Shown piece by piece: positions 1-37,712 of a DNA stretch of 37,712 bases. The stretch's first letter is position 1. Each line of letters begins with the position of its first letter. The stretch comes from Candidatus Omnitrophota bacterium (GTDB taxonomy: Bacteria; Omnitrophota; Gorgyraeia; Gygaellales; Profunditerraquicolaceae). The stretch is from NCBI GenBank assembly GCA_026387265.1, contig JAPLLZ010000042.1:1-37712 (forward strand). The letters run 5' to 3'. A model generated the notes under the pieces. The model did no database searches and was not told the DNA's origin. It saw only the letters and a list, made by a program, of their open reading frames with translations. The translations under genes were made by a program, and so were the position numbers.

Positions 1-504
1 CATATGACTGAGACGATTAATAAAATAATTCGTTTTTCCAGGGTTTTTGTGCAAAAAAATGGCCGCGAACCAACACCTGAAGAAATCGCACATAAAATGC
101 GTTTTCCTCAGGGTAAGATAAAATCTATATTGAAGATTGCCCAAGAACCTATTTCATTGCAGATGCCTATTGGCGACGAAGGGGATACTCATTTTGGTGA
201 TTTTATCCAAGATAAAAAAGCCGTTTCCCCGGCAAATGAAACAGTGCGTTCCATGCTTAAGGATGAAATGAATTCTGCTTTGGGCACATTAACGGAAAGA
301 GAGAAGAAGATTTTAGTGCTGCGTTTTGGCATCCATGATGGTTCTGCGCGTACGTTGGAAGAGGTAGGTAATGTCTTTAAGGTCACCCGTGAAAGAGTCA
401 GGCAGATTGAAGCTAAAGCTTTAAAAAAACTCAGGCATCCGTCTCGATCACGGCGTTTGCGTACTTTTATGGACATGACTTTAGCGCATCAGAGAGAATA
501 TTAA
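1..504 (+). CDS. rpoD: RNA polymerase primary sigma factor, C-terminal part (regions 3-4), truncated by the window edge
   Basis: [94 protein letters not shown] is typical sigma-70 region 3/4; the frame runs off the 5' edge. Confidence 0.95.
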
Positions 505-560
505 TATATAGATTAATCTAACTTAAGGAATTTAAAATGACTTGTTTTGAGAATGAGTCT

Positions 561-600
561 AAAAACAGCTTCTTTATTAAGGGAGCTGTTTTTATTTTTA
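561..600 (+). terminator. Rho-independent terminator downstream of rpoD
   Basis: AAAAACAGCT..AGCTGTTTTT inverted repeat followed by a T-rich tail. Confidence 0.7.
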
Positions 601-610
601 ATTACTAAAT

Positions 611-3600
611 ATGGAAAACGGCAAAGAAAATAATTTTGAAATTACACTTGCTCATCTGCGTAAAGTAGAGTTTCAGCAGAAGGCTATTTTGGATAATATT
701 CCGGATATTGCCTGGCTTAAAGATCTGCAAGGTAAATTTATTGCGGTTAACGAACCATTTGCTAAGGCTTGCGGTTTTAAAATAAATGAAATTATCGGTA
801 AGACGGATTTAGACATTTGGCCGCAAGAGATGGCTTTAAACTACCGTGCTGATGATCAAGAAGTAATTAAAAGCAAGAAACGCAAAATTGTTCAGGAAAA
901 AATTCTATACCAGGATACCGGCGAGCAATGGATTGAAACAATTAAAACTCCTTTTTTTGATGATCATGGGAATGTAATCGGCACAACCGGGATTGCTAGA
1001 AATATTACGCTGCATAAAAGCGAAACAGAGAGGTTAAATGATATTCGCGCAGAACTTGAGCTTCGGGTTAAAGTGAGGACTGCGGAGTTAGCCAGCGCCA
1101 ATGAGATATTGCGTAAAGAAATGCGTGTTAGTCAGGATGCACAAAAAGAATTGGCGCATGTTGGTAATTTTTTGACAAATATTTTTGTTAGTATAATGGA
1201 TGGGGTATCTATTTTGGATACGGATTTGAATATTGTGCGGGTTAATCCTGCTATGGAAAAATGGTTTGATTATAGCGTGCCCCTAGTTGGTAAAAAATGC
1301 TATCAAGCATATCATCATCGAAATAAACCTTGTGAAATTTGTTCAGTAAGAGAAACTTTAAAAACGCATAAGCCAGCACGTACGGTTATTCCTATGGAGG
1401 ATAAGGATGGTAACACGATAGGTTATTTTGATCTTTATAGTTTTCCTATGTTTGAAGAAAAGACAAAAGAACTAATTGGCGTAATCGAGTATGTGCGTAA
1501 TATCACCGAGCAAAAAACTGCTCAGGATGCTTTACGGATGAGCGAGGAAAAATTTAAAAATATTTTTGAGTATTCTAATGTTGGGATGCTGGTTGCTGAT
1601 GTGCGAACCCAGGAGTTTGTTTTAAGTAACCGGGTAATGGAAGAATTACTGATGTATACTAAAGACGAACTGGCGCATATGTCCATAAAAGATATTCATC
1701 CAGAAAGAGATTTGTCTTTAGTTAACGAACAGTTTGATCTGTTAAAAAAAGGTATAGGTTTTATCATCAAAGGATTGCCGGTTAAGAAAAAAGACGGAAG
1801 TATTTTTTTTGCTAATATTACCTCTTCAAAATTAACTTTAAATAACCGAGAGTGTATTTTAGGAAATTTTGAGGACGTTACTTTGCAAAAAGAGAAAGAC
1901 GAACAATTAGTAATTGCCGAGGAACGTTATCGGTTGGTAACCGAACAAACCCGCCAGCTAATTTATGATTTAAATATAGCTACGCAGGAAATAGTTTGGA
2001 GCGGGTTAATTGAGCAAATTACCGGGTTTACTAAAGATGAATTTTCTAAAGTAGATCTTGTCCGTTGGGAAGAAATGATTCATCCTCAAGACCGTAAACC
2101 AGCTATTGATTTATTAAATCAAGCAATTAAATCTGGAGATAATTACGAAGTAGAATATCGTTTTATACGGAAAAACAAGAGCTATATTTATATAAAAGAC
2201 CGGGGGATGTTTCTAAAAGATAAGAATAATAAACCTTATCGTATGTTGGGTTGCATGGAAGATGTGAGTAAAAGCAAGGATTACGAAAATGAGCTTAAAG
2301 TATATCATGAGAAGTTGGAGGTTTTAGTAGAAGAGCGGACAAAATCACTGGAACTAGAAATCGCATCTAGAAAAGAAGCTGAAGAAAAAGCTAACCTTCT
2401 CTATCAGCAGCTGGAGTTTACTCTGGGTGTAACTAAAACCGGATTAGATATTATCGATAAAGATTATAATCTGCGCTATGTTGATCCGGCTTGGGCTAGT
2501 GTCTATGGGGATTGGCACGGTAAAAAATGTTTTGATTATTTTATGGGGCGTAAAAGTCAATGTGCAACCTGTGCAATTGAGGAGGCGTTTAGAACAAAAA
2601 AAACAGTGTTGAGTGAAGAAATTTTAGTTAAAGAAGGCAATCGCCCGATCCAGGTTACTACTATACCATATCAGGATAAAAATGGTGATTGGTTGGTGGC
2701 AGAAGTAAATGCGGACATTACGCAAAAAAAGAAAGTTGATGAAGAACTGAAGCGTTATCGTGATGATTTAGAGCAGTTGGTAGGTGAGCGCACTAAAGAA
2801 CTTTTACAGGAAACAAATCGTTGTAAAACTTCGGAATTGGAAAAAAGTAAGTTAAATCGCGAATTAATTAAAACCAACGAAAAATTAAAAAGTATTTCCC
2901 TGATTGACGCACATACTGGGTTGTATAATTATCGTTATTTGCAGGAAGTTATTGAAGTGGAGTTTCACCAAGCCAGAAGGTATGCCCAGAATTTAGCAGT
3001 AATTATGCTTGATGTAGATTACTTTAAATCAATTAATGATGTTTATGGTATTGCTTTTGGAGATTTGGTGTTAAAACAGCTGTCTAAGCAACTTAAGCGG
3101 ATGATTAGGCGTTACGATATACTTGTTCGCTATAGCGGTGAAGAATTTATTGTTATTTCTCCCCGATTAAACCGCAATATTGCTTTTAATATGGCACAAA
3201 GATTACTGGATTCTTTAAATTTCATTAATTTTGGTAATAAAAAACATAGCGTTAAATTAAACCGGGTTTTTTCTTCAATGGATGTAAAAAGTTTGTTTAG
3301 TAAGAGCGTGGAAAAGGTATCCAGAGTAGTGGGAATAAAGAGTTTGAAAAACACGATTGATAAATTACATAAACAATCAAAACAGGGATTAAGTGAATCA
3401 ATTTTTGCTTTTGCAAAAACTCTGGAATTAAAAGATCATTACACCGGTGAGCATGTGGAAAATACCGTGCATTTTGCTACCGAAGTAGCTAAAGAGCTGA
3501 ATTTACCTAAAGAAGATATAGAATTAATTAAGCAGGCGGCAATGCTGCATGATTTGGGAAAGATCGGTATCAGCGAGAATATTTTGCTTAAAAAAGGCAA

Positions 3601-3943
3601 GCTTAATAAAAAGGAGTTTGAAGAAATTAAGCGGCATCCTCAGATTGGCGCAGATATTATCAGGCCAATTCAGTTTTTACATGACCTGATTCCATTTATT
3701 TTTTACCACCATGAACGCTGGGATGGTAAAGGTTATCCTAGTGGTATAAGAGGTGAAGATATTCCTCTGGGCGCCAGAGTAATTGCGATTGCGGATGTTT
3801 ATCAGGCTTTAATCAGCGATCGCCCTTACCATAAGGCGTTTACTAAGAGCGCAGCCATAGAAATCATTAAAAAATCTTCCGGCACTCAATTTGACCCTCG
3901 TATTGTCAGCGCTTTCCTTAAAGTGGTCGATAAGAAAAGATAA
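611..3943 (+). CDS. Multi-PAS sensor protein with a degenerate/shortened GGDEF domain and a C-terminal HD-GYP phosphodiesterase
   Basis: Repeated PAS/PAC-like segments; DAHTGLYNYRYL..DVDYFKSIND..YSGEEF (GGDEF-like); HDLGKIGIS and HHERWDGKGYPSG (HD-GYP). Confidence 0.9.
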   Translation: MENGKENNFEITLAHLRKVEFQQKAILDNIPDIAWLKDLQGKFIAVNEPFAKACGFKINEIIGKTDLDIWPQEMALNYRADDQEVIKSKKRKIVQEKILYQDTGEQWIETIKTPFFDDHGNVIGTTGIARNITLHKSETERLNDIRAELELRVKVRTAELASANEILRKEMRVSQDAQKELAHVGNFLTNIFVSIMDGVSILDTDLNIVRVNPAMEKWFDYSVPLVGKKCYQAYHHRNKPCEICSVRETLKTHKPARTVIPMEDKDGNTIGYFDLYSFPMFEEKTKELIGVIEYVRNITEQKTAQDALRMSEEKFKNIFEYSNVGMLVADVRTQEFVLSNRVMEELLMYTKDELAHMSIKDIHPERDLSLVNEQFDLLKKGIGFIIKGLPVKKKDGSIFFANITSSKLTLNNRECILGNFEDVTLQKEKDEQLVIAEERYRLVTEQTRQLIYDLNIATQEIVWSGLIEQITGFTKDEFSKVDLVRWEEMIHPQDRKPAIDLLNQAIKSGDNYEVEYRFIRKNKSYIYIKDRGMFLKDKNNKPYRMLGCMEDVSKSKDYENELKVYHEKLEVLVEERTKSLELEIASRKEAEEKANLLYQQLEFTLGVTKTGLDIIDKDYNLRYVDPAWASVYGDWHGKKCFDYFMGRKSQCATCAIEEAFRTKKTVLSEEILVKEGNRPIQVTTIPYQDKNGDWLVAEVNADITQKKKVDEELKRYRDDLEQLVGERTKELLQETNRCKTSELEKSKLNRELIKTNEKLKSISLIDAHTGLYNYRYLQEVIEVEFHQARRYAQNLAVIMLDVDYFKSINDVYGIAFGDLVLKQLSKQLKRMIRRYDILVRYSGEEFIVISPRLNRNIAFNMAQRLLDSLNFINFGNKKHSVKLNRVFSSMDVKSLFSKSVEKVSRVVGIKSLKNTIDKLHKQSKQGLSESIFAFAKTLELKDHYTGEHVENTVHFATEVAKELNLPKEDIELIKQAAMLHDLGKIGISENILLKKGKLNKKEFEEIKRHPQIGADIIRPIQFLHDLIPFIFYHHERWDGKGYPSGIRGEDIPLGARVIAIADVYQALISDRPYHKAFTKSAAIEIIKKSSGTQFDPRIVSAFLKVVDKKR

Positions 3944-4101
3944 AATTACTTATTGAAATTTAAGAAGTTTTAGCTTGCCAAAAATCCCTAAAAATAGTAT
4001 CATATAGTATTATTTTAGAGCCAGTCCGATAGCATAAAATTACTTGAATTCAGTATTTGTAATTTTATTAAACTCTATTTGGGCAGCAAAAGCTATTTTC
4101 G

Positions 4102-4175
4102 GGGCCCATAGCTCAGTCGGTTAGAGCAGTTGACTCATAATCAATTGGTCCGGGGTTCGAGTCCCTGTGGGCCCA
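4102..4175 (+). tRNA. tRNA with CAT anticodon (Met or Ile2)
   Basis: Acceptor GGGCCCA/TGGGCCC, D-arm GCTCAGTCGGTTAGAGC, anticodon arm TTGA-CTCATAA-TCAA, T-arm CGGGGTTCGAGTCCCTG. Confidence 0.93.
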
Positions 4176-4192
4176 TTTTTTAATTTTGTTAT

Positions 4193-4266
4193 GGGCGATT
4201 GGCTCAGTTGGTTAGAGCGCTACATTCACATTGTAGAGGTCAGAGGTCCGAATCCTCTATCGCCCA
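4193..4266 (+). tRNA. tRNA-Val(CAC)
   Basis: Acceptor GGGCGAT/ATCGCCC, anticodon arm CTACA-TTCACAT-TGTAG, T-arm AGAGG-TCCGAAT-CCTCT. Confidence 0.93.
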
Positions 4267-4339
4267 TTATTAAAAATGACGAGGTTTAAGTTTCTTCCAC
4301 AAAACGTGGCGAACCCGATAAGAATTTAAGGGAGATAAA

Positions 4340-5056
4340 TTGCCAAACATGGATTTAAAAACCCAGATTACCAGTTTAGTAAAATTACAAGATTTAGACA
4401 GCCAGATTTATGCTTTGGGCAACGAAAAGGCAACTAAGCCTCAAGAGATTAGGGTGCTTGAGGCTGCTTTTGAACTCAAGAAGCAAGGTTTAGCGGAGCT
4501 GGAGAAGAAATCTTTAGATTTACAGAAGCAACGTAAAGAAAGTGAATTAGAGCTGGCGACCAATGCTGAAGGAGTAAAGAAATTAAGCGGGCAGCTTTTT
4601 TCATTAAAAACAAACAAAGAGTTTCAAGCTATGCAGCAGCAGATTGCAGATGTGAAAGCTGATGGTTCAGTAATTGAAGAAAAAATCCTGATTTTATTTG
4701 AGGAATCAGACAAAATTAAAGTCCAGATTGATGCCGAGAATTTAAGATTAAAAGAAGAAGAAAGGGTTTTTCTTCAGCAGAAAAAAGCGGTAGAGTTGCG
4801 TGGTGAAGAAATAACCGGCCGTTTAAGCCAGCTAGATGCGCAAAGAAAACAGGTTATTCCTAGTATCGACCCTAAAATGCTGCAGGAGTATGAAAGGATT
4901 CTGCATAGCCGCGATGGTTTAGCTATTGTCAGGGTTAAGGATAATTCCTGTGGTGGGTGTCATATGTTAGTACCTCCTCAGGTAATCAATCTGATTAGAA
5001 TGTATGAACATATTATTACTTGTGAAGTCTGTAACCGTATTCTTTATATTGAATAA
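4340..5056 (+). CDS. Coiled-coil protein with C-terminal C4-type zinc ribbon (PF02591-like)
   Basis: Long coiled coil followed by NSCGGCHMLVPPQVINLIR..ITCEVCNRILYIE; TTG start preceded by GGGAG. Confidence 0.85.
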   Translation: MPNMDLKTQITSLVKLQDLDSQIYALGNEKATKPQEIRVLEAAFELKKQGLAELEKKSLDLQKQRKESELELATNAEGVKKLSGQLFSLKTNKEFQAMQQQIADVKADGSVIEEKILILFEESDKIKVQIDAENLRLKEEERVFLQQKKAVELRGEEITGRLSQLDAQRKQVIPSIDPKMLQEYERILHSRDGLAIVRVKDNSCGGCHMLVPPQVINLIRMYEHIITCEVCNRILYIE

Positions 5057-5466
5057 TGATCCATCTTGAAATTTATATTGATGGTGCTTCTCAGGGTAAT
5101 CCTGGGCATAGTGGGGTAGGGGTGGTTATTTATCAAAATGGTTTACGGATTAAAAGTGTTTCAAATTATATTGGTATAGCTACAAATAATGTTGCTGAAT
5201 ATACTGCTCTTATTTATGCACTTGAAGAAGCTCTGTTATTAAAAGCTAAGAGTTTAAAAATTAATACTGATAGCCAGCTTTTAGCCAGGCAATTAAATAA
5301 AATTTATAAAGTTAAGCATCCGGGTATAATTAATTTATATAACCGGGCAGTACATCTTTTGACGGGTTTTGAAAAAGTTTTAATTAATCATATCCCCAGG
5401 GAAGAAAACAGCTTGGCGGATAAATTGGCAACACAGGCAGTGAATGCAACATTAAAGAAGGTTTGA
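5056..5466 (+). CDS. RNase HI family protein
   Basis: LEIYIDGASQGNPGHSGVGVVI..NNVAEYTALIYALEEAL..INTDSQLLARQL..HIPREENSLADKLA. Confidence 0.9.
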   Translation: MIHLEIYIDGASQGNPGHSGVGVVIYQNGLRIKSVSNYIGIATNNVAEYTALIYALEEALLLKAKSLKINTDSQLLARQLNKIYKVKHPGIINLYNRAVHLLTGFEKVLINHIPREENSLADKLATQAVNATLKKV

Positions 5467-5469
5467 TAT

Positions 5470-5870
5470 AAGCAGGCAGAATGTGGCTGCTCTGTATCCA
5501 ATTGTCGGATGCGGGGAGGAAAGTCCGGGCTCCAGAGGATAACGTAACGGGTAATTCCCGTCTCGTATATGTAATGTATACGAAGGATTTTCCGTTAAAG
5601 TTTAACGGAACCGACACGATTTGTGGCGGAAGAGCCACAGAGACGAGTAGCAGCTTGAAAAAGCTGCGAGGTGAAACGCGGCAATCTCTACGTGGAGCAA
5701 GGTAGAATAGGAGATGAGTGCTGATCCAGCGCGATTCCTGTTTTTAAACAGGAGATAATCTCGGGTAAACTGCTAAAGTTACCGTGGTAACGCGGGAATT
5801 GAGAGGAATAGCCACTAATCGATGCGCGAATTCGCATCAAGACAGAACCCGGCTTATTCTGCCTGCTTTT
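5470..5870 (+). ncRNA. rnpB: RNase P RNA, bacterial class A
   Basis: Terminal helix AGCAGGCAGAA/TTCTGCCTGCTT; conserved GAGGAAAGTCCGGGCTCC near the 5' end and ACAGAACCCGGCTTA near the 3' end. Confidence 0.95.
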
Positions 5871-5895
5871 TAAATGTAGAAAATTAAATCGATAG

Positions 5896-6007
5896 GATGA
5901 GATCCCTGACTCGTTACACTCGTCAGGGATTTTGTGAATAAAATTAAGGTGAACCCTCGTTCACTACGTTCCCGAGGGTTTTGGATAAAAATATTAAGGA
6001 GGAAGTT
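5896..6007 (+). repeat. 112-bp two-hairpin intergenic repeat, copy A
   Basis: CCCTGAC..GTCAGGG and AACCCTCG..CGAGGGTT hairpins; aligns end to end with 26701-26812 and ends at the yebC Shine-Dalgarno. Confidence 0.75.
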
Positions 6008-6763
6008 ATGTCAGGTCATTCGAAGTGGAAGACGAATAAAGGGAAAAAGGGTATAGCCGACGCTAAACGTGGCGCAACTTTTACTAAGATTATTAAAGAA
6101 TTAGTCGTAGTTGCCAGGGACGGAGGGGGTAATCCTGATTCTAACCCCCGTTTACGCGCCATAATGGAAAAAGCCAAAAAAGCAAATATGCCTTCGGATA
6201 ATGTGAAGATGGCAATTAAGCGTGGGACCGGTGAACTTCCTGGGATAGTCTATGAGGCAGTAATGTATGAGGCTTACGGCCCGGGAGGTGTAGCGATTTT
6301 AATTGATTCACTTACGGATAATAAAAATCGTACTACCGCTGAGATTCGCAATATCATGTCGAAAAAAGGCGGTAATATGGCCGGGGCTGGTTCGGTAAGT
6401 TGGATGTTTACGCAAAAAGGCTATGTCTCGGTGGCTAAAGATGCTATTAAAGAGGACGAGTTGATGAATATCGTTTTGGATGCCGGAGCTGAAGATATGA
6501 AGCATGAAGACGATGTCTATGAGATCTATACTGCGATTGCCGATTTAGAAAAAGTCAAACAGGCCCTCCAGGATAAAGGGATTAAGTGGGAGGATGCGGA
6601 ATTAACCATGATTCCGTCCTCAACCATTAAGGTCACCGGGCATGAAGCAAAACAGGTTTTAGCGCTGGTGGAAACCCTGGAAGATCACGATGATGTTCAG
6701 CAGGTTTATGCTAATTTTGATATTCCGGATGAGATTTTAGATGAGGTTGCTTCTGAAGAATGA
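6008..6763 (+). CDS. yebC: YebC/PmpR family protein
   Basis: MSGHSKWKTNKGKKGIADAKRGATFTKIIKEL..DNKNRTTAEIRNIMSKKGG; ATG at 6008 with AAGGAGG. Confidence 0.96.
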   Translation: MSGHSKWKTNKGKKGIADAKRGATFTKIIKELVVVARDGGGNPDSNPRLRAIMEKAKKANMPSDNVKMAIKRGTGELPGIVYEAVMYEAYGPGGVAILIDSLTDNKNRTTAEIRNIMSKKGGNMAGAGSVSWMFTQKGYVSVAKDAIKEDELMNIVLDAGAEDMKHEDDVYEIYTAIADLEKVKQALQDKGIKWEDAELTMIPSSTIKVTGHEAKQVLALVETLEDHDDVQQVYANFDIPDEILDEVASEE

Positions 6764-7242
6764 TAATTGTTGGAATTGACCCTGCTTTAGCAATTAGTGG
6801 TTATGGGGTTATTCAGGTAAATAAGGGATCTTTAGCCTTAATTGAGGCGGGGATTATAAAAACTACTGCCAAGGAAGCTGTTCCATTAAGGTTAAATAAA
6901 ATATACCAGGGTGTGCTTAAATTAGTTAGCGATACAAAAGCAGATTGCCTGGTACTTGAAAAAATATATTCACATTATAAACATCCGGCAACTGCTTGTA
7001 TTTTAGGCCAAGCCCGGGGCGTAATTTGTTTAGCGGCTTTTACGGCAGGATTGCCTTTTTTTGAATATTCTGCCACACGCATAAAAAAAGCTATAGTTGG
7101 AAAAGGTTTAGCTTCTAAGTCTCAGGTGCAAAGAATGGTAACGCATACGCTGGGATTGAAAACTTTAACTGCCTATATGGATGTTACTGACGCTTTGGCG
7201 TTAGCGATAGCGCACAGTTATATTGTAAAAGCAAAATTATGA
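6760..7242 (+). CDS. ruvC: Crossover junction endodeoxyribonuclease RuvC
   Basis: IVGIDPALAISGYGVI..LEKIYSHYK..ILGQARGV..IKKAIVGKGLASKSQVQRMV..DVTDALALAIAH. Confidence 0.95.
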   Translation: MIIVGIDPALAISGYGVIQVNKGSLALIEAGIIKTTAKEAVPLRLNKIYQGVLKLVSDTKADCLVLEKIYSHYKHPATACILGQARGVICLAAFTAGLPFFEYSATRIKKAIVGKGLASKSQVQRMVTHTLGLKTLTAYMDVTDALALAIAHSYIVKAKL

Positions 7243-7865
7243 TTTCTCGAATTTCAGGTTTGATTACGGAAAAGGGACCTAACTACTTAGTTCTGGATTT
7301 AGGGGGCTTAAGTTATGAGGTTTTTATTCCTGCCTGTGTTATGCAAGGAGTAGAAGCAGCGACAAAGCCAGACGGTAAAATTTCCCTGTTAACCTACCAT
7401 TACTATCAGGTTGAACAAACCAAAAGCACGCCTATTCTTATCGGATTTTTATATCAGGTGGAAAAAGATTTTTTTGAGATTTTTATCACTGTTTCCGGTA
7501 TTGGTCCGCGCGCTGCGCTTAAAGCTTTGAATAGACCTATTTCTTTAATCGCTAAAGCTATTGACGAAGGTGATTTGGTTTCTTTAAAATCTCTTCCTGG
7601 TATTGGCGAGCAGAGAGCAAAAGAGATTGTGGCTAAGTTACAAAATAAAGTAGGCAAATTCGGGTTGATACAAGACCATGCGGTTGGAGAGAAGGTTGTA
7701 GCTAAAAATATAACCGAGGAAGCTTTAGATGTTTTACTGCAGTTAGAATATAAGAGAAGTGAAGCTTTGGGGATGATCAAGAAAGTTTTAGAAGTAAATT
7801 CTCAGGTAAAAACAACAGAAGAATTGTTAAACTTAGTTTACAAACAAAAAAGGGACAACAGCTAA
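7239..7865 (+). CDS. ruvA: Holliday junction helicase subunit RuvA
   Basis: OB-fold N-terminus plus VSGIGPRAALKAL and LPGIGEQRAKEIVAKL helix-hairpin-helix motifs; overlaps ruvC by 4 bp. Confidence 0.93.
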   Translation: MISRISGLITEKGPNYLVLDLGGLSYEVFIPACVMQGVEAATKPDGKISLLTYHYYQVEQTKSTPILIGFLYQVEKDFFEIFITVSGIGPRAALKALNRPISLIAKAIDEGDLVSLKSLPGIGEQRAKEIVAKLQNKVGKFGLIQDHAVGEKVVAKNITEEALDVLLQLEYKRSEALGMIKKVLEVNSQVKTTEELLNLVYKQKRDNS

Positions 7866-7868
7866 AAT

Positions 7869-8480
7869 ATGGATGAGAATAATAATTTAAAATCAGCGAT
7901 TGAAGCATTAATTTTTGCTTCGGAGAAACCAATTACTACAGATCAGTTAAAAAAGGTATTAGGCGATCTGGACGCAGCTACCATTAATAAAATTATTACT
8001 GATTTAAAAAATGAATATGAAGGTCAAGGCAGGGGTATCCGGATTGTAGAGATCGCCGGTGGGTTTCAGATGATTACCAGCAGTAATTTTGCCCAGTTTT
8101 TAAAGAAACTTTTTAAGAATCGTTATAGTGATAAACTTTCTAAGCCCGCGCTTGAATCTTTAGCCATTATTGCCTATAAGCAACCGTTAACTAAGGCGGA
8201 AATTGAATCTTTAAGAAATGTAAATGTGGATGGGGTAATGAAAAGCCTGTTGGATAAAAATTTAATTCGTATTTGCGGTAGAAAGAAAATTCCCGGCAGG
8301 CCTTTTGTTTTCGGTACTACCCGGGAATTCCTGGAGCATTTTGGTTTAAAGTCTCTTCAGGATTTACCTAAAATGGAAGATTTTACGGTTTTGGCCCAAG
8401 AAAAAGAAGGCCAAACTGATATTGAGCCGATTACCCAGGAAGATTTGGAGGTTAAAAATGCGCCTGAACAAGTTGCGTAA
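7869..8480 (+). CDS. scpB: SMC-Scp complex subunit ScpB
   Basis: AIEALIFASEKPIT..GRGIRIVEIAGGFQMIT..LSKPALESLAIIAYKQPLTKAEIE..GRPFVFGTTREFLEHFGL. Confidence 0.94.
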   Translation: MDENNNLKSAIEALIFASEKPITTDQLKKVLGDLDAATINKIITDLKNEYEGQGRGIRIVEIAGGFQMITSSNFAQFLKKLFKNRYSDKLSKPALESLAIIAYKQPLTKAEIESLRNVNVDGVMKSLLDKNLIRICGRKKIPGRPFVFGTTREFLEHFGLKSLQDLPKMEDFTVLAQEKEGQTDIEPITQEDLEVKNAPEQVA

Positions 8481-9519
8481 AAAAATTGATTTACTCGATC
8501 ATAAGCTGATTAATTTGTTGAATCAGCGTGCTGCGGCAACTAAAGATATCGGTAAGATTAAGATTAATGCCGGTAAGAGTATTTATGTGCCGGAAAGAGA
8601 GGCGCAGGTATTAAAAAGAATCTTTAGGTTAAATAAAGGCCCTTTAAAAAAAAGTGCACTGGAAGCAATTTACCGCGAGGTTATGTCTGCCAGTTTAGCT
8701 TTAGAAAAACCTTTAAAAATTGCTTATTTAGGGCCGCAGGCGAGCTTTACTAATCTGGCGGCAATAAAAAAATTCGGTTCCCAGGTAAGTTATATTGCCT
8801 GTAATAATATTACCGATGTATTCCTTGAGGTAGAAAAAGGCAGTGCTGACTACGGGGTTGTGCCTATTGAGAATTCCATTGAGGGGGCAGTTAGTCATAC
8901 TTTGGATGTTTTTGTGGATTCAGATTTAAAAATCTGCTCGCAGGTTATTTTAGAGGTTACCCATAATTTATTGGCGAATTGTGCAAAGAATAGAATACGT
9001 GTAGTTTATTCTATCCCTCAGGTTTTCGGGCAGTGCCGGATTTGGCTGCAGAAAAATTTGCCCAATGCCCAATTAGTAGATGTATCTAGCACTACTCGGG
9101 GCGCGGAAATGGCTAAACAAGAGAAGAATACAGCAGCGATCGCTTCGCTCGTAGCTTCTAAGGTTTATGGACTAAAGGTATTAGCCAGCGGAATTCAAGA
9201 TTCTGCGCATAATATTACACGTTTTCTGGTGGTAGGCAAAAATGTCGCTGCACGCACAGGTAAAGATAAGACCAGCCTGTTTTTTTCGATTAAAGACCGG
9301 GTGGGTGCTTTATATGAAATGCTTTTGCCGTTTCGTAAATACGGGGTTAATCTTACGAAAATTGAATCCCGACCATCGAAAAAGAAAGCCTGGGAATATT
9401 ATTTTTTTGTGGATATCTTAGGGCATCAGGAGGACGCTTTAATTAAAAAAGCATTAAAGGAATTAGAATGCAAATGTAGTTATTTAAAAATATTAGGATC
9501 TTATCCTATTGGAGAATAA
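8458..9519 (+). CDS. pheA: Bifunctional chorismate mutase / prephenate dehydratase
   Basis: N-terminal CM helix (LRKKIDLLDHKLINLLNQRAA), YLGPQASFTNLAA, VPIENSIEGAV, C-terminal ACT domain (ESRPSKKKAWEYYFFVDI); ATG at 8458 overlaps the scpB end. Confidence 0.95.
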   Translation: MRLNKLRKKIDLLDHKLINLLNQRAAATKDIGKIKINAGKSIYVPEREAQVLKRIFRLNKGPLKKSALEAIYREVMSASLALEKPLKIAYLGPQASFTNLAAIKKFGSQVSYIACNNITDVFLEVEKGSADYGVVPIENSIEGAVSHTLDVFVDSDLKICSQVILEVTHNLLANCAKNRIRVVYSIPQVFGQCRIWLQKNLPNAQLVDVSSTTRGAEMAKQEKNTAAIASLVASKVYGLKVLASGIQDSAHNITRFLVVGKNVAARTGKDKTSLFFSIKDRVGALYEMLLPFRKYGVNLTKIESRPSKKKAWEYYFFVDILGHQEDALIKKALKELECKCSYLKILGSYPIGE

Positions 9520-9526
9520 ACAAAGA

Positions 9527-10627
9527 ATGAAATCATTAATTCGAAAAAGTGTTTTGTTGATTAATCCTTACGTTCCCGGTAAGCCGATTGAGGAAACTAA
9601 AAGGCAACTGGGGCTAAAAGAAGTGATTAAGCTGGCGTCTAATGAAAATCCGCTGGGAGTATCTCCTAAGGCGATTAACGCGATTAAAAAAGCATTATCC
9701 GGTATTAATCGGTATCCTGATGCGCAAGGTTTTTATTTAAAAAAGCGTCTGGCTAAGTTTTTTGGGCTGATTCCTGAAAATTTTGTTTTGGGTAACGGTT
9801 CCGATGAATTAATCGATATAATAATTAAGACTTTTGTGGAACCGGATGAAAATATTGTTACTTCGGAAAGTACTTTTCTAGAATATGAGATTGTTGCTCA
9901 AGTTAATGATCGCAAAGTCAAAAAAGCGCCTTTACGCTACTTTAAGTATGATCTAAATGCATTATTGAAATTGGTCGATAAAAAAACAAAATTAATTTTT
10001 ATTGCTAATCCTAATAATCCCACTGGGACTTATGTTAACAGAGAAGAAGTTGCGCAATTTATGAACGCACTTGCGGATGATATAGTGGTGGTTTTTGATG
10101 AGGCTTATAATACCTTTATTGATGTAAACGATTATCCTGATTCATTGAGTTATCTAAAGAGAAAAAGGAATATAATTATCCTCAGGACGTTTTCTAAGGC
10201 TTATGGATTAGCGGGATTACGCTTGGGGTATGCGCTTGCTGCGCCGGAATTAGCTACTTATATGGAGCAAGTTAGGCAGCCATTTAATACTAATCTTCTT
10301 GCTCAAGTCGCCGGGTTAGCTGCTTTGGATGATAAAGTTTTCTTGAAGAAAACCCGCCGCGTAACCTTAGAAGGTAAAAATTTTATTTACCAACAACTAT
10401 CAAGAATGGGGGTGGGCTATGTGCCCTCAATAGCGAATTTTATATTAGTTGATACTGGCACGGATAGTCGGGAAGTATTTAAGTTGATGCTTAAATTTGG
10501 CGTGATTGTCCGGGAGATGAGCCAATATGGATTAAGAAATTTTATACGCGTGACTATTGGCACATTAAAGGAAAACCAAAGGTTCCTGCGTGTTCTTAGT
10601 AAGGTGATAAAGGAGAAGACTCGATGA
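9527..10627 (+). CDS. hisC: HisC-family PLP aminotransferase (probably aromatic/histidinol-phosphate)
   Basis: KLASNENPLGVSPKA..RYPD..ANPNNPTGTY..VVFDEAYNTF..LRTFSKAYGLAGLRLGY; GGAG upstream of ATG 9527. Confidence 0.92.
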   Translation: MKSLIRKSVLLINPYVPGKPIEETKRQLGLKEVIKLASNENPLGVSPKAINAIKKALSGINRYPDAQGFYLKKRLAKFFGLIPENFVLGNGSDELIDIIIKTFVEPDENIVTSESTFLEYEIVAQVNDRKVKKAPLRYFKYDLNALLKLVDKKTKLIFIANPNNPTGTYVNREEVAQFMNALADDIVVVFDEAYNTFIDVNDYPDSLSYLKRKRNIIILRTFSKAYGLAGLRLGYALAAPELATYMEQVRQPFNTNLLAQVAGLAALDDKVFLKKTRRVTLEGKNFIYQQLSRMGVGYVPSIANFILVDTGTDSREVFKLMLKFGVIVREMSQYGLRNFIRVTIGTLKENQRFLRVLSKVIKEKTR

Positions 10628-11643
10628 TCATTGTTCTAAAACCTGGTGCTAGCCAGGAACAAGTCGACCATATTATTGAAAAAGTAAAATTATTGGGGCT
10701 GACTCCTCATGTTTCTAAAGGGTCAGAAAGAACAATTATCGGCGTTATTGGTCCTGAGGATGTGTTGCGTGTTACGCCTTTAGAGGTTTTTCCTGGGGTA
10801 GAAAATGTTATTCCGGTACTTTCTCCGTTTCGGTTAGTTTCCCGTGAATTTAAGAAAGATGATTCAATTATCGATTTAGGCAAAGGGGTAAAGATTGGCG
10901 GCAAAGAAATAGTGGTTATGGCTGGTCCATGCACTATTGAGAATATTGATAGTTTATTTGAGATTGCCAGGGAAGTTAAGAAGGCAGGAGCAACCGTGTT
11001 GCGTGGTGGTGCTTTTAAGCCGCGAACATCCCCGTATAGTTTTCAGGGGTTAGGAAAAGCTGGTTTACAGATGCTCAGAGAAGTGGGCGAGGAATTAGGT
11101 CTAGTTACGGTCAGTGAAGTTATGGATAGCCGTGATGTTGGCTTAGTTGCTGATTATGTGGATGTGTTACAAATCGGCTGCCGTAATATGCAGAATTTTA
11201 ATCTTTTAAAAGAGGTGGGTGCGACAAAAAAACCTGTAGTTTTAAAACGGGGGATGGCTTCAACAGTTAAAGATCTGCTTATGTCTGCTGAATATATTTT
11301 AAGCGGGGGTAATTTTTCAGTCATTCTTTGTGAAAGAGGAATCCGCACTTTTGAAGATTCTACGCGTAATACTTTAGATATTAGCGCAGTTGCGGTAGTC
11401 AAGCAACTTTCACACTTACCCATTATTATTGATCCGTCACATGCTGCTGGAAAATGGAGCTGGGTGCCGGCTTTATCTAAGGCTGCGGTTGCCGCCGGAG
11501 CGGATGGTTTAATCATTGAGGTGCATAATCATCCTGAAGAAGCAGTTTCTGACGGGGCCCAGTCGCTTATCCCGGATAAATTCAATCATTTGGTCAAAGA
11601 GTTAAGAAGTCTGGCTGATTGCGTAGGGAGAAAAATTTCATGA
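10624..11643 (+). CDS. aroF: 3-deoxy-7-phosphoheptulonate synthase (class I-beta, with N-terminal ferredoxin-like domain)
   Basis: MAGPCTIEN..RGGAFKPRTSPYSFQGLG..LQIGCRNMQNFNLLKEVG..PIIIDPSHAAGK. Confidence 0.95.
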   Translation: MIIVLKPGASQEQVDHIIEKVKLLGLTPHVSKGSERTIIGVIGPEDVLRVTPLEVFPGVENVIPVLSPFRLVSREFKKDDSIIDLGKGVKIGGKEIVVMAGPCTIENIDSLFEIAREVKKAGATVLRGGAFKPRTSPYSFQGLGKAGLQMLREVGEELGLVTVSEVMDSRDVGLVADYVDVLQIGCRNMQNFNLLKEVGATKKPVVLKRGMASTVKDLLMSAEYILSGGNFSVILCERGIRTFEDSTRNTLDISAVAVVKQLSHLPIIIDPSHAAGKWSWVPALSKAAVAAGADGLIIEVHNHPEEAVSDGAQSLIPDKFNHLVKELRSLADCVGRKIS

Positions 11644-12470
11644 AAATGTTTAACAAAGTGGTAATAATCGGTACAGGTTTAATCGGAGGGTCTTTAGGTC
11701 TAGCCTTAAAGAAACAGCATTTAGCTGCCCAGGTTATTGGTTTCAGTCGGCAGCAAAAAAATGCCAGGTTAGCCAAGAAAGCCGGAGCGATTGATCAAAT
11801 TGGGTTATCTTTGGATGTGGTGGCAGATGCAGATTTAGTGGTATTAGCTACGCCTATTGATACGATTATTGATTTTGCTTTAAAAATAGAAAAGAAAATT
11901 AAGCAGGGTTGTATTGTTATTGATGTTGGAAGTACCAAAGAGCGGATTGTTTCTAAGGTAGGCGTATTTATTCCGAATTTTTTAGGTTGCCATCCGTTGG
12001 CTGGCTCGGAAAAAAAAGGCATCCTGAATTTACAGGAGAATATTTTTAAAGGTTCAATTTGTATAATTACGCCTACAGCGAAAACTAAAAAAAATGTTCT
12101 AAATAAAGTTAAATTGTTGTGGAAAAAACTAGGTGCACGCGTGATTATTCTTTCAGCAAAAAAACATGACCAGGTTCTTGCGTTTACCAGCCATTTACCT
12201 CATGCTGTTGCGTTTAGCTTGATTAGTTCTGTTCCTGGCCAATATTTGAATTTGGGTTCTACCGGCTTAAAAGATACTACCCGGATTTCCAGCTCGGATG
12301 CTAATCTTTGGAGTGAGATATTCTTAAGCAATCGCAGTAATTTGTTAAATGTTTTATCGGTTTTTAACAGTAAGCTCGCCGCATTAAAACTTGCCCTCGC
12401 CAGTAAAAATAAAGGGCAACTTGTAAAAATTCTTGTGTCCGCTAAGCAAAAGAGAGAAAAATTAAAATGA
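11640..12470 (+). CDS. tyrA: Prephenate dehydrogenase
   Basis: VVIIGTGLIGGSLGLALK..DVGSTKERIV..GCHPLAGSEKKGI..SHLPHAVAFSL. Confidence 0.94.
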   Translation: MKMFNKVVIIGTGLIGGSLGLALKKQHLAAQVIGFSRQQKNARLAKKAGAIDQIGLSLDVVADADLVVLATPIDTIIDFALKIEKKIKQGCIVIDVGSTKERIVSKVGVFIPNFLGCHPLAGSEKKGILNLQENIFKGSICIITPTAKTKKNVLNKVKLLWKKLGARVIILSAKKHDQVLAFTSHLPHAVAFSLISSVPGQYLNLGSTGLKDTTRISSSDANLWSEIFLSNRSNLLNVLSVFNSKLAALKLALASKNKGQLVKILVSAKQKREKLK

Positions 12471-14812
12471 TTATTGCTATTGATGGCCCGGCTGGTGCAG
12501 GGAAAAGCACGGTAGCTAAGATTTTAGCTAAAAGGCTGGGTTTTCTTTATATTGATACCGGAGCAATGTACCGGGCTTTGACGCTAAAGGCCCTGGAAAG
12601 CAATATTCCGGTAAATAATGAGGGAGAAATAATCCGTTTGGCTGATAAGGTTAAAATAGATTTAATTAATAATCCCGACGGTCCACTGACAGTTATGTTA
12701 GATGGAAAGGATGTTTCTTTGGCGATTCGGCAGCCTAGAATTACGCAATTTGTTTCAGATATAGCTAAAATTAAAGAGGTGCGTCAAGTATTAGTGAAAA
12801 TGCAAAGAGAGTTTGGCCAAAAAGGAGATTGCGTTTTAGATGGCCGGGATATTGGCACCGTGGTTTTTCCTAATGCCCAGAAAAAGTTTTTTATTGATGC
12901 TTCTGCAGATGAACGGGTAAAACGCCGTTTTAAGGAATTAAAAGGTTTAGGCCAGAATGTTGCCGAAAATGAAGTAGCTAAGGATTTAGCTAACCGGGAT
13001 AAGATTGATTCAACCCGTCAAGCCTCACCTTTACGTCAGGCAGCTGATGCAATTTATATTGATACCACAGATCTTTCTATAGAACAAGTAGTTGAGAAAA
13101 TGTTTAACTTGGTTAAACGGCATAAAGGTGATCAACTTTTAGATGATATGGAGTTAGAAAAAGAGCGGGGCATTACCATTAAGGCATCTATGGTCAGATT
13201 AAATTATTTTTCTAAGAAATTTAACCAAGAATACATTTTAAACCTTATTGATACCCCGGGACATGTAGATTTTACTTATGAAGTATCTAAATCTTTAGCT
13301 GCGTGTGAAGGTGCGGTATTAGTGATCGATGCCGGTCAGGGTATTGAGGCGCAAACTGTAGCGAATTATTATTTGGCTATAGATAACAATCTTCATGTTA
13401 TTCCGGTAATTAATAAGGTAGATTTAGTTTCTGCTGATGTGCCTAGGGTAAAAACGCAGGTAGAGACTGTTCTGGGTTTTAAAGAAGAAGAAATTATTCT
13501 AGCTTCAGCTAAAGAAGGGAATGGGGTTATTGAGATTTTGGATAGGATTATCGAAACCATCCCCAGCCCTGGCGGACAGGAAGATGGAGCACTTAAGGCT
13601 TTAATTTTTGATTGCCGTTTCGATGCTTTTAAAGGCGTAGTTGTTTTTGTGAAAGTTATTGACGGGGTAATCACCCCTAAGACGCAGTTAAAAATGTTTC
13701 ATACGGGAAAAGTCTATAAAATTGAAGAATTGGGTGTGTTTAAGGATTTGAAATATTCTGCTGTGGATAATTTAACTTGTGGAGAGGTCGGGTACTTTAC
13801 TGCGAATATGCGTGATCCCCGGGAGGTAGTTATCGGAGATACGATTACTGATCCGAAGAATCCATGCGCTCAGGCTTTGCCTGGTTATCGTAAGGTAAAG
13901 CCTTTGGTGTTTTGTGGTATCTATCCGGTTAATCCTGCGGATTTTCCGGAATTACGCGATGCCATGGATAAACTAAAACTTTCCGATGCTTCTTTTGTTT
14001 TTGAGCCTGAAAATTCACAATCTTTCGGGGCAGGATTCCGTTGCGGGTTTTTGGGCCTTTTGCATATGGAGATTGTTCAGGAAAGGCTTGAACGCGAATA
14101 TGACTTAAATCTCATCCTCACTGTTCCTAATGTAGTCTATCGCGTAAAAACAAAGTCGGGTGAACTTATTGAAATAGATACACCAATGAAACTTAGCGCA
14201 AATGGCGATATTCAAGAGGCACAGGAACCGTTTGCCAGCTTATTGATGATTGTACCGGTTGATTCGATTGAGGCGGTTTGTGATTTCACTAAATCCCGCA
14301 GGGGTGTATTTGTTTCTAATGAATATTTAGGGGAAGATCGTGTAAAAGTAATTTTCTCTATACCTCTATCTGAAATTATTGTTGATTTTTATGATCGCAT
14401 GAAATCAATTACGCGGGGTTATGGTTCTATGGATTATGAGGTTAAAGAATATTTGCCGACAAGGCTGGTTAAACTTGATATATTATTAAATAGCCAGATT
14501 TGCGATGCTTTTTCCTCGTTAATGTTTAAAGATAAGGCTACCTCGCGGGCGCATTTATTGGTTTCTAAACTTAAGGAGTTGATTCCGCGGCAGCTTTTTG
14601 AAGTAACGATTCAGGCAGCAGTGGGCAGTCAGATTTTGGCTTCAGAAAGAGTGCGTTCTGTAGGTAAAAATGCCACAAGCAAATGTTCCGGCGGAGATAT
14701 CACCCGTAAGCGTAAGCTTTGGGAAACTCAGAAAAAAGGCAAGAAAAGGCTGAAGCAGTTTGGAAAAGTGGAAATACCACAAGAAGCTTTTCTGGAGATA
14801 TTAAAAATATGA
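12467..14812 (+). CDS. cmk-lepA: Chimeric ORF: complete cytidylate kinase (about aa 1-218) joined in frame to LepA/EF4 lacking its N-terminus
   Basis: MIIAIDGPAGAGKSTVAK..DTGAMYRALT..DGRDIGTVVFPNA (Cmk), then GDQLLDDMELEKERGITIKA..DTPGHVDF..NKVDL..CSGGDITRKRKLWETQKKGKKRLKQFGKVEIPQEAF (LepA). Confidence 0.93.
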   Translation: MIIAIDGPAGAGKSTVAKILAKRLGFLYIDTGAMYRALTLKALESNIPVNNEGEIIRLADKVKIDLINNPDGPLTVMLDGKDVSLAIRQPRITQFVSDIAKIKEVRQVLVKMQREFGQKGDCVLDGRDIGTVVFPNAQKKFFIDASADERVKRRFKELKGLGQNVAENEVAKDLANRDKIDSTRQASPLRQAADAIYIDTTDLSIEQVVEKMFNLVKRHKGDQLLDDMELEKERGITIKASMVRLNYFSKKFNQEYILNLIDTPGHVDFTYEVSKSLAACEGAVLVIDAGQGIEAQTVANYYLAIDNNLHVIPVINKVDLVSADVPRVKTQVETVLGFKEEEIILASAKEGNGVIEILDRIIETIPSPGGQEDGALKALIFDCRFDAFKGVVVFVKVIDGVITPKTQLKMFHTGKVYKIEELGVFKDLKYSAVDNLTCGEVGYFTANMRDPREVVIGDTITDPKNPCAQALPGYRKVKPLVFCGIYPVNPADFPELRDAMDKLKLSDASFVFEPENSQSFGAGFRCGFLGLLHMEIVQERLEREYDLNLILTVPNVVYRVKTKSGELIEIDTPMKLSANGDIQEAQEPFASLLMIVPVDSIEAVCDFTKSRRGVFVSNEYLGEDRVKVIFSIPLSEIIVDFYDRMKSITRGYGSMDYEVKEYLPTRLVKLDILLNSQICDAFSSLMFKDKATSRAHLLVSKLKELIPRQLFEVTIQAAVGSQILASERVRSVGKNATSKCSGGDITRKRKLWETQKKGKKRLKQFGKVEIPQEAFLEILKI

Positions 14813-15384
14813 GTTTAAAAAAGAAATCTGTAATTAGGGATTGGGTTGAATCAATTATTATTGCTTTTCTTTTGGCTTTAGTTATCCGGGCTTTTTTGGT
14901 CCAGGCCTTTAAGATTCCTACCGGGTCAATGCGCATGACCTTAATTGAGGGGGATTTGATTTTAGTAAACAAGTTCATTTATGGAGCAAAAATTCCGTTC
15001 ACTAATATGCGGTTACCGGCATTGCGCCAGCCTAAAAGAGGGGATGTAATTGTTTTTATTTATCCGGAAGATAAAAGTAAGGATTTTATAAAGAGATTGG
15101 TCGGGCTTCCCGGAGATGTGGTGGAAATTAAGGGTGGTTCGGTATATATTAATGATCAGCCGGCTGCAGAACCGATCTTTAATCAGATTTATTACTATAA
15201 CCGCGGCCAATTAAGTGCGCCGGGTGAAAAATTAGTTGTACCTGCGGATAGTTATTTTGTATTAGGAGATAATTCTGCTACTTCTAAGGATAGCCGCTAC
15301 TGGGGGTTTGTCCCAAAGAATAATTTACTTGGGCAGGCGATGATTATTTATTGGCCTGTGCAGCGAATGAGGGTGATTAAATGA
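14809..15384 (+). CDS. lepB: Signal peptidase I
   Basis: RAFLVQAFKIPTGSMRMTLIEGDLILVNKF..PKRGDVIVFIYPEDKSKDFIKRLVGLPGD..VLGDNSATSKDSRYWGFV; start overlaps the lepA stop. Confidence 0.95.
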   Translation: MSLKKKSVIRDWVESIIIAFLLALVIRAFLVQAFKIPTGSMRMTLIEGDLILVNKFIYGAKIPFTNMRLPALRQPKRGDVIVFIYPEDKSKDFIKRLVGLPGDVVEIKGGSVYINDQPAAEPIFNQIYYYNRGQLSAPGEKLVVPADSYFVLGDNSATSKDSRYWGFVPKNNLLGQAMIIYWPVQRMRVIK

Positions 15385-15461
15385 ATCCCGCACCTTCTAA
15401 ATATTCAATTCTTGAAGTCAGACGGTTTAATAAATTAATTAAGGAAGAAGGTGCGGGATGA
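15381..15461 (+). CDS. Putative 26-aa small ORF/leader peptide bridging lepB and pgsA
   Basis: ATG overlaps the lepB stop and TGA overlaps the pgsA ATG; translation MNPAPSKYSILEVRRFNKLIKEEGAG. Confidence 0.45.
   Translation: MNPAPSKYSILEVRRFNKLIKEEGAG
15385..15459 (+). promoter_or_regulatory. 14-bp inverted repeat enclosing the sORF and the pgsA RBS
   Basis: ATCCCGCACCTTCT (15385-15398) is a perfect reverse complement of AGAAGGTGCGGGAT (15446-15459). Confidence 0.6.
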
Positions 15462-16021
15462 ATATAGCAAATAAAATTTCTACATTTCGCATATTAAGCG
15501 TTCCATTTTTTATTGCTTGCCTGTTGTATTATGCCCCGGAAAGAGCTTTTTTGGTAAAATTAGCTTTAGTCATATTTATTCTAGGGGTTATTTCTGATGG
15601 TTTAGATGGTTATATCGCCAGAAAAGCTAAAATGCAATCCAAAGCTGGATTAATTTTAGATCCGTTAGGAGACAAGCTTTTATTAATTAGCGCCTTTGTA
15701 TTTTTGTCACCGATTTGTCACTTAAATCTTAAGTTTCCACTCTGGGTAAGTTTTATTGTGATTTCCCGGGATTTGATTATTATAATCGGAGCAGTAGTTA
15801 TTTATATGGTTAAACAGAATTTAGAGGTTTATCCTACCAAGTGGGGTAAATTAACTACAATTTTTCAAATGCTTTCTGTGATTTGTGTTTTGTTGCAATG
15901 GAAATTAGCAGTGTTGATTTGGTGGCCGGCGGTAATTTTTACGATTATTTCCGGCTTTGATTACGTAAAGAGAGGTTTTAAAATTTTATATGCTGCTGAC
16001 AATCGTCGCGTTACTAGTTAG
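15458..16021 (+). CDS. pgsA: CDP-alcohol phosphatidyltransferase (PgsA-like)
   Basis: CDP-OH-P motif SDGLDGYIARKAKMQSKAGLILDPLGDKL. Confidence 0.9.
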   Translation: MNIANKISTFRILSVPFFIACLLYYAPERAFLVKLALVIFILGVISDGLDGYIARKAKMQSKAGLILDPLGDKLLLISAFVFLSPICHLNLKFPLWVSFIVISRDLIIIIGAVVIYMVKQNLEVYPTKWGKLTTIFQMLSVICVLLQWKLAVLIWWPAVIFTIISGFDYVKRGFKILYAADNRRVTS

Positions 16022-16631
16022 TTATTTTATAGGTTCTATACCTACTGCTTATATCTTTGGCCGGGTGCTTAAAGGAATCGATATTCGCAAGGTCGGTTCA
16101 GGCAATGTGGGCGCTACTAATGCGTTGCGTGTTTTAGGCAAAGTCCCGGGAGTCATCGTTTTAATTTTAGATATACTAAAAGGATTCTTGGTGGTTTTTT
16201 TTCTGGGGAACTACTTTGTGGATAAGCCTGTTTTGTTGCAGACGCAAAATATGCGGATAGCGATGGGTTTGTTCTGTATTTGCGGGCATAACTGGACGGT
16301 ATTTTTACAGTTTAAGGGAGGGAAAGGAATTGCCACCACTTTTGGTGTTTTACTTGGCCTTTCTTTAAAAGTTCCCGGCCTAAATTCAGTAATCGGTTTA
16401 TTAATTCTGGTGTGGTTTATTGTTTTTTGTATTTTTAGGATAGTTTCTCTAGCCTCAATCTGTAGCGCTGTTTTTTTTCCGGTTTTCTCTGTGTTGTTTA
16501 GGCTTCCGCTAACATTTATTAGTTTAAGTTTACTGCTTTTTATTTTTGTGATTATCCGGCATAAAGAAAATTTGCGCAGGATTATTCAAGGTAAAGAACC
16601 CCGCCTCTATTTTAAGAAAACAACAAATTAA
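15990..16631 (+). CDS. plsY: Acyl-phosphate glycerol-3-phosphate acyltransferase PlsY
   Basis: YFIGSIPTAYIFGR..VGSGNVGATNALRVLG..CGHNWTVFLQFKGGKGIATTFGV. Confidence 0.95.
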   Translation: MLLTIVALLVSYFIGSIPTAYIFGRVLKGIDIRKVGSGNVGATNALRVLGKVPGVIVLILDILKGFLVVFFLGNYFVDKPVLLQTQNMRIAMGLFCICGHNWTVFLQFKGGKGIATTFGVLLGLSLKVPGLNSVIGLLILVWFIVFCIFRIVSLASICSAVFFPVFSVLFRLPLTFISLSLLLFIFVIIRHKENLRRIIQGKEPRLYFKKTTN

Positions 16632-16787
16632 CCCACAATTTCAAAATTAACTCCAACACCCTACGCTAAACAAGATATTCTACTTAAGAGGAAACGCTTT
16701 CTTTTTTAGGTCAAAATCCATTGATTTGCCTTTATTTTAACTGCATACTTTAAATGAAATTAAAAGGGTTAGTTTAAGGTAAAATCG

Positions 16788-17126
16788 ATGAGAGACTTAC
16801 TCTATAAAAATCTGACTTTTCGCAGTAGGGGGCGGAAAATAATCGCTAGCTCTGAAGTAGCCGATAAGGAGGGCGTACATAGCGTGGTGCGCCGGCATTT
16901 TGCATATATTATTAAGCCGATTAAAAGCACTGAATTAATTAATCCTCAACCCTATCTTTATGTTTTAAAAGAAAGAAATACCAAAGAAAAGAAGGAGCAT
17001 TTTTTCTGCAAGATTAAAGGAAGTATTCTGGCGGTAAATAGAGGAGAATTTTATCAAATTCTATTTGTGCACACTTTAAGTGTGGAGCTTACTGTTTCTG
17101 CAAAATTAAGCGAACAGATTGGCTAA
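16788..17126 (+). CDS. Hypothetical protein (112 aa)
   Basis: Intact ORF in an otherwise empty intergenic region, followed by a terminator; no recognisable family. Confidence 0.55.
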   Translation: MRDLLYKNLTFRSRGRKIIASSEVADKEGVHSVVRRHFAYIIKPIKSTELINPQPYLYVLKERNTKEKKEHFFCKIKGSILAVNRGEFYQILFVHTLSVELTVSAKLSEQIG

Positions 17127-17154
17127 CTTAGTTGGTAGTACTTTTATTAATCTC

Positions 17155-17184
17155 CCAGGTTATTATGCTAACCTGGTTTTTTTA
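17155..17184 (+). terminator. Rho-independent terminator between convergent genes
   Basis: CCAGGTTA-ttatgc-TAACCTGG followed by TTTTTTT. Confidence 0.85.
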
Positions 17185-17204
17185 TTAATAAGTAAGTATT
17201 TTGA

Positions 17205-20200
17205 TTAATCTAGATAGATATCAATTTTCTTGATTTGACATGATCTGATTGCTAGGGCATAAGGAGCAGGTATTGTGGCAGAAGCAAATTCAATAGGTTT
17301 ATTACTGTCCCAGATAACAATCTTTTTTATTGTGGCGCCAGATTTTTCATCAACAGAGTAGGTATTTTTTCTCTTGGGATTATGATAAGTTACCTGGATT
17401 TGGCTTAAGAAATTAAAAGAATACTTACCGGTTTTGTCAAATAGCCATCCTGCAAGATTAGGTTTAAAAGTTAAATTAAGTTGGCCAGTTTCGTCCTGCC
17501 TAAAAGGACAAAGGCCGGTATTCATAATTAACCAAATATGCAAAAATTCTGCGGTAGAGCCGGATAATCTGGCGACAAAACCATTTCCGTGCAATCTTTT
17601 ATCCGGGAAAGCACTGCTTGCCAGGAAAGAGGAGTTTTCTAAAATACTGCGGCCATATATTTGCGGATCCTGAAAAGGTATAAGCACGTTTTTAAACTCA
17701 GCGTAAAATTCCTCAACTAATCCGTTTTTCAGCAACTCCAAAATATATTTATATTCCATATGTAGCCAGATTGATTCGTTTTCCAGCCATCCCGGACTAA
17801 ATACTCTACATCTGCCTATTTCCTCCGGCATGGAGTTTAGTGATTCCGTTACTTTGTACATCTTCAATTTTTTATCAAAAAGTGCACTGTTTTTAGTTGC
17901 TTGGTGTAGATTTAGGCATTGTTGACGATTTTGAGAAAGCCTCAAAGCGTGCATTTGGCCTTCAAGAAATAGCGGCAGCGGAATTTGCGTAAATTTCTTT
18001 GGGTAAATATAATGATCCTTGATAATGTCGTATTCCTTAACCTCGTTAATAAAATAAGAATAGTAAATACCTTTAGTTTTGTCGAAAGCTTTAGCCAGGC
18101 CGGTTTCTACTTTTTCTAAAGCCTGATTGATAAAATCAAGTAGCTGGTTGATAGGCATTTTTGTTAGTTTGCCGTAAAATCCCAAGCGGATATTATGCCG
18201 GTAGCTTTCTTTTAGGGTATTGCTTTTGTCCCAATAGGTAAACTGATCTAAAGGAAATAAAGGGTGCAACTGCTCAATAAACCTGGCTATTTCTTCAGCC
18301 ATCTCAATTTCGCTTAATTGAGAATTTTCTACGGCTTGCTTAATTTTTATGAGCAGGCGTTTTAATTCGAAAGTTTCACAGGTTGATGAACCAAAGAGGG
18401 CAGGTAAGCCATTAAGCGAATCAAACCAGTTGGGTTTATTGGATTCCATTTCGATGCCTACGCCGAAAGCATCCAGGGAGGCTAATTTATTTACTGCTAA
18501 GCATAAAAGTTTAGCCATGAGTGTTGTATAATGTATTTGGCCTTCTCCATGAAGCGTTCTTACAGAGTGTGGATTAATTATTCTTTTGTGCAGTATTTCT
18601 TTTTTTGCGTTATCCTGTATAAGAGAATGCAGTTGGCGGGGTTGGCCGTTATATAAAACGTATTTTTCATTGCGTGGCCTGACTACTTCCGTATTATCAT
18701 AAAAAGTAAAAACTTTTCTTTCAAAGAATAGTTCCCTAGCTTTTTCCGGATACAGCCCCAGATAGCTATCGATTAAATCCAGATTATATGTCCAGTGATC
18801 TGTCCAGAATCCTTCTCCATGTTCAGCTTCCTGAATTTTTAAAGCGCAGGAGAGTATAGCGTCTAAAAAAATATCATAAGATGCAGTTAACTTGATGCTA
18901 TTTTCTTCAATAAAAAATAAAAGTTCTCCTGGGCTAAAAGGTTTTTTAAAGAAATCGTTCAGTTTTTCGATACTATTTTCTGAAACAAATGTTTTTAAGA
19001 GTTTGTTTAATTCCGGATTATCTTTGAGCAGAAAGCTTTCTGGTTTTACCACTAAGGGATTAAAACCGTCTGCCTGGATAAGGTTCATAAAGGAAATAAT
19101 GTTTTCATCCTGGATGCGGGGATTAAACCAAAGGTCATTTCGCCGGTTTTGATTGGTATCCCGGTAGTTCCCGTTGCCTTGTGAAAGATAAGTAGGTTGG
19201 AGTTGGAATTTGTTATAATCTCTTTCTAAATCACCATGTTTACGCGAATATAGGTAAAATACAATGCCAGATGCAAAAACTTCCGGGTATCCACCGCGCA
19301 TAATATTATCTAGATAAGTTTGTTGTGTGTATAAATCAAACTCTGCAGAACTGCTTTTAGTTAAAATGTTGTCTTTTAATTCAGTAATTAATTTGGTATT
19401 TTGGAGCAGTTTTTCTTGGATATATCCGAATTTAGTAATATTTTTAACCGAGCTATTTAAGGTTTTAGCATTGCGCGCCTGGCCAATTACCGCATAAAAA
19501 GTTTTTTCTTCATCAGGCTTTAATTCCAAATCCATTAAAAGTAGTGCGCAGGGGGTTTTGCTCTGAGTTAATTGATCTTTTGGATGCTGGAAATTAATTT
19601 GTGATAAAAATTCTGCCGGGTAAGAATGGTCGGATACTTGTCCAAAGACAGATTCTGGATCAACTATGGGTTTAATTATTTGCGGTTTATTTTTTTTAAA
19701 ATGAAAGCCAAGATAAAAGTTTCCTTCTTGTATATGTATGACTTCCGGCCGATCCGAGGGGTCGACTTGTAGTTTATAAAAAGGAACATTATTATCCAAG
19801 TTGTCAATTTTCATCCAGGCTTCGATGGTGCGACCGAGTTTTTTAAGGAAAAAATTATTTGTTCCAAAAGGGACAATTTGCGGCATTCCGTCAATAAGTT
19901 GCAAAGAAGTGGTTTTATTGCCGGTATTTTGGATACTTACTATTCTGGTAAGGCCAGCGTAAGTATCATTGGGTATATTGAAATATTTTACGGTGGTTTT
20001 AATTCCTAGCGTATGATTTTCTTCTTCTAGGGTAAGTTCAGCAGAGCCTATGCGCATGCAATTGCTAATATGGTATTTTAGGTTTATATACCCATCATGA
20101 AACGGCTCATAATAAATCGATTCAGTTTTATTCTTTTTAATCTTAATAAAAGTACGAAAACCTTGATTAGAAACAAACTGCCAGGATTTATTCGCCGGAA

Positions 20201-20417
20201 AGAATTCCATAATGGCATGATCTTTGTCTTTAGTGCCAAAACTGCAGATACATTGGCCGCGGTTAACGTAGAAAACCCACATCGGGATTCCGTATTTTCC
20301 GGCAATTCCCGGGAAGAAGTTAGCAAACGGCTTGGCATAGTTGTAGTTTTCAATGACAAACTCGCCTTGTTTATTTAGGTAGTATTTTGGTTTGATTTTT
20401 TCAGCTTTATTTTTCAT
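17205..20417 (-). CDS. GH94-clan-like glycoside phosphorylase (cellobiose phosphorylase-type; possibly GH149/GH161)
   Basis: 1070 aa; [74 protein letters not shown]; family placement from memory. Confidence 0.7.
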   Translation of the reverse strand: [1070 protein letters not shown]

Positions 20418-20505
20418 TTTTTGGTTGCGTGGTTAATTATTTGTATTTTACACATTTTTCTTAATTTGTCAACTTATAGCTTTTGGAATGGTGTCAGGGC
20501 GAATG

Positions 20506-20534
20506 TTGACTTTTGAATATAATAATGATAAAAT
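20506..20534 (+). promoter_or_regulatory. Sigma-70 type promoter of gatCAB
   Basis: TTGACT - 17 nt - TAAAAT, about 20 bp upstream of the gatC ATG with GGAGG. Confidence 0.65.
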
Positions 20535-20554
20535 AATAAAAATTTGGAGGGATA

Positions 20555-20842
20555 ATGTCAATAGATAAAGAAACAATTAATCATGTTGCACATTTAGCGC
20601 GTATCGAATTGCAGCCTAATGAGTTAGAGAAGCTTTCCGGTGAGCTTCATGCGATATTGGGTTTTATTGATAAACTTAGTAATTTGAATGTGGAACAAGT
20701 TAAGCCAGCCAGCCATATTTTACCCATAAGTAATGTATTGCGGGAAGACCAACCTCATATTTCTTTATTCCCGCAGAAGGCTCTGGAGAATGCTCCGAGC
20801 AAAAAGGGGAATTTCTTCAGTGTCCCCAAAATAATAGAATAA
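20555..20842 (+). CDS. gatC: Asp-tRNA(Asn)/Glu-tRNA(Gln) amidotransferase subunit C
   Basis: [49 protein letters not shown]. Confidence 0.95.
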
Positions 20843-20844
20843 TC

Positions 20845-22275
20845 ATGGATTTAAATCAACTTACTGCCCACGAACTATTAGCAAAATTAAACAGCCAGGA
20901 GACTTCGCTTAAGGCGGTTATGGACTCGCTCTATGCGCGTATACATAAAGTTGAGCCTAAAGTCAATGCGTATATTAGGAGGCAAGAGCTAAAGGATTTT
21001 ACTGGTAATTCCACATCAGGTTTTCTTAAAGGATTACCAATTACCATTAAAGATAATATTTGCACAGAGGGGATTTCTACTGAATGCTGCTCTAAAATTC
21101 TTCAAGGTTTTCGCCCGCCATATGATGCTACTGTAATTAAAAAATTAAAAGAAAGCGGCGCTACTATTTTTCCAATAAAAGCTAATATGGATGAGTTTGC
21201 TTTTGGATCTTCTACTGAAAATTCATATTTCGGGGTAACGCATAATCCCTGGAATTTAGATTGTGTTCCTGGGGGATCTAGCGGCGGATCAGCTGCTGCT
21301 GTTGCCAATGATGAAGCAATTTGGGCTTTAGGAAGTGATACCGGAGGTTCAATACGCCAACCAGCATCTTTTTGCGGGGTGGTAGGTTTAAAACCGACCT
21401 ATGGGCGCGTTTCGCGTTTTGGATTAATTGCTTTTGCTTCCAGCCTTGATCAGATTGGACCGATCACTAAAGATGTTCAGGATGCCGCAATTTTAATGGG
21501 GATTATCTGTGGGCATGATTCTAAAGATTCAACTTCAGTAAATCAAGGCACGCCCAATTATACTAAAAGCCTCCACGGTGATATTAAAGGTTTAAAAATC
21601 GGTATACCTAAAGAATACTTCGTTGAGGGAATGGATGCGGAAGTTAAGGTGATTATTGAAGAGGCGATAGAAAAGCTAAAAACTTTAGGTGCAACTACTA
21701 AACAGGTATCATTGCCCCATACTGATTATGCAGTTGCCGTCTACTATATTATAGCTACAGCGGAAGCCAGCTCAAATTTAGCCAGATTTGATGGAGTGCA
21801 ATATGGGTATCGTGCGCAGTCAGATAATTTAATTCAGATGTATAAGTCCACGCGCGCTGAAGGATTTGGCCAGGAGGCCAAACGAAGAATTATATTGGGC
21901 ACATTTGCTTTGTCGCATGGATATTATGATGCATATTATTTACGTGCTTTAAAAGTACGTACGCTAATTAAGCAGGATTTTGATAAAGTTTTTCAGGATT
22001 TTGATTGTATTGTTACCCCTACTTCTCCGACCAGTGCTTTTAAAATTGGAGAAAGAGTCCAGGACCCGTTGAAGATGTACCTTTCTGACATTTACACTAT
22101 TTCTGTAAACTTGGCAGGAATACCGGCAATATCTGTTCCCTGTGGTTTTACTAAAAAAGGTTTGCCCGTAGGGTTGCAGATTATGGCTAAGCCTTTTGAT
22201 GAAGAGATGCTTTTTAGGGTAGCGCATGCTTTTGAACAAAATACCGATTGGCATAAAATTAAACCTAAAATATGA
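20845..22275 (+). CDS. gatA: Asp/Glu-tRNA amidotransferase subunit A
   Basis: [58 protein letters not shown]. Confidence 0.97.
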
Positions 22276-23699
22276 AATATCAAACAGTTATCGGATTAGA
22301 AGTTCACCTGCAGTTGAATACTAAAACCAAGGCATTTTGTGGTTGCTCAACGGATTTTGGAAAAGCCCCTAATTCCAATGTCTGCCCGGTTTGCCTTGGT
22401 TTTCCCGGTTCGTTGCCGGTGTATAACCGGGAGGCGTTAAATTCTGCAATTAAATTAGCCCTTGCTTTTGGTTGTCAGATTCAAGAACATACCAAATTTG
22501 ACCGGAAAAATTATTTTTATCCGGATTTACCTAAGAATTATCAGATTTCGCAGTATGATTTACCCTTATCGCGAAACGGTTATTTAGATATCCATGTTCA
22601 GGATCAACCTAAACGCATTGGGATTACCCGGGTGCATTTAGAGGAAGACGCCGGTAAGCTTATTCATGAAGCAAATGAAAGCCTGGTAGATTTTAACCGT
22701 ACAGGAATTCCGTTACTGGAGATTGTTAGTGAACCGGATTTAAATAGCCCGCAGGAAGCTTTTGATTATTTGACAAGTTTAAAAAATATTATTGGATATT
22801 TGGATGTATCTGATTGCGATATGGAGAAAGGGTCTTTGCGTTGCGATGCTAATATTTCTTTGCGCCTTCAGGGGGCTAAAGAGCTGGGAGTTAAGGCGGA
22901 GTTAAAAAATATGAATTCTTTTAAAGGTGTTAAGGATGCTTTGACTTTTGAGGTAGAGCGGCAAACTCAGCTTTTGGAAACCGGAGAACAGATGGTTCAG
23001 GAAACCCGGCTTTGGGATGTAGAAAAAGGGGTAACCGTAGCGATGCGTACTAAAGAAGGCGCTAAAGATTACCGGTATTTTCCTGATCCGGATTTAACCG
23101 TTTTTATCATTGACCAATCCCTGATTTCACGGATTAAAAAAGAGTTACCGGAATTACCGCAGGAGAAAGTTGCCCGTTTTGTTAAGGAATACGGGTTAAG
23201 TGAATATGATGCTAAAATTTTAACTTGCACTAAAAAGAATGCGGAATTTGCAGAAAAATGTATCCAGGTTTATCCGGGAAAAGATAAAAAGGAGATAGTC
23301 AATTGGTTAATTGGCCCGTTACTATCGGAAGCTAACTTGCGGAAAATAGAATTATATGAGTTGAAAATAAATATAAAAGAATTGATAAATTTGCTGGGTT
23401 TTGTACAAAGGCAGGAGATTTCTTATCTTTCCGCCAAGATTGTTTTAAATCAATTGATTGATAGCCAGAAATCTACCCACGATTTGATTCGAGAAGGGAA
23501 TTTACAGCAGATATCTAATACTGATGCACTCACGCAAATAATTGAAACAGTTATTCAGGAAAACGCTAAATCAGTGAGCGATTTTAAAGCCGGTAAAACC
23601 AATGCTTTGATGTATTTAGTCGGCCAAGTAATGAAGAAGAGCTCCGGCAAAGCTAATCCCAAGGTAGTAGGAGAATTAATTAAAGGAAGGCTTAGTTAA
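22272..23699 (+). CDS. gatB: Asp/Glu-tRNA amidotransferase subunit B
   Basis: [63 protein letters not shown]. Confidence 0.97.
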
Positions 23700-24919
23700 T
23701 GCGTAAAAAGATAATTCTGGTCGCTTTTTTTGTTGTCCTTGTGTTTATCGGTATCCGGCGTGGTTTTACTGAAAATAAAAGGAAAGGTAATGATGAACTG
23801 TATAAACAGGTGGAGATATTTTCTAATACCTTGGCAATTATTCATAAAGAATATGTTGATGATACAAAAAACCAAGATTTGATTTACGGCGCATTAAAAG
23901 GTATGTTGGCTTCACTGGATGCCCACAGTCAATTCATGGATCCTCAGACGTATGAAGCATTAAAGACGGATACTCAGGGTAAATTTGGAGGCTTAGGAGT
24001 TGAAATTACTATCAAAGACGGTTTATTGACCGTGATTACGCCAATTGAGGATACGCCTGCCTGGAAAGCAGGAATTACTGAAGCAGTCAAAAAAATGCGC
24101 GGTAAACCAGGAGAGATAGTTAATCTTACGATATTAAGAGATGCTGAAAAAAAACTGTTAGATTTTAAAATTACCAGAGATATTATTAAAATTACTGATA
24201 TAAAATATGCGCTTATCTTGGAAGATGGAATTGGTTATCTGCGGCTGTCCGAATTCCGTGAAAATACCCTTGCTGAATTTAATAATGCCTTAACTAATCT
24301 TTCCAAGCAAGGAATGCGGGCATTAATCCTTGACCTGCGGAATAATCCTGGTGGGCTCTTGGATGTCGCGGTTAAGATAACTGGAAAATTTCTGGAAGCG
24401 AATAAGTTAGTTGCTTACACTAAGGGCAGGCAAAAGGACCAAGACCTGAAGTTTTTCTCTGATACTAAAAGCACAAATTTAGATTTACCGCTGGTTGTTT
24501 TAATTAATGAGGGGTCAGCTTCCGGAAGCGAGATTGTTGCCGGCGCTTTACAGGATTATAAGCGCGCCATAATTATCGGAAATAAATCTTTCGGGAAAGG
24601 ATCTGTGCAGACAGTTATTCCTTTAGGCGACGGTTCAGCTTTACGTTTAACTACGAGCCATTACTTTACTCCTTCAGGAAAAATAATCCAAGGCCAAGGA
24701 GTTACTCCGGATATTCTGGTTGAGCAGAAAAAGGAATCAGCTGCTGAAGCTCCGGAGATGGAAATAAAAACTTCCGGCGAAGCCTTTGATAAGATTCAAA
24801 ATGATCAGCAGGTTGATACGTTACCCGCCAAAACCACCTTTAATTATAAAACTGATATTCAAATCATGCGCGCTATAGACACTTTGAAAGCAATTGAGAT
24901 TTATAAGCGGGTTAAATAA
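23699..24919 (+). CDS. ctpA: C-terminal processing peptidase (S41) with a shortened PDZ domain
   Basis: GGLGVEITIKDGLLTVITPIEDTPAWKAG..LRNNPGGLLDVAV..INEGSASGSEIVAGAL..IGNKSFGKGSVQTVIPL. Confidence 0.93.
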   Translation: MRKKIILVAFFVVLVFIGIRRGFTENKRKGNDELYKQVEIFSNTLAIIHKEYVDDTKNQDLIYGALKGMLASLDAHSQFMDPQTYEALKTDTQGKFGGLGVEITIKDGLLTVITPIEDTPAWKAGITEAVKKMRGKPGEIVNLTILRDAEKKLLDFKITRDIIKITDIKYALILEDGIGYLRLSEFRENTLAEFNNALTNLSKQGMRALILDLRNNPGGLLDVAVKITGKFLEANKLVAYTKGRQKDQDLKFFSDTKSTNLDLPLVVLINEGSASGSEIVAGALQDYKRAIIIGNKSFGKGSVQTVIPLGDGSALRLTTSHYFTPSGKIIQGQGVTPDILVEQKKESAAEAPEMEIKTSGEAFDKIQNDQQVDTLPAKTTFNYKTDIQIMRAIDTLKAIEIYKRVK

Positions 24920-24948
24920 TTTTAGATTGCAATAAGTATTTCGAATAA

Positions 24949-25722
24949 ATGAAAAACACAACGTATAAATATTTAGGTATAATTCTACTTTTTTTTGTAT
25001 TTGTTGCGCTTATCTTGGTTCCTATTCATAAAAAACCCCCGGTTAAAAAGAAGCTGCCTGTGGTTGTTGGACGGATTGCTATTGTAATTGATGATTGGGG
25101 GTATAGTTTAAATAACCTCCCTATTGTTCAGCAGATAAAACAACCTTTGACTTGCGCGATTCTACCGGGTCTAAAAAACTCGAAATTAGCTATGCAGGAA
25201 TTGAATAACTTAGGCTTTGAAATAATATTGCATTTACCGATGGAGCCAAAAGAAAAATATAATTTAGAGAATAATACCATTACTATCGCCATGGATGCTG
25301 TAAAAATTCATAATGTTTTTGAAAAAGATCTAGCTAATATTATTCTTGCCAGGGGCGTGTCTAACCATATGGGTTCGCGTGTCACTGAAGACAAGAAGAC
25401 AAGTACTTTAGTGATGGCTGAAGCAAAAAAACGCAATCTGTATTTTTTTGACAGCTTTGTCACCAATAAATCTGTTTGCCCAATTTTATCTAAAAAAATT
25501 GGGGTTAAATTTGCTAAGCGGGATGTGTTTTTAGATAATTCTAATGATCCTGAATACATAAAAGGACAGCTTAGAAAATTAAAGAAAATCGCTAGAAATC
25601 AGGGGGTAGCGATCGGTATTGGCCATGACCGCAAAAATACCTTGTTGGTATTAAAAGAAATGCTTCCGCAGTTGGAAGCAGAGGGTTATCAGTTTGTTTT
25701 TCTTTCGCAGGTGGTACGATGA
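24949..25722 (+). CDS. Divergent polysaccharide deacetylase family protein (YibQ-like)
   Basis: N-terminal TM; RIAIVIDDWGYSLNNL..LTCAILPGLKNS..EIILHLPMEPKE..SNHMGSRVTED..GVAIGIGHDRKNT. Confidence 0.9.
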   Translation: MKNTTYKYLGIILLFFVFVALILVPIHKKPPVKKKLPVVVGRIAIVIDDWGYSLNNLPIVQQIKQPLTCAILPGLKNSKLAMQELNNLGFEIILHLPMEPKEKYNLENNTITIAMDAVKIHNVFEKDLANIILARGVSNHMGSRVTEDKKTSTLVMAEAKKRNLYFFDSFVTNKSVCPILSKKIGVKFAKRDVFLDNSNDPEYIKGQLRKLKKIARNQGVAIGIGHDRKNTLLVLKEMLPQLEAEGYQFVFLSQVVR

Positions 25723-26693
25723 TTGTGCTAGGGATTGAAAGTTCTTGCGATGAAACCGGCGTAGCTATCGTTAAAAATGAAAAGAAGATTTTAGCCAATG
25801 TTGTTGCGACTAGTTTAAAATTACATAGTCGTCATGGAGGGGTGGTTCCGGAGATTGCTTCACGCATGCAGTTAGAAAGTATAGTCAGTGTATTTGTTGA
25901 AGCAATTAAGATCGCTAAAATAAAACCTGAGCAGATAGATTTGGTAGCGGTTACTTCTCATCCGGGTTTACCTGGTTCGCTTATGGTGGGAGTTTCTTTT
26001 GCTAAGGCACTGGCTTTGGCACTTGAGAAACCTATATTGGGGGTTAACCATATTTATAGCCATGTTTATGCAAATGTGCTTTGTCACAGCAATATTAAAT
26101 TTCCAGCGGTGGCATTAGTTGTTTCCGGAGGGCACACTTCTCTTTTTTATATAAACGATTTTTCTAAAATTCAGGTTTTGGGGCAAACCCGGGATGATGC
26201 ATGTGGTGAGGCTTTTGATAAAGTAGCTAAAATTATGGGATTAGGGTATCCTGGTGGTCCGTTGATTGAAAAAATAGCTAAAGATGGAAATAAGCAAAAA
26301 ATTAAGTTCGCCTGTTCAGGAATGGATAATGAGCTAGATTTTAGTTTTAGTGGTATAAAAACCGCTGTTTTATATTACTTAAAAAATAAAAAAACCGGTA
26401 TTAAGTTAAATAGGGATTTAGCGGCATCTTTTCAGGAAAGCGCGATTAATGTTTTAGTTAAAAAATCACTGCTTGCTTGTAAACGCAAAAAGGTTTCCAA
26501 CCTCTTGATTGGTGGAGGAGTGGCGGCAAACAGTTGTTTGCGTGAAAAGTTTATCACCCATGCTAAATTGGCAGGTATTAAGTGTTTTTTTCCGGATATC
26601 AAATTATGCATGGATAATGCAGCGATGATTGCTGGCTTTGGAGCAAATATCTATAAGCATGGAGCAAGAAGCGATCTTTATTTGAAGATGTAG
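25719..26693 (+). CDS. tsaD: tRNA threonylcarbamoyladenosine biosynthesis protein TsaD
   Basis: VLGIESSCDETGVAIV..GGVVPEIASR..VNHIYSHVYAN..LVVSGGHTSLFY..DDACGEAFDKVAK..GGGVAANSCLRE. Confidence 0.96.
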   Translation: MIVLGIESSCDETGVAIVKNEKKILANVVATSLKLHSRHGGVVPEIASRMQLESIVSVFVEAIKIAKIKPEQIDLVAVTSHPGLPGSLMVGVSFAKALALALEKPILGVNHIYSHVYANVLCHSNIKFPAVALVVSGGHTSLFYINDFSKIQVLGQTRDDACGEAFDKVAKIMGLGYPGGPLIEKIAKDGNKQKIKFACSGMDNELDFSFSGIKTAVLYYLKNKKTGIKLNRDLAASFQESAINVLVKKSLLACKRKKVSNLLIGGGVAANSCLREKFITHAKLAGIKCFFPDIKLCMDNAAMIAGFGANIYKHGARSDLYLKM

Positions 26694-26700
26694 TTAAAAG

Positions 26701-26812
26701 GAGGGATGGCCCTGGCTCGCTGCACTCGCCAGGACTTTGTGTATAAAAATTAAGGTGAACCCTCGCTTGCTTTGCTCGCGATGGTTTTGGATGAAAATAT
26801 TAAGGAGGGCAT
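26701..26812 (+). repeat. 112-bp two-hairpin intergenic repeat, copy B
   Basis: CCTGGC..GCCAGG and AACCCTCG..CGATGGTT; aligns end to end with 5896-6007 and ends at the mgtC Shine-Dalgarno. Confidence 0.75.
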
Positions 26813-27259
26813 ATGCCTACTGATTTTCAAATGATAATGCGTTTGTTGTTAACTTTGGTTTTAAGCGGCCTAATCGGCTGGGAAAGACAGATTCATCGCA
26901 GAGATGCCGGTCTGCGTACGCACATATTGGTGGCTTTAGGTAGCTGCCTTATCATGTTGACATCTCTATATGTTTTTGATATATATAAAGCACAGGTATC
27001 TTTAGATCCTGTACGCATTGCTGCTGGGGTGGTTACCGGTATCGGTTTTCTTGGCGCTGGTACAATTATCCGTGAATCAGATGGAGTTAGGGGCTTAACT
27101 ACGGCAGCCAGCCTTTGGGTAGTTGCGGGTATTGGTTTAGCCGTCGGGGTTGGGTTTAATAAGATTGCTGCTTGTACTACGCTTTTAGTTTTAATCGTCC
27201 TGTATTTTTTGCGTTATATAGAAATGCCACTTTCAAAGGAGGAGAAACATGGCCTTTAA
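26813..27259 (+). CDS. MgtC/SapB family membrane protein
   Basis: LSGLIGWERQIHRRDAGLRTHILVALGSCLIMLTS..RIAAGVVTGIGFLGAGTIIRE..VRGLTTAASLWVVAGIGLAVG. Confidence 0.93.
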   Translation: MPTDFQMIMRLLLTLVLSGLIGWERQIHRRDAGLRTHILVALGSCLIMLTSLYVFDIYKAQVSLDPVRIAAGVVTGIGFLGAGTIIRESDGVRGLTTAASLWVVAGIGLAVGVGFNKIAACTTLLVLIVLYFLRYIEMPLSKEEKHGL

Positions 27260-27752
27260 GAAAAGCTTGGAGGAGAAAACTTTGGATGTTGATGCGGCAA
27301 TGCAGGGAACTTTAAGTTTTAAGGATCCGGTTAATTTGCGGATTAACGGTAAGTTTGAAGGTAGTTTGGATACCCGCGGTAATTTAACGATTGGTACTAC
27401 AGCAGTAATTAATGCGGATATTATCGGTGATAATATTATCGTCGGGGGCCGGGTCAAAGGAAAGATTACTGCTAAAGAACGGCTTACTCTACTGCCGCAA
27501 GCAATAGTTGAAGGGCATATCTATCCGGCAAAACTCAATGTTGCAGAAGGGGCGGTTTTTGAAGGGCAATGCACAATGCTGCATGATTTCCTTAATTCTG
27601 AACAGTTGGCCAAATATTTAGAGGTGGAATTAAGTTCGATTATGGAATGGGCCAATTCAGGCAAAGTGCCGGCAAGTAAAGAAAATAACGACTGGAAATT
27701 TGAACGTAAGGCGATAGATTCCTGGGTAGCTTCAGGTAAAATCGCAAAATAA
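27249..27752 (+). CDS. Bactofilin with C-terminal excisionase-like helix-turn-helix domain
   Basis: SFKDPVNLRINGKFEGSLDTRGNLTIGTTAVINADIIGDNIIVGGRVKGKITAKERLTLL..; C-terminal FLNSEQLAKYLEVELSSIMEWANSGKVPASKENNDWKFERKAIDSWVASGKI. Confidence 0.85.
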   Translation: MAFKKSLEEKTLDVDAAMQGTLSFKDPVNLRINGKFEGSLDTRGNLTIGTTAVINADIIGDNIIVGGRVKGKITAKERLTLLPQAIVEGHIYPAKLNVAEGAVFEGQCTMLHDFLNSEQLAKYLEVELSSIMEWANSGKVPASKENNDWKFERKAIDSWVASGKIAK

Positions 27753-27849
27753 ATTTAGGCAAGTATTAGCTGGCTTTAAAAAAATAATTAATATTTAGCG
27801 GATACAGCTTAGGTATAAATATATTTAAGTTTAGGCCGCGAGTATAAAA

Positions 27850-28161
27850 ATGACCGAAGAAAAAATGCTTACTGTTAGGGATGTATCGATTATGCTGGGA
27901 GTTTCGGAAAAGGATGTTTTAGATTTGACCGAAAATGGAACTATCCCCGGCTACAAAGTGGGAGGCGTATATCTAAGGTTTAAAAAGGATCAGGTAGAGC
28001 AATACAAAAAAAGCCAAAGTCATTTAAAACCTGAAACAATTAAGGGTGAGCCGGATGGTTTAATAAGCAGGGTACATGACTTTTTTTATTTTAACGATTT
28101 CTATATTTTTTCCCTAATTTTCATAATTCTTTTAGGATATTTAGTTTACCGGGGCCTATAG
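27850..28161 (+). CDS. Excisionase-family HTH protein with a C-terminal transmembrane segment
   Basis: MLTVRDVSIMLGVSEKDVLDLTENGTIPGYKVGGVYLRFKKDQVEQY, then DFYIFSLIFIILLGYLVYRGL. Confidence 0.8.
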   Translation: MTEEKMLTVRDVSIMLGVSEKDVLDLTENGTIPGYKVGGVYLRFKKDQVEQYKKSQSHLKPETIKGEPDGLISRVHDFFYFNDFYIFSLIFIILLGYLVYRGL

Positions 28162-28165
28162 AATA

Positions 28166-28861
28166 ATGACTGCGGGCAGGGGGTTTTGTGATTTAGGGTT
28201 CGCCAAAATTGATACCGATAGGAAGAAGCGCAAAGGGTTTGCCGAAGTTGTTTATTGTCCCGGAAAAGACCGTCAGCATTTAAAAAAAATCGCCAAAAAT
28301 ATAATTAATTCCAAGGAAGACCTGCTTTTAACTAAGTTAGAAAAAAGTACCTACGCCTTCTTAAAAAAAACAATCCCAGTTTTAAAATATAATTCACTTG
28401 CTAAAATGGGCTATTATTTGACTAAGCCTAAAATTTTATCTGGAGGTTTAGTGTTGGTGGTTTCTGCTGGCACTGCGGATATTCCGGTGGCTGAAGAAGC
28501 GGCACAAACTCTTCAGGTTATGGGTAACCGAGTAGAAAGGCTTTATGATGTAGGGGTTGCTGGAGTACATCGCCTGATGAACAATATAGATAAGCTTAGA
28601 AAGGCGAAAGTAATTGTGGTAGTAGCAGGTATGGAAGGAGCTTTAGCTAGTTTAGTTAGTGGATTGGTTAAGGCGCCGATTGTGGCTGTACCAACCAGCT
28701 GCGGATATGGATCTAGTTTTTCTGGCTTGGCAGCTCTTTTGACCATGTTGAATGGTTGTTCTCCGGGGGTCAGCGTTGTTAATATTGACAACGGATTTGG
28801 AGCTGGTTATTTTGCCAGTTTGATTAACACATCGTCGGTGGCTAATAAAAATATTCGGTAA
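28166..28861 (+). CDS. larB: LarB-like protein (nickel pincer cofactor biosynthesis; AIR carboxylase-like)
   Basis: DLGFAKIDTDRKKRKGFAEVVYCPGK..VLVVSAGTADIPVAEEAAQTLQVMG..VYDVGVAGVHR-like..VAGMEGALASLVSGLVKAPIVAVPTSCGYGSSFSGLAALLTMLNGCSPGVSVVNIDNGFGAG. Confidence 0.9.
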   Translation: MTAGRGFCDLGFAKIDTDRKKRKGFAEVVYCPGKDRQHLKKIAKNIINSKEDLLLTKLEKSTYAFLKKTIPVLKYNSLAKMGYYLTKPKILSGGLVLVVSAGTADIPVAEEAAQTLQVMGNRVERLYDVGVAGVHRLMNNIDKLRKAKVIVVVAGMEGALASLVSGLVKAPIVAVPTSCGYGSSFSGLAALLTMLNGCSPGVSVVNIDNGFGAGYFASLINTSSVANKNIR

Positions 28862-28879
28862 TATTGACAGGAGATAATT

Positions 28880-30211
28880 ATGGCACTTTCCGGTTTAGAT
28901 ATTTACAAGTTGTTACCAAAGACAAATTGCCGTCAGTGTGGTTTAGCTACTTGTTTGGCTTTTGCGATGCAGCTTGCCAAAAAGGCGCTGCCGATTGAAA
29001 AATGTCCTTTTATTTCTCCGGAAGCTAAGAGTACCTTAGAAGCTCAGGCATTGCCACCAATTAAGCCAATTACCTTGGGTGTAGATAAAACCAGGTTTGA
29101 AATTGGCAATGAAACAGTGATGTTTCGGCATGAAGAAAAATTCCGTAATCCCTGCGGAGTCGGCTTTATTATTGATGATAATTTAGGTGACAATGAAATA
29201 AAGGACCGGCTGGCAAAAATCAAGCAATTGAAATTTGAACGCGTAGGGCAGGAGTTGGTGGTTAATCTGGTAGCAATAAAACAAAACAAAGATGCCAACA
29301 GATTTCTGGAGGCGGCTAAATTACTTTTAGATAATACAGATTTGCCGGTAATGTTGATGAGCAATGATTTGGTTGCTTTAAAACAAGCGGCGCAGATTAA
29401 TTTTGCGCGTAAGCCTTTACTTTATTCTGCTAGCCAGGAAAATTTTACGCAAATCGGCGCTATTGCTAAAGAGTTTGAGTTGCCTTTAGTCGTAACCGCG
29501 CAAGATATTAATCAGTTAAGCCAGCTTACTAAGGAACTGGTTAGTATAGGAGTTAAAGATCTTATTTTAAATACCGGGGAAAAACCTATAGCGGATAAAA
29601 TATGGGATTTAACACAATTGCGCCGTCAGGCGCTTAAAAAAAATAACCGGGCATTAGGGTATCCTAGTTTGACTATTGTTGATCAAGCTGATCCTTATGA
29701 TGAAGCAATGGAGGCCGCTACTTATATTGCTAAATATTCAGGATTGGTTTTAATTAAGGGTTTTTCTGCCTGGGAGATTCTTTCCATTTTAACTTTGAGG
29801 CAGAACATCTATACGGATCCGCAAAAACCTTTGCAAATCGATCCTAAGCTTTACCCTATCGGACAGGTAGGTCGGAATTCCCCGGTTTTGGTAACCACTA
29901 ATTTTTCTTTAAGTTACTTTACTGTTTTAGGAGAAGTGGAGGCCAGTAAAATTCCGGCATACATTTTAAGCGTGGATACTCAGGGCATGTCTGTACTTAC
30001 TGCCTGGGCCGCGGAAAAATTTAACGCAGAGGCAATTACAAAATCACTGAATAGCTTTGGTGTAAAAGAGGCAGTTGGGCATAAAAATTTAATTATTCCG
30101 GGTTATGTGGCTATGATTAGTGGTGACTTAGAAGATCAATCGGGATTTAAAATAATTGTTGGTCCTAAAGAGGCAGCCGGAATACCGGCATTTTTAAAGA
30201 ATATAGGATAA
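28880..30211 (+). CDS. acsC: Corrinoid/iron-sulfur protein large subunit (acetyl-CoA decarbonylase/synthase gamma)
   Basis: GLDIYKLLPKTNCRQCGLATCLAFAMQLAKKALPIEKCP 4Fe-4S motif; ETVMFRHEEKFRNPCGVGF; LRQNIYTDPQKPLQ; NSPVLVTTNFSLSYF. Confidence 0.94.
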   Translation: MALSGLDIYKLLPKTNCRQCGLATCLAFAMQLAKKALPIEKCPFISPEAKSTLEAQALPPIKPITLGVDKTRFEIGNETVMFRHEEKFRNPCGVGFIIDDNLGDNEIKDRLAKIKQLKFERVGQELVVNLVAIKQNKDANRFLEAAKLLLDNTDLPVMLMSNDLVALKQAAQINFARKPLLYSASQENFTQIGAIAKEFELPLVVTAQDINQLSQLTKELVSIGVKDLILNTGEKPIADKIWDLTQLRRQALKKNNRALGYPSLTIVDQADPYDEAMEAATYIAKYSGLVLIKGFSAWEILSILTLRQNIYTDPQKPLQIDPKLYPIGQVGRNSPVLVTTNFSLSYFTVLGEVEASKIPAYILSVDTQGMSVLTAWAAEKFNAEAITKSLNSFGVKEAVGHKNLIIPGYVAMISGDLEDQSGFKIIVGPKEAAGIPAFLKNIG

Positions 30212-30227
30212 AATCTTAATAAATGCG

Positions 30228-30253
30228 TAGAGACGCAAAATTTTGCGTCTCTA
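30228..30253. repeat. 26-bp perfect palindrome
   Basis: TAGAGACGCAAAATTTTGCGTCTCTA between acsC and the RACo gene. Confidence 0.8.
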
Positions 30254-30277
30254 TAGGATATATCCATCAATAATATT

Positions 30278-32071
30278 ATGGAAAAATATAAAGTTAAGTT
30301 TATTCCGGATAATTTGACCGTTAGCGTTGAGAAAGATAAAACTATTCTCGCCGCAGCTATATCTGCTGGAATTTATATTAATTCTAATTGCGGAGGAGAT
30401 GGCATCTGTGGACGATGTAAGGTAATGGTCCAGCACGGGCAAGTGAATAGCCAACCTAATGGTATAATCACTGCGCAAGAAAGAAAAGAAAATATATATT
30501 TAGCCTGTCTTACTACTGTTCATAGTGATTTGGATGTTTTAATTCCGGATAGTTCGCGGATTAATTTTGATAAACTTACTCCGGAAGAACTAGAGGAGCG
30601 GCTGAGCGGGCTTTATTCAAAAGCAGAAGATGTTTTAACGGTAAAACCAAAATTTGATGATAAAGTTTTTAAACATTCTCCTTTTGCTACAAAAATATAC
30701 CTGGAGCTTCCTGCGCCTACACTTAATGATAGCATTAGTGATTTAGAAAGGCTGTACCGGGCTTTACGTAAATTTGGCGAGTTCCCGGTGATTGAGACAG
30801 GGTTATTTAATATACGTCAGCTGGGTGAATTATTGCGTGATTATGACTGGAAAGTAACGGTTACTTTGGGTAGACGTGATGAAATAGTGGAGATTGTTTT
30901 AATTGAGCCTGGTGATACCACTGGTAGAAATTTCGGGCTTTGTTTTGATATCGGGACTACGACTATTTCTGGTCAGCTGGTAAACTTAAATTCAAAAAAA
31001 ATATTGGGAACTAAAGCTGCCTATAATCAGCAGGCTGCTTTTGGCAGCGATGTAATTACGCGTATAGTTTATGCCGCTAAGTCCGATGGGCTAGAAAAAT
31101 TACATAACGCCGTTTCTGATACGATGAACCAGATTATTAAAGATTTAGTTAGTGCACATAAAGTTGACCTAAATAATGTTAATTGTATTGTTTGCTCTGG
31201 CAATACGACTATGGTGCATTTGTTTTTAAATATGGATCCTTCGCATATCCGGCGCCAACCTTATGTTCCCACGGCAAATTTTATTCCGGTCCTGCGTGCC
31301 GCCGAAGCTGGGATAAATATCAATCCGCGGGGTTTGCTAAATTGCGTGCCCGGAGTTTCCAGCTATGTGGGGGGAGATACAACTGCGGGAATTTTATCTA
31401 GCGGGATATATCAAAAAGAGGATCCCTGTATATTAATTGATATTGGCACAAATGGAGAGATTGTTTTAGGCAACCGTGATTTTTTAGTGGCTTGCGCAGC
31501 ATCTGCCGGCCCGGCTTTTGAAGGCATTGATTTACTTAGTGAAATGCTTAAGGCTGGAATAATTGACCGGGCGGGCAAAATTAAAGCTCAGGGTAAGCGT
31601 ATCCGCTCAACCGATAACGGAAAAGAATTTGTTATTTGTTTTAAAGAAGAGATTCAGGCGCAGGCAGATATTGTGATTAACGAGGCAGATATTGAAAATC
31701 TTAAACGTTCTAAAGGTGCGATATATTCTGCCTGTTCTATTTTAGTTAAACATTTGAATTTGGAGTTTACTGATATTCATAAAATATTTATTGCCGGCGG
31801 GTTTGGTACATATTTGGATATCGAAAAGGCTATTGGTATTGGATTGCTGCCGGATTTACCGCGCTCTAAATTTATTTTTATCGGAAATAGTTCTTTGGCA
31901 GGGGCAAGAGAAGTACTTTTGTCTAGTCAGGCTAAGTCTATGGCTGATGCGCTAGCTTTAAAAATTACTTATTTTGAATTATCAGTTAACCCGGGGTACA
32001 TGGAGGAATACAGTCAGGCTTTATTTTTCCCACATACCGACCTGACTAAATTTCCTACGGTAAGATTTTAA
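30278..32071 (+). CDS. acsV: Reductive activator of CFeSP (RACo-like): 2Fe-2S ferredoxin plus ASKHA/DUF4445 protein
   Basis: CGGDGICGRCKVMVQHG..LACLT (2Fe-2S); FGLCFDIGTTTISGQLVNL; CVPGVSSYVGGDTTAGIL; IDIGTNGEIVLGNRDFLVACAASAGPAFEG. Confidence 0.9.
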   Translation: MEKYKVKFIPDNLTVSVEKDKTILAAAISAGIYINSNCGGDGICGRCKVMVQHGQVNSQPNGIITAQERKENIYLACLTTVHSDLDVLIPDSSRINFDKLTPEELEERLSGLYSKAEDVLTVKPKFDDKVFKHSPFATKIYLELPAPTLNDSISDLERLYRALRKFGEFPVIETGLFNIRQLGELLRDYDWKVTVTLGRRDEIVEIVLIEPGDTTGRNFGLCFDIGTTTISGQLVNLNSKKILGTKAAYNQQAAFGSDVITRIVYAAKSDGLEKLHNAVSDTMNQIIKDLVSAHKVDLNNVNCIVCSGNTTMVHLFLNMDPSHIRRQPYVPTANFIPVLRAAEAGININPRGLLNCVPGVSSYVGGDTTAGILSSGIYQKEDPCILIDIGTNGEIVLGNRDFLVACAASAGPAFEGIDLLSEMLKAGIIDRAGKIKAQGKRIRSTDNGKEFVICFKEEIQAQADIVINEADIENLKRSKGAIYSACSILVKHLNLEFTDIHKIFIAGGFGTYLDIEKAIGIGLLPDLPRSKFIFIGNSSLAGAREVLLSSQAKSMADALALKITYFELSVNPGYMEEYSQALFFPHTDLTKFPTVRF

Positions 32072-32824
32072 ATGGGGTATATTATTGCTTTAGCAGGTAA
32101 AGGTGGTACCGGTAAAACAACAATCGCTGCTTTAATTGTGCGCGCCTTAAAAGAAAAAAAGTTAGGGTCAATACTCGCTATTGACGCAGATCCCAATAGT
32201 AACTTAGGGGATGTTTTGGGTGTAAAACAGGCAGATAATATCGGGGCAATTATTGATAATATATCAGCTGCTCCGGAACAGCTGCCCGCAGGAATGACCA
32301 AGGAACGCTTTATTCAACATCAGGTTCAGGCGGCCATTCAAGAAGAGGAAGGTTTTGATTTATTAAGCATGGGTAAACCCGAGGGTCCAGGTTGCTACTG
32401 TTATGTGAATAATGTTTTGCGCGGTTTAATGATTAAACTGATTAACGATTACGATTATATCATAGTCGATAATGAAGCGGGACTGGAGCATTTATCCCGC
32501 AGGACTTGCCGCTGTGCAGATATATTAGTTGTGGTTTCGGATGCCACAAGCGTTGGTTTAAAATCCGCTAAAAAAATTATTGAACTTACCAAAGCTTTAA
32601 AATTTGAATTTAAAAAAAGCCGATTATTAGTTAATCGTTTCAACGAAAATATTCAAAAAGAAAGAATTAAAGAAACCGGTTTAGAATATTTGGGTAGTTT
32701 GCCGGTGGATTCAGGAGTTGAGCAATTGAGTTTGCTGGGAAAATCAGTTTTTGACCTAAAATCAGACGCACCTATATTAAAGTCATTAAATTTATTGGGA
32801 GAACAAATATGGAAACGCAATTAG
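32072..32824 (+). CDS. cooC: CooC-family CODH/ACS nickel-insertion ATPase
   Basis: ALAGKGGTGKTTIAAL..LAIDADPNSNLGDVLG..MGKPEGPGCYCYVNNVLR..YIIVDNEAGLEHLSRRT. Confidence 0.93.
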   Translation: MGYIIALAGKGGTGKTTIAALIVRALKEKKLGSILAIDADPNSNLGDVLGVKQADNIGAIIDNISAAPEQLPAGMTKERFIQHQVQAAIQEEEGFDLLSMGKPEGPGCYCYVNNVLRGLMIKLINDYDYIIVDNEAGLEHLSRRTCRCADILVVVSDATSVGLKSAKKIIELTKALKFEFKKSRLLVNRFNENIQKERIKETGLEYLGSLPVDSGVEQLSLLGKSVFDLKSDAPILKSLNLLGEQIWKRN

Positions 32825-33744
32825 TGCTTGAGAAATGGCCGGGTGTAATTTCAGCGGTATCAATTGGTGCCTTAAAAGATGAAGGCGGATCACGTAGTAG
32901 TGTTGTAAAGATTGGTGGACAAACTACAATGCCTTTATTATTTAAGGATGGGAATATTCCGCATAAACCGAAAATCGCTTTTGAGATTTGGGATATTGCC
33001 CCGTTAGATTTTGATGAAGAATTGACATCGGCATATGGTAAAGCGATTAATGATCCGTTTACCTGGGCGGAAATTTGCGTTAAAGATTATAAAGCTGAAC
33101 TACTTTGCTTAAAAATGCAAGGAACACATCCTGATTTTGGTGATAAAACCCCTCAAGAGGCAGCAAAATTCGTCTCTACATTATTAAATAGATTTAAGAC
33201 TCCTTTAATTATTATCGGAAGTGGTGATGATGCTAAAGATAATTTAATTATGCCAGCTTGTTCAGAAGCAGCTAAGGGTGAGCGTTGCTTAATTGGGTGT
33301 GCAGTGCAAGAAAATTATAAAACTTTAGTAGCCAGTGCTTTGGCTGATGGGCATAATATTATTGCGGAAAGTCCGATTGATATCAATATTGCTAAGCAGT
33401 TAAATATTTTAATCTCCGATATGGGATTTAATTTAGAGCGTATCGTGGTCAATCCCACGATTGGCGCATTAGGATATGGTTTAGAATATGCTTATTCGAT
33501 TATGGAGAGAGCCAGATTAGCTGCGTTATCTGGAGATAAAACCTTAGCTTCACCATTTATTTGTTTTGTCGGCCAAGAGGCCTGGAGAACTAAGGAAGCA
33601 AAAGCTAATCCGCAACAGGGTATTATGTGGGAAACACTTACTGCTGCCAGCCTTATACAATCCGGTGCGGATCTTTTGGTGATGCGGCATCCGAAAGCAG
33701 TGGAAAAAGTAAAAAATCACATAGAAACATTATTTAAGAAATAA
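32809..33744 (+). CDS. acsD: Corrinoid/iron-sulfur protein small subunit
   Basis: IGGQTTMPLLFKDGNIPHKPKIAFEIWDIAP..FTWAEICVKDYKAELLCLKMQGTHPD..IVVNPTIGALGYGLEYAYSIMERARLAAL. Confidence 0.95.
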   Translation: METQLVLEKWPGVISAVSIGALKDEGGSRSSVVKIGGQTTMPLLFKDGNIPHKPKIAFEIWDIAPLDFDEELTSAYGKAINDPFTWAEICVKDYKAELLCLKMQGTHPDFGDKTPQEAAKFVSTLLNRFKTPLIIIGSGDDAKDNLIMPACSEAAKGERCLIGCAVQENYKTLVASALADGHNIIAESPIDINIAKQLNILISDMGFNLERIVVNPTIGALGYGLEYAYSIMERARLAALSGDKTLASPFICFVGQEAWRTKEAKANPQQGIMWETLTAASLIQSGADLLVMRHPKAVEKVKNHIETLFKK

Positions 33745-33746
33745 CT

Positions 33747-34535
33747 ATGTTTATTATTGGTGAATTAATTAACGGGATGTATTCGAATATCGCTTTTGCG
33801 CTGAAAGAGCACGATAAAAAGATTGTGCAAGCTTGCGCCTTGGAGCAAATTTCTAATGGGGCAGATGCACTGGATTTAAGTTGTGGCCCAGCTTCCAAAA
33901 ATCCCTTAGTTGATTTGCCTTGGTTGGTAGAGACAGTCCAAGAGGTAACCGATAAACCGCTCTGCTTGGATTCTAGCAAACCTAAAGTTATTGAAGAAGG
34001 GTTAAAAGCTGCTAGAAATAAAACCATAATTAATTCTACAACTGCTGATATAGAAAAATTAGAAATTCTCATTCCGCTGGCTAAGAAGTATAAGTCTAAG
34101 CTTATTGGCATAACGATTAGCGCGCAGGGAATTCCGCAAAATAAAGACCAGCGTTTAGAGCTAGCGGCAATAATTCTGACGCATGCCAGTGAAAGTGGAT
34201 TTTCTATACAGGATTTGTTTCTTGATCCAATAGTTATGCCGGTGAATGTAGCGCAGGGGCAGATTAAGGATATTTTGGATGCGATACATGAGTTTAAAAT
34301 GATCACTAACCCCAGTCCCAAAACAATTATTGGCTTAAGTAATGTTTCTCAGGGGGCAAAATCACGCAGCCTAATTAATCGCACATTTTTAACAATGGCA
34401 GTTGCATCTGGTTTAGATTCTGCTATACTTGACCCTAATGATAAAGAGCTTATTGATATATTAATTACCGCAGAGCTTATTTTAAATAAAAATATTTACT
34501 GTGATTCATATTTAGAAGCTTATAGAAAGAAATAA
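33747..34535 (+). CDS. acsE: Methyltetrahydrofolate:corrinoid/iron-sulfur protein methyltransferase
   Basis: IIGELINGMYSNI..GADALDLSCGPAS..LCLDSSKPKVIEEGL..LFLDPIVMPV..TIIGLSNVSQGAKSRSLINRTFL. Confidence 0.95.
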   Translation: MFIIGELINGMYSNIAFALKEHDKKIVQACALEQISNGADALDLSCGPASKNPLVDLPWLVETVQEVTDKPLCLDSSKPKVIEEGLKAARNKTIINSTTADIEKLEILIPLAKKYKSKLIGITISAQGIPQNKDQRLELAAIILTHASESGFSIQDLFLDPIVMPVNVAQGQIKDILDAIHEFKMITNPSPKTIIGLSNVSQGAKSRSLINRTFLTMAVASGLDSAILDPNDKELIDILITAELILNKNIYCDSYLEAYRKK

Positions 34536-34546
34536 TTGTTAGTTTT

Positions 34547-34620
34547 GGCGGAGTAGCTCAGCCTGATAGAGCACGCGGCTCATACCCGCTTGGTCGGTGG
34601 TTTAAATCCACTCTCCGCCA
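34547..34620 (+). tRNA. tRNA-Met(CAT)
   Basis: Acceptor GGCGGAG/CTCCGCC, D-arm GCTCAGCCTGATAGAGC, anticodon arm CGCGG-CTCATAC-CCGCT, T-arm GGTGG-TTTAAAT-CCACT. Confidence 0.88.
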
Positions 34621-34622
34621 CT
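34604..34622 (+). repeat. tRNA 3'-end direct repeat, copy 1
   Basis: AAATCCACTCTCCGCCACT, identical to 34724-34742. Confidence 0.85.
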
Positions 34623-34723
34623 TTTAATAAACTGAGAGTGGAAATTGCCACCTTGTGGTTTTCCCGCTAAAAAGAGCGGGATTTCGCTAAATGCCTGCCT
34701 AAGGCAGGCTGGTGGGTGCTCAA

Positions 34724-34742
34724 AAATCCACTCTCCGCCACT
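34724..34742 (+). repeat. tRNA 3'-end direct repeat, copy 2 (att-like)
   Basis: AAATCCACTCTCCGCCACT, exactly 120 bp downstream of copy 1. Confidence 0.85.
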
Positions 34743-34904
34743 AATTTTCGCTTTGGTTCAACTGATTGGCGAAAATTAGTCCCCGAGAGTGGCACCCTAC
34801 AGGTTTCGCCGTAAATGTGCCAGGCGAAACCACCATGGTGCATACTTCACTCGTCTGATAATTTGTCAGCGAGGGGCTAGGGGCTCCGTCGTCATTATCA
34901 AAAG

Positions 34905-34940
34905 AGGCAGTCGCCTTAAACCAGGAGACTGCTTTTTTGT
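34905..34940 (+). terminator. Rho-independent terminator
   Basis: GCAGTC-g-CCTtaaaccAGG-a-GACTGC followed by TTTTTTG. Confidence 0.75.
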
Positions 34941-35012
34941 TTATAATTTCAGAATATATGTTAGAATATTAACAATTAAACTCTTTGGAAGTTGGAATTA
35001 AAAGGAGGTAAA

Positions 35013-36065
35013 GTGAAAGGAGATCTGAAAAAAGTAATCTGGTTAATTTTATTGTTAGTTTTATGTTATCCCGTTATTATATTCGCCGAAACGATTATAC
35101 TTAAATCTGGTAAAACAGTAGAAGGAAAGCTTATTGAGAAAACAGATAGGTATGTAAAGATAGATTTTCAAGGAGTTCTGCTGACATACTATATCGATGA
35201 AATTGAGAGTATTGACGGAGTAAAACAAGGTTTGTCATTGCCTATAGCAAAAGATCAAAAAACATCTCAAGAGAATAATCCGGCTTCTGCTGATATTAAA
35301 ACCGCGGAAGAGTATTTGCAAAGTGGTGTTAATTATTTTGCCCAAGGTAACTTATCTCAGGCTATTTCTGACTATACCAAAGCCATTGAAATAAATCCAA
35401 ATTTTGTAAAGGCCTATCGCAATCGCGGTGGTGCTTATCTCAATCAAGGCAACTTACCTCAAGCCAAATCTGATTTTACTAAGGTTATTGAACTGAGCCC
35501 TAACTATGCGGAGGCCTATTATTATCGCGGTATTGTCTATTTCAATCAAGGTAGTTTATCTCAGGCTATTTCTGACTACACCAAGGCTATTGAAATAAAC
35601 CCTAAATATGCGAATGCCTATTACAATCGTGGGAGTGTTTATTTCAATCAAGGTAACTTGTCTCAATCCATATCTGATTCCACCAAGGCTATTGAAATAA
35701 AGCCTAACTATGCAGAGGCTTACTACAATCGTGGTCTTGCTTATATTAAGCAAAATAACGTATCTCAGGCTATTTCTGATTTTACCAAGGCCATTGAAAT
35801 AAACCCGAATTATTCAGAAGCTTATTCTAATCGTGGTGTTGTTTATTTCAATCAAGGTAACTTGCCTCAGGCTATTTCTGACTACACTAAGGCTATTGAA
35901 ATAAATCCAAATCTTGCAATGGCCTATCACAATCGTGGGTTTGCTTATGCTTTAGCAAAAGATTATGATAAGGCTTGGATAGATGTGCATAAGACAGAGG
36001 AATTGGGAGATGTAGATACAGAATTGATCGCAAGCCTTAAGAAAGCCTCAGGAAGGGATAAATAA
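35013..36065 (+). CDS. Secreted TPR-repeat protein, paralog 1 (about 7 TPRs)
   Basis: GTG start with AAAGGAGG; signal peptide VIWLILLLVLCYPVIIFAET; domain TIILKSGKTVEGKLIEKTDRYVKIDFQGV; repeated AISDYTKAIEINPNYAEAYYNRG. Confidence 0.9.
   Translation: MKGDLKKVIWLILLLVLCYPVIIFAETIILKSGKTVEGKLIEKTDRYVKIDFQGVLLTYYIDEIESIDGVKQGLSLPIAKDQKTSQENNPASADIKTAEEYLQSGVNYFAQGNLSQAISDYTKAIEINPNFVKAYRNRGGAYLNQGNLPQAKSDFTKVIELSPNYAEAYYYRGIVYFNQGSLSQAISDYTKAIEINPKYANAYYNRGSVYFNQGNLSQSISDSTKAIEIKPNYAEAYYNRGLAYIKQNNVSQAISDFTKAIEINPNYSEAYSNRGVVYFNQGNLPQAISDYTKAIEINPNLAMAYHNRGFAYALAKDYDKAWIDVHKTEELGDVDTELIASLKKASGRDK
35310..35990 (+). repeat. 102-nt TPR-encoding tandem repeats, array 1
   Basis: 34-aa units recurring every 102 nt. 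Confidence 0.85.
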
Positions 36066-36131
36066 GTTTAATTATTCCTTATTTGTTTCTATAGCGGCTG
36101 GACTTATTTATTTAGTTTTTTCGGAGGAAAC

Positions 36132-37583
36132 ATGAAAAACAGAATCTGGTTAATTTTATTGTTAGTTTTATGTTATCCCGCTATTATATTCGCCGAAACG
36201 ATTATACTTAAATCCGGCTATACGGTTGAAGGGAAACTTATTGAGAAGACAGATAAGTATGTAAAGATAGATTTTCAAGGAGTACCGCTGACATACTATA
36301 TCGACGAAATTGAGCGTATTGACGGAGTAAAACAAGGTTTGCCATTGCCTATAGCAAAAGATCAAAAAGCATCTCAAGAGAATAAACCGGATTCTGCTAA
36401 TATAAAAACTGCGGAAGAATATTTAGAAAGAGGTGGTGTTTATATTGATCAAGGCAACTTACCCCAGGCCATATCTGATTTCACCAAGGCCATTGAAATA
36501 AAACCTAATTATGCAGGTGCCTATTACAATCGCGGGCTTGCCTATTTTATACAAAATAATTTTCCTCAGACCATTTCTGATTCTACCAAGGCCATCGAAA
36601 TAGACCCTAATTATGTAGATGCCTATTCTAGTCGCGGTGCCGCTTATGCTGTGTTAGGCAATTTTCCTCAATCTATTTCTGATTTCACCAAGGCCATCGA
36701 AATTAATCCTAATCTTGCACAGGTTTATGACAACCGAGGAGTTGCCTATAAGGAGCAAGGCAACTTACCCCAGGCCATTTCTGATTTCACCAAGGCCATC
36801 GAAATAGACCCTAATTATACATCTGCTTATTACAATCGTGGTGTTGCTTATTTCAAACAGGGCAACTCACCTCAAGCCATATCGGATTTAACTAAGGCTA
36901 TTGAAATAAAGCCTGATTATGCAGATGCTTATTGTAATCGCGGTGGTATTTATGTTGCTCAGGGCAATTCACCTCAAGCCATATCGGACTTAACTAAGGC
37001 TATTGAAATAAAGCCTGATTATGCGAGAGCCTATTTTAATCGCGGGCTTGCCTATTATAAGCAAAATAACTTAACTCAAGCTATCCTTGATTTAACCAAG
37101 GCCATCGAAATAGATCCTAATTATCTGGAAGCCTGCTACAATCGTGGCGTTGTTTATGCTGAGCAAGCTAACTGGCCTAAGGCCATTTCTGACTATACCA
37201 AGGCTATTGAAATAAACCCTAATTATCTAGATGCTTATTGTAATCGCGGTAGAATTTATCTTAATCAAGGCAATTTACCTCAGGCCATTTCTGATTCTAC
37301 CAAGGTTATTGAAATAGATCCTAATTATCTGGGAGCCTATTACAATCGTGGCCTTGCCTATTTTGATCAAGGCAACTTACTTCAGGCTATTTCTGACTAT
37401 ACTAAGGTCATTGAAATAAATCCAAATTTTGCAATGGCCTATGTAGACCGTGGGCTTGCCTATTGTTTAGCAAAAGATTATGATAAGGCTTGGCTAGATG
37501 TGCATAAGGCAGAAGAATTGGGGTATACTGTAAAACCAGAAGTCATAGAAAGCCTTAAGAAAGCTTCAGGAAGGGATAAATAA
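36132..37583 (+). CDS. Secreted TPR-repeat protein, paralog 2 (about 11 TPRs)
   Basis: MKNRIWLILLLVLCYPAIIFAETIILKSGYTVEGK..; tandem 34-aa TPRs; C-terminus LAKDYDKAWLDVHKAEELG..ESLKKASGRDK as in paralog 1. Confidence 0.92.
   Translation: MKNRIWLILLLVLCYPAIIFAETIILKSGYTVEGKLIEKTDKYVKIDFQGVPLTYYIDEIERIDGVKQGLPLPIAKDQKASQENKPDSANIKTAEEYLERGGVYIDQGNLPQAISDFTKAIEIKPNYAGAYYNRGLAYFIQNNFPQTISDSTKAIEIDPNYVDAYSSRGAAYAVLGNFPQSISDFTKAIEINPNLAQVYDNRGVAYKEQGNLPQAISDFTKAIEIDPNYTSAYYNRGVAYFKQGNSPQAISDLTKAIEIKPDYADAYCNRGGIYVAQGNSPQAISDLTKAIEIKPDYARAYFNRGLAYYKQNNLTQAILDLTKAIEIDPNYLEACYNRGVVYAEQANWPKAISDYTKAIEINPNYLDAYCNRGRIYLNQGNLPQAISDSTKVIEIDPNYLGAYYNRGLAYFDQGNLLQAISDYTKVIEINPNFAMAYVDRGLAYCLAKDYDKAWLDVHKAEELGYTVKPEVIESLKKASGRDK
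36405..37510 (+). repeat. 102-nt TPR-encoding tandem repeats, array 2
   Basis: Eleven 34-aa units; two adjacent units (near 36865 and 36967) are almost identical at nucleotide level. Confidence 0.85.
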
Positions 37584-37649
37584 GTTTAATTATTCCTTAT
37601 TTGTTTCTATAGTGGCTGGACTTATTTATTTAGTTTTTTCGGAGGAAAC

Positions 37650-37712
37650 ATGAAAAACAGAATCTGGTTAATTTTATTGTTAGTTTTATGTTATCCCGCT
37701 ATTATATTCGCC
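37650..37712 (+). CDS. Start of a third TPR paralog, truncated by the window edge
   Basis: ATGAAAAACAGAATCTGGTTAATTTTATTG.. identical to the first 63 nt of paralog 2, preceded by the same intergenic sequence. Confidence 0.85.
   Translation, partial: MKNRIWLILLLVLCYPAIIFA

Follow-up and report, generated by a model that had tools for sequence, protein, structure and literature searches.

A probable deletion joins cmk in frame to a truncated lepA in a single Omnitrophota assembly

In the window, the whole stretch of 37,712 nucleotides (37.7 kb at the beginning of a contig of 54,785 bp) analysed here from a Candidatus Omnitrophota bacterium, an open reading frame at positions 12467-14812 of the forward strand joins the cytidylate kinase gene (cmk) to a lepA/EF4 gene devoid of its 5' end. 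This join, found in one assembly of metagenome type, is most probably (probability of about 0.9) the product of a single deletion of approximately 109 bp at an ordinary cmk-lepA border rather than a bifunctional protein that evolved as such. One deletion would account for the loss of the three terminal codons of cmk together with its stop codon, and of the lepA start, which overlaps that stop, along with 35 codons at the 5' end of lepA. Both frames would have stayed in register by chance (one in three), and the event would be very recent in the population or would have arisen in library preparation or assembly. Cmk-LepA as an evolved architecture or fusion family is not supported; what is described is a deletion join in a single assembly, for which no novelty is claimed.

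Content of the joined reading frame

The frame is open from an ATG at 12467 to a TGA at 14810-14812 and encodes 781 residues without an internal stop. Its first part, cmk (residues 1-217; 12467-13117, +), was delimited by the Pfam Cytidylate_kin match, the lengths of congener proteins and alignment with locus L006. The Pfam profile (PF02224) matches residues 3-217 over its positions 1-210 of 211 with 253 bits, and the Walker A motif GPAGAGKST is present. Congener Cmk proteins have 218-224 residues, and the joined ORF lacks only about three variable C-terminal residues of the congener protein, so that the complete Cmk described in a sequence-only reading of this DNA is essentially there.

The second part (13118-14809, +), delimited by TIGR01393, Pfam and alignment, is a lepA/EF4 remnant whose first residue is R36 (window residue 218) and which keeps the native C-terminus. 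It scores 811 bits with the NCBIfam lepA model TIGR01393, whose cut-off is 533.9 bits, in a match that begins at profile position 22, while the GTP_EFTU match covers ORF residues 217-367 and does not begin before position 35 of 188. EFG_C (PF00679) and LepA_C (PF06421, profile positions 1-107 of 107) are complete, and PF14492 is also matched, so that the C-terminal domain specific to LepA is present along with the EF-G-like domains III and V. The open frame and these matches to both of its parts bear out the in-frame joining of Cmk to LepA/EF4 noticed in the sequence-only reading, and the late entry into GTP_EFTU and TIGR01393 confirms the absence of the LepA G1 P-loop that it reported. Missing along with the P-loop (HIDHGKST) are strand β1 and helix α1. 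The remnant retains the switch I region and the G3, G4 and G5 motifs (DTPGH, NKVD and SAKEG). The catalytic residue H81 of E. coli is represented by the histidine of DTPGH; this motif and NKxD read DTPGHVDF and NKVDL here, and domains II-V and the C-terminal domain are intact. Over 563 residues, the LepA part shares 96% identity with the complete LepA protein of the nearest congener, which rules out a chance ORF. The closest solved structure, PDB 2ywe, was aligned from its residue 25, the start of the alignment running over the Cmk tail.

Like EF4/LepA (TIGR01393; PDB 2ywe, 3cb4), window residues 218-781 match domains II-V and the LepA C-terminal domain; unlike it, the remnant lacks the first 35 residues, a start codon of its own and a ribosome-binding site. 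Similarly, the ORF covers the whole Cmk family profile (TIGR00017, PF02224), Walker A included, but differs from Cmk by a 564-residue C-terminal extension and the loss of about three terminal residues. Cmk shares one ORF with another domain in Cmk-Der (NF007071), PanC-Cmk (NF010004) and AroA-Cmk (NF008816) as well. These, however, are curated families in which both partners are whole, whereas in the window the partner has lost part of its sequence and the join was seen in one assembly; the window ORF scores far below the cut-offs of all three models.

The junction and the cmk-lepA border in relatives

Pairwise alignments with loci L006, L007, L010 and L012, together with the spacing in the nearest congener, G022, place the deletion junction at 13117/13118 (+), where K217 of Cmk is followed by R36 of LepA. 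The sequence-only reading had put the join inside GDQLL (about 13121-13130) and the loss at approximately 45 LepA residues; the alignments shift the former to 13117/13118 and reduce the latter to 35. Relative to G022, 109 bp are absent from the window and the flanks match closely, the distance from Cmk codon 215 to the HKGD codon being 118 nt in G022 and 9 nt in the window. The missing segment corresponds to three cmk codons, the cmk stop, which overlaps the lepA start by 8 bp, and 35 lepA codons. The window matches G022 cmk through GGTTAAA and picks up again in lepA at CGGCATAAAGG.

The breakpoints bear on whether the deletion took place in the organism. A real and recent loss-of-function deletion in the sampled population, which would leave Cmk active and attach to it an EF4 tail without function, may have occurred, perhaps by short-homology slippage at TAAA. 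If the ancestor had AAACGG, as is found in G006, TAAA would be common to both breakpoints, whose position would then be ambiguous by up to 4 bp; homology of that length is expected in approximately 2% of random joins of such size. On the other hand, the nearest relative, G022, has AAGCGG, and an ancestor of that form would leave no microhomology. The competing possibility is an artefact only, in an organism that has the normal overlapping cmk and lepA, the contig joining two ends wrongly, either because a gap in the scaffold was closed by deletion or because a chimeric read was used where coverage was low. The genome is indeed a draft of 73 contigs, estimated to be 87.5% complete, and every relative is intact, but no repeat flanks the join for a k-mer assembler to collapse, and the window contains no N run and is clean in its remainder. 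Repeat-mediated assembly collapse is not favoured, as no long repeat or other shared sequence was found to flank the join; the junction 30-mer is unique. A perfect 10-nt inverted repeat (13108-13117 and 13220-13229), with the end of one arm right at the junction, is within chance.

Separate cmk and full-length lepA genes were found in all of the more than 60 Omnitrophota loci with a readable junction, congeners included, and HIDHGKST is present in every lepA examined in the phylum that reaches its start. Across 285 genomes of the phylum, no other Cmk-LepA span occurred among the matches listed, which stop short of the weakest ones; a stable fusion family would need independent genomes, two at the least, to share the join, which was seen in one. 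A search table had flagged open frames of 816-926 aa in several genomes, resembling fusions. Sixteen of the flagged loci above 800 aa were fetched; cmk and lepA lie in one frame there, but a stop separates them in all those in which cmk was recognised (15 of 15), so that a fusion in relatives was rejected at these loci. A literature search for a Cmk-LepA fusion found none and returned unrelated papers only. Of the two explanations offered by the sequence-only reading, a loss of EF4 GTP binding and a deletion or assembly join that took away the cmk 3' flank and the lepA 5' end, the second has held, the relatives all having separate genes and this contig being the sole join; its suggestion of a non-standard fused architecture is not supported. 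The comparison of cmk-lepA spacing that it had proposed, which gave separate cmk and full-length lepA throughout, speaks against a fusion. The second intact lepA that it had suggested looking for was not found in the 73-contig, 87.5% complete assembly, nor was the missing 5' piece; other P-loop matches in the assembly are on contig C7 only, in EF-G/EF-Tu-type genes. An in-frame join in a single draft genome can mimic a new architecture and enter databases as a fusion.

In the closest species, the end of cmk and the start of lepA share 8 bp, read in different frames (ATGGATAG); other species of the genus have lepA immediately behind the cmk stop, without a change of frame (TAA ATG). An ancestral fusion by programmed readthrough was rejected for the nearest relatives, given the 8-bp overlap and the different frames. 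Within the genus, the border alternates between the overlap and the same-frame abutment (TAAATG), as read at L011, L017, L018, L022 and L035-L042, and also at L006, L007 and L010; at TAAATG borders, a single stop mutation would yield a full-length Cmk-LepA fusion.

Age of the join and its consequences for EF4

Compared with G022, the LepA remnant has a dN of 0.019, a dS of approximately 1.0 and a dN/dS of 0.019, and lepA is under strong purifying selection in the genus (dN/dS about 0.02-0.09). The branch of the remnant is ordinary, with 0.033 changes per site, and adjoins G022 with moderate support. Changes private to the window amount to 35 synonymous and 6 nonsynonymous ones (over 374 and 1315 sites, respectively), the latter being mostly conservative (V/I, E/D, K/N), and none affects the 226 otherwise invariant LepA residues. 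Had the branch been wholly neutral, about 123 nonsynonymous changes would be expected, against the 6 observed. If all 6 are assigned to neutrality, the neutral fraction of the private branch is at most about 10%, a conservative bound because synonymous changes are undercounted at such divergence. The absence of decay rules out an old pseudogene, and it indicates that constraint acted on the intact gene before the join; as the constraint predates the join, the latter either happened very recently or is absent from the organism. Judged from the substitutions, the deletion would be very recent, taking up less than about 10% of the private branch of the lineage, or it would be a variant of a strain or an artefact of assembly or library.

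Purifying selection on lepA in the genus, with a window copy that has not decayed, speaks for an artefact. A real deletion would have to be very young to leave no relaxed selection in the remnant, and no relative has lost lepA in the same way; in its favor, EF4 is dispensable in E. coli (PMC4245954). A real recent deletion and a library or assembly artefact thus appear about equally probable, each somewhat short of an even chance.

The G-domain of the chimera, whose modelling the sequence-only reading had advised, was examined in a structure model built with 35 aligned sequences (A4); a mixed Cmk and LepA alignment (A2) was left out, its Cmk rows being misaligned. In the model (mean pLDDT 80.7, pTM 0.59), Cmk and the LepA domains are folded, the link between them, residues 218-238, is of low confidence (pLDDT <50), and no strand or helix takes the place of β1, the P-loop and α1. 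The kinase P-loop, which lies in a separate folded domain, would be unable to substitute for G1. If the deletion is real, Cmk should work while carrying a large, inert extension at its C-terminus, and a null EF4 is expected because GTP would be unable to bind without the P-loop; ribosome-dependent GTPase activity of the remnant is expected to be absent. In E. coli, deletion of lepA causes no obvious growth defect (PMC4245954), and LepA has been described as widespread and non-essential (PMC4342817). A viable EF4-null organism with normal Cmk would then be the expected outcome, and it would represent one natural lepA null in a lineage that otherwise strongly conserves EF4, a minor datum on EF4 dispensability.

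One point runs against a view based on deletion only, as an in-frame, stop-free join, to which chance gives one in three, would also be expected of a selected fusion. A functional Cmk-EF4 chimera might use the GTP-free remnant, for example, as a ribosome-binding tail tying CMP kinase to ribosomes. The open frame, the constrained LepA sequence and the intact ribosome-binding domains II-V and C-terminal domain would fit such a role, and Cmk accepts fusion partners in known proteins, as in the Cmk-Der, PanC-Cmk and AroA-Cmk NCBIfam models. However, the constraint is older than the join and equal to that in intact relatives, the join is unique to one assembly, and EF4 needs its GTPase activity in vivo in E. 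coli, where the H81A variant fails to complement (PMC4245954). A functional chimera is therefore very improbable, and a real one fixed in the species, with GTP-independent EF4 domains tethering CMP kinase to ribosomes, is more improbable still.

Neighbouring genes

Upstream of the joined ORF, a prephenate-dehydrogenase-like gene (named by inspection; 11619-12470, +) overlaps the cmk start by 4 bp and is colinear in congeners. Downstream, the stop codon (14810-14812, +) overlaps the start of a signal peptidase I-like gene, lepB (named by inspection; 14809-15384, +), in the sequence ATGA at 14809-14812; lepB is full length and colinear in congeners. Nearly all other window genes are likewise full length and colinear with those of congeners, in a comparison that covers the window stretches for which the sequence of a relative was fetched, the exceptions being a variable ORF at 602-3940 and one internally variable gene near 30257-32068. 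The genes at 8422-16631 (+), named by inspection as aromatic amino acid, cmk, lepA, lepB-like and phospholipid genes, are tightly packed and mostly overlapping, in an order conserved across the genus. The ORF at 602-3940 (+) is an open frame of 1113 residues that varies strongly among congeners, both in length and in its internal segments, and it appears repeat-like, matching in two or more internal registers.
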